DNA of 64,000 nt, taken from positions 434,001-498,000 of the forward strand of contig NZ_FQWO01000001.1 of the NCBI RefSeq assembly GCF_900129705.1. The letters run 5' to 3'. This document shows positions 1-64,000 of the stretch, piece by piece (the stretch's first letter is position 1; each line of letters begins with the position of its first letter). This DNA is from Flavobacterium granuli. Lineage in GTDB: Bacteria > Bacteroidota > Bacteroidia > Flavobacteriales > Flavobacteriaceae. Below the pieces are notes generated by a model. The model saw only the letters and a program-made list of their open reading frames with translations. It had not been told where the DNA came from and searched no databases. Both the position numbers and the translations under genes were made by a program.

Positions 1-67
1 CTTTGCGATACGAATAATTAGAAAGCAGATTTTAGAAGGCAGAACCAGAATTTAGATTTAAAAATTC

Positions 68-484
68 ATGACAAAACAATACTATAAAAATCTAGCAATT
101 ACGTTTTTTATATCAACTATTTGGAGTGTGTACATTTTCTTTGATTATTATACTGATCACTCATTTATGCCAGGACTGACATTGATGTTTGACTTTTTTA
201 TTTCTGCAATATTTACGATTGGACTAGCCGTTATAAATATTTTTTTACGATTTTCTTACCTCAGAAATTTAAATCACAAAGACAATTTCTTTTATATCTT
301 TTCGGGATTTTCTAATATAACGCTTTCTATTATTTATCTAACATACATTGTAATTTCTAACAATGTTAGAGAATTTTTCACTTCATTTGAAATAACTACG
401 CTTTATTGCTTTTCAAATTTAGCACTTGGTATTTTTATAATTTCTGATTTATACAAGTTTGAAATAGCAAAAACAAAACTCTGA
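68..484 (+). CDS. Small multi-pass membrane protein, unknown function
   Basis: The 138-residue product is dominated by hydrophobic stretches, with about four predicted membrane segments (roughly residues 9-26, 40-62, 78-98 and 110-127), short polar loops and a Lys-rich C-terminus. I recognise no catalytic motif and no family. It starts at an ATG and ends 14 bases before the convergent prmC stop, with no clear terminator hairpin between them. Its AT-rich, Phe/Ile-rich composition fits an ordinary Flavobacterium membrane protein. The open frame is clear, but its function is unknown and its upstream context lies outside the window. Confidence 0.6.
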   Translation: MTKQYYKNLAITFFISTIWSVYIFFDYYTDHSFMPGLTLMFDFFISAIFTIGLAVINIFLRFSYLRNLNHKDNFFYIFSGFSNITLSIIYLTYIVISNNVREFFTSFEITTLYCFSNLALGIFIISDLYKFEIAKTKL

Positions 485-497
485 AAACTGCTCACTA

Positions 498-1355
498 CTA
501 ACTGACAACTGCTCTCGTCATCCTGTCATTGCCGTAAATATCTTTGCGTAACTCCAGGTTTTTAAAATTCATTTCTTCAAGTAGCTCGATCATTTCTTTG
601 CCTAAATATTGATTGATTTCAAAATACAACTGTCCATTTGTCCTTAGGTTTTTTTGGGCCAATTGGGCTATTTTTCTGTAAAAAATCAAAGCGTCATTAT
701 CCTCTACAAAAAGAGCCAAATGAGGTTCGTTATCCAACACATTTTTTTTGATTTCCTGCTTTTCAAGATTTCGAACATAAGGCGGATTCGAAACAATAAT
801 ATCAAATTCCTGTCCTAAATCTAATGTTTCTAAGATGTTTTGATTGATAAAAGTCACATTTACTTCATTGCGTTTGGCATTTCTTTGGGCCGTAGCCAAT
901 GCTTTTTCAGAAACATCGATCGCATAAACTTGGGCATTCGGAATATTCTTTGCCAATGAAATCGCGATGCAGCCGCTTCCCGTTCCAATGTCCAGAATCT
1001 TTAAAATTGGACTTTCGACTTTTGACTTTTGACTTTCTAAAATCCAATCCACCAATTCTTCGGTTTCAGGTCTTGGAATCAAAACATTTTCATTAACTTC
1101 AAAATCCAAACCATAAAAACTGGTTTTTCCCAATAAATACTGAATCGGAATCTCCTTTTTTAACTGTAACAAAATAGCATTCCAAACCTTGATTTCTTCT
1201 TCAGAAAAAACCAAATCAGGCTGCAGTGCCAAATCAATTCTCTTCAGTTGGTGTTTTTCTTCCAATATCAAATAGAAAAAACTCTCAGCTTCCCCAGCAT
1301 CATAAATTGGCGCAAGTTCTTGAATAAATTGACTTCGATATTCTTTGATTTTCAT
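498..1355 (-). CDS. prmC: Peptide chain release factor N5-glutamine methyltransferase PrmC
   Basis: PrmC (HemK) methylates the glutamine of the GGQ motif in release factors RF1 and RF2, using S-adenosylmethionine, in the cytoplasm. The 285-residue length is normal. An N-terminal helical substrate-binding domain (about 1-95) is followed by a Rossmann methyltransferase domain with the SAM motif DIGTGSG at 122-128 and the signature NPPY at 190-193. The linker between the domains (about 107-116) is encoded by four near-identical heptamers at 1011-1038, an unusual slippage-prone tract inside an essential-type gene. The gene is divergent in style from its neighbours and is convergent with the upstream membrane protein gene. 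Confidence 0.95.
   Translation of the reverse strand: MKIKEYRSQFIQELAPIYDAGEAESFFYLILEEKHQLKRIDLALQPDLVFSEEEIKVWNAILLQLKKEIPIQYLLGKTSFYGLDFEVNENVLIPRPETEELVDWILESQKSKVESPILKILDIGTGSGCIAISLAKNIPNAQVYAIDVSEKALATAQRNAKRNEVNVTFINQNILETLDLGQEFDIIVSNPPYVRNLEKQEIKKNVLDNEPHLALFVEDNDALIFYRKIAQLAQKNLRTNGQLYFEINQYLGKEMIELLEEMNFKNLELRKDIYGNDRMTRAVVS
1011..1038. repeat. Four tandem heptamers (ACTTTTG type) inside prmC
   Basis: The plus strand reads ACTTTCG, ACTTTTG, ACTTTTG, ACTTTCT in immediate succession. On the coding strand it encodes the polar linker before the methyltransferase domain. Gain or loss of one 7-base unit would shift the prmC frame; three units equal seven residues and keep it. Confidence 0.8.
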
Positions 1356-1447
1356 TCTTTAATTTTATAGATGGAATAATTAATGACAGATGGATAAGTC
1401 CGACTTAACAGATGATTTCAAATCCTAAAAAATCGAAATTCGTTAAT

Positions 1448-1939
1448 CTACAATCTTAAATCTTTCAGCATCCAAACCGGACAAGAGGTATGCCCCGTAC
1501 TTCCCAATGAAGCATTTATGTATTCAAATCCCACTTTTTTATAAAGCTTTTGAGCATCTTTCATAAAAGGCATGGTTTCGAGATAACAGTTTTCAAAACC
1601 AAAATCTCTGGCACTTTGCAGACATTTAGCCATCATCTGACTTCCAATTCCCAAACCTCGGGTTTGTGGTAGAAAATACATTTTTTGCAACTCACAAATA
1701 CTTGGATCCTCGTTTTCAAGCGGAGCCACTCCGGCAGCTCCTACAACTTTGCCTTGAAATTCCACCACATAATAAACTGATCTTGGCTTGGAGTATTCCT
1801 CAAACATGAAATCTAAATAAGGGTCTGCATAAGCCGTTCCTACTTTTGGAATATTCAATTCATCAAAAACAGCGCGTATCAATTGCGCTACTTGTTGATT
1901 ATCTTCTTTCTCAATTTTTCTAATAAGCCAATTTTCCAT
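1448..1939 (-). CDS. GNAT family N-acetyltransferase
   Basis: The 163-residue protein has the GNAT fold layout: an N-terminal strand-helix region, the central strands around VVGAAGVAPL, then the acetyl-CoA pyrophosphate-binding segment with the pattern Q-x-x-G-x-G-S (residues about 93-101, TRGLGIGSQ). The C-terminal half carries the usual N/E-x-x-x-x-x-x-A-x-x-L-Y-x-x-x-G-F signature. Such enzymes transfer acetyl groups from acetyl-CoA to amines on small molecules or proteins. The substrate cannot be read from sequence. It is a stand-alone minus-strand gene between prmC and the divergent ribD gene, starting at ATG 1939. Confidence 0.85.
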   Translation of the reverse strand: MENWLIRKIEKEDNQQVAQLIRAVFDELNIPKVGTAYADPYLDFMFEEYSKPRSVYYVVEFQGKVVGAAGVAPLENEDPSICELQKMYFLPQTRGLGIGSQMMAKCLQSARDFGFENCYLETMPFMKDAQKLYKKVGFEYINASLGSTGHTSCPVWMLKDLRL

Positions 1940-2045
1940 TGTTTTTAGATGCTAATTTTTCGATTACAAAAATAGAGATTGTTTATTGTTATTATCGAAA
2001 GTTTTAAAACTAATGCTGAAGTTTCGGAGCTAGATTCAAAAATAC

Positions 2046-2053
2046 TACTTTTG
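2046..2053 (+). promoter_or_regulatory. TAnnTTTG-type -7 element directly before ribD
   Basis: TACTTTTG matches the Bacteroidota -7 consensus TAnnTTTG and ends only 4 bases before the ribD GTG start, so transcription from it would give a leaderless or nearly leaderless mRNA. A convincing TTTG -33 box at the right distance is not obvious. Confidence 0.5.
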
Positions 2054-2057
2054 TATC

Positions 2058-3122
2058 GTGGAAATACATGAAAAATACCTCCGACGCTGCATCGAACTCG
2101 CCAAAAATGGTCTAGGAACCACCTACCCTAATCCTTTGGTGGGTAGCGTAATTGTTTACAACGATCAAATCATAGGGGAAGGCTGGCATAAAAAAGCCGG
2201 TGAACCCCATGCCGAAGTAAATGCAATCCATTCTGTAAAAGACAAATCGCTGTTACAAAAAGCAACTATTTATGTCAGTCTGGAACCCTGCAGCCATTTT
2301 GGAAAAACACCGCCCTGTTGCGATTTAATTATCCAAAATAAAATTCCAAACGTAGTAATAGGAACCGTTGACCCCAATGAAAAAGTAGCGGGCAAAGGAA
2401 TCAGAAAACTGATCGAAGCCGGAATAAAGGTGACTGTTGGCGTCCTTGAAAACGAATGCAACGAACTCAACAAACGCTTTTTTACATTTCACCAAAAGAA
2501 AAGACCTTACCTGATTTTGAAATGGGCAGAAAGTCAGGACGGCTTTATCGCTCCAAATATTATTTCCCGCAAAGAACAATATGGTAGTGAGAAAAAACCG
2601 GTTTGGATAACTAATCCTTATTCCAGACAACTAGTCCATAAATGGCGAAGCGAGGAACAAGCCATTCTGATAGGAACCAAAACAGCCCTGGAGGACAACC
2701 CAAAACTGGATGTAAGAGACTGGACTGGGAACCATCCTGTTCGGGTGATTTTAGATCAAAACAATCGAATCCCAAAAACCAACCATATATTTGATAATCA
2801 AACCAAAACAGTCATTATTTGCGGAAAAATAACTGACGCAGACTCAAAAAACACTATCTTTGAAAGTATTGATTTCGAGCAAAATATAGCGCCACAACTT
2901 ACAAAGCTGCTTTTCAAACATCAAATTCAGTCTGTAATTATTGAAGGCGGAAGCCAAACATTACAAACGTTTATCGATGCAAACCTTTGGGACGAAGCAC
3001 GTGTTTTTATTGGAAATTCCATCTTGGGAGATGGCATAAAGGCGCCAATTTTAGCCCGAAAGCAATTCAAAAAACATTGGATTGATCGAGATGAACTTAT
3101 AATATCCAGAAACCATGATTAA
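2058..3122 (+). CDS. ribD: Bifunctional riboflavin deaminase/reductase RibD
   Basis: RibD carries out two consecutive steps of riboflavin synthesis: deamination of the diaminopyrimidine intermediate, then NADPH-dependent reduction of the ribosyl side chain. The N-terminal deaminase (about 1-145) shows the zinc site H51-A-E53 and the cysteines C78 and C87 of the PCSHFGKTPPC motif. The C-terminal reductase domain (about 148-350) begins at RPYLILKWAESQDG and includes the segment IEGGSQTLQTF. At 354 residues it is full length. The start is GTG; it aligns with the normal N-terminus (IHEKYLRRCIELA). The 3' end overlaps the HAD gene by 8 bases, implying co-translation. Confidence 0.96.
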   Translation: MEIHEKYLRRCIELAKNGLGTTYPNPLVGSVIVYNDQIIGEGWHKKAGEPHAEVNAIHSVKDKSLLQKATIYVSLEPCSHFGKTPPCCDLIIQNKIPNVVIGTVDPNEKVAGKGIRKLIEAGIKVTVGVLENECNELNKRFFTFHQKKRPYLILKWAESQDGFIAPNIISRKEQYGSEKKPVWITNPYSRQLVHKWRSEEQAILIGTKTALEDNPKLDVRDWTGNHPVRVILDQNNRIPKTNHIFDNQTKTVIICGKITDADSKNTIFESIDFEQNIAPQLTKLLFKHQIQSVIIEGGSQTLQTFIDANLWDEARVFIGNSILGDGIKAPILARKQFKKHWIDRDELIISRNHD

Positions 3123-3717
3123 TGCCATTATTTTCGATTTTGGAGATGTCTTTATCAATTTAGACAAAGAAACGACCGTTGACCGTTTCAAAAAAATAGG
3201 CCTATCCGAATGGAATGACGATTTGAACCAATTGAATATCCTTTTTGAAAAAGGCAAAATTTCAAAAGAAGGATTCCTTTCAGGCATTCAAAAACACGTG
3301 CCAAAAGCCACAATCGATGAAATTCAGCAGGCCTGGAATTCGATTTTATTGGATTTTCCATTGTACCGATTGGAATTCCTTCAGATGCTTTCCAAAAGAT
3401 ACCGCCTGTTTTTATTGAGCAATACTGATTCCATTCATATCGAAACTTTCGAGCAAAAAAACGGAGTTTCTTTCTACAGTGATTTTTATCAATGTTTTGA
3501 AAAAGTCTATTTCTCTTTTGAAATGGGAATGAGAAAACCCGATGCCGAAACTTTCAACCATGTTTTAAACAAACACGACCTGCAAGCCAAGCGCACTTTG
3601 TTTATTGATGATAAAAAAGAAAATACAGATGCCGCACTTTCACTGGGCATGAATATCTGGAACCTTCAAGTAGGAGAAGAAGATGTTGTGGATCTGTTTG
3701 AAAAAAATATAATATAA
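3115..3717 (+). CDS. HAD-superfamily hydrolase, YihX-like
   Basis: The 200-residue protein belongs to the haloacid dehalogenase superfamily (IA group). Motif I is DFGDV with nucleophile Asp8; the second aspartate of the usual D-x-D is replaced by Gly10, as in YihX-type sugar-phosphate phosphatases. Motif II is the LLSNTD segment, motif III lies around RKPD, and motif IV is FIDDKKEN. The family usually hydrolyses phosphate esters of small metabolites. The gene overlaps ribD by 8 bases. The order could mean it supplies the unidentified phosphatase step of riboflavin synthesis, but that is inference from position only; YihX relatives act mainly on sugar phosphates. Confidence 0.88.
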   Translation: MINAIIFDFGDVFINLDKETTVDRFKKIGLSEWNDDLNQLNILFEKGKISKEGFLSGIQKHVPKATIDEIQQAWNSILLDFPLYRLEFLQMLSKRYRLFLLSNTDSIHIETFEQKNGVSFYSDFYQCFEKVYFSFEMGMRKPDAETFNHVLNKHDLQAKRTLFIDDKKENTDAALSLGMNIWNLQVGEEDVVDLFEKNII

Positions 3718-3726
3718 CAACATCCC

Positions 3727-4359
3727 TTGGAGATTAAAGACACTTACAATACCATTGCATTTCCTTCAGAAGAAGTACTATTCAAAGAAAAAAACAGCAA
3801 ATTTTTTGGTTACGCCTTCCCTATTGAATCAGAAGAAGAGCTAAAACCAATTCTCGATGTTCTGAGAAAGCAACATCCCAATGCTGGGCACTTTTGTTAT
3901 GCGTACCAAATTGGCACCGACACCCTTTCTTACAGAGCCAATGATGACGGAGAACCAAGCAATAGTGCCGGAATGCCTATTTATGGCCAAATTCAGTCGT
4001 TTTCCCTAACCAATACATTAATTGTGGTGGTTCGGATTTTTGGTGGCGTAAAACTAGGCGTTGGCGGTTTAATCTCCGCTTACAAAACAACAGCTCAATT
4101 AACACTTGAAAGTTGTGAAATAATTGAAAAAACAATCGACGTTCATTATCTGATTACATTTGACTACAAAAACATGAATAAAGTCATGCGTGTAATCAAA
4201 GAAAAAAAGCTGGAAATCGTAGCTCAGGAAATGGAGCTAAATGAAGAAAATGGATTAGCTATTGGCAAAATTGAAATAAAAACAAGAAAAAAAAATGCCG
4301 AAATGATCTTCGACATCTTTAATTCTTTGTTTGAAATTGATATTAAAATAAAAGAATAA
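3727..4359 (+). CDS. YigZ/IMPACT family protein
   Basis: The 210-residue protein has the two-domain layout of the YigZ family: an N-terminal UPF0029 (IMPACT) domain with the DDGEPSNSAGMPI signature around residues 76-88 and the FGGVKLGVGGL segment at about 112-122, then a ferredoxin-like C-terminal domain (DUF1949, about 140-208). Eukaryotic IMPACT regulates GCN2; the bacterial role is not settled. The start is TTG, 9 bases after the HAD stop, with no better ATG in frame. It probably shares a transcript with ribD and the HAD gene. Confidence 0.88.
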   Translation: MEIKDTYNTIAFPSEEVLFKEKNSKFFGYAFPIESEEELKPILDVLRKQHPNAGHFCYAYQIGTDTLSYRANDDGEPSNSAGMPIYGQIQSFSLTNTLIVVVRIFGGVKLGVGGLISAYKTTAQLTLESCEIIEKTIDVHYLITFDYKNMNKVMRVIKEKKLEIVAQEMELNEENGLAIGKIEIKTRKKNAEMIFDIFNSLFEIDIKIKE

Positions 4360-4374
4360 TTGCTTATTTTTTTA

Positions 4375-4782
4375 TTAATCCTGCATTGCCAAAAGTCTTT
4401 CCTTTACATATTCCGGAGGAAGCGTAGGACGCCCCGTTTTCATGTCTACAAAAACCAATGTTGAATGGGCAATTGTTAATAACTCCTTTTTCTCATTATA
4501 GATTTCATAATCAAATTCTATCTTGACCGAAGTCTGGCTTTTAAAAATAGTTTTCACCGTCAGCAAGTCATCATACCGTGCCGGTTTTTTATAATTCATA
4601 CTCAAAGAAACCACCGGAAGCATCACACCGTTTTCTTCCATCCATTTATAGGAAACCCCAAGGTTTCTAAGCCATTCCACGCGTCCCATCTCAAAATATT
4701 GCGCGTAATTTCCGTGATAAACTACCCCCATTTGGTCCGTTTCTGAATACCTTACCCTTACTGTAAATTCATGTTCTTTCAT
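4375..4782 (-). CDS. Acyl-CoA thioesterase, YbgC/4HBT family
   Basis: The 135-residue protein is a single hot-dog fold thioesterase. The active-site signature ETDQMGVVYHGNYAQYFE near residues 15-32 contains the catalytic aspartate and the H-G-N-Y element typical of YbgC and 4-hydroxybenzoyl-CoA thioesterases. These enzymes hydrolyse short or medium acyl-CoA esters; YbgC is sometimes linked to the Tol-Pal envelope system, but no tol genes are nearby. The gene is convergent with the YigZ gene (15 bases apart) and divergent from dnaA. The exact acyl substrate cannot be inferred. Confidence 0.9.
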   Translation of the reverse strand: MKEHEFTVRVRYSETDQMGVVYHGNYAQYFEMGRVEWLRNLGVSYKWMEENGVMLPVVSLSMNYKKPARYDDLLTVKTIFKSQTSVKIEFDYEIYNEKKELLTIAHSTLVFVDMKTGRPTLPPEYVKERLLAMQD

Positions 4783-4975
4783 CTTATTTTTTGTATATTT
4801 AACATTAAAACAAACGCCTTTTTACCTACTTACGACAATAATTCTACATAATCAACCCCTAATAATTTTTTTTTACAGAAAATTGTTCACATATTTGTTA
4901 CCCCGAAAAATAAGACTTTTTTTAGTTTTATTTAATAAGACGCCGATTACTAAAAAAAATAATTTAATAGAATTT

Positions 4976-6403
4976 ATGAACAAAACTGCTCAATCAGTAT
5001 GGGAAAACTGTCTGTCTTTTATTAAGGACAACATTCAAGATCAAGCTTACAAAACTTGGTTTGAACCGATCAAATCAGTTGAACTTACCGATAACGCTTT
5101 GTACATTCAAGTTCCTAGTAAATTTTTCTACGAATGGCTAGAAGAACATTATGTGAAATTATTAAAAGTGGCACTAACTAAAGAACTTGGTAAAAACGCG
5201 AAGTTACTTTATAAAATCAAAATGGAAAACACTTATGGCAACAAACAACCTTTTACGGAACAATTGCCAAGTGCCAACAGGGCTCCAATGAAACCCCAAA
5301 ATGTTGATGCTCCTTTTAAAAATCTGGATCCCGAATTAAAAAATCCTTTTGTAATTCCAGGAATCAGAAACTTAAAAATTGAATCACAATTAAATGCCAA
5401 CTATAGTTTTGACAATTTCCTTGAAGGAGATTCTAACCGTTTAGCGCGCTCTGCCGGTATGGCTGTAGCCAATAAACCGGGAGGAACATCATTCAATCCT
5501 TTATTGATTTTTGGTGGTGTAGGTTTGGGTAAAACCCACTTAGCACACGCTATAGGTGTCGAAATAAAAGACAAATATCCTGAAAAAACAGTTTTATACA
5601 TTTCAGCTGAAATTTTCACGCAACAATATATTGATTCGGTAAAGAAAAACAACCGAAATGATTTTATTCATTTCTACCAATTGATCGATGTTTTAATCAT
5701 CGATGATGTGCAATTCCTTTCCGGAAAATCGGGAACCCAAGATGTGTTTTTCCATATTTTCAACTATTTACATCAAAATGGAAAACAAGTTATCTTGACT
5801 TCTGACAAGGCACCCGTTGACATGCAGGATATCGAGCAACGCTTACTGTCTCGTTTCAAATGGGGATTATCAGCTGAGTTGCATCAACCGGATTATGAAA
5901 CCAGGATTTCGATCCTGAAAAACATCCTCTATCGTGATGGTGTGGAGATTCCGGAAGAAATCATAGAATATGTAGCTCGAAACATAAAATCTAATGTTCG
6001 TGAGCTTGAAGGAGCAATTATATCTTTGATAGCCCAATCTTCTTTCAACAAAAAAGAAGTTACTATCGAGCTGGCAAAAAGCGTTGTTGAAAAGTTTGTC
6101 AAAAATGTCAAAAGAGAGATTTCTATCGATTATATTCAAAAAATCGTTTCGGATTATTTCCAATTGGATATAGAAACCCTTCAATCCAAAACCAGAAAAA
6201 GACATGTAGTACAGGCAAGACAACTGGCTATGTTTTTTGCTAAAAAGTTTACAAAAGCTTCTTTGGCTAATATTGGTTCCCAAATTGGAGATCGGGATCA
6301 CGCTACTGTTTTGCATGCCTGTAAAACTGTTGACAACTTAGTGGCTACCGACAAACAATTTAAAAAATTCGTTGAAGATATCCATAAAAAATTAACGCTA
6401 TAA
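4976..6403 (+). CDS. dnaA: Chromosomal replication initiator DnaA
   Basis: DnaA binds DnaA boxes at the origin and melts DNA to start replication. The 475-residue protein has the normal domains: I (about 1-80), a variable linker, the AAA+ domain III with Walker A GGVGLGKTH at 180-188 and Walker B IIDDVQ, and the DNA-binding domain IV with the signature GDRDHATVLHA near the C-terminus. I chose ATG 4976 because MNKTAQSVW matches the normal N-terminus; a longer TTG-started frame from 4883 adds an unlikely extension. I saw no DnaA-box cluster next to the gene, so the origin need not be here. Confidence 0.97.
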   Translation: MNKTAQSVWENCLSFIKDNIQDQAYKTWFEPIKSVELTDNALYIQVPSKFFYEWLEEHYVKLLKVALTKELGKNAKLLYKIKMENTYGNKQPFTEQLPSANRAPMKPQNVDAPFKNLDPELKNPFVIPGIRNLKIESQLNANYSFDNFLEGDSNRLARSAGMAVANKPGGTSFNPLLIFGGVGLGKTHLAHAIGVEIKDKYPEKTVLYISAEIFTQQYIDSVKKNNRNDFIHFYQLIDVLIIDDVQFLSGKSGTQDVFFHIFNYLHQNGKQVILTSDKAPVDMQDIEQRLLSRFKWGLSAELHQPDYETRISILKNILYRDGVEIPEEIIEYVARNIKSNVRELEGAIISLIAQSSFNKKEVTIELAKSVVEKFVKNVKREISIDYIQKIVSDYFQLDIETLQSKTRKRHVVQARQLAMFFAKKFTKASLANIGSQIGDRDHATVLHACKTVDNLVATDKQFKKFVEDIHKKLTL

Positions 6404-6410
6404 GAGCATC

Positions 6411-6878
6411 ATGTCTGTAAAAATTCTAATGGTTTGTTTGGGAAACATCTGCCGATCGCCTTTGGCCGAAGGTATTTTAGCCTCAAAACTTCCAAAAGAC
6501 AAATTCAGAGTAGACTCTGCCGGAACAGGTTCCTGGCACATAAACCAGCCACCTGATACGCGTTCTATTGCTACAGCAAAAAAATACAACATTGATATTT
6601 CCAATCAAAAAGGGAAACATTTTCAAAAATCAGATTTTGAAATCTACGACTACATCTATGTTATGGATCAATCCAATTACGACAATGTAATTGAATTATC
6701 AGAAACCCCAGAACAAAAAGCCAAAGTTCAGATGATTCTGAACGAATTATTCCCTGATGAAAATGTAGATATTCCTGATCCTTATTTTGGATTACCAAAT
6801 GGATTTGAAATTGTGTACAAAATGCTGGACGAAGTTTGTGACATTATAGCCAAAAAACTAATCGCAAAACATCAATAA
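6411..6878 (+). CDS. Low molecular weight protein-tyrosine phosphatase
   Basis: The 155-residue protein carries the P-loop C9-L-G-N-I-C-R15-S-P at its N-terminus and the general-acid loop DPYFG (about residues 124-128), the two hallmarks of LMW protein-tyrosine phosphatases. The family dephosphorylates phosphotyrosine, in bacteria often on tyrosine kinases that control exopolysaccharide export; no such kinase is in this window, so its target is open. It starts 8 bases after the dnaA stop and is probably read from the same transcript. Length and motifs are normal. Confidence 0.93.
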   Translation: MSVKILMVCLGNICRSPLAEGILASKLPKDKFRVDSAGTGSWHINQPPDTRSIATAKKYNIDISNQKGKHFQKSDFEIYDYIYVMDQSNYDNVIELSETPEQKAKVQMILNELFPDENVDIPDPYFGLPNGFEIVYKMLDEVCDIIAKKLIAKHQ

Positions 6879-6971
6879 TTCTCGTTTTCCATCAATGTTT
6901 ACTCCTAAATCAATCGCCTTCAGCTTTCAACTTAGCCTTTACATCTTATAATTAGAATAAAACACATCCCA

Positions 6972-7694
6972 ATGAAACCAAACACTCTTCTAGGAAAACT
7001 CTATTTAATCCCCACTACTATGGGCGATTGTGACCCAATGGATGTTTTACCACAAACAGTAAAAAGAACCATTGATTTCATTGATCATTATATTGTCGAA
7101 AACGACAAAACGGCACGTAAATCCATCAAAGAAGTTAGTCCAGAAAAAAAACAGTCTGAATTAGTTCTTTTCACCTTAAACAAACGCACCGAAGTTAAAG
7201 AACATCTTGATTTTATTAAACCCTTATTGGAAGGTAAAAATATGGGATTAATGAGTGAAGCGGGCTGTCCAGGTGTCGCTGATCCTGGTGCGGTAATCGT
7301 AAAACTAGCCCATGAAAGAGGCATCCAAGTTGTTCCATTAGTTGGTCCTTCCTCTATCCTATTGGCTATGATGGCTTCTGGAATGAACGGACAGAGTTTT
7401 ACTTTTCATGGTTATTTACCCATTGAGAAAGACGAAAAAAAAGCCAGTTTCAAAAGCTTAGAAAGGATATCATTTGAAAAAAATCAATCCCAAATATTTA
7501 TCGAAACTCCATATCGAAACAATAAATTACTGGAAGATTTATTACAGACTTTACATCCCGATACCCATCTATGTATCGCAACTGATATTACCTTGCCTAC
7601 AGAATACATCAAGACTAAGAAAATTGCAGCTTGGAAAAAAGAGACTATCGATTTACACAAACGTCCTACTATTTTTATTATTCATAAAATGTAA
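6972..7694 (+). CDS. RsmI-like tetrapyrrole-methylase family SAM methyltransferase
   Basis: The 240-residue protein has the tetrapyrrole methylase fold seen in RsmI: an N-terminal GKLYLIPTTMGD segment, the SAM-binding loop SEAGCPGVADPGA (about 94-106) and the VPLVGPSSILLAMMASG segment. RsmI 2'-O-methylates C1402 of 16S rRNA. However, this copy is shorter than RsmI (about 280 residues), its first glycine loop is changed (normally GTPGISDPG), and Bacteroidota usually carry a separate true RsmI. I therefore call it an RsmI-like paralogue of unknown substrate. It lies 93 bases after the LMW phosphatase gene in the same direction. Confidence 0.85.
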   Translation: MKPNTLLGKLYLIPTTMGDCDPMDVLPQTVKRTIDFIDHYIVENDKTARKSIKEVSPEKKQSELVLFTLNKRTEVKEHLDFIKPLLEGKNMGLMSEAGCPGVADPGAVIVKLAHERGIQVVPLVGPSSILLAMMASGMNGQSFTFHGYLPIEKDEKKASFKSLERISFEKNQSQIFIETPYRNNKLLEDLLQTLHPDTHLCIATDITLPTEYIKTKKIAAWKKETIDLHKRPTIFIIHKM

Positions 7695-7888
7695 ACTTTA
7701 AAATTTTACAAATAGCTTTTATTCTATCCAGAAGATTACACTTTAACAAGAGTAATTCTCTGGTTTTTTTTTGTTTAATTTAAAAAAATAATACAAAAAT
7801 AACTAACTATCAATATATTATACTTAAATTTATTCTCCCTTAATCTCCAAAAAATTATTCTTAATTAAATTTAAAACCAAATACAATT

Positions 7889-8380
7889 ATGAAAAACAAG
7901 ATTTTTAAAGGAGGATTAGTGCTGCTGATTATCACTTTGATGATTGCCTGCCAAAAGAAAGAGACTCCCATGGTTGCTGTTGACCTAGAAGGAGTAAAAA
8001 CTGAAATTCAAGCCATGGAAGATGGCTTTGCCAAAGCTTTTAATGAGAGAAATGCTGATGGAATCATGTATTATTCTGATGACGCCATCAGTTATTCTAA
8101 TGGAAAAATGCCTATGATGGGCAAAAAAGCCATTCACGAATCAATAAAAGAAGAATTAAACAATTTTCCTAAAGGAGCAAAAATAGCCTTTAAAACCAAT
8201 GAAGTTCATGTCTCAAATGACGGAAATCAAGTGGTGGAAATTGGCGCATACCAAGTTATGGATTCGACAAACACAAAAATGATGAGCGGAAATTTCATCA
8301 GTCTCTTTGAGAAAAAAGACGGCAAATACATTTGCATCAGAGATATGGCCAATTCTGATATGCCAAAACCGGCTAAATAA
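7889..8380 (+). CDS. Lipoprotein with SnoaL/DUF4440-like domain
   Basis: The 163-residue product begins with a lipoprotein signal peptide: a Lys-rich start, the hydrophobic segment GGLVLLIITLMI and a lipobox ending at Cys21 (LMIAC). The mature part matches the NTF2-like SnoaL/DUF4440 pattern: a helix with EDGFAKAFNERNADGIMYYSDD, then strands ending in ISLFEKKDGKYICIRDM. Such domains are small-ligand pockets with enzymatic or binding roles, and the ligand is unknown here. It stands alone, with a 190-base AT-rich upstream region and its own terminator at 8390-8425. Confidence 0.8.
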   Translation: MKNKIFKGGLVLLIITLMIACQKKETPMVAVDLEGVKTEIQAMEDGFAKAFNERNADGIMYYSDDAISYSNGKMPMMGKKAIHESIKEELNNFPKGAKIAFKTNEVHVSNDGNQVVEIGAYQVMDSTNTKMMSGNFISLFEKKDGKYICIRDMANSDMPKPAK

Positions 8381-8389
8381 ATCAAAACA

Positions 8390-8425
8390 AGACTGAAGCG
8401 CTGAAATGAAGTGCTTCAGTTTTTG
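8390..8425 (+). terminator. Rho-independent terminator after the lipoprotein gene
   Basis: The arms ACTGAAGC (8392-8399) and GCTTCAGT (8413-8420) form a perfect 8-bp stem followed by a T run. Confidence 0.8.
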
Positions 8426-8495
8426 ATAAATCCCCCCACAAAGATTTTCTCAACCCGAAGCTTTTACTTACTTTTAGATCAATAAAAAAAAAGGT

Positions 8496-9623
8496 ATGTC
8501 TAAACTTCCCAATATTGGCACGAGTATTTTTACGGTAATGTCTAAAATGGCTGTCGAATACAACGCCATTAATCTTTCGCAAGGATTTCCCAATTTCCCC
8601 GTTGACGAACGTTTAACTGATATTGTAGCTCAACTTGCCAAAGAAAACGTGCATCAATACCTTCCTATGGCTGGCTACACGCCTTTATTGTCCAAAATAG
8701 CCGCTCTTGTCGAGAAATCCTATGGAAGAATTATTCAACCTGAAAGCGAAATATTGGTCACGGCAGGCGCTACAGAAGGAATCTTCGCCAGCATTCAAGC
8801 ATTGGTACAAATGAATGACGAAGTAATTATTCTAGATCCCAGTTATGATTGCTATGAAGCTCCCGTTTTATTAAGTAATGCGATTCCCGTACGCGTAGCT
8901 TTAAATGATGATTACACCCCAAATTGGACAAGGATAGAGAAAGCCTGTTCGTCAAAAACCAAAATGATAATCATTAACAATCCTCATAATCCAACAGGGA
9001 AAATTTTAACCCAAACAGATTTTGAAGCCTTAGAAAAGCTATTGCTAAAATTCCCCAATATAGTTTTACTCTCTGATGAAGTTTATGAATACATCACTTT
9101 TGAGAAAAAACACCTTTCAGCTCATACACGAACTAATCTTTTAAATCGTTGTATCATGGTTTCTTCTTTTGGCAAAACATTTCATGTTACGGGCTGGAAA
9201 GTGGGCTATCTTATAGCTCCAGAATATCTGATGACAGAAATCAAAAAAGTACACCAATTTTTAGTTTTTAGCGTCAATAGTATTTCTCAAGTGGCAATTA
9301 GCAATTATTTAGACTTCGTTTCTGTTGATGAAATTGGAGGTTTTTACCAGAAAAAAAGAGATTATTTCAGAGAATTACTCCAAACAAGCCGATTTGAATT
9401 AATGCCTTCTGAAGGAACCTATTTTCAAGTAGCTTCTTATGCGGCCATTTCAAATGAAAATGATGTGGACTTTTGCAAAAGATTAATTATAGAACACGGC
9501 GTAGCGGCAATACCCATCTCTACTTTTTATGCTGATAGGAAAGATTTGCATTTAATTCGTTTTTGCTTCGCAAAGGACAATGCCACATTAGAAGAAGCGG
9601 CTCAAAAACTCTGCGCCATTTGA
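8496..9623 (+). CDS. PLP-dependent methionine aminotransferase (class I/II)
   Basis: The 375-residue protein is a fold-type I aminotransferase. Key features are NNPHNPTG (161-168), the PLP-contacting SDEVYEY (193-199) and the Schiff-base lysine in SSFGKTFHVTGWKVGY (Lys227). The sequence resembles the YbdL/kynurenine aminotransferase-like group annotated as methionine aminotransferase, which converts methionine or aromatic amino acids to 2-oxo acids, for instance in methionine salvage. The exact amino-acid specificity is inference. Length is normal. It is followed 72 bases later by the SDR gene in the same direction, but the functions do not suggest one pathway. Confidence 0.88.
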   Translation: MSKLPNIGTSIFTVMSKMAVEYNAINLSQGFPNFPVDERLTDIVAQLAKENVHQYLPMAGYTPLLSKIAALVEKSYGRIIQPESEILVTAGATEGIFASIQALVQMNDEVIILDPSYDCYEAPVLLSNAIPVRVALNDDYTPNWTRIEKACSSKTKMIIINNPHNPTGKILTQTDFEALEKLLLKFPNIVLLSDEVYEYITFEKKHLSAHTRTNLLNRCIMVSSFGKTFHVTGWKVGYLIAPEYLMTEIKKVHQFLVFSVNSISQVAISNYLDFVSVDEIGGFYQKKRDYFRELLQTSRFELMPSEGTYFQVASYAAISNENDVDFCKRLIIEHGVAAIPISTFYADRKDLHLIRFCFAKDNATLEEAAQKLCAI

Positions 9624-9695
9624 CAAATTGATTTTTTTTATTATGCATGCATAATATTTATTTCCTATATTTACAATTAAAAAAAAAGAAACGAC

Positions 9696-10577
9696 ATGAA
9701 TTATACCGATAAAATGCTACGCGATGACGCCCTAAAAGGAAAAGTAATTGTGGTTACCGGAGGCGGAAGCGGCTTAGGAAAAGCAATGACCAAATACTTC
9801 TTGGAATTAGGTGCCAAAGTCGCCATTACATCACGAGATTTAGAAAAATTAAAAAATACGGCAACAGAATTAGAAGCCGAAACCGGAGGCAGTTGTTTGC
9901 CTCTACAATGCGATGTGCGTCATTATGAAGAAGTAGAAAACATGCTGCAAGCGGTATTGAAAACCTTTGGAAAAGTAGATGTTTTATTGAACAATGCCGC
10001 TGGAAATTTCATCTCACCAACCGAAAGATTATCAGCCAATGCCTTTGATACCGTAATTGATATTGTCCTTAAAGGATCTAAAAACTGTACATTGGCCTTT
10101 GGAAAACATTGGATCGATACTAAACAAACATCAGCCACTGTGTTGAACATTGTCACCACTTACGCCTGGACCGGCTCAGCCTATGTTGTGCCAAGCGCTA
10201 CTGCCAAAGCAGGTGTTCTAGCCATGACTCGAAGCCTTGCCGTAGAATGGGCTAAATACGGTATACGTACCAATGCCATTGCTCCGGGACCATTTCCTAC
10301 CAAAGGAGCTTGGGACCGATTATTACCGGGTGATTTAGCCGAAAAATTTGATATGTCCAAAAAAGTGCCATTAAAACGGGTGGGAGACCACCAAGAGTTA
10401 GCTAATTTAGCTGCCTATTTGGTATCTGATTTCTCTGCTTATATCAACGGAGAAGTGGTCGTTATTGATGGTGGCGAATGGCTTAAAGGTGCCGGACAAT
10501 TCAATTTGTTGGAAGCTATTCCGGAAGAACTTTGGGATCAGCTGGAAATGATGATAAAAGCAAAAAAGAATAAATAA
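9696..10577 (+). CDS. SDR family oxidoreductase, 2,4-dienoyl-CoA reductase-like
   Basis: The 293-residue protein is a short-chain dehydrogenase/reductase with the cofactor loop TGGGSGLGKA (21-30) and the NNAAGNF segment. In the active-site region the lysine is present (SATAKAGV), while the usual Tyr three residues before it is replaced, as in the 2,4-dienoyl-CoA reductase and peroxisomal trans-enoyl reductase subgroup. That group reduces unsaturated acyl-CoA esters with NADPH during degradation of unsaturated fatty acids. The role is therefore likely lipid catabolism. The stop codon (10575-10577) lies inside the left copy of a 9-bp target duplication made by the adjacent mobile element. Confidence 0.87.
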   Translation: MNYTDKMLRDDALKGKVIVVTGGGSGLGKAMTKYFLELGAKVAITSRDLEKLKNTATELEAETGGSCLPLQCDVRHYEEVENMLQAVLKTFGKVDVLLNNAAGNFISPTERLSANAFDTVIDIVLKGSKNCTLAFGKHWIDTKQTSATVLNIVTTYAWTGSAYVVPSATAKAGVLAMTRSLAVEWAKYGIRTNAIAPGPFPTKGAWDRLLPGDLAEKFDMSKKVPLKRVGDHQELANLAAYLVSDFSAYINGEVVVIDGGEWLKGAGQFNLLEAIPEELWDQLEMMIKAKKNK

Positions 10578-10578
10578 T

Positions 10579-10820
10579 GCGAATCAAGGGTTGGTTTTAT
10601 ATGCCGTCCTCTGGGACTTTTTCACAAATCTTAAATACTTTTCTTTAAATATGTCGCTCCTCTGGAGCTTATAATGCATAAAGCTCATATAAAAAAAGCT
10701 CCGTTAGGAGCGAAATAGCTATAGAAAGTATAATTCAATAGATTCAAAGCTCCAGAGGAGCGATATATTTATGACAAATTAATTATCATAAACAATCATA
10801 ACTTTCAACCCTTGATTAGC
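10579..10820. mobile_element. 242-bp MITE-like element, copy 1, with 9-bp target duplication
   Basis: The element has terminal inverted repeats GCGAATCAAGGGTTG (10579-10593) and CAACCCTTGATTAGC (10806-10820), which pair with one mismatch. It is flanked by perfect direct repeats ATAAATAAT at 10570-10578 and 10821-10829. Internal inverted repeats include CGCTCCTCTGGAGC with its complement AGCTCCAGAGGAGCG and the small hairpin GCTCC-gtta-GGAGC. It encodes no protein. A second 242-bp copy lies at 58130-58371 with about 18 differences by eye. It sits between the SDR stop codon and the terminator that follows. Confidence 0.85.
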
Positions 10821-10855
10821 ATAAATAATTAAGATCTGATTTTTTTTTTTTTTAG

Positions 10856-10890
10856 AAGAGGGAGCCTCAAAAGGGCTTCCTCTTTTTTTT
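10856..10890 (+). terminator. Terminator downstream of the SDR gene and element
   Basis: GAGGGAGCC and GGGCTTCCTC form a stem with a short A-rich loop, followed by a run of eight T. It was presumably the SDR gene terminator before the element inserted between them. Confidence 0.75.
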
Positions 10891-10940
10891 GATTACTAAA
10901 AAAGATGCTGAAAACAGGAAAACTTCTTTCATCTATGGAA

Positions 10941-11092
10941 CATCTGCCCTAGCCCAGATAGCAGTGAAAAGTTGTGCAGCGAAAAAACTATTTTTTCTTG
11001 TCCCGAAAGAGTGACCAACGGAAGCTCCTTTCAGGGCATTAGAAAAAAAGTTTTAGAGCAAAAAACTTGAAACGTATAGCTGGATCAGCTCC
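10941..11092 (+). ncRNA. Structured RNA candidate resembling Flavo-1
   Basis: This non-coding stretch begins with CTGCCCTAGCCCAGATAGCAG and ends near ATAGCTGGATCAGCTCC, a framing that I recall from the Flavo-1 RNA motif common in Flavobacteria. It folds into nested arms: AAGTT near 10969 with AACTT near 11064; AAAAAACTATTTTTTC with GAAAAAAAGTTTT; and an inner hairpin of GTCCCGAAAG (11000-11009) with CTTTCAGGGC (11028-11037), allowing one wobble and one mismatch. Its function is unknown. The family name is from memory and a covariance-model search was not possible. Strand is probable, not certain. It lies 100 bases before udk. Confidence 0.5.
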
Positions 11093-11160
11093 TCAGCCTG
11101 ACTAGCAATTCAGTTAAATATTTTATAAAAAAAAACAAAATTAGCTCCCAATAAAATTGC

Positions 11161-11168
11161 TATTTTTG
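11161..11168 (+). promoter_or_regulatory. TAnnTTTG-type -7 element before udk
   Basis: TATTTTTG matches the Bacteroidota -7 consensus and lies 26 bases before the udk ATG. No strong TTTG -33 box is evident. Confidence 0.45.
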
Positions 11169-11194
11169 CCCTATCAATTATAACAAAATATTAT

Positions 11195-11803
11195 ATGCTT
11201 ATTATAGGAATTGCAGGTGGAACGGGAAGCGGAAAAACAACCGTAGTTCATCAGATTATGAATGAATTACCGGAAGCGGAAGTTGGTATTATTTCGCAAG
11301 ATTCCTACTATAAAGAAAACCACGGCCTATCATTTGATGAAAGAGCACTAATCAATTTTGATCATCCGCGCGCGATTGATTTCGAATTATTGGTTGCACA
11401 TCTGAAGGAATTAAAAGCCGACAGAAACATACATCAGCCTGTATATTCTTTTGTGACCCACAACAGAACAGACGATACTGTTTTTACACATCCCAGAAAA
11501 GTAATGATTGTTGAAGGAATTCTGATTTTGGCAAATGCCGAACTGAGAGAACTTTTTGACATTAAAGTTTACGTTCACGCAGATTCTGACGAGAGATTAA
11601 TTCGCCGTTTAAAACGCGATATTGCCGATCGTGGCCGCGATATGGACGAGGTTTTGAACCGTTACCAAACCACCTTGAAACCGATGCACGAACAATTTAT
11701 TGAACCTACCAAAGCATTTGCCGACATCATCATTCCTAATGACAAATACAACACTGTTGCAATTGATGTGGTTCGTGCGGTAATAAATCAGAAAATTCTA
11801 TAA
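11195..11803 (+). CDS. udk: Uridine kinase
   Basis: Uridine kinase phosphorylates uridine and cytidine to UMP and CMP in pyrimidine salvage. The 202-residue protein shows the P-loop GGTGSGKTT at residues 8-16, the SQDSYYK segment that contacts the nucleoside, the HPRAIDFELL motif and the arginine-rich lid RLIRRLKRDIADRGRD. Length matches the family. It heads a plus-strand group with a DivIC-like gene and the two methylmalonyl-CoA mutase genes (gaps of 104, 31 and 35 bases), so a shared transcript is plausible even though the functions differ. Confidence 0.96.
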   Translation: MLIIGIAGGTGSGKTTVVHQIMNELPEAEVGIISQDSYYKENHGLSFDERALINFDHPRAIDFELLVAHLKELKADRNIHQPVYSFVTHNRTDDTVFTHPRKVMIVEGILILANAELRELFDIKVYVHADSDERLIRRLKRDIADRGRDMDEVLNRYQTTLKPMHEQFIEPTKAFADIIIPNDKYNTVAIDVVRAVINQKIL

Positions 11804-11907
11804 TTTATTGTAATTTTATAACATTCCAATTTTTAGGAGACTTTCCCGTAAATTCTTTTATTCACTTCAAGTGACAACCGGAATAGCAGAGCTAAAAAAC
11901 AAAATTT

Positions 11908-12231
11908 ATGAAAAATCCTTACAAAGACAAACCTTGGTTTAAATTCATGAGTAACAAATACATCTGGGTTTTACTGTTTTTCACCACTTGGATGCTTTTC
12001 TTGGATAACTATTCCTATTTTGACCATCGTATTTTGGATCATCAAATCAATGAACTTGAAGATAATAAAGAATATTACCAACAAGAAATAAAGAAGGATG
12101 AAGAGCAAATTAAACAGCTGAAAAATCCCGAACAAATAGAAAAATATGCCCGCGAAAAGTACTACATGAAAAAGGACAGCGAGGACATTTATATTATCGA
12201 GTTTGAAGGTGACAGCATAGAAAAAAAATAA
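11908..12231 (+). CDS. Septum formation initiator, DivIC/FtsB family
   Basis: The 107-residue protein has a short cytoplasmic N-terminus, one membrane segment (about residues 19-37, YIWVLLFFTTWMLF), and a coiled coil (about 45-85, rich in Glu, Lys and Gln), followed by PEQIEKYAREKYYMKK. The last motif is typical of DivIC/FtsB proteins, which join FtsL and FtsQ/DivIB in the divisome at the inner membrane. Length fits. It lies between udk and the mutase small subunit, an arrangement that I consider common in Flavobacterium. The motif is strong; a direct division role is by family. Confidence 0.88.
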   Translation: MKNPYKDKPWFKFMSNKYIWVLLFFTTWMLFLDNYSYFDHRILDHQINELEDNKEYYQQEIKKDEEQIKQLKNPEQIEKYAREKYYMKKDSEDIYIIEFEGDSIEKK

Positions 12232-12262
12232 TAAATCTGGAATTATTAAAATCAGAATCAAA

Positions 12263-13627
12263 ATGAACAGTAATTTATTCGAAGATTTCGATCCCGTTTC
12301 TTCCAAACAATGGAAACAAAAAATCCAGTTTGAGCTCAAAGGTGCGGATTATAATGAAACCTTAATCTGGAATTCTCCAGAGGATATTAAGGTTAAACCT
12401 TTTTATCATAAAGACGAATTTACAAAATCGATTCCGGTTACCACAAAAGCCACAGACTTTAAAATTTGCCAAAACATTTTTGTTTTTGATATCGATAAAT
12501 CAGTAGAAAGAGCTTTTGACACTCTAAATAGAGGTGCCGAAAGTCTTCGTTTTACTATTGAGGACGAAAACACAGACATCGGTGCACTTCTTGAAAAACT
12601 TCCTTTAAAAACGGTGCCTGTTTACTTCAATTTCAACTTTTTCTCAATCGATTTCGTTCAAAAAACAGATCGTATTGCGAGACAAAAAGAAGCGAAAATA
12701 TTCTATAATATAGATCCCATTGGACAATTGGCCCGCGAAGGCAACTGGTTTGTTACAAGCGAAAAAAACAATTTCGACTCACTCAACACACTATGTACAG
12801 CGATTCCTAACAGCTCCGTCATTAGTGTTGATTCGAGTTTGTATCAAAATGCAGGCGCCAATATGGTGCAACAAATTGCCTATAGCATGGCGCATGCCAA
12901 TGAATATTTTAATAGAATTCCTATTATCAATCAGCCGATTGTTTTTGAAATTGCCGTGGGAACGAATTATTTCTTTGAAATTGCAAAACTGCGAGCCTTT
13001 CGATTATTATTCAATGCAATAGCCAAAGAGTACAATCACAATCACGATTGTCATCTTTTGGTTTCTCCAAGCAAACGCAACAAAACATTATACGACTACA
13101 ATGTAAATATGCTGCGCACCACTACTGAATCTATGTCGGCAATATTAGGAGGTGCGGATGCCGTTGCCAATTTGCCTTATGATTCTTTGTACCATAAAGA
13201 CAATGAATTTGGAGATCGAATTGCTCGCAATCAACTGTTGATTCTTAAAAACGAAAGTTATTTTGATAAGGTAAATAATCCAGCTGACGGGAGTTATTAT
13301 ATTGAATCATTGACAAAACAATTAGCCGAAAAAGCATTGGCCTTATTCAAAGATATTGAAGCGAGCGGTGGTTTTTTGAAACAATTGAACGAAGGAATTA
13401 TTAAAAGAAAAATTCAGGAAAGTGCTGACAAAGAACAGGAACTTTTTGATTCGGGAAAAGAAGTTTTATTGGGAACCAATAAATACCCCAATAAAGATGA
13501 CAGAATGAAACACAATCTGAAACTCTTTCCTTTTGTAAAAATCAAACCCCGAAAAACATTGATTAATCCGATAATTGAAAAACGATTGGCGGAGAAAAAA
13601 GAACAAGAACGTCTGGATTTAGAATAA
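12263..13627 (+). CDS. mutA: Methylmalonyl-CoA mutase small subunit
   Basis: This 454-residue protein aligns with the TIM-barrel part of methylmalonyl-CoA mutase but lacks the C-terminal cobalamin-binding domain, as expected for the non-catalytic beta subunit of the heterodimeric enzyme. Recognisable segments include AGANMVQQIAYSMAHANEYF, and a C-terminal LLGTNKYPNKDD that parallels the large subunit's [11 protein letters not shown]. The enzyme interconverts methylmalonyl-CoA and succinyl-CoA in propionate metabolism. It starts 31 bases after the DivIC-like gene and 35 bases before the large subunit, so the two subunits are almost surely co-transcribed. Confidence 0.93.
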   Translation: MNSNLFEDFDPVSSKQWKQKIQFELKGADYNETLIWNSPEDIKVKPFYHKDEFTKSIPVTTKATDFKICQNIFVFDIDKSVERAFDTLNRGAESLRFTIEDENTDIGALLEKLPLKTVPVYFNFNFFSIDFVQKTDRIARQKEAKIFYNIDPIGQLAREGNWFVTSEKNNFDSLNTLCTAIPNSSVISVDSSLYQNAGANMVQQIAYSMAHANEYFNRIPIINQPIVFEIAVGTNYFFEIAKLRAFRLLFNAIAKEYNHNHDCHLLVSPSKRNKTLYDYNVNMLRTTTESMSAILGGADAVANLPYDSLYHKDNEFGDRIARNQLLILKNESYFDKVNNPADGSYYIESLTKQLAEKALALFKDIEASGGFLKQLNEGIIKRKIQESADKEQELFDSGKEVLLGTNKYPNKDDRMKHNLKLFPFVKIKPRKTLINPIIEKRLAEKKEQERLDLE

Positions 13628-13662
13628 TTAAGTGAATCAAACCTGTTAAATTAGTCTCAAAA

Positions 13663-15795
13663 ATGATCAGAAATGACCTCAAACATATTCAATTAGACCA
13701 TCAAAAGTCGGAAACCTTCAGCCAAAACCCATCGACAAAAGGTTTTCTTACGGCCGAAGGTATTGAACTCAAGCCAACCTATTCCGAAGAAGATATTGAA
13801 AATCTCAATCATCTGGATTTTGGAGCGGGCTTTGCGCCAAATTTACGCGGTCCGTATGCTACCATGTATGTCCGTCGACCTTGGACGATTCGTCAATATG
13901 CCGGATTTTCGACTGCTGAAGAAAGCAATGCTTTTTACCGAAGAAATCTTGCCGCAGGCCAAAAAGGATTATCGATCGCTTTTGATTTACCCACGCATCG
14001 GGGCTATGATTCCGATCACGAACGCGTGGTAGGTGATGTAGGAAAAGCTGGCGTTGCCATTGACTCGGTTGAAGACATGAAAATATTGTTTGACCAAATT
14101 CCATTGGATCAAATGTCAGTTTCGATGACCATGAACGGAGCTGTTTTGCCCATTATGGCTTTCTATATTGTGGCAGCCGAAGAACAGGGTGTAAAACCAG
14201 AGCAACTTTCGGGTACCATTCAAAATGATATTCTTAAGGAATTTATGGTGCGCAACACCTATATTTATCCGCCAAGTCCTTCGATGAAAATCATTGCCGA
14301 TATATTTGAATATACCAGCAAAAAAATGCCCAAGTTCAACTCCATTTCCATTTCCGGCTATCACATGCAGGAAGCGGGAGCGACGGCTGATATAGAGTTA
14401 GCATACACCTTGGCCGATGGATTGGAATACATTAGAACAGGATTGGCTACCGGAATGAAAATCGATGACTTTGCCCCCCGCCTGTCTTTTTTCTGGGCCA
14501 TCGGTATGAATCATTTCATGGAAATTGCCAAACTGCGTGCCGGAAGAATGATCTGGGCCAAATTGGTAAAACAATTCAATCCAAAAGATGATAAATCACT
14601 GGCATTAAGAACCCATTGCCAAACCAGCGGTTGGAGTTTAACAGAACAAGATCCTTTTAATAATGTTGCCCGTACCTGTATTGAAGCGGCAGCGGCAGCT
14701 TTTGGCGGAACTCAGTCCCTACACACCAATGCGCTGGACGAAGCCATTGCTTTGCCAACGGATTTCTCTGCCAGAATTGCCCGAAATACCCAAATATTTT
14801 TACAAGAAGAAACTAAAATCACAAAAACCGTTGATCCTTGGGGAGGCAGTTATTATGTTGAAAGCCTGACCCATGAAATTGCCAAAAATGCCTGGAAGCT
14901 AATCGAAGAAGTCGAAGAACTGGGCGGCATGACCAAAGCCATAGAAGCCGGAATCCCAAAACTCAGAATCGAAGAAGCGGCAGCCAAAAAACAGGCCCGC
15001 ATCGATAGCGGTCAGGATATCATTGTTGGTGTTAACAAATACCGACTGGAAAAAGAAGACCCTTTGCATATCCTAGATGTGGATAATCAAATGGTACGCA
15101 GGCAACAATTAGAACAGCTCGATCGCATTAAGGCAAGCAGAAATAACGAAAAAGTACAGGAATCATTGAGAAAATTAATTCTTTGTGCCCAAACCGGAGA
15201 GGGAAATTTATTGGAATTAGCAGTAGATGCTGCCAGAAACCGAACCACTTTGGGCGAAATTAGCGATGCCTTAGAAACGGTATTTGGTAGATATAAAGCA
15301 CAAATTAAATCCTTTAGCGGCGTGTACAGTAAAGAAATAAAAGACGATAAAAGCTTCGAGAAAGCCAAACAACTAGCTGACACCTTTGCCAAACAAGAAG
15401 GCCGTCGTCCTAGAATCATGATAGCCAAAATGGGCCAAGACGGTCATGATCGAGGTGCTAAAGTAGTTGCTACAGGCTATGCTGATGTGGGCTTTGATGT
15501 GGACATTGGCCCCTTGTTTCAAACTCCGGCTGAAGCAGCTAAACAAGCAATAGAAAATGATGTACATATACTGGGAGTTTCCTCACTTGCAGCGGGACAT
15601 AAAACCCTGGTTCCTCAAGTAATTGATGAACTAAAAAAATACGGTCGTGAAGATATTATGGTAGTTGTAGGCGGTGTTATTCCTTCCCAAGATTATCAAT
15701 ACTTATTTGATGCTGGCGCGGTAGCCGTTTTTGGACCAGGAACAAAAATTAGTGAAGCCGCCATCCAAATATTGCAAATTTTAATTGGAGACTAA
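13663..15795 (+). CDS. scpA: Methylmalonyl-CoA mutase large (catalytic) subunit
   Basis: The 710-residue catalytic subunit binds adenosylcobalamin and isomerises methylmalonyl-CoA to succinyl-CoA. The N-terminal barrel has the signature [20 protein letters not shown] and [16 protein letters not shown]. The C-terminal B12 domain (about 580-710) carries the base-off motif DGHDRG, with the histidine that ligates cobalt, then SSLAAGH and GGVIPSQD. Length is normal for the family. It ends the operon and is followed by a strong terminator at 15827-15853. No MeaB/ArgK GTPase chaperone gene is adjacent, so it must lie elsewhere if present. Confidence 0.96.
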
Positions 15796-15826
15796 GCTAC
15801 AATTAGACGATTATAAAGATTCAAAA

Positions 15827-15853
15827 AACACCAACAAAGTTGGTGTTTTTTTG
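15827..15853 (+). terminator. Terminator of the udk-mutase group
   Basis: AACACCAAC and GTTGGTGTT form a perfect 9-bp stem with a 3-base loop and a following T run. The rest of 15854-16152 holds only AT-rich DNA and the leader of the next gene. Confidence 0.88.
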
Positions 15854-16152
15854 TTTTTACTCCAGATGATAAATAATTCGCAAAGAAACAAGTACAAGTT
15901 AAAGTTCTTCTTAAAAAACTGTAGCTCTAGTATTTACAAATTAACAAATATTACACAATTTATTGACAATCAAATAGATACAAAAACAATACCTTTATTA
16001 AAAGTCACGATTTCATAAATAAATTTTCAAAAAAAACATAGTTAATAAAAAAAATAAAGCTTTAGAATTAATTTATTATCATAAAAAGGGGAAGTAACTA
16101 TAAGCCTTAAAATTATTCTTGGGCTGAATAAAAATAATTAAAATCAACTATT

Positions 16153-16689
16153 ATGAAAGCGTACATTATTGTTTTTTTATTTTTAGGATTAACAAATTTA
16201 TCCTACTCCCAGAATAAAACAGAATTAGATCCATCTGATGGTAACATCTCTATTGAAAACTTACCCGCTGTGGTAATTAAAAGTGTCGGAGATGACTTTT
16301 CTGTGTATATAACTGACCGCAATTCTGATCCAAAAGTCAGGAAGCTTCAAGATCGTTTTATAGCCTACGATCTGGGAAAAAACTTAGAAGGCTATGAAAC
16401 TTACTTAGTGTATATGGAAATAAAAGGGGGAGCATTAACCGCTACCTATGACGAAAAAGGAAAATTAATTCGCGTGGTAGAAAATTATGTCAATGTAAAG
16501 CTTCCCGCCAAGGTATTTTACTCCGTATACAAAAACTTTCCTGGATGGGAAATTATTAATGATAAATACCTATACTCTCAGGAGAATGGAGATATTCTAA
16601 AAAAAGAATACAATCTTAAAATAAAAAAAGGGAACGAAACCAAAAGATTAACGGTTCGTCCAAATGGTGAAATAATATCTGGAATGTAA
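16153..16689 (+). CDS. Secreted PepSY-like protein, tandem copy 1
   Basis: The 178-residue product has a cleavable signal peptide (MKAYIIVFLFLGLTNLSYSQ) and a mature domain with two similar halves: LPAVVIKSVGDDFSVY followed by ATYDEKGKLIRVVENY, then LPAKVFYSVYKNFPGWEI and YNLKIKKG...LTVRPNGEI. This alternation matches the PepSY-like (PF11396-type) fold of Bacteroidota periplasmic proteins; I am moderately sure. Those proteins have no defined reaction. It is the first of three tandem paralogues; the leader just before its ATG is almost identical to that of copy 2. A hairpin with T run follows at 16716-16746. Confidence 0.72.
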   Translation: MKAYIIVFLFLGLTNLSYSQNKTELDPSDGNISIENLPAVVIKSVGDDFSVYITDRNSDPKVRKLQDRFIAYDLGKNLEGYETYLVYMEIKGGALTATYDEKGKLIRVVENYVNVKLPAKVFYSVYKNFPGWEIINDKYLYSQENGDILKKEYNLKIKKGNETKRLTVRPNGEIISGM

Positions 16690-16715
16690 TTTACAAAACA
16701 CTTAAAATCAACTTG

Positions 16716-16746
16716 AGGCTGTTCATAAAAATGGGCAGTCTTTTTT
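16716..16746 (+). terminator. Terminator after PepSY-like copy 1
   Basis: GGCTGTTCAT and ATGGGCAGTC pair with G-U wobbles around an A-rich loop and are followed by T6. It is homologous to the terminator after copy 2. Confidence 0.55.
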
Positions 16747-16992
16747 ATTAGAACTATAATTACAAAGATAGACTTATTATAATTAACAAAAAATACATAA
16801 AACATTAACTATCAAATATTTGCAATTTAACTACCTTTATAATGAATAACAAAAACATCCGGAAATAGCCCCAAAATTGACCTTTTTTTTTAAAACATTT
16901 ACTATAGAATGAACAACAATAGAAGGGGAAGAAAATTGCAAGCCTTATGTTCTATTTTATAGTATACAATTAAACAATTAAAATCAACTATT

Positions 16993-17523
16993 ATGAAAGC
17001 GTATTTTATTGCTCTGTTAGTTATAGGACTGGCGAATATATCTTATTCCCAAGATAAAAAAAAGAATGATAACGCAATTGTTGGCATTGAAAACTTACCG
17101 GCAGTAGTTATCAAAAGTGCAGGAGAAGACTTCTCTGTATATTTACCAGACAGAAACGCAGATCAGAAAGTTAGAAAGTTAGAAGACAGTTTCATTGCCT
17201 ATAACCTAGGCAAGGACTATGAAGGCTATGACACCTATTTAGTATACATGGAAATAAAAGGAGGCACCTTATCTGCCACTTATAATGAAAAAGGGAAACT
17301 AATTCATGTTGTAGAGAATTATAAGGGCGTAAAACTCCCTTCAGAAGTGATTTATTCTATTTATAAAAATTTCCCTGGATGGGAAATCATAAATGACAAG
17401 TATTTATATTCACAAAAAGAGGGGGATATTGTCAAAAAACAATATAATCTTAAAATAAAAAAAGACAATCAAACCCGCAAATTAGTCGTACATCCTAACG
17501 GCGAAATAGTAGAAGAAAAATAA
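16993..17523 (+). CDS. Secreted PepSY-like protein, tandem copy 2
   Basis: The 176-residue paralogue of the preceding gene has the same signal peptide style (MKAYFIALLVIGLANISYSQ), the same LPAVVIKSAGEDFSVYLPDR start of the mature domain and the same ending in VVHPNGEIVEEK. Large blocks are identical to copy 1, for example FPGWEIINDKYLYSQ. The leader sequence from about 16976 to the ATG, including AAATCAACTATTATGAAAGC, repeats that of copy 1, so the duplication included the regulatory region. Each copy has its own terminator, so they may be expressed separately. Function is unknown beyond the likely periplasmic location. Confidence 0.72.
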   Translation: MKAYFIALLVIGLANISYSQDKKKNDNAIVGIENLPAVVIKSAGEDFSVYLPDRNADQKVRKLEDSFIAYNLGKDYEGYDTYLVYMEIKGGTLSATYNEKGKLIHVVENYKGVKLPSEVIYSIYKNFPGWEIINDKYLYSQKEGDIVKKQYNLKIKKDNQTRKLVVHPNGEIVEEK

Positions 17524-17540
17524 TTCTAAAAATAATCCAA

Positions 17541-17569
17541 GACTGTCCAAAAATAAGGGCAGTCTTTTT
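17541..17569 (+). terminator. Terminator after PepSY-like copy 2
   Basis: GACTGTCC (17541-17548) and GGGCAGTC (17557-17564) form an 8-bp stem with one G-U pair, followed by T5. Confidence 0.7.
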
Positions 17570-17784
17570 CATAAATGCCACTTATTATGCATAAATATAA
17601 TAGCGTCTTTAGAATTCAAAAATAAAACCAAATTCCATACTATTTCCCCATCAACTCAAAACAAAATAGTTGTAAAAAAACACAAAATCAGGCGCTCATA
17701 CAATACTTTTTTTATTGCCCTCATCAATCCTTTCTTTTCTTAAAACCTATATGCGAATTGAGTATTAATTTAAAAACAAACATT

Positions 17785-18321
17785 ATGAAATCAATTATCC
17801 TTACTTTTCTTTTAATAAGTTTAAGTGTTGTGTCCTATTCACAAGACAAACCAAAAAAAGACAACCAACAAGGGAAAATGAAAATTGAAGAATTACCCGC
17901 TGTGGTAATTAAAAGAGTAGGTTCTGATTTTTCAGTATACCTTCCTGACAAGAATCCTGATATGGACGTGAGAAAGATGGAAGAAAAATTTATAGCCTAT
18001 GACATTGGTAAAGATTATGAAGGCAATGAATCCTATCTGGTGGTAATGCAATCCAAAAAAGGATCTTTGGCGGCTACTTATGATGAAAATGGAAAGCTTA
18101 CACGGGTAGTGGAACAATATAAAAATATACGGCTACCCAACGAAGTCATATATTCTGTTTATAGAAATTATCCCGATTGGTCTATAGTCAATGATAAATT
18201 TTTATACACCCAGGAAGAAGGAGACATTAATAAAAAACAATACAATCTAAAAATAAAAAAAGGAAAAGAAACCATGAAATTAACGGTCCGTCCCAATGGT
18301 GAGATTCTAAAAGCAAAATAA
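17785..18321 (+). CDS. Secreted PepSY-like protein, tandem copy 3
   Basis: The third paralogue (178 residues from ATG 17785) has a signal peptide MKSIILTFLLISLSVVSYSQ and the conserved mature pattern LPAVVIKRVGSDFSVYLPD, ATYDENGKL, LPNEVIYSVYRNYPDW and LTVRPNGEI. It is more diverged than copies 1 and 2, and its upstream region does not share their leader, so it is probably the older branch. A longer TTG-started frame from 17758 would place nine residues before the signal peptide and is unlikely. The gene is convergent with the lysozyme-like gene, with a shared terminator between them. Confidence 0.72.
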   Translation: MKSIILTFLLISLSVVSYSQDKPKKDNQQGKMKIEELPAVVIKRVGSDFSVYLPDKNPDMDVRKMEEKFIAYDIGKDYEGNESYLVVMQSKKGSLAATYDENGKLTRVVEQYKNIRLPNEVIYSVYRNYPDWSIVNDKFLYTQEEGDINKKQYNLKIKKGKETMKLTVRPNGEILKAK

Positions 18322-18335
18322 AGCTATTAATCATA

Positions 18336-18371
18336 AAGAAAGGCATCCAGAGTTTCTGAATGCCTTTCTTA
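18336..18371. terminator. Bidirectional terminator between convergent genes
   Basis: AAGAAAGGCAT (18337-18347) and ATGCCTTTCTT (18360-18370) form an 11-bp stem with A-rich and T-rich flanks, suited to both directions. Confidence 0.75.
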
Positions 18372-18387
18372 GTTTACTGTCTTCTAA

Positions 18388-19029
18388 TTAATTTAGACTT
18401 GCAATTGCATTGACATTAGCCACAATTAATGAAGTATCATATCCTCCAAATGCTTTCATATAACTTCTTATAGACGTTCCATAAGCATCTCTAATATATT
18501 TCTTTCCGTTATATTTAAAGTATCTTTTTACGGAACCAGCGCCCCCTAGATGGGCTGCAGCCAAAATTCCAGACTCAGTAACCAAAATTCCGTTTACCAC
18601 TTTCCCATCGTACTTATCAATAACATCTTGTAAAATGGCCTTATTTTTTGACAAAAGGGCTACAAAAGCTCTTTCCTGCATCTTAGGGCTTCTCAAAAAT
18701 AAAGTAGAATCATGTATCCCCACTGATTTTAAGGTTTCACTCCCAAATTGGTATTTACCCATATAACCGAGAGAATTAACTTTTTTGTATTTTCCTTCAG
18801 ATTCTTTGAAACCAATTGCTTCTTTGAAACCAATAAATAAATTTCCGGTAAAAGGGATGTTCAAATTGGTGTAATCGTCTTCTTCAAGTGATGGAAATAA
18901 GTATCGAATTCCATCTGTGTTTTTTATTAGAAACCATTCGTCAGTATCTATTTTAAGGGGTTTAAAACCGGAGCTTAAAAAAGCTATAATAATAGTTAAA
19001 CTTGTATAAAAATACCACTTCTTTATCAT
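18388..19029 (-). CDS. Lysozyme-like secreted protein (putative peptidoglycan hydrolase)
   Basis: Read from ATG 19029, the 213-residue product has a hydrophobic N-terminal segment (KWYFYTSLTIIIAFLSSG) acting as signal or anchor. The mature part contains ESEGKYKKVNSLGYMGKYQFG, which resembles the catalytic Glu and the G-x-x-Q-F-x motif of lytic transglycosylase or lysozyme folds, then a helical region ending AAAHLGGAGSVKRYFKYNG. It likely cleaves peptidoglycan, but the reaction has to be proven. An ATG at 19113 would add 28 residues before the signal segment and is less likely. The gene is transcribed toward the PepSY-like array and shares its terminator. Confidence 0.65.
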   Translation of the reverse strand: MIKKWYFYTSLTIIIAFLSSGFKPLKIDTDEWFLIKNTDGIRYLFPSLEEDDYTNLNIPFTGNLFIGFKEAIGFKESEGKYKKVNSLGYMGKYQFGSETLKSVGIHDSTLFLRSPKMQERAFVALLSKNKAILQDVIDKYDGKVVNGILVTESGILAAAHLGGAGSVKRYFKYNGKKYIRDAYGTSIRSYMKAFGGYDTSLIVANVNAIASLN

Positions 19030-19486
19030 AAATTGTTTTTCTTCAAAACGCTGTCCCGCTTCAAAATTTCTGCGTGCAAATATACCACTATTTTCCATAA
19101 TATTGACAATCAAGTTATTAAAATAAAAAATAAAACGAACTGAAGCTCTTAAGTCCTTATTTATAAGAGCATTCCAACGATTGAATTGAAATCAAACCAA
19201 GCTATAAAAACAAAAAAAAGTGCAAATTGAAAAAGGAAAAAGAACTCAAAATTTGATAAAAACGTCGTTAAAATGACAATGATACACGAAAAAATAAATT
19301 CAAAATTCAGCTATTATCGGCTTCAAAATTTTGTTTTTAATACTGATTGATACTATCCTAAATTTCCAAAAAAAACAACCACAAAAATTCATGATCATAA
19401 GCTATAATGCAATGATTAGTGGCTCCTTTTTTTCAAAAAAGGAAAAGCAATAAAATTTAAATAAATGTCACTCTCAAAGTAAACTC

Positions 19487-19699
19487 ATGATAGAAGACCT
19501 AGTTTACAAATTTTATAAACCAAGCCAAGCTTGGTACATTAAAAGTTGTCTAAGTAAAGGCTTGAAAATAATTATTAAAGCATCAATTGATACTCTGGCT
19601 AACATAAAATAAATCCTGAACAATATCTTTCCTCAACTGGCTAATGTCAATGATGAAGTACCATTAATGTTTTCCAGAATTATCATTAATTTAACTTAA
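19487..19699 (+). pseudogene. Possible small decayed reading frame in the 19.1-19.8 kb gap
   Basis: The 700-base gap between 19114 and 19827 has no confident gene. The only structured coding signal is a frame from ATG 19487 of 41 codons, then TAA at 19610-19612, then 28 further codons in the same frame to TAA at 19697-19699. The translation begins MIEDLVYKFYKPSQAW and the second part includes PQLANVNDEVPLMF. I recognise no family. A single stop between two amphipathic-looking parts would fit a decayed gene, but chance is also possible in a short frame. Confidence 0.2.
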
Positions 19700-19827
19700 A
19701 CCACTTATTTTCGAATATCTTGCAAAAAATCAACTTGTAAATCAGATCTGATCAATAAAAAAAGCTTTTTTTTTTAAATCTTCATACTAAATTTAAAACA
19801 AAAAAAAGACTTATCAATATTTACATT

Positions 19828-20748
19828 CTAATAATAGATAAAATGAGCTTTAATTCGGTTAAACTGCTGAATTTCAATTGTTGGAGCAGGAATTTTCAAA
19901 GTATTAAACACTGAAAATAGTGTTTTAAAAAAATGGGATTGAGTTTCTATCTTAGTCAAGTCTACATCAAAACTCAAATACAGCTGCCTGAAGCTTTCCG
20001 TTTTTGGAGCCAAAAATAAATCTTCCTTTGGGGCATTGCCGCTAATCATCCCTTCGGCACCATATCCTATCGCCAGATTGAGCCATTTGGGTATTTTAGA
20101 TTTTTTATAAAAAGAATGTAAGTTTATCGAAAGCCAATACGTTTGCCCATTATAGTCTTTCAACAACTGTTCGGCTAAAGAATTTCCTAAAACATTAGGT
20201 CTATATTTGGCATATTGAGTGGTATGGAATGAAAATTTAGGCACAATACGTTGTTCATTCCAGATTAATTCTTGTGAAACAAACAAAGCAGTCCCCGAAG
20301 CATTTGCGATTATATCACCAGTCGAAGCTCCCCACTCAGATGAAAAACCATCCAAAACCTCAACTGCAGTCAAAAAAACAAATCCCATGCCTGCTCCATA
20401 AAGTAATTGTTCTTTTTTTGTTGCACCGCTCCATTGCATCATTTCGGCTCCCAGCCTGCCTAATTGATAGGATGAATAGAAATGCCCCACTTTGTCCATT
20501 TGCAACCATTCGGCATTATCATTTATAAAATGAAAACGGGAACTTAGATAATCTGCATACCATAATTGGTTGAGGCCAATTAAAGCAACCGAAGCCAAAG
20601 CAGTTTCGGTTATAATAAGTGCATTTTTCCTTTTGAGATTCAGGCTATCCGCAGGTTTCAAAAAGCCTTCAACTGTATTTTGAGCAAATGCAGTGTGGAA
20701 TCCCCATATAAAAAAGAGTAAAAAAAGCAGCCTTTTTTTACTCTTCAA
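19828..20748 (-). CDS. DUF2279 (YfiM-like) envelope protein
   Basis: The 306-residue product, read from TTG 20748, starts with a good signal peptide (MKSKKRLLFLLFFIWGFHTAFAQ). It matches DUF2279: LNQLWYADY, then the pattern DKVGHFYSSYQLGR (about 84-97), a glycine-rich membrane-like segment GAGMGFVFLTAVEVLDGFSSEWGAS and GDIIANASG. The C-terminal part ends in strands, as in outer-membrane-associated proteins. Function is unknown. A TTG at 20781 gives an 11-residue longer form that would overlap mltG and spoil the signal peptide; the 20748 start lies 2 bases after the mltG stop, suggesting coupled translation. Confidence 0.78.
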   Translation of the reverse strand: MKSKKRLLFLLFFIWGFHTAFAQNTVEGFLKPADSLNLKRKNALIITETALASVALIGLNQLWYADYLSSRFHFINDNAEWLQMDKVGHFYSSYQLGRLGAEMMQWSGATKKEQLLYGAGMGFVFLTAVEVLDGFSSEWGASTGDIIANASGTALFVSQELIWNEQRIVPKFSFHTTQYAKYRPNVLGNSLAEQLLKDYNGQTYWLSINLHSFYKKSKIPKWLNLAIGYGAEGMISGNAPKEDLFLAPKTESFRQLYLSFDVDLTKIETQSHFFKTLFSVFNTLKIPAPTIEIQQFNRIKAHFIYY

Positions 20749-20750
20749 AA

Positions 20751-21791
20751 CTATCTTTTTACGCCTTGGCTGTTGATCCAATCTGAATATTTTTTAGCAT
20801 TTACATTGTGCTCTTCCAAAGTAGCAGCAAATTCATGGTAACCAAAACGATCTACACTGGCACAAAAATAAAGGAAATCATTCTTTTCCGGATTCAACAC
20901 CGCTTCCAGCGCTGTTATGTCTGGCATCGCAATAGGCCCAGGGGGAAGCCCCGTATTTACATAAGTATTATAAGGAGAAACCATTGTCAAATCATTATAA
21001 AAGACTCTTTTAATAACCTGGTCAAAATCATTGTCTCTTTTTTTAATGGCATAGATCACCGTAGGATCAGCTTGTAGTGGCATTCCCAATCTCAAACGGT
21101 TCAGGTAAACTCCTGCAATCCTCGGTCTTTCGTCTTTTTTAACAGATTCTTTATGAACAATTGAAGCCAATATTGTAGCCTCGATAGGCGTTAATCCTTG
21201 TTTTTCAGCTTTGGCAACACGCTCCGCATTCCAGAAATTACGGTACTCTTTCATCATCTTATCGCGAAATTTCACTGCTGATGTGTTCCAATAGATTTCA
21301 TAAGTATTAGGAATAAACATCGCTAAAACGTTCTCTTCATTAAAGCCATTTTCTTTCAAAAAAATAGAATCCTTGAAAGAAGCAAGTAAAGACAAGCTGT
21401 CTGCTTCTATTTGGGAACCTACACGTCCAGCAAAATTCTCCAAACGTTCTTGGTTGTTAAAAGCCAATTTCACAGGAATATTAACTCGTAAGGCTTTTAC
21501 TAATTCATAACTGCTCATTCCTTTTGTAAATAAAAAACGTCCCGATTTGACATTTTCGGAATAGCTTGTTTTATCGGCTACCATTTCAAAACGCCCCATA
21601 TTTTCAACATAAGGCGAAACTATTTTTTTTACGGCTTCATAATTGGCATCCGTTGGCACATAAACATAAACCTCATTCTCAACAAATTTAGTATTAGCTG
21701 CAAAAATTTGTCTGACCAAAATAAATCCGTAAACGATTAATCCGGTCACTAAAACTACCGATACGATTGAAATAATTTTTTTAAAGTTCAA
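20751..21791 (-). CDS. mltG: Endolytic transglycosylase MltG
   Basis: MltG (YceG family) cleaves nascent glycan strands and is thought to set their length. The 346-residue protein has one N-terminal membrane segment (IISIVSVVLVTGLIVYGFI, about 5-23), a LysM-like region, and the catalytic domain with ILASIVHKESVKKDERPRIAGVYLNRL, where the Glu after HK is catalytic, then LQADPTVIYA and YNTYVNTGLPPGPIAMP. These match well. The start codon is TTG at 21791. It lies between a GNAT gene upstream and the DUF2279 gene downstream, in one minus-strand series with dapF. Confidence 0.95.
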   Translation of the reverse strand: MNFKKIISIVSVVLVTGLIVYGFILVRQIFAANTKFVENEVYVYVPTDANYEAVKKIVSPYVENMGRFEMVADKTSYSENVKSGRFLFTKGMSSYELVKALRVNIPVKLAFNNQERLENFAGRVGSQIEADSLSLLASFKDSIFLKENGFNEENVLAMFIPNTYEIYWNTSAVKFRDKMMKEYRNFWNAERVAKAEKQGLTPIEATILASIVHKESVKKDERPRIAGVYLNRLRLGMPLQADPTVIYAIKKRDNDFDQVIKRVFYNDLTMVSPYNTYVNTGLPPGPIAMPDITALEAVLNPEKNDFLYFCASVDRFGYHEFAATLEEHNVNAKKYSDWINSQGVKR

Positions 21792-21802
21792 AGCTGAAAA
21801 AT

Positions 21803-22336
21803 TTAAAGTTGTTGATTAATTAATTGAAAAACGGCTTCATCTACATAATTGCCATTGATAAGATTCCAATCTTTCTTTATGCCAATACATTGAAAGCCAA
21901 ATTTAGTAAAAAGAGCCTTACTTGCTACATTTTCGACACCTATATTTGCATACAATTGGTGTAAATTAAGGTTCCTAAAAGCATACTGAATCAATAATTC
22001 AACTGCTTCCGAACCAATATTCTGATTCCTATTCTCATTGCCCTGTATCACTATTCCTATACCCGCTCTGTTGTTCTTTGGATCAAAATCAAACAAATCG
22101 ATCAATCCTAGAGCAGGGAAATCTTGATCTTGACAAATGGCCAATCGCAATTGTTTGGCTTCATAAATATCCTGATGTGCATTTTCTAAATACTGCCTTA
22201 CTAAAAATCGACTATATGGCGTATGGGTATTGCTCACTTCCCAAATGCTCTGATCGTTTTCTATGGCATAAATAAACTCCAAATCATTGGGTTCTAATGC
22301 TCGGATGTAGATATTGTCTCCTTTTAGAGTAATCAT
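21803..22336 (-). CDS. GNAT acetyltransferase (RimJ/SpeG-like)
   Basis: The 177-residue protein shows the RimJ-type pattern: an N-terminal ALEPNDLEFIYAIEND, a central strand GLIDLFDFDPKNNRAGIGIVI and the acetyl-CoA-binding segment NQNIGSEAVELLIQYAF, then LHQLYANIGVENVASKALFTKFGF. Members acetylate polyamines, antibiotics or N-terminal residues of ribosomal proteins; the substrate is not predictable. It lies 11 bases before mltG and 20 bases after dapF, so the group dapF-GNAT-mltG-DUF2279 is probably one operon. This order is common in Flavobacteriaceae, as far as I know. Confidence 0.88.
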   Translation of the reverse strand: MITLKGDNIYIRALEPNDLEFIYAIENDQSIWEVSNTHTPYSRFLVRQYLENAHQDIYEAKQLRLAICQDQDFPALGLIDLFDFDPKNNRAGIGIVIQGNENRNQNIGSEAVELLIQYAFRNLNLHQLYANIGVENVASKALFTKFGFQCIGIKKDWNLINGNYVDEAVFQLINQQL

Positions 22337-22356
22337 GGCATTTTGGATAGGTTTAA

Positions 22357-23139
22357 TTAAATCGAAATGGTTCCTTTAAAAACGAATTCGGCAGGTCCTT
22401 TCAGGAAAATATTGGTAAACTGATTGTCCTTTTTATCAAAAGAAACGACTAATTTCCCGCCTTCCACATTCAAATCAATCGAAGTGGCCTGGGTCGCTCC
22501 GGTGGCATTCATTGCAATGGCAACTGCTGTTGCTCCAGTTCCGCAAGCTAGTGTTTCGTCCTCAACCCCTCTTTCATAAGTACGAAGCGAAAAAGTATTC
22601 GCGTCTATTTTCTTGACAAAATTGATATTGCTTCCTTCTTGGCCGTACAATTCGCCGTAACGAATCTGGGCGCCTTTTTCTTTCACATTATAATGTTCCA
22701 AATCATCCACTAATTGTACATGATGTGGAGAACCCGTATTGAGAAAAGTATAGTCTGACGTTTTTTTGATATCGGCTACATCTATCATTTGCAGCGAAAC
22801 GATTCCGTTTTCAGCCACAGAAGCATGATGCAAACCATCAATGGCATTAAAAACTGTTACATCATCAATCACATGAAGTTTTTTGGCAAAAGCTACTAAA
22901 CATCTTCCTCCGTTACCGCACATGCTACTTTGATTTCCGTCAGAATTGTAATAGACCATTTTAAAATCAACTTCAGGATCATTTTCTAACAATATCAACC
23001 CGTCCCCGCCTATCCCGAAACGTCTGTCGCATAAATGAGCAATTAGGTTTGTATCCTCTTTTGGAAAGCTGTTAGAACGATTGTCAATCATTACAAAATC
23101 GTTTCCGGTTCCTTGGTATTTATAAAATTCTATTTGCAT
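22357..23139 (-). CDS. dapF: Diaminopimelate epimerase
   Basis: DapF converts LL- to meso-diaminopimelate, the precursor of lysine and of the peptidoglycan cross-link residue. The 260-residue protein starts MQIEFYKYQGTGNDF and has the two catalytic cysteines in MCGNGGRC and ACGTGATAVA. The frame could extend upstream to 23193, but the ATG at 23139 gives the conserved N-terminus. Length is normal. Clustering with mltG puts two cell-wall genes in one operon. Confidence 0.96.
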   Translation of the reverse strand: MQIEFYKYQGTGNDFVMIDNRSNSFPKEDTNLIAHLCDRRFGIGGDGLILLENDPEVDFKMVYYNSDGNQSSMCGNGGRCLVAFAKKLHVIDDVTVFNAIDGLHHASVAENGIVSLQMIDVADIKKTSDYTFLNTGSPHHVQLVDDLEHYNVKEKGAQIRYGELYGQEGSNINFVKKIDANTFSLRTYERGVEDETLACGTGATAVAIAMNATGATQATSIDLNVEGGKLVVSFDKKDNQFTNIFLKGPAEFVFKGTISI

Positions 23140-23276
23140 TTTCTTTAAATTGTATTCCACAAAAGTACGAACTATTAACGAAATGTTAATCATTGTTAAA
23201 GAGCGTTAAACTGTTTTTTGTGATATCATTTTAGCTTTATTTTTACTTAACAAATAACGTAAAAACAAACTCTATT

Positions 23277-24677
23277 ATGAAACAATATTCTCAGCTTTTT
23301 CTAGTGTCGTTAATAAGCGGAGCGATGACATTAGGAGCTTACAAATTACTATTTGACTCCAATGGTTATTTTTCGAACAACCACAATTCAATAACAACTA
23401 CAGCGGCCGACTCTTATGCAAAAAAAGTAGGCTTATCCGGCGAAGTACTTGATTTTACCGAGGCAGCCGAAAAAACAATACATACGGTAGTTCACGTAAA
23501 AAACGTATCCTATAAAACCATTTCTAATCCTATGCTGGAGTATTTCTATGGATACAAAGGAGGGCAACCACAAGAACAAATAGGAACAGGTTCCGGGGTA
23601 ATTATCTCTGAAGATGGCTACATCGTGACTAATAATCATGTGATAAAAGACGCCTCAGAAATTGAAATTACCTTAAACAACAAAAAATCATACAAGGCAA
23701 AACTCATTGGCACCGATTCGAAAATGGACATTGCCCTATTAAAAATTAATGCCGATGAGAAATTACCTTATACCGCTTTTGCCAACTCTGATTCCGTTAA
23801 AATTGGCGAATGGGTCCTTGCCGTTGGAAATCCGTACAACTTAAATTCGACGGTAACGGCAGGAATTGTTTCGGCCAAAGCTAGAAACATAGGAACCAGC
23901 GGTATTCAATCTTTCATTCAAACAGATGCCGCCGTAAACCCAGGAAACAGTGGCGGTGCCTTGGTCAATAGCCGTGGTGATTTAATAGGAATCAATACCA
24001 TGATTTCGTCCACTACAGGTTCTTATGTGGGTTATTCCTTTGCCGTTCCTTCTAATATTGCCCGAAAAATTATCGAAGATCTTATGGAATACGGCAATGT
24101 ACAAAGAGGAATTCTAGGTGTTCAGGGTGGAGAATTGAATGCCACGGCTTCTAAAGAACTTGGTATAAGCCAAACGGAAGGTTTCTATATTAGTAATGTG
24201 ACCAAAAATTCTGGAGCTTCTAAATCCGGACTTCAAAAAGGAGACATTATCATAAAACTGGATAATCAAAACATCGCTACTTATGCTGATCTTTCGGGTT
24301 ATATTAATACCAAAAGACCTAATGACAAAGTAGAGGTTACTTTTATCCGAGATGGGAAAAATAAAAATGTGGCTGTCATCCTAAGTAAAAATGAGTTTTT
24401 TAGCACCGAATTCAAAGGAATAGAATTAGAAAACCTGAATGCTGCCGACAAAAAGAAATTTAACATCAATTACGGCGTTAAAATTAAAGCCATAAACAAT
24501 GAAAATTTGATACAGTATGAAGAAGAACTGAAAGGAAACATCATTCTAAGTATAGACAATGTAAAAGCAACCGATATTGAAACGGTTTCGAAACTATTAA
24601 ATAAAAAAGAAGAAAACCAAAGCATTCGTCTCGAAATGATCAATAAAAACGGGGAACTCATCCGAATCATCATCTAA
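23277..24677 (+). CDS. DegP/HtrA family periplasmic serine protease
   Basis: The 466-residue protein is a trypsin-like HtrA protease with an N-terminal hydrophobic segment (LFLVSLISGAMTLGAY), the triad His121 (TNNHV), Asp151 (DSKMDIALL) and Ser225 (GNSGGAL), and two PDZ domains (about 265-355 and 375-465). It degrades or refolds damaged envelope proteins in the periplasm. Length and layout match DegP/DegQ with two PDZ modules; the second is shorter than in DegP. It stands alone with its own terminator (24700-24735), divergent from dapF. No heat-shock-type promoter was recognised. Confidence 0.95.
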   Translation: MKQYSQLFLVSLISGAMTLGAYKLLFDSNGYFSNNHNSITTTAADSYAKKVGLSGEVLDFTEAAEKTIHTVVHVKNVSYKTISNPMLEYFYGYKGGQPQEQIGTGSGVIISEDGYIVTNNHVIKDASEIEITLNNKKSYKAKLIGTDSKMDIALLKINADEKLPYTAFANSDSVKIGEWVLAVGNPYNLNSTVTAGIVSAKARNIGTSGIQSFIQTDAAVNPGNSGGALVNSRGDLIGINTMISSTTGSYVGYSFAVPSNIARKIIEDLMEYGNVQRGILGVQGGELNATASKELGISQTEGFYISNVTKNSGASKSGLQKGDIIIKLDNQNIATYADLSGYINTKRPNDKVEVTFIRDGKNKNVAVILSKNEFFSTEFKGIELENLNAADKKKFNINYGVKIKAINNENLIQYEEELKGNIILSIDNVKATDIETVSKLLNKKEENQSIRLEMINKNGELIRIII

Positions 24678-24699
24678 GCTTTCGATTCATCAAAAACCA

Positions 24700-24735
24700 A
24701 AGCCAGCTTGCCAAAAAACAAGTTGGCTTTTTTTA
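24700..24735 (+). terminator. Terminator after the HtrA gene
   Basis: AAGCCAGCTTG and CAAGTTGGCTT form an 11-bp stem with one wobble, followed by a T run. Confidence 0.8.
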
Positions 24736-24779
24736 TTTAAAAAAAACCTAAAATAGTTTACGAAATCGATTGAAATGGG

Positions 24780-24787
24780 TACTTTTG
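24780..24787 (+). promoter_or_regulatory. TAnnTTTG-type -7 element before GAPDH
   Basis: TACTTTTG lies 48 bases before the ATG and matches the Bacteroidota -7 consensus; TTTAC about 21 bases upstream could be a weak -33 box. Confidence 0.5.
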
Positions 24788-24835
24788 CACCAAATTTAAA
24801 AAAATAACCATTCAATTTTTACAAATTTTCATCTT

Positions 24836-26284
24836 ATGAACAATACCGTTTTGTATCAAAAAGAAATTTCATTTCAAGTCGACAGACGTCGTGCAGGAGT
24901 CGAATTAATCAAAATCATCAGTGATTTATGGTATGACAAATCCATAGAAATGGTTTTGTTCAAAAATCAATTGCTCGATAAAAACGTAAGTGACATTATC
25001 AACTTGCATCAATATGCGGGGGAATTTGTTGGCAAACCAATTACTGTTTTCGACTCAGTAGAAATTGCAAGAGTTGTTTTAGAACTGGACTTGCCGCCTT
25101 CAAAATTAGATATTGGTAAATTAACTTACGAATATTTATTGGAAGACGAAAAATATCCAGATGCCAGACACTTTGTATTGGATAAATTAAAAGATGCTAA
25201 ATTCTCTGAAGAAATTCAACCCAAGGATGTTGTTCTTTATGGCTTTGGTAGAATTGGACGTTTATTGGCTCGCGAGCTGATGTCTAAAACCGGAAAAGGA
25301 AATCAATTGCGATTGAGAGCCATTGTAACCCGAGATAAAAACGACGTTTCTTCTCTGGAAAAAAGAGCTTCTTTGTTGCGTTATGATTCCATTCACGGAG
25401 ATTTTCAAGGCTCAGTAACTGCTGATCCGGAAAACAATGCCCTCATCATCAACGGCACCACTGTTCATATCATCACAGCAAATGCTCCAGAAGAAATCGA
25501 TTATACAGCATATGGAATTGACAATGCTTTAGTCATTGATAATACAGGAGCTTTCACCACTAAAGAAGCGCTCAGCAGACATTTGGTTTCTAAAGGTGCC
25601 GATAAAGTATTACTTACCGCTCCAGGAAAAGGAGTGCCAAATATTGTTCATGGGGTAAACCAAAACGAGTACAATCCTGATGAAATTGACATTTTCTCAG
25701 CAGCATCTTGTACTACAAATGCCATTACACCCATCCTAAAAGCAGTAGAAGACACTTTAGGAGTTGTCAAAGGACACCTGGAAACGATTCATGCTTACAC
25801 AAATGATCAAAACTTGGTGGACAACATGCACAAAAAATACCGTCGTGGTAGAGCTGCCGCCCTGAATATGGTTATTACCGAAACCGGCGCTGGAAGTGCT
25901 GTTGCAAAAGCTTTGCCTTCCTTAGAAGGAAAATTAACCTCAAATGCCATTCGTGTTCCTGTCCCTAATGGATCATTAGTAGTATTGAATCTTGAAGTAA
26001 ACGAGGAAACGTCTATTGCCGAAATCAATGCTATCATGAAAAAATACGCCTTAGAAGGCGAACTGGTAGAGCAAATCAAATATTCTTTGAATAATGAGTT
26101 GGTTTCTTCGGATATTGTGGGAACCTCTGCACCTGCCATTTATGACAGTAATGCCACTATCGTTTCGGCTGATGGAAAAAATATCGTACTATACATTTGG
26201 TACGACAATGAATTTGGATACAGTCACCAAGTAATCCGCTTGGCCAAATATATTGCCAAAGTAAGACGTTTTACGTACTACTAG
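24836..26284 (+). CDS. gap: Glyceraldehyde-3-phosphate dehydrogenase, long form
   Basis: GAPDH oxidises glyceraldehyde 3-phosphate with NAD(P) and phosphate. The dehydrogenase part begins at YGFGRIGR (135-142), with catalytic Cys292 in SAASCTTNA, followed by HAYTNDQNLVDNMHKKYRRGRAAA and WYDNEFGYSHQV at the C-terminus. The 482-residue length is about 130 longer than typical GAPDH: the N-terminal extension (1-130, mostly helical and acidic/Lys-rich) has no motif that I recognise. This long form occurs in Flavobacteria. A TACTTTTG element precedes it, and the gene stands alone. Confidence 0.94.
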   Translation: MNNTVLYQKEISFQVDRRRAGVELIKIISDLWYDKSIEMVLFKNQLLDKNVSDIINLHQYAGEFVGKPITVFDSVEIARVVLELDLPPSKLDIGKLTYEYLLEDEKYPDARHFVLDKLKDAKFSEEIQPKDVVLYGFGRIGRLLARELMSKTGKGNQLRLRAIVTRDKNDVSSLEKRASLLRYDSIHGDFQGSVTADPENNALIINGTTVHIITANAPEEIDYTAYGIDNALVIDNTGAFTTKEALSRHLVSKGADKVLLTAPGKGVPNIVHGVNQNEYNPDEIDIFSAASCTTNAITPILKAVEDTLGVVKGHLETIHAYTNDQNLVDNMHKKYRRGRAAALNMVITETGAGSAVAKALPSLEGKLTSNAIRVPVPNGSLVVLNLEVNEETSIAEINAIMKKYALEGELVEQIKYSLNNELVSSDIVGTSAPAIYDSNATIVSADGKNIVLYIWYDNEFGYSHQVIRLAKYIAKVRRFTYY

Positions 26285-26386
26285 TACAGCTTACAGGTTG
26301 GTTGTTGCGGTTTCAAATTTTTAGTTTTTAGTTTTTAGTTCAAGTTTTAGATTAAAGTGTACAGCAAGCCAACCTGAATTCAATAG

Positions 26387-26426
26387 AAAATCCGTCCCAT
26401 TATTGCAATGAGACGGATTTTTTTAT
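26387..26426. terminator. Bidirectional terminator between GAPDH and the permease gene
   Basis: AAAATCCGTC and GACGGATTTT form a long stem around CCATTATTGCAATGA, with T and A runs outside. The stretch before it (26314-26340) contains TTTTTAG repeated three times. Confidence 0.8.
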
Positions 26427-26514
26427 GAAAAAACAGAGGAAAGAAGCAAGAAAAAAAGAGTCAGAACAATAACATAAATCATCAATCCAACTCTTTCTTC
26501 TTCTCACTAATAAA

Positions 26515-27921
26515 CTACTCTTTCGCCTTGGTCAGATAATAAATCGGAATACCAATCAGCATAATCAAAACACCCCAACCACTGGTACTGGTTTTTGTAT
26601 ACAATAAAGCGATACAAATTGCCGTGGCGATAATTAGATAAAGTGCAGGTAAAAACGGATATCCAAAAGCTTTATAGGGTCTTTCGGCATCAGGCATTTT
26701 TTTACGGAGAATAAAAATACCCAAAATAGTCAGAATATAAAATATTAGAACGATGATCACCACAAAATCCAATAAATCACCATATTTCCCTGTCAGACAC
26801 AAAGCGGAAGCCCATATGCATTGAAGCCAAATAGACCAGGCAGGAACACTGGCTTTATTCAATTGAGCTGCTTTCTTAAAGAAAACACCGTCTTGAGCCA
26901 TCGTATAATACACGCGCGCACCGGCCATAATCAATCCGTTATTACAGGCAAAAGTCGAAATCATAATCATCACGGCAATAATCAATGTACCAATCGATCC
27001 AAAAATATTTTGTGAAGCCACTACGCCCACACGGTCAGATTCGGCAGTGGCAATTTCCTGCAAAGGCACTACGGCCAGGTACATTAAATTGGCTAAAACA
27101 TAAATAACACTTACCGTCAAAGTTCCCAGAAACAAACTCAATCCTACATTGCGCTTTGGATTTTTTATCTCACCCGCAATAAAAGTCACCCCTTCCCAGG
27201 CTACGCTGGAAAACATAGATCCCACTAAAGCCGCCGACATGGCCGCTATCAATGCCGTTCCGCTGATGGGCATCCAAGTTCCACTACTGGTATCAAGCGA
27301 AGCCGAAACCCAAGCATTAGCCCAGTTAGCATCCCAAACTTCAGCTTTGGCAGCTACAAACCCAAAAACGATTAAACCCAATAAAGACAAAATCTTGATA
27401 ACCGTAAGTACCGTTTGGAGAATTTTAGAATTTTTCACTCCCCTGCTGTTAATATAACTCAAAAAAACAATGGTAACAATCGAAACAATTTGGGCGGCAT
27501 TGAGTTTAAAACCATTAAATTCATATAAAATATTAGTATCACTAAAAGCAGGAAAAATATAAGCGGTAAACTTGGCAAAAGCAACTCCCACAGCTGCAAT
27601 TGTTCCGGTTTGTATCACCGCAAAGAAACTCCAGCCGTACAAGAAACCAATGAGTTTGCCGTAAGCTTCTTTGATATATACATATTGCCCGCCGGCTTTG
27701 GGAAACATTGAGCTCAACTCGCCATAACTCACAGCAGCAATTACAGTAATGACTCCCGTAAGTACCCACATAGCTATAAGCCAGCCGGCAGAACCAAGCT
27801 GACGCACCATATCCGAGCTTACAATAAATATTCCCGAACCGATCATCGAACCCACCACAAGCATGGTAGCATCAAGAAGGCCGAGCTCTCTTTTAAAATT
27901 TTCTGGTTTGTTGTCTTGCAT
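26515..27921 (-). CDS. APC family amino-acid permease
   Basis: The 468-residue protein has about 12 membrane segments and the APC signature near the N-terminus: LDATMLVVGSMIGSGIFIVSS, where the unwound GSGIF of segment 1 binds substrate. Further on, SYGELSSMFPKAGGQYVY and the loop SVAWEGVTFIAGEIKNPKRN match amino-acid transporters. It likely imports or exchanges amino acids across the inner membrane; specificity cannot be read. It is monocistronic, convergent with GAPDH. Length is typical. Confidence 0.92.
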   Translation of the reverse strand: MQDNKPENFKRELGLLDATMLVVGSMIGSGIFIVSSDMVRQLGSAGWLIAMWVLTGVITVIAAVSYGELSSMFPKAGGQYVYIKEAYGKLIGFLYGWSFFAVIQTGTIAAVGVAFAKFTAYIFPAFSDTNILYEFNGFKLNAAQIVSIVTIVFLSYINSRGVKNSKILQTVLTVIKILSLLGLIVFGFVAAKAEVWDANWANAWVSASLDTSSGTWMPISGTALIAAMSAALVGSMFSSVAWEGVTFIAGEIKNPKRNVGLSLFLGTLTVSVIYVLANLMYLAVVPLQEIATAESDRVGVVASQNIFGSIGTLIIAVMIMISTFACNNGLIMAGARVYYTMAQDGVFFKKAAQLNKASVPAWSIWLQCIWASALCLTGKYGDLLDFVVIIVLIFYILTILGIFILRKKMPDAERPYKAFGYPFLPALYLIIATAICIALLYTKTSTSGWGVLIMLIGIPIYYLTKAKE

Positions 27922-28106
27922 ATAAAATTTGGTTTGATTTTGGTTTGGCTAAAGATATACTTTTTTTGGAAAAAGAATAAATCTCAATAAAAATTGCTCT
28001 TAGTCTGTTTAATTAATCCTTTTGGGAGCATAATTTCAACAACAAGGTTAGGCTAACTAAACACTCCTTACACGCTAAGAAAAAAAGTACTGTTTGCATT
28101 AAAAAC

Positions 28107-28142
28107 AAAAAAGCTAAACTTGTCAAAGTCTAGCTTTTTTTA
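28107..28142 (-). terminator. Terminator of the CDGSH gene
   Basis: AAAAAAGCTAAACT and AGTCTAGCTTTTTT pair with one bulge. It lies just after the CDGSH stop on the minus strand. Confidence 0.65.
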
Positions 28143-28163
28143 TGCGATAAAGAAAGGGTGTTT

Positions 28164-28391
28164 TTATTTTGCTTTTAAGGGCGGTAAGTCAAATGCCTTA
28201 GACTCGTGTTCAAAACCATTGCGGTGCGAACCGTCACAAAAAGGTTTATTGGCTGACAAACCACAACGACAAAGACCTAAAGCCGTTCTTCCTTCTAATC
28301 CGTATGTATTCCCTTCGCAGTCTGTTATTTCGAATTCTCCTTCTATTTTTATAGACCCATTGCGATTGATTGTCAATTTAGTTTTACTCAT
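28164..28391 (-). CDS. Small CDGSH iron-sulfur protein
   Basis: The 75-residue protein carries the CDGSH motif CRCGLSANKPFCDGSH (residues about 41-56), with three Cys and one His that bind a [2Fe-2S] cluster. Small bacterial proteins of this type are thought to take part in redox or iron-sulfur metabolism. The N-terminal strands contain INRNGSIKIEGEFEITDCEG, so the motif sits late in a short beta domain. The gene stands alone with its own terminator and runs opposite to the downstream sigma operon's neighbours. Partner proteins are not evident. Confidence 0.9.
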   Translation of the reverse strand: MSKTKLTINRNGSIKIEGEFEITDCEGNTYGLEGRTALGLCRCGLSANKPFCDGSHRNGFEHESKAFDLPPLKAK

Positions 28392-28531
28392 AATACTGTT
28401 TACTTTTATTAAAGTTCAAAGATTGCAAAATATATTTTGAAGGATTTGCATCGCCTTGCTTTTTTAACACTCAAAACCCTAATTTACATTAATTCTATTT
28501 TAGCCAAAAACCAAGCATTAGTAATATCGCA

Positions 28532-28945
28532 TCAATGCTCATATCTCTTATTAAAATAAGCCTTCAAAAATGATACCTGTACAAGTACCATTACAGATAA
28601 GAGAGTCAAAGCATACAATACAATTTTAGAGAAAGTAAATTGAAACAGCGAAGCCGTAATTTTATGCTCTAAAAGAACATTTAAATTTGAAAAATCAAAA
28701 TAACTAGGCGGTTGCGGCTGTGCCCCAATAATTGCGTAACCCACCAAAATAACAAAACCTATGAAAATAACAAACCAAGCTGTTTTTGAAATCAAAGGTT
28801 TATAAATTGTTGCCTCACTCTGTTTCAATTCATTAAGTTGTGTCATTATTTGAGCCGTAAAATCAAATGAAGGCGACTCTAAAGTGGCTTTCTTAATCAC
28901 TTTTTTGGCAAAGTCATCTATTTGTTTATTTTCGTTCGCGTTCAT
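28532..28945 (-). CDS. Membrane protein, likely anti-sigma partner of the ECF factor
   Basis: The 137-residue protein has a cytoplasmic N-terminus (about 1-50) and two membrane segments (AWFVIFIGFVILVGYAII and IVLYALTLLSVMVLVQV). The start overlaps the sigma gene's end by 20 bases, typical of a sigma/anti-sigma pair made in a fixed ratio. The N-terminal part lacks a recognisable zinc-finger (ZAS) Cys/His motif, so the anti-sigma role rests on position and topology only. If right, it would hold the sigma factor at the inner membrane until an envelope signal frees it. Confidence 0.65.
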   Translation of the reverse strand: MNANENKQIDDFAKKVIKKATLESPSFDFTAQIMTQLNELKQSEATIYKPLISKTAWFVIFIGFVILVGYAIIGAQPQPPSYFDFSNLNVLLEHKITASLFQFTFSKIVLYALTLLSVMVLVQVSFLKAYFNKRYEH

Positions 28946-29516
28946 AATGCTCTATTATTTCAGGTTCCAATTTTTCTTTTAACAACGAAGCTAATTTTTT
29001 TCTGCCTCTAAAGAGTTTTACCTTAACATTATTAGCTGTCAAACCTACAATTTTAGAAATATCTTCTAAAGATTGCTCTTCAAAATAATACAATATTAAT
29101 AAAAAACTATCTTCTTTAGGTAACCTATCCAAACAATCATCTATTGCTTGCCGTTGTTCTTTTTCGACCAAAGCATCAAAAGCATTATCTAATGTTGCTA
29201 TTTGACGCTCCGTAAATTCGTTTAGGCCAACTGCAGGATATTCCTGTTTGTACTTCTTTAAGACATCCAAGCAACTATTATAAATTATCCTATAAATCCA
29301 AGTCGAAAATTTAGAATCTCCTTTAAACTTGTTCAAAGACTTAAAAACTTTAATAAAAGTATCCTGTGCAACTTCCTCTGCTTCTTCTCTATTTTTAAGC
29401 ATCCGCAAAGCCAAGGTAAAAACCAAATCTTTATAGCGATCGACCAAAACAGCAAATGCTTTGGTATCCCCTGCTACTACTTTTGAAATGTAATATTGAT
29501 CGTCGGTTTTGGTCAT
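28926..29516 (-). CDS. ECF RNA polymerase sigma factor
   Basis: The 196-residue protein has region 2 (LVFTLALRMLKNREEAEEVAQDTFIKVFK, then FSTWIYRIIYNSCLDVLKK) that binds core RNA polymerase and the -10 element, and region 4 (LPKEDSFLLILYYFEEQSLEDISKIVGLTANNVKVKLFRGRKKL) that reads the -35. It lacks region 3, so it is an extracytoplasmic-function sigma factor. It starts the operon with the downstream membrane protein. A GTAACC-16 nt-AGTC promoter lies immediately upstream and mirrors a GTAACC-16 nt-CGTC promoter for the divergent gene, suggesting autoregulation. Confidence 0.93.
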   Translation of the reverse strand: MTKTDDQYYISKVVAGDTKAFAVLVDRYKDLVFTLALRMLKNREEAEEVAQDTFIKVFKSLNKFKGDSKFSTWIYRIIYNSCLDVLKKYKQEYPAVGLNEFTERQIATLDNAFDALVEKEQRQAIDDCLDRLPKEDSFLLILYYFEEQSLEDISKIVGLTANNVKVKLFRGRKKLASLLKEKLEPEIIEHYERERK

Positions 29517-29523
29517 ATAACAA

Positions 29524-29552
29524 TAAGACTGCTACAATTGCTTTTTGGTTAC
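29524..29552 (-). promoter_or_regulatory. ECF-type promoter of the sigma operon
   Basis: Read on the minus strand, GTAACC (29547-29552), a 16-base spacer and AGTCTTA (29524-29530). It matches the divergent promoter at 29588-29616 and the GTAAC...CGTC pattern that I associate with Bacteroidota ECF sigma factors. The ATG follows within about 8 bases. Confidence 0.6.
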
Positions 29553-29587
29553 ACTAAAATTAAAAAAAGTTTTTTTTGATAAAAGTT

Positions 29588-29616
29588 GTAACCAAAATTA
29601 GACTTCCATCGTCCTA
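29588..29616 (+). promoter_or_regulatory. ECF-type promoter of the 29661 membrane gene
   Basis: GTAACC (29588-29593), a 16-base spacer and CGTCCTA (29610-29616), 44 bases before the ATG. Same boxes and spacing as the sigma operon promoter on the opposite strand. Confidence 0.6.
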
Positions 29617-29660
29617 AGCTAGGAACACATTAAAAATAATCAATTAAAAAACAATTTATC

Positions 29661-30008
29661 ATGGGACCAGACATTCTCGCCTTACCTGTAATTTTCGGAG
29701 CAATCTTCGGAGTATTTTACTTATTTTTTTCCACTCGAAATAAAGAGCGCCTCGCCCTTATTGAAAAAGGAGCCGATGCCAGTATTTTTATGAGCAAAAG
29801 ACAAGATGCAGCGCCAATCTGGAAAGTATTTATCCTAAATCTTGCGGTGCTGTTAATGGGAATTGGAGCAGGCATCTTACTCGCTTTAATCATTCAGGAT
29901 CTTTTTGGAGTCACTAGTGAAGCGCTATTTCCTGGAGTTATCTTTTTGACAGCCGGAACAGGTTTACTTGTTGGATTTAAAATGACCAAAGATTTAGAAA
30001 AAAAATAA
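29661..30008 (+). CDS. DUF6249-like small membrane protein
   Basis: The 115-residue protein has three hydrophobic segments (about 4-24, 50-74 and 84-105) around a cytoplasmic loop with FSTRNKERLALIEKGADASIF. That loop motif is typical of a family of small Bacteroidota membrane proteins that I recall as DUF6249. Its function is unknown. It is divergent from the ECF sigma operon, and its upstream region carries the same GTAACC/CGTC promoter boxes, so it is a likely member of that sigma factor's regulon. It ends in a terminator at 30037-30067. Confidence 0.72.
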   Translation: MGPDILALPVIFGAIFGVFYLFFSTRNKERLALIEKGADASIFMSKRQDAAPIWKVFILNLAVLLMGIGAGILLALIIQDLFGVTSEALFPGVIFLTAGTGLLVGFKMTKDLEKK

Positions 30009-30036
30009 TTCGAGTTTCAACAATCAATCAAATCAA

Positions 30037-30067
30037 ACTGCTACTTCATCAATAGCAGTTTTTTTTA
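30037..30067 (+). terminator. Terminator after the 29661 membrane gene
   Basis: AAACTGCT and AGCAGTTT stem with an 11-base loop and T8. Confidence 0.8.
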
Positions 30068-30533
30068 TGTCAAAACTATTTTGATTTAAAACAACAAGAA
30101 TAAACTTTTTTCTATCCTATAAAAAAGTTTGTTTGCTATTTTATAGGATCAAAAGAAAGAACAGTCTTAATGTTTAGCCAAATCTTTTTTTAAGCTCATT
30201 TAATTTCGTATATTGCACAGTCAGTTTAAAAACAATGAACAAACTACTTTTTTTTCATATAAACGCTTGCGCATTAGGACTTTTATTTTCATTGTCCTAT
30301 CTGCACGACGACTCTTTTCTAAAAAGTTCCAAGGACTTTATATAATACGCCCTGCCAAAACCCAAGGCAGGGAAATCTTCAGATATCCTTTACATATATA
30401 ATTTAAAACCGTCAATAGCGTATTGATGGCATTTTTGTCATTAAATCCAATCTCCTCCAAAGGACAATTGGCTTTTAATGTTTGGGTCGTTAACAAAAAT
30501 GCGTCAAAATATTGATACAAAGAGAATAGAGAA
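30068..30533. other. AT-rich gap with no confident gene
   Basis: The only plus-strand frame with a gene-like start is 36 codons (30235-30345) beginning MNKLLFFHINACALGLLFSLSY, which looks like a short signal or membrane segment; I do not trust it as a gene. An AT-rich inverted repeat (TATCCTATAAAAAAG with GCTATTTTATAGGAT) lies near 30114-30150. Nothing else recognisable was seen. Confidence 0.3.
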
Positions 30534-30911
30534 ATGTCACAAAACATCATTTTAACCACAGGAATTTACGATTTAATTAAAGACCATATTAGAAGAAAAA
30601 AAGTAACCCCTACAGAAGAAGAAGCTTTAAAATTACAGCTTAAAAACGCAACACAGGTAACTCGAAAAAATTTACCCGAAGACATCGTTACAATCGATGC
30701 ACGTATAACTGTCAAGAATCTTGATTCTGATCAAGAAGAAACCTATACTTTTGTTGCGCCGGATAAAGCAAAAAAAAGAAACAACACCGAGTCCATATTA
30801 ACTAAAATGGGATTAGCTCTGGTAGGATGCAAAGTAGGCGATGTGATCAATTGGGATTTTGAAGAAGGAGAAAAACAACTCGAAATCATAAAAGTTGAGA
30901 GACTGGACTAA
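30534..30911 (+). CDS. GreA/GreB-family C-terminal-type protein
   Basis: The 125-residue protein matches the C-terminal FKBP-like domain of Gre transcription factors, with the pattern VTIDARITVKNLDSDQEETYTFVAPDKAKK and ILTKMGLALVGCKVGDVINWDFEEGEKQLEIIKVE. Gre factors help stalled RNA polymerase cleave the nascent transcript, but this copy has only a short helical N-terminus of about 45 residues instead of the full coiled coil. It may act like Rnk or bind polymerase without stimulating cleavage; that is inference. It is monocistronic. Confidence 0.8.
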   Translation: MSQNIILTTGIYDLIKDHIRRKKVTPTEEEALKLQLKNATQVTRKNLPEDIVTIDARITVKNLDSDQEETYTFVAPDKAKKRNNTESILTKMGLALVGCKVGDVINWDFEEGEKQLEIIKVERLD

Positions 30912-31014
30912 AACAAAAAATCAGAAATGCTGATTTTTAAATTAAAATAGAATATCATGATACCGATGCAACAGTCATAAGTTTTTTTGCCGGATCTAAA
31001 AAATTCACACCAAA

Positions 31015-31054
31015 AAACTACAACGCCATTACAAAAGCGTTGTAGTTTTTTTTT
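31015..31054 (+). terminator. Strong terminator downstream of the Gre-like gene
   Basis: AAACTACAACGC (31015-31026) pairs perfectly with GCGTTGTAGTTT (31037-31048), followed by T6 or more. It lies about 100 bases after the gene; the gap contains nothing else recognisable. Confidence 0.8.
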
Positions 31055-31263
31055 GTTCCTCAAACAAAAAATAGAACTGCTGAAAATCAGTATTCTACAT
31101 TTTTTTTCGTAAATTTAATATCCTTTTTAAAGAAACAAGCTGTGCTTAAAAAAACGAATTTTGAACACATAAAAACATATTAACAACCTAAGACAACTAA
31201 TAGTATAACCAGCAAAACTACACTTAAAAATTGAAATGAATATTTAACCAATAAATAATGATC

Positions 31264-31710
31264 ATGGAAAATTTAAGACAAAGGCCAAAAGGCGATTTTA
31301 CTTGGCAAGCACAGTGGCAACAATTATATATACTAACGGAACACTGGCAATCAGACCTGCAATTCTACAAAGACGACATACGCTTTTTAGACCATCTTAT
31401 TGATAAATATTTCATCTTTTTAACCCAAAAAGACAACTTGGACGAAATGAGAGAATTAACCAAACGATTAACCGACGAAAGCAAAGAATGTGATTCATTA
31501 ATTGAAAAAACGACAACCCATTTGTCACATCTAGGCCAACTTATTGACGACCCTTATAAATATGATTCCCATCAATTTAGAGGAGAACACGAAAAACTTG
31601 AGGATGCGATTGCTGCTTTTATAAAAAAATTTAGAAAAAACAAAAAAGAAACTTTTGCTATTACCGAAAAAGTTATCGGAAAGGAAATTAAAAAAAGACT
31701 GATGCCTTAA
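31264..31710 (+). CDS. Helical protein of unknown function
   Basis: The 148-residue product (from ATG 31264; an ATG two codons earlier at 31258 is possible) is almost fully helical and charged, with heptad-like stretches such as LDEMRELTKRLTDESKECDSLIEKTTTHL. It has no signal peptide or membrane segment and I recognise no family. The C-terminal tail is lysine-rich (FIKKFRKNKKE). A role as a cytoplasmic coiled-coil protein fits, but nothing more can be claimed. Its terminator (31736-31765) serves the convergent LysM gene as well. Confidence 0.6.
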   Translation: MENLRQRPKGDFTWQAQWQQLYILTEHWQSDLQFYKDDIRFLDHLIDKYFIFLTQKDNLDEMRELTKRLTDESKECDSLIEKTTTHLSHLGQLIDDPYKYDSHQFRGEHEKLEDAIAAFIKKFRKNKKETFAITEKVIGKEIKKRLMP

Positions 31711-31735
31711 AATGTAAAAAGTTTAATTTCACAAA

Positions 31736-31765
31736 AAACGCCCAAGGATGCTTGGGCGTTTTTTT
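31736..31765. terminator. Bidirectional terminator
   Basis: AACGCCCAAG (31737-31746) and CTTGGGCGTT (31751-31760) form a perfect 10-bp stem with a 4-base loop. A-rich and T-rich flanks serve both convergent genes. Confidence 0.88.
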
Positions 31766-31790
31766 ATAAAGTTATTTCAAACCGCTTCGC

Positions 31791-33293
31791 TTATAAAACG
31801 CGATTAACCTGAGTAAATCTTTTGCTATAATACTTTTCTTTTACCGAAGAAATAATCACGCCACCGCCCACTGAAGCATGTATGAATTTAATATCACCAT
31901 CATTAGCCTCGACAACCATCCCAACATGATTGATTTGCTTTCTTCCGTTTGTTTTAAAGAAAATCAAATCTCCTTTTCTAGCTTCCTCTGTGCTAATTTT
32001 GGTTCCAAATCTAGACTGCTCCACAGAAGTTCTAGGCAACTGAATATCAAAAGTACTAAAAGTAGTACACATCAAGCCAGAACAATCAAAACCATCTTTA
32101 GAAGTTCCGCCGATACGGTATCTGGTCCCAATATTCTCTGAAGCTTTAGTCACAAGTTGATCCAGGAAATCAGTACTGTGAAATGATTTAATATTATACT
32201 CTGAGTTTTGTTCAGCAATCCTATCTTTAAAGGCATTTTCTGCTTTTTCGACTGCTTTCTCAACTGCTTTTAAGCTTTTGATATTTAATTTATAACCCAC
32301 AGGCAGACTTTTAACAATCTGAGGATTTTGTCTTTCTAATTCTTTAACTGTAATGCCAAATTCTTTAGCAATTCCGTATTTGGTCTCACGAGCTAACACC
32401 TCACGTACCACTTCAGTTTCCAAAACATTATTATCAACTATCGCCTCAGAAGAAACCGGTGTTTCCTTTTTTGTTATTTCTTTAGAAACATCAACTGCTT
32501 TCACTTCTGCCACAGCCACTTTCTTTTCAATAACTTTCTCTTCTTCTTTGGCAAGTTCTTCCTTTACTACTGATACTGTTACAACATCATCTGCTTTTAC
32601 AGGAATGTTAATTTTTTGTCCAATTTTCAAGGCTTCAGATTCTAAAATTGGGTTGGCTCTATCCAAGTCAGCTATTGTGATTCCATGTTCTTTAGCTATA
32701 GCATATTTAGTTTCTTTAGGCAAAACCTCATGAACAATAGCTTTGGCTGGAGTCGCTGTCTCCGCTAAAGACTGAGCTTTAACAGCCACTTCCGTCTTAG
32801 GGAATATCTTCTCCGAAGTCGTTGTTGTTTTAATGCTGTTTTCTGTTTCGGCTTTAGCCAATGCTTGGATTGGATTGGATGCCGTCCCTGGTATTTTTAT
32901 TAGTTGACCTTTTTTTAATCCTGATTTTTCAAGAGTAGGATTGATCTTATACAAATCATGAACGGTTAGTCCATATTGTTTAGCGATACCGTAAATGGTT
33001 TCTTTAGGAAGTACCTGATGTTCTTTTTCAGGATAATTTGAGGAAGTCTCAATTGTAGTAAGCTTAGTATTCTTTTCTGCTTTTGCAGGAATCAATAAAA
33101 CCGATTTAAATTTTATTCCCTTACGTGCATCTGGATTAAGTTCATAAATCGCACTGGACTTAATATTATATTGTTGGGCAATTTTAGAAATTGTTTCTCC
33201 TTTTAAAACAGTGTGATTGGTGTATTTTTCCTGGGAAAAAACACTAAAACCACTAAAAAAAACAAAAATTAAGATCCAACTATACCGCCTCAT
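31791..33293 (-). CDS. LysM and NlpC/P60 cell-wall hydrolase
   Basis: The 500-residue protein has a signal peptide (MRRYSWILIFVFFSGFSVFSQ), four LysM peptidoglycan-binding repeats (about 22-68, 88-134, 190-236 and 295-338), an Ala/Glu/Lys-rich linker, and a C-terminal NlpC/P60 domain (about 375-500). The catalytic Cys is in FDCSG, and the His residues lie in NHVGM and IHASVGG. Such enzymes cleave the stem peptide of peptidoglycan between D-Glu and diaminopimelate. Four LysM modules are more than in most relatives. It is monocistronic. Confidence 0.92.
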   Translation of the reverse strand: MRRYSWILIFVFFSGFSVFSQEKYTNHTVLKGETISKIAQQYNIKSSAIYELNPDARKGIKFKSVLLIPAKAEKNTKLTTIETSSNYPEKEHQVLPKETIYGIAKQYGLTVHDLYKINPTLEKSGLKKGQLIKIPGTASNPIQALAKAETENSIKTTTTSEKIFPKTEVAVKAQSLAETATPAKAIVHEVLPKETKYAIAKEHGITIADLDRANPILESEALKIGQKINIPVKADDVVTVSVVKEELAKEEEKVIEKKVAVAEVKAVDVSKEITKKETPVSSEAIVDNNVLETEVVREVLARETKYGIAKEFGITVKELERQNPQIVKSLPVGYKLNIKSLKAVEKAVEKAENAFKDRIAEQNSEYNIKSFHSTDFLDQLVTKASENIGTRYRIGGTSKDGFDCSGLMCTTFSTFDIQLPRTSVEQSRFGTKISTEEARKGDLIFFKTNGRKQINHVGMVVEANDGDIKFIHASVGGGVIISSVKEKYYSKRFTQVNRVL

Positions 33294-33495
33294 AAATTAA
33301 ATTTTACCAAATTATATTATATCGTATTGATTTACAAATAAATAAACTACTATTTTACATTTGAAAAACTAAAAAAAGATGCTTTTTCATGCAAAAACAC
33401 ACAAACAAAGCATTCAATACGGCTAATATAGATTATTAATAGAAATATCGCAATTTTTTAACCACTCTTTATATTGATTTTAACAAATATGCAAA

Positions 33496-33527
33496 GAAAA
33501 AGCGCCCTGTTCCCACAGAGCGCTTTC
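33496..33527 (-). terminator. Terminator of the 754-residue aconitase gene
   Basis: AAAGCGC and GCGCTTT arms enclose partly pairing CCTGTTCCCACAGA. On the minus strand the stem is followed by T5. Confidence 0.7.
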
Positions 33528-33552
33528 TATATAAGATACGTATAAATTAAAA

Positions 33553-35817
33553 TTAAGCTTTACCAGCTGCTAATAAATTTAACGCTGATCCAGCAACGAA
33601 CCAACCAATTTGCCCTTCATTATAAGTATGATTTGCCAAGATAACATCTTTACTTCCATCAGCATGAACAAATTCGATCGTTAATGGTTTTCCTGGAGCA
33701 AAATCAACTAAGTCTGTAAAGTTGATCGTATCATCTTCCTGGATTTTATCATAATCTGCTTCGTTAGCAAAAGTCAATGCCAACATACCTTGCTTTTTCA
33801 AGTTAGTTTCATGGATACGAGCAAATGATTTTACCAATACCGCTTTCACACCTAAGAAACGAGGCTCCATAGCAGCGTGCTCACGAGAAGAACCTTCGCC
33901 ATAATTGTGATCTCCTACCACAATAGATGGTACTCCAGCTGCTTTGTATGTACGAGCCACTGCAGGAACTGCATCATAGCTTCCAGTTAGCTGATTTTTA
34001 ACCGAATTGGTTTTATTTGTAAAAGCATTAACTGCTCCAATTAACATATTGTTTGAAATATTATCCAAGTGACCACGGAAACGCAACCATGGACCGGCCA
34101 TCGAAATATGATCTGTAGTACATTTTCCGAATGCTTTAATCAATAATTTAGCTCCTGAAATATTTTTACCGTCCCAAGCTGGGAATGGCGCCAATAATTG
34201 CAAACGATCTGAAGTATCACTAACTAAGATTTTAACTCCTGATCCATCAGCAGCTGGTGCTTGAAAACCGGCATCTTCTACAGCAAAACCTCTTTTGGGT
34301 AATTCATCGCCAAAAGGCGCAGTCAATTTAACTTCCTCTCCATTATCGTTAAGCAAGGTATCTGTCAAAGGATTAAAATCCAAACGACCTGCAATTGCTA
34401 ATGCAGCAACCATTTCAGGAGATGTTACAAAAGCGTGCGTATTTGGGTTACCATCGGCACGTTTAGAGAAGTTACGGTTAAAAGAGTGAACAATGGTGTT
34501 TTTCTCTTCTTTATCAGCTCCTGCTCTGTCCCATTGTCCGATACACGGCCCACAAGCATTGGTAAATACTTTAGTTCCCATTTTTTCAAAATCCGCAATA
34601 ATTCCATCTCTTTCAATAGTGTAACGAATTTGCTCTGAACCTGGATTAATACCGAATTCCGCTTTAGGAGTAATTCCATGTTTAACCGCTTGTCTGACAA
34701 TAGAAGCAGCACGAGACATATCTTCGTAAGAAGAATTGGTACAAGAACCAATCAATCCCCACTCCACTTTTATTGGCCAGCCGTTAGCCGCTGCTTCAGC
34801 TTTCATTTTAGAAACCGGAGTCCCTCTGTCTGGAGTAAAAGGACCATTAATGTGTGGCTCTAACTCAGATAAATTAATTTCAATTACTTGGTCAAAATAG
34901 TGTTCTGGATTAGCATACACTTCAGCATCACCTGTTAGATAATCAGCCACTTTATCGGCAGCATCAACCACATCCTGACGACCTGTAGCTGCTAAATATC
35001 TTCTCATAGAATCATCGTATCCAAAAGTAGAAGTGGTAGCACCAATTTCAGCACCCATATTACAAATGGTACCTTTACCAGTACAGGACATATTAGTAGC
35101 TCCTTCCCCAAAATATTCAACAATAGCGCCGGTTCCTCCTTTTACAGTAAGGATATCAGCCACTTTTAAGATAACATCTTTTGGTGCTGTCCAACCCGAT
35201 AATTTTCCGGTCAATTTTACACCAATTAATTTAGGAAATTTCAATTCCCATCCCATTCCAGACATTACATCGACAGCATCAGCTCCACCAACACCAATTG
35301 CCAGCATCCCTAATCCGCCCGCATTTACAGTATGTGAATCGGTACCAATCATCATTCCTCCAGGAAAAGCATAGTTCTCCAAAACGATTTGGTGAATAAT
35401 TCCTGAACCCGGTTTCCAGAAACCAATTCCATATTTATTAGAAACGGAAGAAAGAAAATCAAAAACTTCTTTTGATTGTTTATTTGCAGCAGCTAAATCA
35501 AATTCAGCTCCATTTTTAGCCAAAATCAAGTGATCACAATGAACCGTTGTTGGAACGGCAACTGTTTTCTTTCCAGCATGCATAAATTGCAGCAAAGCCA
35601 TTTGCGCCGTTGCATCTTGACAAGCAACTCTATCCGGAGCAAAATCTACATAATCAACTCCTCTTCCAAAAGCAGTTGACGGCATTCCATCCCAAAGGTG
35701 ATTGTACAAAATTTTCTCCGTTAAAGTAAGTGGACGGCCAACTATTTCACGTGCCTTGTCAACACGAGCTGTCATATTTGCGTACACTTTTTTAATCATT
35801 TCAATATCAAAAGCCAT
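33553..35817 (-). CDS. Aconitate hydratase, mitochondrial-type
   Basis: Aconitase isomerises citrate to isocitrate using a [4Fe-4S] cluster. The 754-residue protein matches the mitochondrial-type aconitase family, with [16 protein letters not shown] near residue 65, the DSHT motif ([18 protein letters not shown]) and the cluster-binding cysteines in [11 protein letters not shown] and [11 protein letters not shown]. The C-terminal swivel domain begins near [16 protein letters not shown], with [22 protein letters not shown]. AcnB is next to it in the same direction, but a perfect palindromic terminator separates the two genes, so they are probably expressed independently. Confidence 0.94.
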
Positions 35818-35885
35818 AAGATTTTATATTTGTTTTATTATTCAATTTTAATCCCACAAGATACAAAAAAATGGGTAACAATAAA

Positions 35886-35915
35886 AAAAGCCTGAGTTAA
35901 TAACTCAGGCTTTTT
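35886..35915. terminator. Palindromic terminator between acnB and the second aconitase gene
   Basis: AAAGCCTGAGTTA and TAACTCAGGCTTT form a perfect inverted repeat with A and T runs at the ends; it follows the acnB stop. Confidence 0.88.
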
Positions 35916-35940
35916 GATATATTTAACAGATAATTTATAA

Positions 35941-38712
35941 TTATCTAACTAACAACTTATGTGAAGGCGCAAACTTAGTTAGGTTAATACCATCAACCGC
36001 CGTTTTATATTCTTCAATTGTCGGAGTTCTACCAAGGATTGTTGACAAAACCACAACTGGTGTAGAAGAAAGTAAAGACTCTCCTTTTTTACCTTCAGCA
36101 TCCTCAACAACTCTTCCTTGGAAAAGACGCGTAGATGTTGCCATTACCGTATCTCCTTTAGCCGCTTTCTCTTGATTACCCATACAAAGGTTACAACCTG
36201 GACGCTCTAAGTATAACATGTTTTCGTATGATGTACGTGCTGCTGCTTTAGGAGCATTGTCATCAAATTCGAAACCAGAGTATTTTTGTAAAATTTCCCA
36301 ATCCCCCTCTGCTTTTAATTCATCAACAATATTATAAGTAGGAGGAGCTACAACTAGTGGTGCTTTGAACTCTACTTTACCTTCTTGCTCATCAATATTC
36401 TTAAGCATATGGGCTAGAATTTTCATATCTCCCTTGTGAACCATACAAGAACCGATAAACCCAAGATCTACTTTTTTAACTCCACCATAGAAAGATAATG
36501 GTCTGATGGTATCATGCGTGTATCTTTTAGAAACATCAGCATTATTAACATCCGGATCCGCAATCATTGGCTCAGCAATCTGATCCAAATCTACCACAAC
36601 TTCAGCATAATACTTAGCGTTTGCATCTGGTCTTAAAGCTGGTTTCTCACCTGAAATAATCTCGGCTATTCTCTTATCAGCAATAGCAATCAATCCTTTC
36701 AGCACTTGATTTTTATTATCCATCCCTTTGTCGATCATGATCTGGATTCTACCCTTCGCCATCTCCAGCGATTCAATCAAAGTATAATCTTCAGAAATAC
36801 AGATAGACGCTTTCGCTTTCATTTCTGCAGTCCAGTCCGTAAACGTAAAGGCTTGATCTGCATTAAGAGTTCCTAAATGAACCTCAATAATTCTTCCTTG
36901 GAATACATTTTCTCCACCAAATGTTTTAAGCATTTGAGCTTGTGTAGCGTGAACCACATCACGGAAATCCATATACCCTTTCATATCTCCTTTGAAAGTC
37001 ACTTTCACAGATTCCGGAATTGGCATCGAAGCCTCACCAGTAGCCAAAGCAAGTGCAACAGTTCCTGAGTCAGCACCAAAAGCAACCCCTTTAGACATTC
37101 TGGTATGAGAATCACCACCAATGATGATAGCCCATTCGTTTACAGTAATATCGTTAAGTACTTTGTGAATTACATCCGTCATTGCATGATAAACGCCTTT
37201 TGGGTCACGAGCCGTGATCAAACCGAAATCGTTCATAAATTTCATCAATCTAGGAATATTTGCCTTAGATTTATTATCCCAAACTGAAGCCGTGTGACAA
37301 CCTGATTGGTAAGCACCGTCAACGATTGGAGAAATCACGGTAGCAGCCATAGACTCTAATTCCTGAGAAGTCATCAAACCAGTTGTATCTTGCGAACCAA
37401 CAATATTTACGGTAACACGAACATCTGAACCAGCGTGCAACACTTTACCCGGAGTTGTTCCAACCGCATTAGCATTGAATATTTTTTCTACAGCAGTAAG
37501 ACCTTGTCCTTCAATAGAAACCTCTTTTGAAGGTGCATATACAAGTGGAGCAGTAATCCCTAATGTCTTAGCTGCAAATGTTTGCAATTTCTTTCCAAAT
37601 ACAATTGCATATGAACCACCCGCTTTAATGAATTCCATTTTCTGCGGTGTGAATGCTTTAGAGATATCTATTAATTCTTTATCTCCGTTGTAAAGTTTTT
37701 TTGTTTTAGTATTAATCGTAAGAACCGTTCCTGTTGCCACAGAATATACTTCTTCTAAAACTGGATCACCACTTTCATTGCGAACTACTTCACCATTAGC
37801 GTCAGTCTTTTTTACCCAGTTTTTAAGATCTAAACCAATACCACCAGTTACATCAACTGTTGTAAGGAAAATTGGAGAAATACCGTTTGTTCCTGCAACA
37901 ATTGGCGCAAAGTTTACAAACGGAACATAAGGACTTGCTTGTTTACCTGTCCAAAGTGCCACGTTATTTACACCTGACATTCTTGAAGAACCAACTCCCA
38001 TTGTCCCTTTTTCAGCAATTAACATTACCGATTTGTCTGGATGTTGTGCCTGTAATGCTTTAATTTCGGCTTGTGCTTCAGGTGTAATCATACATTTACC
38101 GTGCAATTCACGATCTGAACGCGAGTGTGCTTGGTTTCCTGGAGAAAGTAAATCTGTAGAAATATCTCCTTCACCTGCAATAAAAGTAACAACTTTAATT
38201 TCTTCTTTTACCTCTGGAAGTTTCGTGAAGAACTCTGCTTTAGCATAACTCTCTAAAATTTCTTTTGCTATTTCGTTACCACTTTTGAAGGCATTAACTA
38301 AACGATCTGTATCTGCCTCATAAAGATACACTTGTGTTTTAAGAACTTTTGCTGCTTCTTTTGCAATTGCAACATCATTTCCTAATGCCAAATCAAGAAG
38401 TACTTCAATTGAAGATCCCCCTTTCATGTGAGATAATAATTCTAAAGCAAAAGCAGGCGTGATTTCAGCAACTACTGATTGGCCCAGAACGATTTCTTTT
38501 AAAAATTTAGCCTTAACATTAGCCGCAGGAGTAGTTCCGGGAACAACATTATAAATAAAGAAGTTAAGGAAATCTGCTCTGTACTCGTTATTCAAATCTT
38601 TAATTTGCGTAATGATTTCGCTTAATAATTCAGCGCCATCAATCGGTTTCGGGTGAAGTCCCTGGCCTTTTCGTTCTTCGATCTCCTTAATGTAGTCGTT
38701 ATAAGTGTTCAT
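35941..38712 (-). CDS. acnB: Bifunctional aconitate hydratase 2 / 2-methylisocitrate dehydratase
   Basis: AcnB isomerises citrate to isocitrate and can dehydrate 2-methylcitrate-derived 2-methylisocitrate. The 923-residue length and the N-terminal HEAT-like domain (about 1-160), ahead of the swivel domain, distinguish it from the other aconitase. Cluster cysteines are in FIGSCMVHKGDMK and in PGCNLCMGNQ. The sequence IIGGDSHTRMSKGVAFGADSG fits the AcnB family. It lies 123 bases upstream of the other aconitase on the same strand. Carrying both types side by side is usual in related flavobacteria, to my knowledge. Confidence 0.96.
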   Translation of the reverse strand: MNTYNDYIKEIEERKGQGLHPKPIDGAELLSEIITQIKDLNNEYRADFLNFFIYNVVPGTTPAANVKAKFLKEIVLGQSVVAEITPAFALELLSHMKGGSSIEVLLDLALGNDVAIAKEAAKVLKTQVYLYEADTDRLVNAFKSGNEIAKEILESYAKAEFFTKLPEVKEEIKVVTFIAGEGDISTDLLSPGNQAHSRSDRELHGKCMITPEAQAEIKALQAQHPDKSVMLIAEKGTMGVGSSRMSGVNNVALWTGKQASPYVPFVNFAPIVAGTNGISPIFLTTVDVTGGIGLDLKNWVKKTDANGEVVRNESGDPVLEEVYSVATGTVLTINTKTKKLYNGDKELIDISKAFTPQKMEFIKAGGSYAIVFGKKLQTFAAKTLGITAPLVYAPSKEVSIEGQGLTAVEKIFNANAVGTTPGKVLHAGSDVRVTVNIVGSQDTTGLMTSQELESMAATVISPIVDGAYQSGCHTASVWDNKSKANIPRLMKFMNDFGLITARDPKGVYHAMTDVIHKVLNDITVNEWAIIIGGDSHTRMSKGVAFGADSGTVALALATGEASMPIPESVKVTFKGDMKGYMDFRDVVHATQAQMLKTFGGENVFQGRIIEVHLGTLNADQAFTFTDWTAEMKAKASICISEDYTLIESLEMAKGRIQIMIDKGMDNKNQVLKGLIAIADKRIAEIISGEKPALRPDANAKYYAEVVVDLDQIAEPMIADPDVNNADVSKRYTHDTIRPLSFYGGVKKVDLGFIGSCMVHKGDMKILAHMLKNIDEQEGKVEFKAPLVVAPPTYNIVDELKAEGDWEILQKYSGFEFDDNAPKAAARTSYENMLYLERPGCNLCMGNQEKAAKGDTVMATSTRLFQGRVVEDAEGKKGESLLSSTPVVVLSTILGRTPTIEEYKTAVDGINLTKFAPSHKLLVR

Positions 38713-39125
38713 ATTATCTTTTCAGTGTTAATGGCATATTTCCTTGATTATCTCAAAACAAAATGCCATAATAAATTAGTTTATTTTTTTTGCCCAGCAA
38801 ATTTAAGTATTAAAGATGAGAATTAAAAAAAATTTAATCGAAGTCCCTTTTTGAAAAATTATTATTGTAAAATAACAAAATCTATTGCGTAAAAATGAGA
38901 AAACATTAATTTTAGAACTTTAAATTACATAATCGGCAATCTTTTAATCAAACTCCTTTTTAATTACTTATTATGACATACCAGTTTGTCTATTCTCTTT
39001 TACTACAACGAATCCCATAGATCCCCTTCACCGACAAAAACCTCAACTCGAAGAAAAACCCTGAATTCAAAAGACTATAACTTACAACTTAAGCCCAACA
39101 ACCTATAAACTCTAAACAAACAAGG
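38713..39125. other. Gap upstream of acnB with no gene
   Basis: The 413 bases are AT-rich. No open frame has gene character and I see no RNA gene or strong terminator. The part near 38713-38800 is presumably the acnB promoter region. Confidence 0.4.
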
Positions 39126-39755
39126 TTATCTTCCGAAAAATCGAGAAAAGAACCCTCGACTCTCCTCTTCTTCCTCTTCTTTTAATTCCATTCTTTTTTG
39201 CGCATTCTGAGACTGTTCATAATCTAAAATACATTCTTTAACAAACTCAACATAGGTCCTGTTTTTTTCTTCCAAAAAGCCTATCAAATACTTTTCGCTC
39301 GCTTCCATTCCGCTTACTGATTCAATTTGAAGCAATCTTTTATACAATGGTTCGATATGTTTTGTAATCACATCTTGAGGCACAGCCTTTCTTCTGCCAA
39401 AATAATGGGTAGTTTCACCATTTTTATCTTTTGAAATTTCAAAATCAGTAACAACCCAATAGTACCTTCCTGATTTCGCAAGATTTTTAACCACCGCATA
39501 GAAATTATTTCCGCTTTTTAGATTCTCCCAAAGTACTTTAAAAATAACCTTAGGCATATCAGGATGCCTGATAATACTGTGAGGTTGAGACATAAGCTCA
39601 TAATCTTCATACCCGCAAACATCAATAAAAACCTCATTGGCATATTCAATAATACCTTTTGAATTGGTTTTACTCATAATTACTTGGGTTTTATCCCAGG
39701 AAACTTCCTTATCAATTGGAGTTGGTCTTTTAAAAACCTCATTATTCTCGCTCAT
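39126..39755 (-). CDS. PAS-domain sensory protein
   Basis: The 209-residue protein has a PAS domain (about 22-130) of the Aer type: GIIEYANEVFIDVCGYEDYELMSQPHSIIRHPDMPKVIFKVLWENLKSG, then GRYYWVVTDFEISKDKNGE. Aer uses this fold to bind FAD and sense redox state. The rest is a helical segment ending in Glu-rich EEEEEESRGFFSRFFGR. No kinase, GGDEF or methyl-accepting region is attached, so it must signal through another protein; which one is unknown. It is monocistronic. Confidence 0.8.
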   Translation of the reverse strand: MSENNEVFKRPTPIDKEVSWDKTQVIMSKTNSKGIIEYANEVFIDVCGYEDYELMSQPHSIIRHPDMPKVIFKVLWENLKSGNNFYAVVKNLAKSGRYYWVVTDFEISKDKNGETTHYFGRRKAVPQDVITKHIEPLYKRLLQIESVSGMEASEKYLIGFLEEKNRTYVEFVKECILDYEQSQNAQKRMELKEEEEEESRGFFSRFFGR

Positions 39756-39844
39756 ACTGCTTCTTTTTTGTAAAATAAATAATCCGCCAAAAATAAAATT
39801 TGAAGCCTAAATCCTATATGATTTTTGTCATGTTTTTCCCAAAT

Positions 39845-39888
39845 AAAAAATCGTTATGGAGAAAATATCTCATCCATAACGATTTTTG
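39845..39888. terminator. Terminator between PAS and MoxR genes
   Basis: AAAAATCGTTATGGA and TCCATAACGATTTTT form a perfect 15-bp stem, more than enough for termination of the MoxR transcript. Confidence 0.82.
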
Positions 39889-40007
39889 AGTTTGATTTGC
39901 AAAAAGCAATTAATTTTAAAATTAACCCTTCAAAACAACATATTTTTTTTTGTCTTACAAAGAATAGCAACTAAGAGTATAAAACAAAAACATTCCTAAT
40001 TTCACCA

Positions 40008-40961
40008 TTAAATCAACTTGGCAATTATCATTTCTTCTGTGATTCCTTCGGCATCTGCTTTATAATTTTTAATAATCCTATGACGCAATATTCCCACCGC
40101 AACCGCTTTTACATCTTCAATATCCGGTGAAAATTTCCCATTAAAAGCAGCATGAGCTTTAGCGCCCAAAATCAAATTCTGTGAAGCTCTTGGCCCCGCT
40201 CCCCAATCCAGATAATTCTTCACAAACTCGTTAGCCAAGTGGTTGTCAGGACGTGTTTTACTGACCAAAGTCACGGCATACTCCACCACATTATCTGCCA
40301 CAGGAATTCTACGGATCAAATGTTGAAAATCGACAATCTCCTGAGCGGTAAATAACGGCTCAACAATCGCTTTTATATCAGAAGTGGTGCGTTTTACCAC
40401 TTCGACTTCCTCCTCAAAAGAAGGATATTCTAATTTTATAGCAAACATAAAACGATCTAATTGCGCTTCAGGCAACGGATATGTTCCTTCTTGCTCAATT
40501 GGATTTTGGGTTGCCAGAACAAAATAAGGCAATGCTAATTTGTAATTTTCTCCTGCAATAGTAACCGAACGCTCCTGCATAGCTTCAAGCAAAGCGGCCT
40601 GAGTTTTTGGAGGTGTTCTATTGATTTCATCAGCCAGAACGATATTCGAAAAAACAGGCCCTTTTATAAACTTAAATTGGCGGTTTTCATCTAATATTTC
40701 GCTTCCCAAAATATCCGAAGGCATTAAATCCGGTGTAAACTGAATTCTTTTGAAATCCAACCCTAAAGCTTTCGCCAATGTATTCACCATTAAAGTTTTG
40801 GCCAAACCAGGAACTCCTACTAACAATGCATGACCTCCTGAAAAAATACAAAGCAAAATTTGATCTACCACTGCATCCTGTCCAACGATTATTTTTGCGA
40901 TTTCGCTTTTTAGCTCGTTTCGCTTTTGAACCAAATTATGTATTGCTGCTACGTCAGACAT
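40008..40961 (-). CDS. MoxR family AAA+ ATPase
   Basis: The 317-residue protein is a MoxR ATPase with Walker A GVPGLAKT (about 44-51), Walker B in LADEINR, sensor segment LATQNPIEQEGTYPLPEAQLDRF and a C-terminal helical lid. MoxR proteins act as chaperones for the assembly of VWA-domain or DUF58 partners, often in envelope or stress systems. Here no DUF58/VWA gene follows, which is unusual. The gene lies between the PAS gene and a peptidyl-prolyl isomerase gene, each with its own terminator, so it looks monocistronic. Confidence 0.93.
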   Translation of the reverse strand: MSDVAAIHNLVQKRNELKSEIAKIIVGQDAVVDQILLCIFSGGHALLVGVPGLAKTLMVNTLAKALGLDFKRIQFTPDLMPSDILGSEILDENRQFKFIKGPVFSNIVLADEINRTPPKTQAALLEAMQERSVTIAGENYKLALPYFVLATQNPIEQEGTYPLPEAQLDRFMFAIKLEYPSFEEEVEVVKRTTSDIKAIVEPLFTAQEIVDFQHLIRRIPVADNVVEYAVTLVSKTRPDNHLANEFVKNYLDWGAGPRASQNLILGAKAHAAFNGKFSPDIEDVKAVAVGILRHRIIKNYKADAEGITEEMIIAKLI

Positions 40962-40983
40962 TTTTTGAAAGTATTTTAAATTA

Positions 40984-41025
40984 AAAAAGAGTTAGCTTTA
41001 TGAACTCATAAAACTAACTCTTTTT
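40984..41025 (-). terminator. Terminator of the isomerase gene
   Basis: AAAAAGAGTTAG and CTAACTCTTTTT form a perfect 12-bp stem around an 18-base loop, just after the stop codon of the gene at 41042. Confidence 0.8.
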
Positions 41026-41041
41026 ATTTATTTTATAAAAA

Positions 41042-42451
41042 TTATTTTTTCAACCAATTGTTTGTAAAGTCACAATCTCTATATTCTCCAAGAATCTTAA
41101 CATAAGTATCTTTGATTGTCGTGTCAAACCATTTTCCAATAGCTTTAATTTGTTTTTCTTTTAAAGCCAATTCCTTAATTTTAATATAATCAGTAGCATA
41201 ATCAGCCGTGTGCTCATTTATTCTATTGGTCACCGTGATGATCTTATAATACTTTCTTCCGTTTTCATCCGTATCCAATATCGGTTGAGAAACTTCATCG
41301 TCTTTTAAATTAGAAACCTGACTGTAAAGAGACGGATCCATTTTAGTCAATTCAAAACGAGTATCGCGAGTATTTGGATTAATCAAGGCTCCACCATTTG
41401 CTCTTGTCTCTTTTTGATCTGATTCCGTTCTCGCCGCATCAGCAAAAGTTAATTTTTTATCAATAATTTTCTCTCTGATCAATGTGATTTTTTCCTTAGC
41501 CGCCTTAATTTCATCTTCCGATACCGAAGGAGTCAATAAAATATGACGCAATTCTATTTCCTGTCCTTTAACTTTTTCTACATAAATAATATGAAAACCA
41601 AAAGTAGTTTCAAAAGGAGCCGAAATTTCTCCTTGCTGAAGACTAAAAGCAACATCTTTAAATTCTTTAACAAATGGAGTTTTTCTATTCATTTTATAGT
41701 AACCGCCATTTGAACTGGAGCCCGGATCTTTAGAATACAAAACCGCTTTGGTAGCAAAACTAGCCCCTTCTTCAACTTCTTTTTTGAAACTATTCAGTTT
41801 ATCAATTACTTTTTGCTTTTCTGCATCAGACACTTTAGGAGTCACAACGATTTGTGCCACTTCCATTTCTGCACCAAAAAGAGGCAATTCATTTTTAGGT
41901 ATTTTTTTGAAAAAATTTCGAACCTCTTCTGGGGTAATCTCCACTCCATCAACAATTTTATTGGTCATTTCAGAAGCTAATTTTTGTTCTTTCAAAATGT
42001 CAAAAAAACTGGTTCTTAGTTCTTCCTCAGAACTCTTCTTATACATACTCAAAACCTTGTCCATAGAACCCACCTTATCCAATATATAAGTCAATCGCTC
42101 TTCCATCATGCCTTTAATTTCAGAATCAGTCACTTTAATACTATCCTGAATAGCTTGATGCGCATACAATTTATCTTCGAGTAATTTTCCCAGCATTTGA
42201 CATCTCGTAATGTCTTTTACAGATCCGCCTTGGGACGAAATCTCAAGAAATGACTTATCGATATCTGAATCCAAAACGATATAATCTCCCACAGTTGCAA
42301 TAACACCATCAATTTTTTGTCTTTGCCCCGTTTGAATCTTCTTCACAGAAGGTACAACACTGTCTTTAATAATTTCTTGGGCGCTAATAAGTGTGCTTGA
42401 AAATAGTAACAGAAAAAAAAGAAAAGCACTTTTATTATTTATGGAATTCAT
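41042..42451 (-). CDS. Peptidyl-prolyl isomerase, SurA-like
   Basis: The product, about 469 residues from ATG 42451 (42457 and 42472 are alternatives), begins with a signal peptide (FLFFLLLFSSTLISAQ). The layout matches SurA: an N-terminal chaperone segment (about 30-170), then two parvulin PPIase domains (about 175-270 and 280-385), with the second showing IELRHILLTPSVSEDE. SurA escorts outer-membrane proteins through the periplasm. I chose the short start because it places the signal peptide at the N-terminus. Function in membrane protein folding is by family. Confidence 0.9.
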   Translation of the reverse strand: MNSINNKSAFLFFLLLFSSTLISAQEIIKDSVVPSVKKIQTGQRQKIDGVIATVGDYIVLDSDIDKSFLEISSQGGSVKDITRCQMLGKLLEDKLYAHQAIQDSIKVTDSEIKGMMEERLTYILDKVGSMDKVLSMYKKSSEEELRTSFFDILKEQKLASEMTNKIVDGVEITPEEVRNFFKKIPKNELPLFGAEMEVAQIVVTPKVSDAEKQKVIDKLNSFKKEVEEGASFATKAVLYSKDPGSSSNGGYYKMNRKTPFVKEFKDVAFSLQQGEISAPFETTFGFHIIYVEKVKGQEIELRHILLTPSVSEDEIKAAKEKITLIREKIIDKKLTFADAARTESDQKETRANGGALINPNTRDTRFELTKMDPSLYSQVSNLKDDEVSQPILDTDENGRKYYKIITVTNRINEHTADYATDYIKIKELALKEKQIKAIGKWFDTTIKDTYVKILGEYRDCDFTNNWLKK

Positions 42452-42472
42452 TTGCATTGTTTTTAATGGCAT

Positions 42473-42944
42473 TATTTTGAAATTTATAGTATGATAAATA
42501 TTGTTATTTCTTGTCTTTTACTTAATCCGCATAAAAGGATCTTTAATTTTGTCCAAATATACACTTTAAGAGTCAAAAAAACGAACTGATTTTTCAATAC
42601 AATTACTTACAATTCTCTCAACTTAAGGCAAACAAAAATAACAATTCAATTACATAATCCAACTTTACACTCTACTATTAACAAAAAATTATACACAGCT
42701 ACCATCATCATCACAATTCCGCCACAGGATGACTGTCAATCAATCGCAGTTTTAATTCAATTCAATAGCTGGATCCAAGCTTCATTTCTAAAGTCGCTTT
42801 TCAGTATTCAAAGTCTTTCATTATACAAGTAGGAGTTCAACTTTTGACAAAAAAGCCAATGAATTTGAAGATCTCCAAAAAGACATCCGCTTTTTTTTTA
42901 TTCGCATTTATAAATAGTACTTTTGCAAACTATTTACATTATAC
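42473..42944. other. Intergenic region between the isomerase gene and prfC
   Basis: No gene is seen in 472 bases. A single DnaA-box-like TTATACACA occurs at 42689-42697 and a TAnnTTTG -7 element at 42918-42925. Neither forms a cluster. Confidence 0.4.
42918..42925 (+). promoter_or_regulatory. TAnnTTTG-type -7 element before prfC
   Basis: TACTTTTG lies 19 bases before the prfC ATG; the upstream T-rich stretch may supply a weak -33 box. Confidence 0.5.
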
Positions 42945-44534
42945 ATGAGCTTTTTAAAAGAAATACAAAGAAGAAGAACGTTCGGAATTATATCACATCC
43001 CGATGCCGGTAAAACTACACTTACAGAAAAACTCCTCCTTTTTGGTGGTGCTATCCAAGAAGCGGGTGCCGTAAAGAACAATAAGATCAAAAAAGGAGCC
43101 ACGAGTGACTTTATGGAAATTGAGCGCCAGAGAGGGATCTCGGTTTCCACATCGGTTTTGGCCTTTAATTATAAGGAGAAAAAAATAAACATTCTGGACA
43201 CCCCGGGACACAAGGATTTTGCCGAAGACACCTTTAGGACTTTGACTGCCGTTGATAGCGTTATCGTGGTAATTGACGTTGCAAAAGGGGTCGAAGAACA
43301 AACGGAAAAATTAGTCGCCGTATGTAGAATGCGAAAAATTCCTATCATTGTTTTCATCAACAAGCTGGATCGTGAAGGAAAAGACGCTTTTGACTTGATG
43401 GATGAAGTAGAACAAAAACTGGGATTAACCGTAACTCCATTGAGTTTTCCAATAGGAATGGGTTATGATTTCCAGGGAATATACAATTTATGGGAGAAAA
43501 ACATCAATCTTTTTAGCGGTGACAGCCGTAAAAACATTGAGGAAACAATTGCTTTTTCGGATGTACAAAACCCCGAATTGGAAAAAATAATCGGAGAAAA
43601 ACCTGCTGACAGACTCCGTGAAGAATTAGAATTGATCGACGAAGTTTACCCAAAATTCAACCAACAAGATTACTTGGACGGAAAACTACAGCCGGTATTT
43701 TTTGGTTCGGCATTGAATAACTTCGGGGTTCGTGAGCTTTTGGATTGTTTTATCCAAATCGCTCCCTCACCAAGACCAAAAGATTCTGAAACGAGATTAG
43801 TTGACCCAACAGAAGAAAAAATGACCGGTTTTGTTTTTAAAATCCACGCCAATATGGATCCAAAACACAGAGACCGATTGGCTTTTATCAAAATCGTATC
43901 CGGAACTTTTGAAAGAAACAAACCTTATTATCACGTTCGTCAAAAAAAGAACCTGAAATTCTCCAGTCCTAATGCTTTTTTTGCTGAGAAAAAGGAAATT
44001 GTAGATATTTCCTATCCCGGCGATATCGTGGGACTTCATGATACAGGGAATTTTAAAATTGGAGATACCTTAACCGAAGGTGAAATCATGAGCTTTAAAG
44101 GGATTCCGAGTTTCTCTCCGGAACATTTCAGATACATCAATAATGCTGATCCTATGAAAGCCAAACAGCTTGACAAAGGAGTAGATCAATTGATGGACGA
44201 AGGTGTTGCTCAATTATTCACCCTTGAAATGAATAACCGTAAAATCATTGGAACCGTAGGAGCACTTCAATATGAGGTGATCCAATACCGTTTGGAACAC
44301 GAATACGGCGCCAAATGTACCTATGAGAATTTCCCGGTACACAAAGCCTGCTGGGTAAAACCGGATGACGCAAAGAACGATGAGTTTAAAGAATTCAAAC
44401 GCATCAAACAAAAATTCCTTGCCAAAGATAAATACGGTCAATTGGTTTTCCTTGCTGATTCTGATTTTACAATCCAAATGACACAAAACAAATATCCGAG
44501 CGTAAAATTATTCTTTACATCAGAATTCGAATAA
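42945..44534 (+). CDS. prfC: Peptide chain release factor 3
   Basis: RF3 is a translational GTPase that recycles RF1 and RF2 after termination. The 529-residue protein has G1 HPDAGKTT (about 18-25), the switch region with QRGISVSTSV, G3 DTPGH, G4 NKLD, and domains II and III ending in VKLFFTSEFE. Length and motifs are normal. The start ATG follows a TACTTTTG element by 19 bases. It is monocistronic, with a bidirectional terminator shared with the convergent FKBP gene. Confidence 0.96.
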   Translation: MSFLKEIQRRRTFGIISHPDAGKTTLTEKLLLFGGAIQEAGAVKNNKIKKGATSDFMEIERQRGISVSTSVLAFNYKEKKINILDTPGHKDFAEDTFRTLTAVDSVIVVIDVAKGVEEQTEKLVAVCRMRKIPIIVFINKLDREGKDAFDLMDEVEQKLGLTVTPLSFPIGMGYDFQGIYNLWEKNINLFSGDSRKNIEETIAFSDVQNPELEKIIGEKPADRLREELELIDEVYPKFNQQDYLDGKLQPVFFGSALNNFGVRELLDCFIQIAPSPRPKDSETRLVDPTEEKMTGFVFKIHANMDPKHRDRLAFIKIVSGTFERNKPYYHVRQKKNLKFSSPNAFFAEKKEIVDISYPGDIVGLHDTGNFKIGDTLTEGEIMSFKGIPSFSPEHFRYINNADPMKAKQLDKGVDQLMDEGVAQLFTLEMNNRKIIGTVGALQYEVIQYRLEHEYGAKCTYENFPVHKACWVKPDDAKNDEFKEFKRIKQKFLAKDKYGQLVFLADSDFTIQMTQNKYPSVKLFFTSEFE

Positions 44535-44586
44535 TTCAACCAATCTATTTCTAACCAGATTCAGAAATAAGAAATAGATTTCCATA

Positions 44587-44619
44587 AAAAAATCCCATTC
44601 GCAGCGAATGGGATTTTTT
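44587..44619. terminator. Bidirectional terminator
   Basis: AAAAATCCCATTC and GAATGGGATTTTT form a perfect 13-bp stem around GCAGC, between the convergent prfC and FKBP genes. Confidence 0.88.
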
Positions 44620-44639
44620 ATTTTATAACACTTTAGGTA

Positions 44640-45638
44640 CTAGTGACAGTTCTTATCCAAATGTCTTTTGATTCTTGCCGGATCAGTAGTATTACCATCA
44701 CAACTTGGAATTGCTAAAAAAGGATAAGCCAATCCAGTATCAGGATTCTTAATTTCTAATTTTGTAGTATAGCCATCACCATCATCATCCACATCCAAAA
44801 AGTTTGGAATACCATCTCCATCCGTATCATCAGGATTTACTGTAGGTGGCGTTGGATAATCTCCTGAATTTCTATAGTCATAAACATAGCCATCTCCATC
44901 TAAATCCTCCAAATAAGACGGAATTCCGTCTCCATCCTGATCCAATCTTTGGATTTCAAACAATTTAAAGCTAAACACTAAAGGCGCATAGGCCGGAATA
45001 GCAGCACTTCCCGATGAATAATAGCCCAATCCTGAAGGAATAAACATAACACCAGCACCAAAGTCAGAATAACTAACCGTTCCATCAGCATTCGAAACAT
45101 AAGTTCCGGTTTTAAACTGTGGGAAAATCTCACTCCATCCTTTTATTACAGATTGCAAACTAAGCATTTGCTGCGGATTTTTAGTTTCCTCAAAAAATGT
45201 TGAACTAATCGTAGTTACTCCTTCTACCGTTTTACTTGCTAAATATTGTCCTTTATAAGCTGCCAATACCGCATCCATATTAGTAGGCGAAGGATTCCCT
45301 GCTTTACCTTCACTTAATACCAAATAATACAAGGTATAGCTAATGTCATGCAGCTTCACAACACGACTTAGAAGTTTTGGAAACGATGCATTGTCTTTAT
45401 AAGACCAAATTGAAGCTTGGGTTCCTCCAGCCGGAATCTTAGTAATAGTCACATCTTTATCAGCAGTAACCTCTATATAATTTTCTTTCAAATAGGTCTC
45501 GATATCAGCTATATCAGCATCATATTGTATCTTGTAATCACGTGGTGGGGTAATTTCTGGAATATCATTATTTTTCGAACATGAAAATAAAGACAGTGTT
45601 GTAATTGATAAAATAAAATAAAACTTAAATTTGTTCAT
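44640..45638 (-). CDS. FKBP-type isomerase lipoprotein with Asp-rich repeats
   Basis: The 332-residue product has a lipoprotein signal (FILSITTLSLFSC, Cys20). The middle part (about 40-235) fits an FKBP-type peptidyl-prolyl isomerase as found in flavobacterial envelope lipoproteins, with FGAGVMFIPSGLGYYSSG. The C-terminal 80 residues contain thrombospondin-3-like calcium repeats: DQDGDGIPSYLEDLDGDG and DDTDGDGIPNFLDVDDDGDG. It likely helps fold proteins at the outer membrane, with calcium-stabilised repeats. The FKBP call is moderate; the lipobox and repeats are clear. Confidence 0.8.
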   Translation of the reverse strand: MNKFKFYFILSITTLSLFSCSKNNDIPEITPPRDYKIQYDADIADIETYLKENYIEVTADKDVTITKIPAGGTQASIWSYKDNASFPKLLSRVVKLHDISYTLYYLVLSEGKAGNPSPTNMDAVLAAYKGQYLASKTVEGVTTISSTFFEETKNPQQMLSLQSVIKGWSEIFPQFKTGTYVSNADGTVSYSDFGAGVMFIPSGLGYYSSGSAAIPAYAPLVFSFKLFEIQRLDQDGDGIPSYLEDLDGDGYVYDYRNSGDYPTPPTVNPDDTDGDGIPNFLDVDDDGDGYTTKLEIKNPDTGLAYPFLAIPSCDGNTTDPARIKRHLDKNCH

Positions 45639-45716
45639 TATAGCTGATTTTTAAGTGTGCAATATACAATATTGATTTATTTTTGTAAACTATTTAACTC
45701 CGATTTTAGAATTTTT

Positions 45717-46103
45717 ATGAGAATAGATAAATATTTATGGTGCGTAAGATATTACAAGACCAGAAACATGGTAACCGAGGCTTGCAAAAAAAACCAGATT
45801 ACCGTAAACGGCCTGGTTGCAAAACCCTCCAAGGAGGTTTTCCCTACTGATAAAATCACTTTTCGAAAAGATCAAATCACCCAAATCATTACCGTACTGG
45901 ACATCCCGGAGAGCCGTGTAGGAGCCAAACTGGTTGACATCTACAGACGCAACGATACGCCGCCCGAAGTCTACCAACATCTAGAACTATTAAAGCTTTC
46001 AAAAGAGCATTACCGAAAGACCGGAACCGGAAGACCTACCAAAAAAGACCGAAGAGACATCGACGAATTTGGCAATGCTATTGAAGACGACGACGAGGAA
46101 TAG
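45717..46103 (+). CDS. S4-domain RNA-binding protein (HslR-like)
   Basis: The 128-residue protein starts MRIDKYLWCVRYYKTRNM, the N-terminus of the S4 RNA-binding domain, and contains ITVNGLVAKPSKEVFPTDKI. The family includes HslR (Hsp15), which binds 50S subunits that still hold nascent chains after translation arrest. The C-terminal tail is charged (TKKDRRDIDEFGNAIEDDDEE). I chose ATG 45717 rather than the upstream start at 45657, because the added 20 residues do not fit the family. It is followed by a phosphoribosyltransferase gene 36 bases later. Confidence 0.9.
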   Translation: MRIDKYLWCVRYYKTRNMVTEACKKNQITVNGLVAKPSKEVFPTDKITFRKDQITQIITVLDIPESRVGAKLVDIYRRNDTPPEVYQHLELLKLSKEHYRKTGTGRPTKKDRRDIDEFGNAIEDDDEE

Positions 46104-46139
46104 CATTGACATTTTAAAAACAAAATTAAAACTAAAAAA

Positions 46140-46640
46140 ATGAGCAAAAATATCATCCTAACAAATCAAGAAATTGAACATAAAATAAAAAGAATAGCCT
46201 ATCAAATCTACGAAACATTTGTAGACGAAAACGAGGTGGTTCTTGCCGGAATAGCAAGCAATGGCTTCGTTTTTGCCGAAAAGATCGCTCAGGAGCTAAA
46301 AAACATCTCCCCGCTAAAAATTACCTTGTGCGAGGTTCAAATCAATAAATTAAATCCTGAACTACCTATTCATACTTCGATACCAAAAGAACAATACGCC
46401 AACAAAGGTTTAATCCTGGTTGACGACGTATTGAATTCAGGCACTACTTTAATCTATGCTATAAGACACTTTCTGGACGTCCCTTTGAAAAAATTCAAAA
46501 CTGCAGTACTTGTAGACAGAAATCACAAAAAATACCCTGTGAAAGCCGATTTCAAAGGAATCTCCCTTTCTACCTCCTTATTAGAACATGTTCAGGTTGT
46601 TTTTGACGAAAACAAAAACAGCTATGCTTATTTAAGCTAG
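46140..46640 (+). CDS. Phosphoribosyltransferase (PyrR-like)
   Basis: The 166-residue protein shows the type I phosphoribosyltransferase PRPP motif LILVDDVLNSGTT (about 98-110) and the earlier LAGIASNGFVFAEKIAQEL. It resembles PyrR/uracil phosphoribosyltransferase-like proteins, which bind PRPP and pyrimidines. Whether it transfers phosphoribose or only senses nucleotides is unclear. It follows the S4 gene in the same direction, suggesting co-transcription, and its 3' end overlaps that of the convergent aroK by 9 bases. Confidence 0.85.
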   Translation: MSKNIILTNQEIEHKIKRIAYQIYETFVDENEVVLAGIASNGFVFAEKIAQELKNISPLKITLCEVQINKLNPELPIHTSIPKEQYANKGLILVDDVLNSGTTLIYAIRHFLDVPLKKFKTAVLVDRNHKKYPVKADFKGISLSTSLLEHVQVVFDENKNSYAYLS

Positions 46641-47150
46641 AATTGCTACAATATCCAAAACGACCTGATCAATCGTTTTATCATCTACAATAACGGCATA
46701 CTGCGCCTTATTATAATAAAAGCTTCTTTCAAAAAGATGCATTGCAATAAACTCCTTCATCTCCACATCACTTTTGTTGGCGATAAGGGGTCTTTTGCTT
46801 TTATTAGCAGACAATCTGTCAAATAAGGTCTCAATAGACGCTTTCAGATAAACTGACAACACATCCTCCCCTATTAATAACTCATGGTTATTAGCATAAC
46901 AAGGAGTCCCTCCACCCAGTCCTATAATAAAACGATCAGCAGAACTCAATAATTCTTTAAAAGATTCGTGTTCTAACTTTCGAAAATAAACTTCTCCGTG
47001 TTTGTCAAATATGGCATTTATGGACAAATTGGTTTTTTTTTCGATATATTCATCCAAATCGACAAAAGGAATTCCAATATTTTTCGACAATGTTTTGGCA
47101 ATGGTTGACTTTCCGCACCCCATGTAACCTAATAATATAATTTTCTTCAT
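46632..47150 (-). CDS. aroK: Shikimate kinase
   Basis: Shikimate kinase phosphorylates shikimate at the 3-hydroxyl in aromatic amino-acid synthesis. The 172-residue protein has the P-loop GYMGCGKST (about 8-16), the shikimate-binding DLDEYIE and the GGGTPCY motif (about 78-84). Length is normal. It is convergent with the phosphoribosyltransferase gene with a 9-base overlap at the 3' ends, and it lies immediately upstream of the tRNA cluster. No other aro gene is nearby. Confidence 0.95.
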   Translation of the reverse strand: MKKIILLGYMGCGKSTIAKTLSKNIGIPFVDLDEYIEKKTNLSINAIFDKHGEVYFRKLEHESFKELLSSADRFIIGLGGGTPCYANNHELLIGEDVLSVYLKASIETLFDRLSANKSKRPLIANKSDVEMKEFIAMHLFERSFYYNKAQYAVIVDDKTIDQVVLDIVAILA

Positions 47151-47219
47151 AGAATAAAACCCTATAAATTAAGGTGTTAAAATTTATTGTTAAAAAAAGT
47201 CAAATTTATGACAAATTTC

Positions 47220-47252
47220 TTTGGAAAACTCCAAATAAAGTCCTTATATTTG
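47220..47252 (+). promoter_or_regulatory. Promoter of the tRNA cluster
   Basis: TTTG at 47220-47223 (-33 box), a 21-base gap and TATATTTG at 47245-47252 (-7 box). This matches the Bacteroidota consensus well; the first tRNA starts 26 bases later. Confidence 0.75.
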
Positions 47253-47278
47253 CACCCGCATTCAAGCAAAGAAATTAT

Positions 47279-47351
47279 GACTCGATAGCTCAGTTGGTAG
47301 AGCACATCACTTTTAATGATGGGGTCCTGGGTTCGAGCCCCAGTCGGGTCA
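47279..47351 (+). tRNA. tRNA-Lys(TTT), copy 1
   Basis: The cloverleaf is complete: acceptor GACTCGA pairs with TCGGGTC, the anticodon stem CATCA/TGATG encloses CTTTTAA with anticodon TTT, and the T-loop is TTCGAGC. Length is 73 bases without an encoded CCA. Copy 2 at 47389 is identical. Confidence 0.97.
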
Positions 47352-47388
47352 CAAATAGTGATCAACACATAATTTACTTGAAAGCATT

Positions 47389-47461
47389 GACTCGATAGCT
47401 CAGTTGGTAGAGCACATCACTTTTAATGATGGGGTCCTGGGTTCGAGCCCCAGTCGGGTCA
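47389..47461 (+). tRNA. tRNA-Lys(TTT), copy 2
   Basis: Identical to the preceding tRNA-Lys in all 73 bases, 37 bases after it. It is followed by a terminator at 47467-47497. Confidence 0.97.
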
Positions 47462-47466
47462 CAAAA

Positions 47467-47497
47467 GGTCGAGTAATTTATTACTTGACCTTTTTTA
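47467..47497 (+). terminator. Terminator after the tRNA-Lys pair
   Basis: GGTCGAGTAA and TTACTTGACC form a 10-bp stem with one wobble, followed by T6. The tRNA-Leu begins 6 bases later, so it may rely on read-through or its own promoter. Confidence 0.72.
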
Positions 47498-47502
47498 TTT
47501 TA

Positions 47503-47585
47503 GGCCACGTGGAGAAACGGTAGACTTGCCATCTTGAGGGGGTGGTGCTCGTAAGGGCGTGTGGGTTCAAATCCCACCGTGGTCA
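47503..47585 (+). tRNA. tRNA-Leu(GAG)
   Basis: The acceptor GGCCACG pairs with CGTGGTC (one G-U). The anticodon stem CCATC/GGTGG encloses TTGAGGG, giving anticodon GAG. A long variable arm (TGCTCGTAAGGGCGT) identifies a class II tRNA. Length is 83 bases. Confidence 0.93.
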
Positions 47586-47596
47586 CTTTTTAAATT

Positions 47597-47635
47597 AAAA
47601 AACCTTGTAAGTATTGCTCTTACAAGGTTTTTTTA
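47597..47635 (+). terminator. Terminator after tRNA-Leu
   Basis: AAACCTTGTAAG and CTTACAAGGTTT form a perfect 12-bp stem with a 7-base loop and a T run. Confidence 0.9.
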
Positions 47636-47885
47636 ATTATGTTTCCACAGCTGTACCCCACATTTTTTACAAATACATATTTCAGATTAAGCCCACTTTA
47701 GGTCCTGTTCCAGTTATAAAGGGTCAAAAACTAAGCATGCACCATCCATGCACTATCTATACGTAATGAAAAGTGACTCGCAGAGGTGGTCATTTTGAAT
47801 TGGAATCAGACGCACCTTTAAATTGGGATTGGGTGGTCAATACCACCGGAATTTGCCGTAAATAAACCAAGAAGCAGACTTCAGT

Positions 47886-48275
47886 TTATAAATATCCTCC
47901 AATGCTTAGTATGGCTAGTAGAATTATAAAAATCGGTATGATGATAAATAAAAGCATTACGTATCCAACAAAAATTGATTGAAGACTACTTGGTAGTTTT
48001 CTAAAACTAGCAACCATTAATTCTAGGTCATTATTTCTATTCTTTGTATAATAATGCATTAAAGGACCAAAGCAAATCACAATAGGACATATAACTACTA
48101 TGAAAAGCTTGTTAATGTAACGATTAAACAGTTCCATCATAAAAATAGTCAATATGGCCATTGTAACGCGTAATACTCTTGATCCCCAAATTTCACGAGC
48201 AAACCGTCCATAAATCCTTTGCTGAACAATAAAACTTGCAACATAAATATGGTCAAAAATACAATACATTCTCAT
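47886..48275 (-). CDS. Small membrane protein, paralogue array member 1
   Basis: The 129-residue product has a short N-terminal region, then membrane segments around MAILTIFMM, FIVVICPIVICFGP and YVMLLFIIIPIFIILLAIL. Between them lies a charged loop with HYYTKNRNNDLELMVASFRKL. The order of segments and loop parallels the proteins at 48574 and 49126, so I take it as a diverged paralogue. No enzymatic motif is seen. The ATG overlaps the stop (TAATG) of a short upstream frame at 48275-48430, suggesting a former translational coupling. Confidence 0.55.
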   Translation of the reverse strand: MRMYCIFDHIYVASFIVQQRIYGRFAREIWGSRVLRVTMAILTIFMMELFNRYINKLFIVVICPIVICFGPLMHYYTKNRNNDLELMVASFRKLPSSLQSIFVGYVMLLFIIIPIFIILLAILSIGGYL

Positions 48276-48430
48276 TAATAATATTTGTTAACTAAAATAA
48301 ATATCTGTTCAGCAAGAAAATCATCTGCAGCAAAAGCAACATAAATAATTGTAAACAGAACTCTGGCAAGCTGATTGGTCAAAAATGTTACCACCACTAG
48401 CCATAATTTATCAACCGGCCGGTATACTAC
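48275..48430 (-). pseudogene. Short open remnant joined to the next gene by TAATG
   Basis: An open minus-strand frame of 51 codons runs from just after a TAA (48431-48433) to the TAA overlapping the ATG of the next gene. The translation includes PVDKLWLVVVTFLTNQLARV and ends ILVNKYY. It has no ATG and no recognisable family. I read it as the 3' remnant of a lost membrane-protein gene, with low confidence. Confidence 0.25.
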
Positions 48431-48513
48431 TTAAATATCCGCTATTTAATGCGTTAAAATGATCCAACTAATATTCTGTAACACTCTTTCCATCATGAGT
48501 TTTTTTTTTTTTT

Positions 48514-48760
48514 AATACTCTCTATAATTAATTAGCCAGCCACCTGAAACAGCTAAGCTTAGCCCATTTGATTTTATGAAAGTGTCATCCAATGACCGGA
48601 TACAACTCTATAACTAACTACTCCCAAAATAAATGGAAAAACTATAATTAAAATAACAGTACAAAAGCCTAGAAATTTTGCAATCTTACTATTTAGAAAA
48701 ACATTTTCTTTATACTTTTCATATATTCTTTGATATCTTTTATTATGATAGAAAAGGAAA
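48514..48760. repeat. Direct repeat, copy A (gene 3' half plus downstream region)
   Basis: This segment and 49590-49835 share runs such as CTAAGCTTAGCC, TTTGATTTTATGAAA and AAAACATTTTCTTTATAC. Homology covers the 3' half of the paralogue gene and about 75 bases after the stop. Confidence 0.7.
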
Positions 48761-48984
48761 TAAACAAGGATTCCATATACAATCATTTCCAACATCACAG
48801 TGGGACTACTAGTTTTAGTATGATGATACGGTGGATTGACCAACTCCATTATAGCCAAAACCGAAAGTCTAATACAAAAAAAACAAATTAAAAAAATTCC
48901 CCCAACCGTCAGCGATGGGATATCGTTTTTATATTCCCCATTTTTATAATAAGAGTTATAGATAATGTAAAATAGCCTATTCAT
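48574..48984 (-). CDS. Small membrane protein, paralogue array member 2
   Basis: The 136-residue product (MNRLFYIIYNSYYKNGEYK) has membrane segments around GGIFLICFFCIRLSVLAIM, MIVYGILVYFLFY and GFCTVILIIVFPFILGVV, with the loop HNKRYQRIYEKYKENVFLNSKIAKF between the last two. This is the intact form of the family; the frameshifted copy at 49126-49528 and the broken copy at 49661-49840 align with it along their length. Function is unknown. The region downstream of its stop (48514-48590) is repeated next to the broken copy. Confidence 0.6.
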   Translation of the reverse strand: MNRLFYIIYNSYYKNGEYKNDIPSLTVGGIFLICFFCIRLSVLAIMELVNPPYHHTKTSSPTVMLEMIVYGILVYFLFYHNKRYQRIYEKYKENVFLNSKIAKFLGFCTVILIIVFPFILGVVSYRVVSGHWMTLS

Positions 48985-49125
48985 TACAATTTTTATTTAT
49001 TATTCCCAAATTCTTCTTTAATTATTAACCAGCTACCTGATCAATCTAGATAGCTATTCTACTTTCCGGATAAGGTTTACAGAACCATATTATTCGCAAA
49101 GAAAGCGATTTATTTAATACCATAG

Positions 49126-49528
49126 TTAGATATTGAGTGTACCAAATTTTTGTCTTATGGCGGCAAGAGTTATTAATAAAATTGTAGGAGCAATAACGTA
49201 GAGTATAAATCTTAAAGATGTTTTATTTTCGTCTCCATTATAACAATCCTGATATTCTTTCAATAATCTATCAGTTCGATTTCGATTATAAAACAACCAT
49301 ATAGTAATTATAAAAGGAATACAAATCAATAAATTAAAATTCTTACTCTGACTATATGTAGCCCCATCGTGATAAGGGAATAAAGCTATTTTATGCCCTG
49401 TTAAATCAAAAGAATGTGCATCAGTAAAGCAAAAAAAAACTATTCCAGTGGCACTTAATCTGCCATCACTGCCCCTTTTTTCCGCTAATTCGTAAAAAAA
49501 AACAATATATTAAATTATAAATTTTCAT
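49126..49528 (-). pseudogene. Frameshifted membrane-protein paralogue
   Basis: From ATG 49528 the frame reads MKIYNLIYCFF and then leaves the coding frame at an A9 tract (49494-49502). With one base less in that tract it continues YELAEKRGSDGRLSATGIVFF, PYHDGATYSQSK, LFYNRNRTDRLLKEYQDC and ends TLNI at 49126. That restored protein would be 133 residues, close to the 136 of the intact paralogue, with matching PYH and LFY(H/R)N blocks. The 67-codon frame from TTG 49329 is only its 3' part. It may be a pseudogene, a phase-variable gene or a sequencing error. Confidence 0.7.
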
Positions 49529-49589
49529 TTTTATTAAGTTTAATCTAAATAACATTCTATAATACGCTTAGTATTATGAATGGTTTTTA

Positions 49590-49835
49590 AAATACTCTCT
49601 TTAATTAATTAGCGTGCCAAACAACTAAGCTTAGCCTATTTGATTTTATGAAATTTCCATCTAATGACTAGAAAAAATTCTATAATGAACTAATGCCAGA
49701 ATAAACGGCAAAGTTACAATTAAAATAACAAGGAAAAAACCAAGGAATTTTGCAATCTTACTATCCAGAAAAACATTTTCTTTATACTTTTCATATATTC
49801 TTTAGTATCTTTTGTTATTATAGAAAAAAAAAAAC
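49590..49835. repeat. Direct repeat, copy B (pseudogene and flank)
   Basis: Counterpart of 48514-48760; covers the region downstream of the pseudogene stop and its coding remnant. Confidence 0.7.
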
Positions 49836-49840
49836 AAGTA
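49661..49840 (-). pseudogene. Truncated paralogue with an in-frame stop
   Basis: The minus strand translates as YNNKRY-stop-RIYEKYKENVFLDSKIAKF, followed by GFFLVILIVTLPFILALVHYRIFSSH and TAG at 49661-49663. This matches the last 60 residues of the intact protein at 48574, with a TAA (49802-49804) in place of a Gln codon and an early stop in place of Trp near the end. The 5' part is missing beyond about 49840. It is clearly a decayed duplicate. Confidence 0.82.
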
Positions 49841-49935
49841 TTCACCACTCCCTTCTCTCAACTCATAACAGATATCAGCGGGACTGGCTTTCCCGAATTG
49901 ATTTTGTTTGTGGCCCTTTAGATTGGCCTAATGAA

Positions 49936-51909
49936 TTATTCAATTTTTATTTCTTTAATAACCGGCCAACAACTATGCTGCTTGGTAGCCTCTATACGAA
50001 TCGCACGAATGGTTTTTCCTTGCAATGCTGCCGTAGCCGTTCCATCGTCTTTGAAAGCGGCAATTTTTTCGAATGTCTCCCCATCCTCCGAAATCAGTAA
50101 ATCGGCAAATTGAATATAATCTTTTGAATCGCCCGTAAGCACCGAAATCTTAGTTGCCTTTACCGGCTCGCCTAGTTTAATTTGATACCAATCACCAACG
50201 CCAATACTTCTGCTTCCCCAATAAAAAGTATTCGATTTACCGTCAAATATGTATTCGAGATGGTAATTACCATGGTTGGGAAGATTAGTTGTTAGCCAAG
50301 CATGTCTGACCAATGCCGGTTTTTCGTTTTTGGGTTTAAACTCTGTTTCATTAATGGCATCGTCAATATAATAATCGATACCCAAAGCCTTCATGGAATC
50401 ATAACTTTGATCTAATCGCTTCAGATAACTGTCCCAATTTCTGTTTTCTTTAGGGGACCAAAGCACTTCTGCCAAAGCCGTAATTCTTGGATACAGCATC
50501 TCCTCTATCCTGTTTTGAGTGCTGACACGCTCTGTCCATAAACAAGCCTGGCCACCCAGCACCAAGTTGTTTTTATTTAAAGCTTCCATTTCTGCAGAAA
50601 TGGGATCCCATTCGTATACTTTTCGGGTTGCATTTCCGGCATAGCCCCAATCATAATAACATCCATGTTGTGGTGCCATTATTACAGGAACATTGCGTTG
50701 CAAAGCTTCCAGCCCTTGCTTGAACCCATAGTCACGCCAAACCATGACAATATCATCAGCAGAAGCAGCATGTCGCTCATTAATCTCATCCCAGCCCACC
50801 ATGGTTTTTCCTAATTTCTGAACTACATTCGACATTCTTTTAGTGAAATAATCCTGTAGTTCTCCCCATTCCTTTAAATGCTCCTGCTGGTGCAGTTTTT
50901 GGCATTTCGTACATTTTTCCCAAATAGTGGTAGGCACCTCATCACCTCCCAAATGTATTTTTTGCGAAGGAAAAATAGAGACTATTTCCTGAATCACCTT
51001 TTCCGAAAAAGCATACACCTCGGGATTCCCAAGGCAAAGCATGTTTACATTAGTTCTTTTACGGTCTTTCAACGGCATTTCTTCCGGATAGACTTCAAAC
51101 TCACCGCCTGTACAAGACAAATCTGGGTAGGCAGCCAGAATACCGGTAGCATGACCCGGAATGTCAATTTCCGGAATCACTTCAATATTATGCAGTCCCG
51201 CAAAAGCGACCACTTCTTTTAAATCCTCTTGGGTATAAAACTTGTCCGATAACTCCGGATAATCCTTATAATAAGTACCGGCAGTAGTAAGTTTGGGATA
51301 GGCTTTAATCTCTATTCTCCAGGCATTATTATCGGTAAGGTGCAAATGCAATTTGTTCAGCTTAAAAAAAGCCATTTGCGTAATGGTTTCTTTTAATTCG
51401 TTAACAGTCCAAAAATGGCGACTACAGTCTAACATCAGTCCGCGATAATTAAAACGGGGCTGATCTTCTATTTTTACTTGCATTACAATCCCATTTTCAG
51501 CATGCAACACCAATTGTTTCCATGTTTGTAATGCATTAAAAGCACCTCCATAATCTGAAGCTTCTATCAGGACTCCCTTCTTATCTATTAATAATTTGTA
51601 TGATTCAAGACTTAAATTTTGGACTTTTTTTATACGAATGGCAGTAGCGTTTGCCTTTTCAACAATCCTGAGAGGCTGCAGCTTATTCTTTTGGTTAAAC
51701 TCCGCAAACTGCCCCCCTAAATCCCGCCAGAGCTCAGGCAATTCTAATTCAGAGAGCGATTTTATATCAAGTCCTTTTTTTGAGGTCTCTATTAATTTTG
51801 GCTGCGGAATAATTGCTAATGTAGTTTTAGTTGAAACTACTACATTTTGACTCTTACAACCCAATAGGAGAATCCCCAAAAACAGACTAAGTATTAGTGC
51901 TTTTTTCAT
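49936..51909 (-). CDS. GH20 beta-N-acetylhexosaminidase, lipoprotein, with C-terminal discoidin-like domain
   Basis: The 657-residue lipoprotein (lipobox ending at Cys18) has an N-terminal GH20b domain (about 30-148), the GH20 barrel (about 150-500) with the catalytic pair Asp323-Glu324 in HLGGDE, and a C-terminal F5/8 type C-like domain (about 535-655) that probably binds sugar. GH20 enzymes release terminal GlcNAc or GalNAc by substrate-assisted catalysis. The lipid anchor suggests an outer-membrane or periplasmic surface location. It is the leftmost, promoter-distal end of the sulfatase cluster. Confidence 0.94.
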   Translation of the reverse strand: MKKALILSLFLGILLLGCKSQNVVVSTKTTLAIIPQPKLIETSKKGLDIKSLSELELPELWRDLGGQFAEFNQKNKLQPLRIVEKANATAIRIKKVQNLSLESYKLLIDKKGVLIEASDYGGAFNALQTWKQLVLHAENGIVMQVKIEDQPRFNYRGLMLDCSRHFWTVNELKETITQMAFFKLNKLHLHLTDNNAWRIEIKAYPKLTTAGTYYKDYPELSDKFYTQEDLKEVVAFAGLHNIEVIPEIDIPGHATGILAAYPDLSCTGGEFEVYPEEMPLKDRKRTNVNMLCLGNPEVYAFSEKVIQEIVSIFPSQKIHLGGDEVPTTIWEKCTKCQKLHQQEHLKEWGELQDYFTKRMSNVVQKLGKTMVGWDEINERHAASADDIVMVWRDYGFKQGLEALQRNVPVIMAPQHGCYYDWGYAGNATRKVYEWDPISAEMEALNKNNLVLGGQACLWTERVSTQNRIEEMLYPRITALAEVLWSPKENRNWDSYLKRLDQSYDSMKALGIDYYIDDAINETEFKPKNEKPALVRHAWLTTNLPNHGNYHLEYIFDGKSNTFYWGSRSIGVGDWYQIKLGEPVKATKISVLTGDSKDYIQFADLLISEDGETFEKIAAFKDDGTATAALQGKTIRAIRIEATKQHSCWPVIKEIKIE

Positions 51910-52126
51910 ATCTGTAAAATTTATTGCTAGCGGTACTATATGGCCTGCTTTGCCAGTGCAGATCGCCTTTTTATTTATTGGTGCTTAATCGCACCCTTTT
52001 TTATTTTGAGCGCTGTTTGATGATTATTCAATTGCTTGCACAAACATGTTGTTAGCGATGATTTCATAAAAACAGAACCTAATTTAAGGTTTTAGAAACA
52101 ATCCTTTTTATACTGAATTATCACTT

Positions 52127-53692
52127 CTATTCACTCTCATCAGGCATCTGTACGGGCTGATTCGTTTTCTTATCTATTGGCATAGTTGCCTTCCATTGTC
52201 TTAATTGCTCCGACAATGTTTTGGACAATGTTTTTACCACCTCAGGATGTTTGTCCACAAGATCTATATGCTCTCCGATATCCGTTTTTAAATTATAAAG
52301 TTGCTTGCTTTGGTCGCGCATATCGTATATCAGTTTCCAATCTCCTTTTCTGATGGCGCTCTGATAGTTGATACCCGGCCCCTCATTTGCTATCCATTTA
52401 TTGGGAATATGCCATATCAAAGCCCTATTGTCGTCCTTAAAATCAGGATTTTTCAAGATAGGAACAAAACTTTTTCCATCTATATCCTGTACTTTTTTAT
52501 CATCGCTAACCTTAGCCATTTCCAACAGGCTTGGAAAAAAATCTTCAATAATTACATACTGATCTGCCACCGAAGCCGGCTTAGTCACACCAGGCCATTT
52601 TACAATCATGGGCACTCTAATCCCGCCTTCGTTTACAGAACCCTTGCCCGCTTTCAAAGGCAAATTTTGCGTATGGGCTTGTCCTCCTCTGGGCGGTGCA
52701 AGACTCAAACCGCCATTATCACTCATAAAAACAATAATCGTATTTTTATCGGCTTGCTTGGATTTTAGATAATCCATTACATCGCCGAGACTCTGATCCA
52801 TTCCTTCTACCAGACTGGCATATTTTGCTTCGACCTGATCCAGTCCTGCATCAATGTATTTTTGATAATAACGAGGATCGGCCATTATCGGGTCATGCAC
52901 CGCATAATGTGCCATGTTCAAATAAAAAGGCTGTTTGTTTTTTATCGGATTTTCAAGTGTTTTTATTGCTTCTTTGGTGAGCGCATCGGTCAAAAAAGTA
53001 CCCGTTCCATAATATTCTCCCAAATCAGGAACCGCCTGCCAGCTTGCTTTACCGGCTTTGTTTCCGTAATTATCCTCACCCAAATAACTTTGTGGATGTC
53101 CCGCTGCATGACCGGCAATATTTGTAATAAAACCCATACTCAAAGGATTGGCCCCGGGAGTTCCTGCTGATCCCCAATGTGCCTTACCCACGTGTACCGT
53201 AAAATAACCCGCATCTTTCAATAATTGAGGAAAAGGAGTTGCGTATTGCGTATGTGGAATTCCTGCCACGGGACTCATGCCATTGTAATTCCATTCTGGG
53301 GCACTAAACTGCTCGTCCGCATTATCGGTAGGATTATTATTTGCTGGGGAAGTCCAGTTTGTGATTCGGGCATGAGCCGCATTCATACCGCTGAGCATAC
53401 TGGCTCTGGTTGGCGTACATACCGGTTGCGCATAGGCGTTGGTAAACTTCATGCCTTCTTTGGACAATCGTTCCATATTCGGAGTATGATAACGTTTATT
53501 CAATGGCATAACGCTATCGCCAAAAGGTACTGAGGTATCCATCCACCCCATATCATCCACTAAAAAAACTATGATATTGGGTCTTGATTTTTTATCTTTT
53601 TTTGAAAACTGAGCCTTCGCGCTTCCCATAAATAAAATCAGCAACATCATACTGACACAAAAACGAAACTTATTTAACGACACATTCATCAT
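52127..53692 (-). CDS. Formylglycine-dependent sulfatase 1
   Basis: The 521-residue protein has a signal peptide (about 1-28), the metal-binding N-terminus NIIVFLVDDMGW (39-50) and the maturation motif C92-T-P-T-R. Cys92 is converted to formylglycine by an anaerobic or FGE maturase encoded elsewhere. The rest fits S1 arylsulfatases, including GKAHWGSAG and VFMSDNGG. It removes sulfate esters from a sugar; the position is not readable. It lies 217 bases from the GH20 gene in the same direction. Confidence 0.92.
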   Translation of the reverse strand: MMNVSLNKFRFCVSMMLLILFMGSAKAQFSKKDKKSRPNIIVFLVDDMGWMDTSVPFGDSVMPLNKRYHTPNMERLSKEGMKFTNAYAQPVCTPTRASMLSGMNAAHARITNWTSPANNNPTDNADEQFSAPEWNYNGMSPVAGIPHTQYATPFPQLLKDAGYFTVHVGKAHWGSAGTPGANPLSMGFITNIAGHAAGHPQSYLGEDNYGNKAGKASWQAVPDLGEYYGTGTFLTDALTKEAIKTLENPIKNKQPFYLNMAHYAVHDPIMADPRYYQKYIDAGLDQVEAKYASLVEGMDQSLGDVMDYLKSKQADKNTIIVFMSDNGGLSLAPPRGGQAHTQNLPLKAGKGSVNEGGIRVPMIVKWPGVTKPASVADQYVIIEDFFPSLLEMAKVSDDKKVQDIDGKSFVPILKNPDFKDDNRALIWHIPNKWIANEGPGINYQSAIRKGDWKLIYDMRDQSKQLYNLKTDIGEHIDLVDKHPEVVKTLSKTLSEQLRQWKATMPIDKKTNQPVQMPDESE

Positions 53693-54155
53693 ATACTATT
53701 TTTACAATTATTACATTCTAATTCTCTACTTATTATAAAGCCAACTCATGGGCTGCAACTAGTTTTTAATGATAATTTTTCGTCAGTTCGAGGCATAATT
53801 TTTATTCTAAAAAAGGCAATATAAAATGACGTTACAACTATCTCGTCAGTTCGAGTGAATTTTCAGAAAATGCGAACAGTTTTATCAGAAAATTTGTATC
53901 GAGAACCATTTTTAACAAAAACGTCATGATAGTCTTTTTCAATAGAAAATCGTATCGAGAATAGAAAAATTGTTATTAAAAACGGTTCTAGCTAAAGCTC
54001 TTTTTCTCCCGACAGATCGGGACTCGGATCGATAGATTTTTTGTTCCGTTTTACTCCGTAAAGAACACTCAAACTAACGCTTTAAATAATTACATCCAAC
54101 CAGTTTAAACCTACTATTTGACCTTAACTTAAAAAAAATCATTTAGTTTTTCCTG
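53693..54155. other. Intergenic region with interspersed-repeat motifs
   Basis: CGTCAGTTCGAG occurs at 53781-53792 and 53844-53855; GTATCGAGAA occurs at 53896-53905 and 53952-53961. TCCCGA-caga-TCGGGA forms a hairpin at 54007-54022. I recall similar CGTCAGTTCGAG...GTATCGAGAA units from many flavobacterial intergenic regions. No gene was found in these 463 bases. Confidence 0.5.
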
Positions 54156-56231
54156 CTATTTTTTGGAATAATATAAATCATTTGCTTCTAAAACTTTCCA
54201 GTCCTCTGCCGATGCCGCTTTCCATTTTATGGTAGTGCTGTTAGTTACATCGGAATTTTGTAGCAAATAAATCGAAACCGGATGGTAGCCTGCTTTTAAA
54301 GAAACCTCCTTCGTTAATTCCTTAGTCGGCTGATAGCCAAAATCAGCATCAAATAAACTGGCTTCGTGCAAACGCATATAAGCTTTTCCGGATGTTTGAA
54401 ATGAAAAATTATATTTGCCATCGCTTGGAATTTTTATAAAACCGGTATAAAGAACCATGCCATTCTTATTGGCCTCTAAAGCGGTATTTATTGATTTACC
54501 TAGCGCCTGTTTTTTTGCTTTCAATCCTTTTTCCGAAACCACCCAAGGAAAATCCCCTTCAAAAAATTGCTGGATCAATCCTGAAGAAAGTTTGGTTGAA
54601 ACAGTCGCAGCTGGAATAAAAGCATTGTCATAAGGACGAGGCGCTTCCGCATCCGCCTGTCTTAGTTGCAAAACGGAGGCCTTCATTTGTTTTTGCATTT
54701 TTTCAAAACCGGCCTTTAGCGCCAGATTATTTATCTCCTGTGGATCTTTCACCACATCATAAATTTCAAAATCATCTTCAGCAGATTTAATATCGTAACG
54801 AACTCCTTTATAATCGCCCATTCGTATCAGCTGCATCTGTCCGCGTTTTTTATCCCTATGTGCAGGATTGAACTCTTTAAAATTTGGCGTTTTGCCCTCA
54901 CCTTGATATTCTACATAAACTAAGCTTTTTTGCTGTTTGCCTTTAGCCGTCAATGATGGTAATAAGGACACTCCATCAGTTCTTGCGGGTGCGGGAATCC
55001 CGGCCATTTCAGCAAATGTAGCCATCCAATCAGATAACATCGAAGGAGTGGTGATCACTTTTCCGGCTGCAATATGTTTGGGCCAATTGGCCAGAACAGG
55101 CATGCGAACTCCACCTTCTAAAACATCTCTTTTAATACCTTCAAAAGTGGCATTACTGGCAAAAAATGTAGGTTGGAATCCAACAAATGCTGCCGGAAGA
55201 TAAGACTCTATAGAAGCTCCATTATCCGATGAAAAAACAACCAAGGTATTTTCATCAATTTTTAAGTCTTTCAGCAATTGAAGTATATCGCCCACTCCAT
55301 CATCTATACGACGATTTGCAGTAGCATAACGCTTGTAAGTGTCTGGCCATGCTACTTCCTTTGTAGCTGGGTTATTATCATCATCATAGGTTGCATCTGC
55401 GTATTCAGGATAAACAAAGCTATCCGGAACGCCCGAAGCAGTATTGATCATTTGCCCTGATTTCCCTGTCCATTGCAAACCTCCATTTAATCCCTTTCCT
55501 TTGGGATAATCCTGAGTAGGCAGTTCTAATACGGCATGAGGCGCGTCATAAGCGAGGTACATAAAGAAAGGCTTGGAAGCCTCTTTCCCTTTTACGTGAT
55601 CAATAATTTGTTTTTTGGCGACAGCCGTCCACAAATCAGTAGTATAGCATTTAGCCAGTCCTTCTGCCACATTTTTATAATTGTCATAAACTTCTTTTTT
55701 ACCGCGATACAAACCTTCAAAAGGATAATGTTCATGCCCATCCATATGACGCATATATCCGTAATAAGAATCAAAACCTCTCTTTAAAGGATGCGAAGGC
55801 CAATCAGGGCCGGTTTCCTCTACTCCTTGTAATCCCCATTTTCCAATGGCCATCGTCTGATAAGACGCCTGTTTCAAAACCGTCGCAAGAGTGTGATTGT
55901 CCTCCAACGCTTTATCAAACTGGTTGTCTCTAACATGTGCATTACCCTGATTGACCCCTGTTAACAAAGAGCCTCTTGAAGGCGCACAAACCGGCGCATT
56001 ACAATATTGCTGGGTAAAAATTGCTCCCGAAGCAGCCATCTGGTCCAGATAAGGCGTAATCTGGTATGGTTTGGAACGGTCATTTGTTTTCATACGCTGA
56101 TTTTGAAAAAAAACGCCTATATCTCCATATCCCATGTCATCCACTAAAATATAAATGATGTTGGGCTTTTCTTGGGAAATCCCTTTTAATGCAAAACAAG
56201 TGATCAGTATAACCGAAAATATTTTTCTCAT
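54156..56231 (-). CDS. Formylglycine-dependent sulfatase 2, with C-terminal extra domain
   Basis: The 691-residue protein has a signal peptide (about 1-20), the N-terminal PNIIYILVDDMGYGDIG and the maturation site C82-A-P-S-R. Catalytic-domain marks include GKWGLQG and VVFSSDNGAS. After the sulfatase domain (about 1-520) it has roughly 140 additional residues, including GMVLYTGFIKIPSDGKYNF and SLKAGYHPVSIYLLQNSD, a PA14- or beta-sandwich-like module that may bind sugar. The enzyme probably cuts sulfate from galactose or an amino sugar, but the SulfAtlas subfamily cannot be assigned by eye. Confidence 0.92.
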   Translation of the reverse strand: MRKIFSVILITCFALKGISQEKPNIIYILVDDMGYGDIGVFFQNQRMKTNDRSKPYQITPYLDQMAASGAIFTQQYCNAPVCAPSRGSLLTGVNQGNAHVRDNQFDKALEDNHTLATVLKQASYQTMAIGKWGLQGVEETGPDWPSHPLKRGFDSYYGYMRHMDGHEHYPFEGLYRGKKEVYDNYKNVAEGLAKCYTTDLWTAVAKKQIIDHVKGKEASKPFFMYLAYDAPHAVLELPTQDYPKGKGLNGGLQWTGKSGQMINTASGVPDSFVYPEYADATYDDDNNPATKEVAWPDTYKRYATANRRIDDGVGDILQLLKDLKIDENTLVVFSSDNGASIESYLPAAFVGFQPTFFASNATFEGIKRDVLEGGVRMPVLANWPKHIAAGKVITTPSMLSDWMATFAEMAGIPAPARTDGVSLLPSLTAKGKQQKSLVYVEYQGEGKTPNFKEFNPAHRDKKRGQMQLIRMGDYKGVRYDIKSAEDDFEIYDVVKDPQEINNLALKAGFEKMQKQMKASVLQLRQADAEAPRPYDNAFIPAATVSTKLSSGLIQQFFEGDFPWVVSEKGLKAKKQALGKSINTALEANKNGMVLYTGFIKIPSDGKYNFSFQTSGKAYMRLHEASLFDADFGYQPTKELTKEVSLKAGYHPVSIYLLQNSDVTNSTTIKWKAASAEDWKVLEANDLYYSKK

Positions 56232-56542
56232 ATTTATTTTTAATTATTTAAGTTGTTCTTTATTTATTCTTTTTTATTTAATCAAAAACCTTTTTCTGAC
56301 TACAGACATAGGACGAAAAAAATCGGACACAATGATACAGCTAGTAAATTTTTCATATTTCTTTCGCCGATAGAAATTATGCCTCTCATCTGGATCTTTT
56401 TGAACATAAAGACTGACATCCTATAGTTGTATCGCAACCAAAAAAAGAACATGCAAATCCATTTGTTTTCTTTCCGTTATCAAGTATTCATTTTGTGTTT
56501 TTAAATACCATAGAGTAATTATTTCTATTTATTTAAAACGAA
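56232..56542. other. Gap between sulfatase 2 and GH29
   Basis: 311 bases, AT-rich, no gene or strong structural signal. Confidence 0.4.
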
Positions 56543-57964
56543 TCATTTGTTAATTTCTTCGACATGATATGCTGCAAAATTTGTTATATCCGGCCCCGCT
56601 ACTGATTGATCAATCACCAATCGTAGTTTTTTTGTAAGAACCGGTTTATCAGATAGAAATATATATTTATTACCTATAGCCGTTCCTTTGTTGATTGTTT
56701 GCCATTTCCCTTTCTGATAGGCTTGTATGCTGAACGCCCTTACGCGATGTCCTGTAGCAATATTTTCCTGTACCACAAACTGATTGACTGCCGTTTCCTG
56801 AGCCAACTTCAGTTCAATTATTTTCCCTTTTCCTCTTGTAGCAGCAAGAGGAAAATCAAAGCGTCTTTTTATCTCATCGCCCCATTCCTTTAGTCTTTGA
56901 ACATCTTCTTTTGGCATAAGCCCTGTATTATCAGGTGTTAACCCCATAATCAGAGTTGCATTTCGTCCAACTGATTTGTAATAAATGCTCATCAGTTCTT
57001 TCAAAGGATAAATACTCTTTTCATCACCAGGTTCCCAAAACCATTCATGTCTTCCGTTAAAACCGCGCAAAGGCGCATCGGCCATCGCTGGTACCCAATA
57101 TTTTCCATTTACATCTCCCTCTTTCAATAATTGAAATCCGTTTTTAGAGATTCCGGGAATAGCACTTTCTCCTGAACCTGTAAAATTGTATGGAAATGTA
57201 GACCAGCAAGGATAATTAACCATCCCACTTTCAGAGCCGCCCCAACGTGCTTCGGCCAACTGGTCATTGTGATAAAACAAACAATCAGGCTGGTACTTTT
57301 TCACTATTGGCAATACATCTGGCGCTCCTTTTTGTGGGGCACTGGCGCCACCATCAAACCATATTTCGAACAAAGGGCCATAATTAGTACAAATTTCTTT
57401 TACCATTCCTTCCACCATTGTATTGTAATAGGCTTGTCTTTTTTTCTGCATTGCACTATTGGGTTCACCATCTACGATGAAATCATGGACACCAAAAAAT
57501 GAATTCCAACGAATACCCAAATAAACACCTGGTTTGATATCATGTTTGCGGCACGCATCTGTAAAATCCTTAAAAAGATCCCCCTTTCCATCTTTCCATT
57601 TCAAACTCTTCATCGAATACGGATTGACATCCGATTGAAACAAAGCGAAACCGGTTTCATGGCTAACGGTAAGTATAGCAAATTTTGCACCCGCTGCTTT
57701 GGCAGAAATGACCCATTGTTCGACATCCAATTGTTTCGGATTAAAAATATTATAATCGACAACTGGCGTAATCCTGTTGGTGCCTTGGTTGTATTTTGAT
57801 TCATCAAATACATGTAAATCATAATGAAAAACCACCCCAAATTCGGCTTTCTGCCAGGCCAATTGCTGTTTGTTTGGCAAAGCCAAGGACTTTAATTGTG
57901 CGTTTACCGAAAAAAAACACATTAAAAAAATACTTAATGGTAGCTTTACATATTTTGAACTCAT
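56543..57964 (-). CDS. GH29 alpha-L-fucosidase
   Basis: The 473-residue protein (ATG 57964; the longer frame to 58021 adds residues before the signal peptide) has a signal peptide LPLSIFLMCFFSVNAQ. The GH29 barrel shows KFAILTVSHETGFALFQSD and the nucleophile Asp204 in FEIWFDGG. The C-terminal part (about 375-470) has a beta-sandwich with FVVQENIATGHRVRAF. The enzyme removes terminal fucose linked alpha to galactose or GlcNAc. It lies between two sulfatase genes; the mobile element copy 2 lies upstream of its start. Confidence 0.94.
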   Translation of the reverse strand: MSSKYVKLPLSIFLMCFFSVNAQLKSLALPNKQQLAWQKAEFGVVFHYDLHVFDESKYNQGTNRITPVVDYNIFNPKQLDVEQWVISAKAAGAKFAILTVSHETGFALFQSDVNPYSMKSLKWKDGKGDLFKDFTDACRKHDIKPGVYLGIRWNSFFGVHDFIVDGEPNSAMQKKRQAYYNTMVEGMVKEICTNYGPLFEIWFDGGASAPQKGAPDVLPIVKKYQPDCLFYHNDQLAEARWGGSESGMVNYPCWSTFPYNFTGSGESAIPGISKNGFQLLKEGDVNGKYWVPAMADAPLRGFNGRHEWFWEPGDEKSIYPLKELMSIYYKSVGRNATLIMGLTPDNTGLMPKEDVQRLKEWGDEIKRRFDFPLAATRGKGKIIELKLAQETAVNQFVVQENIATGHRVRAFSIQAYQKGKWQTINKGTAIGNKYIFLSDKPVLTKKLRLVIDQSVAGPDITNFAAYHVEEINK

Positions 57965-58129
57965 TTCTATTCTTATTTTTAAATACCCTTTATTTTTAGC
58001 TAAACCGGATTTAGGTTTCACAATTAATTCTTTTTAAAATCTTAGTTAAAATGCGGTCGTTTTTTACCTCACTAAAAAGACATCCCTAAAAGAGATTAGG
58101 CTGAACTATAAAGAACATTACTTAAAACT

Positions 58130-58371
58130 GCGAATTAAGGGTTGAATTTATATGCCGTCCCTCTGGGACTTTTTCTCAAATCTTAAATACTTTTCTATAA
58201 GCATTTCGCTCCTCTGGAGCTTATAATGAATAAAGGTTATATAATAAAGTTCCGTTAGGAGCGAAATAGCTATAGAGAGTATAATTCAATAGATTCAAAG
58301 CTCCAGAGGAGCGACATATTTATGACAAATTAATGATCATAAACAATCATAACTTTCAACCCTTGATTAGC
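58130..58371. mobile_element. 242-bp MITE-like element, copy 2
   Basis: The terminal inverted repeats GCGAATTAAGGGTTG (58130-58144) and CAACCCTTGATTAGC (58357-58371), and the internal palindromes, match copy 1 at 10579-10820. The lengths are identical. Flanks CTTAAAACT and ATTAAAAAC share 6 of 9 bases, as for a diverged target duplication. It lies between the GH29 gene and sulfatase 3. Confidence 0.85.
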
Positions 58372-58402
58372 ATTAAAAACAATTTAACTTCTAAAATCGA
58401 AC

Positions 58403-59947
58403 TTAATCCTCCGCCAAGATCTTTTTGGCATCCTGATCGTCATATTGGTCAGTCAGTTTGTTGAGTTCCAGTTTCATCTGGGCGGTGATTTTTTCATATT
58501 TCTTTTGCCCGTACAGATTATGCATTTCGTTGGGATCTTTTTGCAAATCATACAATTCCCAAGAACGTACTCTTTTGTAAAAACGAACCAGCTTGTATCG
58601 TTTGGTTCTTACGCCAAAATGCGGTGATACGGCATGTTCTCCATTTTCGTAATAATGGTAATAGATGGCGTCACGTCCTTTGGCTTTTTTATCTTTAAGC
58701 AACGGCAAGAACGACTGTCCCTGTTCGTCTTTCGGGATGGCCACTCCGGCTGCATCGAGCATCGTTGGTGCAATATCCAGGTTCATCACCAAATCATTGG
58801 ATACCGTTCCGGGCTTTACCACTCCCGGATAACGCATCACCATTGGAGTTCTGAACGATTCTTCATAGATAAAACGTTTGTCAAACCAGCCGTGTTCGCC
58901 CAAATAAAACCCTTGATCCGACATATAAATCACGATGGTATTCTCTGTCAAATTATTTTTGTCCAAATAATCCAAGGTACGGCCAATATTTCTATCCAAT
59001 GAAACTGCGGTACTCAAATAATCGCGCATATAGCGCTGGAATTTCCATTCGGTCAATTCTTTTCCCTTTAAATTACGAGCTTTGAAGTCGGCTGCTATGG
59101 GTAAATAATAGTCGTCAAACTTTTTTCGCTGTTCGGCGTTCATTCTGGAAATGGTCCCTTCCTTATTTGCGGCGGCTTCATCCTTAAAAACTTTAAGGTC
59201 ATATCCCATCACCATGGTTTCGGAAATAGACATATCCTGCACTTTGGCCGCTTCCCGATTTTTGTAAGCGTCATAGAAATTATGAGGCAAAGGAAAAGTA
59301 ACATCGTCAAATTTCCCCATGTCCTGAGTATCCGGTATCCAAGTACGATGGGTGGCTTTATGTCCTATGACCAAGCAAAAAGGTTTTTCTTTGTCGCGAT
59401 TGTCCAACCAGTTTTCGGAAACATCTTCGACTATATCAGAAACATAGCCTTCGGTGCGTTTCTTTGTGCCGTCCATCATTTGAAAATCCGGATTGTAATA
59501 ATGCCCTTGGCCCGGCAGAATTTGCCAATAATCAAAACCCTGAGGTTGGGATTCTAAATGCCATTTTCCAATCCATGCCGTTGAATAACCCGAAACTTTT
59601 AGTTGTTTTATAAAACTGTCCTGACTTCCGTCAAAGTGAGAGTTCTCATTGTCCTTAAATCCGTTTTTATGGCTGTATTTGCCCGTTAAAATCACGGCGC
59701 GGCTCGGACCGCAAATAGAATTGGTCACATAGCCTTTATTAAACAAAACCCCTTCTTTGGCAATACGGTCGATGTTTGGGGTTGGTTTCATTGTATTGCC
59801 ATAGGCGCCAATAGCCTGAAAAGCATGGTCATCCGAAATGATGATAACAATGTTAGGTCTTTTTGCTGCTTTGTTTTGGGCCCATACATTCGATGTTACA
59901 CCACAAGATAAGGCAACTAAGAGTACTGAAATTTTGAAGATTTTCAT
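58403..59947 (-). CDS. Formylglycine-dependent sulfatase 3 (GlcNAc-6-sulfatase-like)
   Basis: The 514-residue protein has a signal peptide (about 1-24), the metal-binding PNIVIIISDDHAFQAIGAYG and the maturation motif C79-G-P-S-R followed by AVILTGKYSHKNGF. That wording resembles the S1_11 group, whose Bacteroides members remove 6-O-sulfate from GlcNAc; I hold this as a fair guess. Later marks are GKWHLE and VIYMSDQGFYLGEHGWFDKRF. It starts 4 bases after the GH2 stop on the minus strand, so the two are co-transcribed. Confidence 0.92.
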   Translation of the reverse strand: MKIFKISVLLVALSCGVTSNVWAQNKAAKRPNIVIIISDDHAFQAIGAYGNTMKPTPNIDRIAKEGVLFNKGYVTNSICGPSRAVILTGKYSHKNGFKDNENSHFDGSQDSFIKQLKVSGYSTAWIGKWHLESQPQGFDYWQILPGQGHYYNPDFQMMDGTKKRTEGYVSDIVEDVSENWLDNRDKEKPFCLVIGHKATHRTWIPDTQDMGKFDDVTFPLPHNFYDAYKNREAAKVQDMSISETMVMGYDLKVFKDEAAANKEGTISRMNAEQRKKFDDYYLPIAADFKARNLKGKELTEWKFQRYMRDYLSTAVSLDRNIGRTLDYLDKNNLTENTIVIYMSDQGFYLGEHGWFDKRFIYEESFRTPMVMRYPGVVKPGTVSNDLVMNLDIAPTMLDAAGVAIPKDEQGQSFLPLLKDKKAKGRDAIYYHYYENGEHAVSPHFGVRTKRYKLVRFYKRVRSWELYDLQKDPNEMHNLYGQKKYEKITAQMKLELNKLTDQYDDQDAKKILAED

Positions 59948-59951
59948 TCGA

Positions 59952-62399
59952 TTATTTTTTCATGATTATTGAAACGGCTGCCGCTTGCACTCCTTCAGCT
60001 GTGGCGGTAAGGGTAAATTCACCGGCTTGCTCCATAGACTGCAGAATGATTTGGCATTTCCCGTTAAATAGTGATCGTTTCCAGTTGCCGTCCATGCATT
60101 TATCGGCCTCGTGCGAACTTGGGTCACCATTACCCACTCCTAAAATAGTGGCATTGCCTTTTAACTGGAATTGGATCAAATTCATCGCATCGGGAATTTC
60201 CCTGCCTTGTTTGTCAAGAACTGTAACATTGATGACTGACACATCATTTCCGTCGGCGTTTATTGCTTGGCGGTCCGGTGTCAGGACAAGCTGGTAAGGC
60301 GCTGAAGTCGTTTCGACAGCCGTGCGAATTGTTTTTCCGTTCTTCAAGCCTACCGCTTCTAATTTTCCAGGCTCATAAATCACATCCCATTCTAAATGGC
60401 TGTTGCGTGGCATGGTTTTCTTTCCTAAGCTTTTACCATTTAAAAACAGTTCGACTTCATCGGCATTAGTGTTGCACCATACATTTACCTTGTCACCCGC
60501 TTTGTGGCCGTTCCAATGCGGGTAAATTTTGATAACGTCTTTGTCTGTCCACCAGCTTTGGTAGTAATAGTAGGTGTTTTTTGGAAAACCACACACATCC
60601 ATTATTCCAAAATGCGAGTTCACATTTGGCCAGGTAAACGGAGTGGGTTCTCCACGATAATCAAAACCAGTCCAAACAAAACCGCCCATTAACCACGGTC
60701 TGTCAACGGTAAATTTCCACCATTCTTCTGCTCTTTGTCCCCAACCCGGTTTGTTCAAATCATAATCCGGCAGATAGCCTTTTATCGAATCTTTGGCATA
60801 CATTCCTCTGGAGCTTACCATAGAGGACACCTCGCTAAAAACAATCGGCTGAGTTGGATGTTCTTTGTGATAATCATCTAATTCTTTGATGTGGTAATTG
60901 AATCCTCTGACATCCATTTCCTGGTTGATTCCCTTGAAATTGATACCATTATTCCCACCATAAGTACTCAGTCTCGAAGGATCTAACTCTTTTTGGCGTT
61001 GTACCAAAGTATGCGCCATGCGTCTGCCTAAATCGGTGTTTTGAACTCCTGTTTCCTCGTTTCCAAGACTCCAAAGCATGATGCTGGCGTGGTTGCGGTC
61101 TCTTTTTACCAATCGCTCAAATTGGTCCAGATTTTCTTTACCCGTTCCAATTACGCGAATCTCATCCATCACCATCATACCCAGCTTGTCACAGGCTTCC
61201 AAAACTGATTTTGAAGGCGGATTATGGCTGCAACGGTACGCATTGACTCCCATTTCCTTCAACAATTTAATTCTATAATACACCAAAGCATCCGGCACTG
61301 CCGATCCAACACCCGCATGATCCTGATGCACGCACATGCCTTTTATTTTCATCGATTCTCCGTTTAGAGAAAATCCTGTCGTAGCGTTATAATCAAAAGT
61401 TCGAACTCCAAATTCTGTTTCAATATTGTCAATTATCTTCCCGTCTTTTTTCACGATCGATACTAATCGATATAAATTAGGCGTGTTAAGACCCCACAAC
61501 AGCGGATTTTTGATAGAAAAATTCTGTTCAACTTGTTGTGTTTCGTTGTTTTTTATCTTTAATTTCTCTGTTCTAGTTGGGGTAACTTGTGTTCCTTTGG
61601 CATCCATCACATAAGAAGATACCGTACATTCTGCGATTTTACCTTCCTGGTTTTTTACCGTGGTTTGAGCAACTACTTTCGCTTGTGATTTCTCGACTTT
61701 CGCATACACATAAACGCCGTATTCCGGTATGTGAACGGGAGTAAAAGTTTCTAAAGCTACATTTCTATAGATACCCGCTCCTTCATAAAACCAACCTTCA
61801 TATTGAGTCGCATCAACGCGAAGAACGATTAAGTTTTCTTTGTCAAATTCGATGAAATCAGTGATATCAAAAGAGCTTTCGGTGTAACCTCCAAAATTGC
61901 CTCCAATGTAATTGTTATTTACCCATAATTTAAAATCACGGTACACTCCTTCAAATCGAAGCACAAAACGCTGGCCTTCCTTTTCTTTCTCTACTGAAAA
62001 TTTTTTACGATACCAACCCACGCTGTTCTCCGGGTAAAATCCGCCAACGGGTCTGTAACCATGACTTTGAACGTCAAAATGTTTGTGGTATTCAAAAGGA
62101 AGTTCTACCGCCCAATCGTGAGGCACATTTACCGTGCGCCATTTACTATCGTCAAATTTTGGTGTTACAGCGCCGCCACCGCCACCAGCAATTGTAAAAT
62201 TACGAACAATGCCGTAACTGAAATCTTTTTCAGGATTATTAGCACTGCCTAAATGGAATTTCCAGTTTTTATTAAGGGATTCGGTTTGTCTGGCTGTTGT
62301 TATTGCACCATTTTTCTGTGCCTCGGTATTTTGAAAGGAGAGCAACAAAATTGAAATGAAAAACAATAATCCGTAGCCTTTTTTGAAAGAAATCATCAT
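59952..62399 (-). CDS. GH2 beta-galactosidase-type enzyme
   Basis: The 815-residue protein has a signal peptide (about 1-27), GH2 jelly-roll and Ig-like domains (about 40-340), the catalytic barrel (about 345-640) with acid/base Glu448 in SLGNEE and nucleophile Glu523 in VFSEVSS, and two C-terminal beta domains (about 640-815) of the kind found after GH2 galactosidases. It most likely releases beta-linked galactose. A different glycosidase activity within GH2 is possible. It lies 45 bases from the GH20 gene and 4 from sulfatase 3. Confidence 0.92.
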   Translation of the reverse strand: MMISFKKGYGLLFFISILLLSFQNTEAQKNGAITTARQTESLNKNWKFHLGSANNPEKDFSYGIVRNFTIAGGGGGAVTPKFDDSKWRTVNVPHDWAVELPFEYHKHFDVQSHGYRPVGGFYPENSVGWYRKKFSVEKEKEGQRFVLRFEGVYRDFKLWVNNNYIGGNFGGYTESSFDITDFIEFDKENLIVLRVDATQYEGWFYEGAGIYRNVALETFTPVHIPEYGVYVYAKVEKSQAKVVAQTTVKNQEGKIAECTVSSYVMDAKGTQVTPTRTEKLKIKNNETQQVEQNFSIKNPLLWGLNTPNLYRLVSIVKKDGKIIDNIETEFGVRTFDYNATTGFSLNGESMKIKGMCVHQDHAGVGSAVPDALVYYRIKLLKEMGVNAYRCSHNPPSKSVLEACDKLGMMVMDEIRVIGTGKENLDQFERLVKRDRNHASIMLWSLGNEETGVQNTDLGRRMAHTLVQRQKELDPSRLSTYGGNNGINFKGINQEMDVRGFNYHIKELDDYHKEHPTQPIVFSEVSSMVSSRGMYAKDSIKGYLPDYDLNKPGWGQRAEEWWKFTVDRPWLMGGFVWTGFDYRGEPTPFTWPNVNSHFGIMDVCGFPKNTYYYYQSWWTDKDVIKIYPHWNGHKAGDKVNVWCNTNADEVELFLNGKSLGKKTMPRNSHLEWDVIYEPGKLEAVGLKNGKTIRTAVETTSAPYQLVLTPDRQAINADGNDVSVINVTVLDKQGREIPDAMNLIQFQLKGNATILGVGNGDPSSHEADKCMDGNWKRSLFNGKCQIILQSMEQAGEFTLTATAEGVQAAAVSIIMKK

Positions 62400-62444
62400 G
62401 TTTTAATTTAGTATATAGTTTTAATTGTTTTTTTCAAATGCTAT

Positions 62445-64000
62445 CTAAGGATGCAAATCTGAAGTAAATACGACAACCCCCAGATCTCCTAGTCTTTTTG
62501 AGTGGGAATAAGCCTTGCTTTTGAATCTATCCCAGTTCTTGTTTTCTAGAGGCGACCACAAAACTTCTGATAAGGCCAGCATACGCGGCATAGTCATTTG
62601 TTCTAAATGAGGCACTGAAGAAATAAATTCGGTCCAAATACAGCCTTGGGATCCCAGCACAAAACGGGACTCGGCAGCTGTTAATTCCTTTGGTATGGGT
62701 TCGTAATCATATACTTTCTGTAGCGTGTTAATCGTAAATTTTGCGGCAAGTGGTTGGGGAACAGCAAGGGTATCGGCCTGATATCTGTTAAAATAAAGCA
62801 CCTTAGACGGACTCATTATTACATCGTGCTGCAGTTTTACCGCTTCAATTCCGCCTTTCTCCCCACGCCAGCTCATCACTGTCGCATTGGGAGCCAATCC
62901 GCCTTCGAGTATTTCATCCCAACCAATAATTTTCCTGCCTTTGGCCGTGATGAATTTGCCCATTCTTTTTATGAAATAACTCTGTAATTCCTTTACATTT
63001 TTCAGCCCTTCTGTTTTCATCCTTTGTTGGCATAAAGCACAGTTCTCCCAACATTTTTTATCGACTTCGTCTCCCCCAATATGAATATAAGTGGATGGAA
63101 AAAGTTGCATCACTTCTTGCAATACGTCCTGCAGGAACGCAAAAGTTTGTTCCTTTCCTGCACAAAAATTAGCTTCGGCTCCCGGAAGCGGACCTTGGGA
63201 TCTTCTCACCTCTTGCGGATTTCCGGTACAGCCCAATTCCGGATAAGCAGCCAGAGCAGCATCTGAATGTCCAGGCATCTCAATTTCCGGAACCACTGTC
63301 ACATTTCTTGCTGCGGCATAGGCTACAATTTCCTTAACCTGGTCTTGGGTATAATAACCCCCATAGGAAAAGGGTTCTCCTGTCAGACTCTGATCGACTT
63401 TATAAAAAATACTTCCCGGAATCTCTTTTCTCCAAGCTCCAACCGATGTCAGTTTAGGATATTTTTTTATTTCCAATCTCCAACCCTCGGCATCAGCCAA
63501 GTGCCAGTGAAAAACATTCATTTTGTAAGTCGCCAGCAAATCAATGTAATTCTTTACTGCCTCTGCCGAGAAAAAATGACGGCTTACATCCAGCATCATC
63601 CCGCGCCATTGAAAACGGGGATAATCGGTAATTTTAAGACAAGAAACTTTTAAGGCTTCATTGGTTCGAATGGCCGGCATAGTCTGCAGCAAAGTTTGAA
63701 TCCCATAAAAAATTCCCTTGTCGGTATTGGCCGAAATCACAATTCCCTTTTCGGTAACGATTAGATTATAGCCTTCCTTTCCGGTTTCTTGCGATTTTGA
63801 AATTAATAATTGAATCGAAGTCTTTGCCGGACTATTGGTTATTTTTAATTTGTTCCCCGATAAAGACTCGATAGCAGTTGAAAGAAATTTTGCCTGCTTT
63901 GACAGCTCCGGATGTTTCGAACTGAAATAAATCTGAACTGAAGGAGCTATAGAAAAATTTCCTTCCAAAAGCTGCATTTGTACCGGCTCAGGGATTATGT
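62445..64000 (-). CDS. GH20 beta-N-acetylhexosaminidase, 5' end cut by window edge
   Basis: At least 517 residues are encoded; the frame is open to base 64000 and upstream residues read IIPEPVQ, so the ATG at 63977 is internal and the true start lies outside. A GH20b domain is followed by the barrel with WHLADAEGWRLEIK and the catalytic Asp-Glu pair in HIGGDE (303-304 counted from the internal Met). The C-terminus ends just after the barrel, without the discoidin-like domain of the other GH20. Probably periplasmic. It precedes GH2 and sulfatase 3 in one operon. Confidence 0.93.
   Translation of the reverse strand, partial: IIPEPVQMQLLEGNFSIAPSVQIYFSSKHPELSKQAKFLSTAIESLSGNKLKITNSPAKTSIQLLISKSQETGKEGYNLIVTEKGIVISANTDKGIFYGIQTLLQTMPAIRTNEALKVSCLKITDYPRFQWRGMMLDVSRHFFSAEAVKNYIDLLATYKMNVFHWHLADAEGWRLEIKKYPKLTSVGAWRKEIPGSIFYKVDQSLTGEPFSYGGYYTQDQVKEIVAYAAARNVTVVPEIEMPGHSDAALAAYPELGCTGNPQEVRRSQGPLPGAEANFCAGKEQTFAFLQDVLQEVMQLFPSTYIHIGGDEVDKKCWENCALCQQRMKTEGLKNVKELQSYFIKRMGKFITAKGRKIIGWDEILEGGLAPNATVMSWRGEKGGIEAVKLQHDVIMSPSKVLYFNRYQADTLAVPQPLAAKFTINTLQKVYDYEPIPKELTAAESRFVLGSQGCIWTEFISSVPHLEQMTMPRMLALSEVLWSPLENKNWDRFKSKAYSHSKRLGDLGVVVFTSDLHP

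Follow-up and report, generated by a model that had tools for sequence, protein, structure and literature searches.

The window, that is, the whole 64-kb stretch of Flavobacterium granuli DNA analysed here, contains a gene for a short-chain dehydrogenase (SDR) whose stop codon is separated from a downstream terminator-like stem by an inverted-repeat element of 246 bp (Table 1). An earlier note on this sequence had recognized the inverted ends, the copies of ATAAATAAT on both sides (10570-10578 and 10821-10829), the internal hairpins and a second copy, all of which are present. Its size of 242 bp with 15-bp ends falls slightly short, since the terminal AT belongs to the element: the ends read ATGC[G/T]AATCAAGGGTTG and form 17-bp inverted repeats with one mismatch. 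Inside are four hairpin units instead of the three reported, one with GTCC..GGAC pairing (unit D, GTCC..GGGAC type) and three of the GCTCC..GGAGC type (units A, B, and C), and no open reading frame of 80 aa or more. The SDR frame is intact, as had been stated, but its stop codon does not lie within the left duplication alone: two bases of the TAA come from the duplication and the last one from the element. The empty site described below likewise reads TAA.

Table 1. Features of the SDR locus and position of the second copy (window coordinates).
Feature	Position	Strand	Remark
Short-chain dehydrogenase (SDR) gene	9696..10577	+	TAA stop (10575-10577) partly in duplication, partly in element
Left target-site duplication AAATA, 5 bp	10572..10576	.	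5-bp model, 47 end pairs; single copy in G346
Whole element, read as a MITE with IS982-like ends	10577..10822	+	246 bp; empty site in G346
Left terminal inverted repeat ATGCGAATCAAGGGTTG, 17 bp	10577..10593	+	
Hairpin unit D, GTCC-TCT-GGGAC	10606..10617	.	GTCCC..GGGAC in second copy; same unit type opens the free arrays of G365
Hairpin unit A, GCTCC-TCT-GGAGC, REP-type	10656..10668	-	inverted relative to unit C; RNA fold pairs A with C
Hairpin unit B, GCTCC-GTTA-GGAGC	10698..10711	+	
Hairpin unit C, GCTCC-AGA-GGAGC	10749..10761	+	
Right terminal inverted repeat, 16/17 identical to left	10806..10822	-	
Right target-site duplication AAATA	10823..10827	.	
Terminator-like stem downstream of SDR gene	10854..10886	+	kept in G346
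Second copy	58128..58373	+	93% identical; duplication TAAAA at 58123-58127 and 58374-58378

Folded as RNA, the element reaches a minimum free energy of -82 kcal/mol (z = -9.5), and unit A forms a duplex of about 25 bp with unit C. The DNA fold is also strong (z = -7.4); its best structure pairs differently, while the centroid keeps A with C. Terminator-like scoring picked out unit C on the plus strand and unit B on the minus strand, with three sites found against 0.7 expected. Given its position between the SDR stop codon and the terminator-like stem, the element is probably part of the SDR transcript, where it would form a structured 3' untranslated region, and its insertion may be tolerated for this reason. 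Matches at Rfam gathering score in the 64-kb window were limited to three tRNAs, which are encoded consecutively at 47279-47585, and the element corresponds to no known RNA family.

Boundaries and length of the target-site duplication

The genus was scanned with a 15-base end, allowing at most one mismatch. Matches were obtained in 91 of 398 genomes and with the reversed control in 26 of 398, so that single matches are partly due to chance. Stretches for an end-pair test were chosen by hand from the scan list and not at random. Sixteen of the 64 stretches examined, including those fetched for the copies on contigs C15 and C24 of the window genome, held no facing end pair; the other 48 yielded 50 pairs, which became 49 when a pair with identical flanks (L092) was merged and 47 once L133 (416 bp) and L142 (486 bp) had been discarded as overlong, spurious pairs.

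The bases AT occur at 42/47 left and 44/47 right ends and were therefore counted as part of the element. This sets the duplication at 5 bp: 31 of 47 end pairs show it without a mismatch and 40 with at most one, leaving seven with two or more; pairing the flanks at random gave a mean of 1.75 perfect cases and a maximum of 7 in 2000 shuffles. Two longer duplications were considered and rejected: 7 bp, with one base of the AT counted in the element, is perfect in only 12 of 49 pairs, and 9 bp, with none counted, in three, compared to 31 for 5 bp. The 9-bp duplication proposed earlier is thus replaced by the 5-bp AAATA, and most other copies, which had been expected to show 9-bp flanking duplications, lack them. 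In the window copy 5 bp looked like 9 because an outer AT adjoins the duplication at either flank, an arrangement seen in only 3 of the 31 perfect cases, which places the outer AT outside the duplication. Among nine further copies beyond the 47-pair set, seven are perfect at 5 bp and one at 9 bp. The target preference leans toward T-N5-A (13/31 perfect cases). AT-ended terminal repeats can mimic a 9-bp duplication and hence point to the wrong IS family, which calls for caution when such elements are classified.

Empty site, second copy and further copies

With a query spanning the SDR gene and a uridine kinase gene, a search of 398 genomes of the genus placed the genome referred to here as G346 nearest by SDR identity (92%). 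Its SDR locus lacks the element and reads GAATAAATAATTAAGATCTGA, which equals the flanks in the window once the element and one duplication are taken away; comparing the SDR locus with a relative lacking the element, as had been suggested, hence gave one ATAAATAAT and not two. The second window copy, named earlier as a direct comparison, serves as such with its perfect 5-bp flanks (TAAAA), whereas the 9-bp reading fails. Together, the empty site and the second copy support the earlier view that the element is mobile but non-autonomous and relies on an enzyme from another source for its movement.

The second copy also has its counterpart in G346, inserted at the same site: the right flank continues there into the end of the element, with 91.5% identity. 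Because G346 carries this insertion too, the second copy predates the split between the window genome and G346, and the copy at the SDR gene most simply postdates it. The G346 counterpart (L198; C1:2849500-2852500) has expanded to about 740 bp and consists of repeated pieces, in which a unit of about 444 bp including the left flank recurs.

The window genome (G000; 3.8 Mb in 34 contigs) holds three more pieces: a copy on C15 that lacks the right end and, on C24, two fragments of the right-hand part. The decayed pair on C24 (L039:2580-3590) lies in intergenic DNA rich in short repeats, including AATAAT runs, ataaacgatggacg, and actcacaactcacgactcac. The genome contig collection contained no match to an exact pattern combining the left end with the interior.

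The interior is a REP/BIME-type array

Matches to the interior at E 1e-6 or better were obtained in at least 47 of 398 genomes, including G000 and G346, a lower bound given that two candidates per genome were scored. Among the matches listed, only those in G000 and G346 reach the element ends; those in the other 45 genomes span at most positions 19-217 of the 246-bp query. Arrays that stand free of these ends elsewhere in Flavobacterium lead to the same reading. One genome (G365) has two arrays with the same unit order on either side of a 203-aa frame, for which no Pfam or NCBIfam family was matched, and no terminal inverted repeat was found near the G365 array that was tested. Similarly, 35 loci drawn from the interior matches (free arrays and some chance ones) showed no terminal inverted repeat within 400 bp; the best candidates had 5-7 mismatches in 17 positions, compared to 4-7 in the reversed control. 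Repeated intergenic palindromes in inverted orientation, their occurrence as free arrays elsewhere and the pairing of A with C together characterize a REP/BIME array. Because the hairpins form an array of this type that stands free elsewhere in the genus, the element is a composite.

In the window genome, all nine GCTCC..GGAGCGA palindromes lie inside element copies (exact matches only; the reversed control gave two). This genome also contains a RAYT gene on C14 (NF047646, 81.5 bits at a cut-off of 80), and the palindromes adjoining it differ from those of the element.

A candidate driver with the same ends

The earlier note had proposed a search for an IS with the same ends, and such an IS, of about 1 kb and with a 5-bp duplication, is present in related species, although not in the window genome as assembled. 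Facing ends that are mostly 1025-1039 bp apart (GCG to CGC; 4 bp more with AT) enclose a transposase gene. Among 21 elements of 900-1100 bp, 10 retain a complete 300-aa transposase frame. The others are broken; in one a RAYT gene interrupts the IS, and for another (L102) the frame scored lies outside the element. The transposase matches DDE_Tnp_1 and DDE_Tnp_1_3, and a candidate catalytic triad read off the alignment (D120-D202-E259) is invariant in seven aligned sequences. The best NCBIfam model is IS982 (NF033520), with 116.1-126.8 bits in 7/7 tested proteins, below the cut-off of 130 bits.

The ~1-kb size, the single DDE transposase of about 300 aa and direct repeats of variable length agree with what the accessible portion of the family description gives for IS982 (PMC7335449). 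However, the driver transposases reach only 116-127 of the 130 bits, and the same portion gives IS982 ends as 5'-AC, in contrast to the 5'-AT found here (PMC7335449). Because canonical IS982 ends are 5'-AC, the driver group is named IS982-like and is not filed as IS982. Beyond the terminal inverted repeats, the element and the IS have nothing obvious in common, and their kinship is read from the ends only.

At E 1e-60, the transposase was recovered from at least 11 of 398 genus genomes, including F. franklandianum, F. restrictum, and F. laiguense, a lower bound with five candidates scored per genome. In the window genome it was found neither at this threshold nor in a separate search (best E 0.029), and the IS982 model matched in none of three genomes (G000, G346, and G035), all of which have MITEs with these ends. 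No transposase was confirmed among 360 candidate stretches from viral contigs. The nearest full-length plasmid relative, 43.6% identical, comes from Aureibacter. Plasmids pAT3 and pAT1 of Aureibacter tunicatorum (L235, L236) each carry a ~1-kb IS with ATGCGAATCAA-type ends; the two copies are 99.5% identical, start with ATGCGAATCAA, end with GATCCGCAT and have GTATA on both sides. Because the 5-mer is the same at both, they count as one observation. The IS group apparently extends beyond Flavobacterium.

Other MITE classes with these ends

Several further size classes share the ends (sizes in this paragraph from GCG to CGC). Four elements of 218-222 bp in G078 and two of 200 bp in G035 contain GTGCC- or GTCCC-type hairpins, some of them decayed. 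A 62-bp form in G035 has one hairpin of the GTGCC/GTCCC type and a 52-bp form in G310 a decayed one, while most elements of 115-121 bp contain ACCTAACAGG..CCTGTTAGGT or a close variant. All GTGCC..GGCACTWAATATTGG sites lie inside such elements in G078 (4/4) and in G035 (4/4); the G078 site at C44:197375 sits in a copy with decayed ends. Since the order of the hairpins differs between the 246-bp class and the 200/221-bp classes, at least two captures are likely, as far as can be judged from the sequences. Two IS ends might have come to flank a REP array, or else REPs might have invaded a short MITE; some copies of the 117-bp class match the 246-bp element over roughly the first 25 bases, which would fit the second route and hints weakly at it.

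Two loci show other combinations. In Flavobacterium sp. RSP15 (L091, identical to L234; G132 C24:336158-337767), a RAYT gene with CCCGCTAGCGCGAGCG-type palindromes on both sides lies inside an IS982-like element and replaces most of the IS transposase gene. A second locus (L120; G411 C1:2067140-2068440) has a 222-bp end pair with a perfect AAAAT duplication, a poorly conserved left end and the palindrome GTCCGCC-TC-GGCGGAC.

Discussion

The element at the end of the SDR gene is short, non-coding and bounded by terminal inverted repeats (246 bp, 16/17 matching ends), has a 5-bp target-site duplication (31/47 perfect) and an empty site in G346, and shares its ends with autonomous IS of ~1 kb in other Flavobacterium species, all features of a MITE. 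We consider it probable (roughly 0.87) that it is a MITE with IS982-like ends, moved by the transposase of such an IS and carrying a captured REP array. Acting in trans, the DDE transposase encoded by an IS982-like IS of ~1 kb with matching ends would excise the element and insert it elsewhere, and each insertion would duplicate 5 bp of the target. The IS itself may have been a resident of, or a visitor to, the lineage of the window genome, and would since have been lost. The four-unit REP/BIME array, with its two inverted copies that can pair, would have been captured between two ends and carried along as cargo.

A different view holds that this MITE is kept by benefit and not by mobility, being under selection as an RNA or DNA element at a gene end, such as an mRNA stabilizer, a terminator or a protein-binding site. 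The strong fold, the location between stop codon and terminator-like stem and the terminator-like scores of units C (+) and B (-), above the number expected, are in line with it; the copies in the window genome are, however, few, and three of five are truncated. We regard this view as quite improbable. Alternatively, a RAYT (HUH tyrosine transposase) might have inserted a REPIN/BIME whose ends and duplication are incidental. Such an origin would account for the array of inverted paired units, and a RAYT gene does exist in the window genome. Nevertheless, we regard it as very improbable given that 17-bp ends and 5-bp duplications are encountered much more often than chance would allow, that free arrays lack the element ends and that the palindromes flanking the C14 gene are different; RAYTs are also not known to leave a target duplication. 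A transposase of the IS4 or IS1 type with 9-bp duplications, the driver families named by the earlier note, is exceedingly improbable: ATAAATAAT stands on both sides of the window copy, but the argument fails because the duplication is 5 bp and not 9 (31 perfect pairs versus 3 of 49), the second window copy fits 5 bp only, and the ~1-kb IS with matching ends encodes an IS982-like transposase.

The preferred reading, a MITE with IS982-like ends and a captured array, has partial counterparts in known systems. MITECca01 of Cardinium, also a member of the Bacteroidota, is similarly a non-coding element of about 240 bp with inverted ends of the IS982 family (PMC9769881). According to excerpts of that report, MITECca01 keeps a short stretch of the parental IS beside one end and coexists with intact IS copies, whereas the window genome lacks the IS and the interior of our element is a REP-type array, of which these excerpts make no mention for MITECca01 (PMC9769881). 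The interior itself resembles REPIN/BIME arrays associated with RAYTs, which are described, in the available parts of these accounts, as intergenic inverted pairs of short palindromes with strong hairpins (PMC3116915, PMC6006769, PMC3733652). In contrast to those systems, DDE-type ends with a target duplication enclose the array here, and the palindromes beside the RAYT gene examined in the window genome are different ones. IS elements that insert into REPs likewise connect the two kinds of repeat; in the systems outlined in the accessible part of that work the IS lands in the REP, while here the REP array is the cargo inside the ends (PMC1525189). The open-access literature, with most subscription journals outside its coverage, yielded no REP array as MITE cargo and nothing on this element family.

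REPs are usually explained by a RAYT partner, and bacterial MITEs are usually viewed as shrunken copies of an IS. The arrangement found here is a nested one, in which a complete REP-type array sits within a MITE of the DDE type, and different palindromes occupy other MITEs that share its ends. Tentatively, and at somewhat less than even odds, we propose that IS982-like ends have repeatedly packaged differing REP/BIME-type arrays in Flavobacterium, which would allow REPs to spread within and between genomes by cut and paste, independently of RAYTs, this being the sole visible route in genomes like that of the window. The nested arrangement thereby offers a testable second route for the dispersal of REPs.
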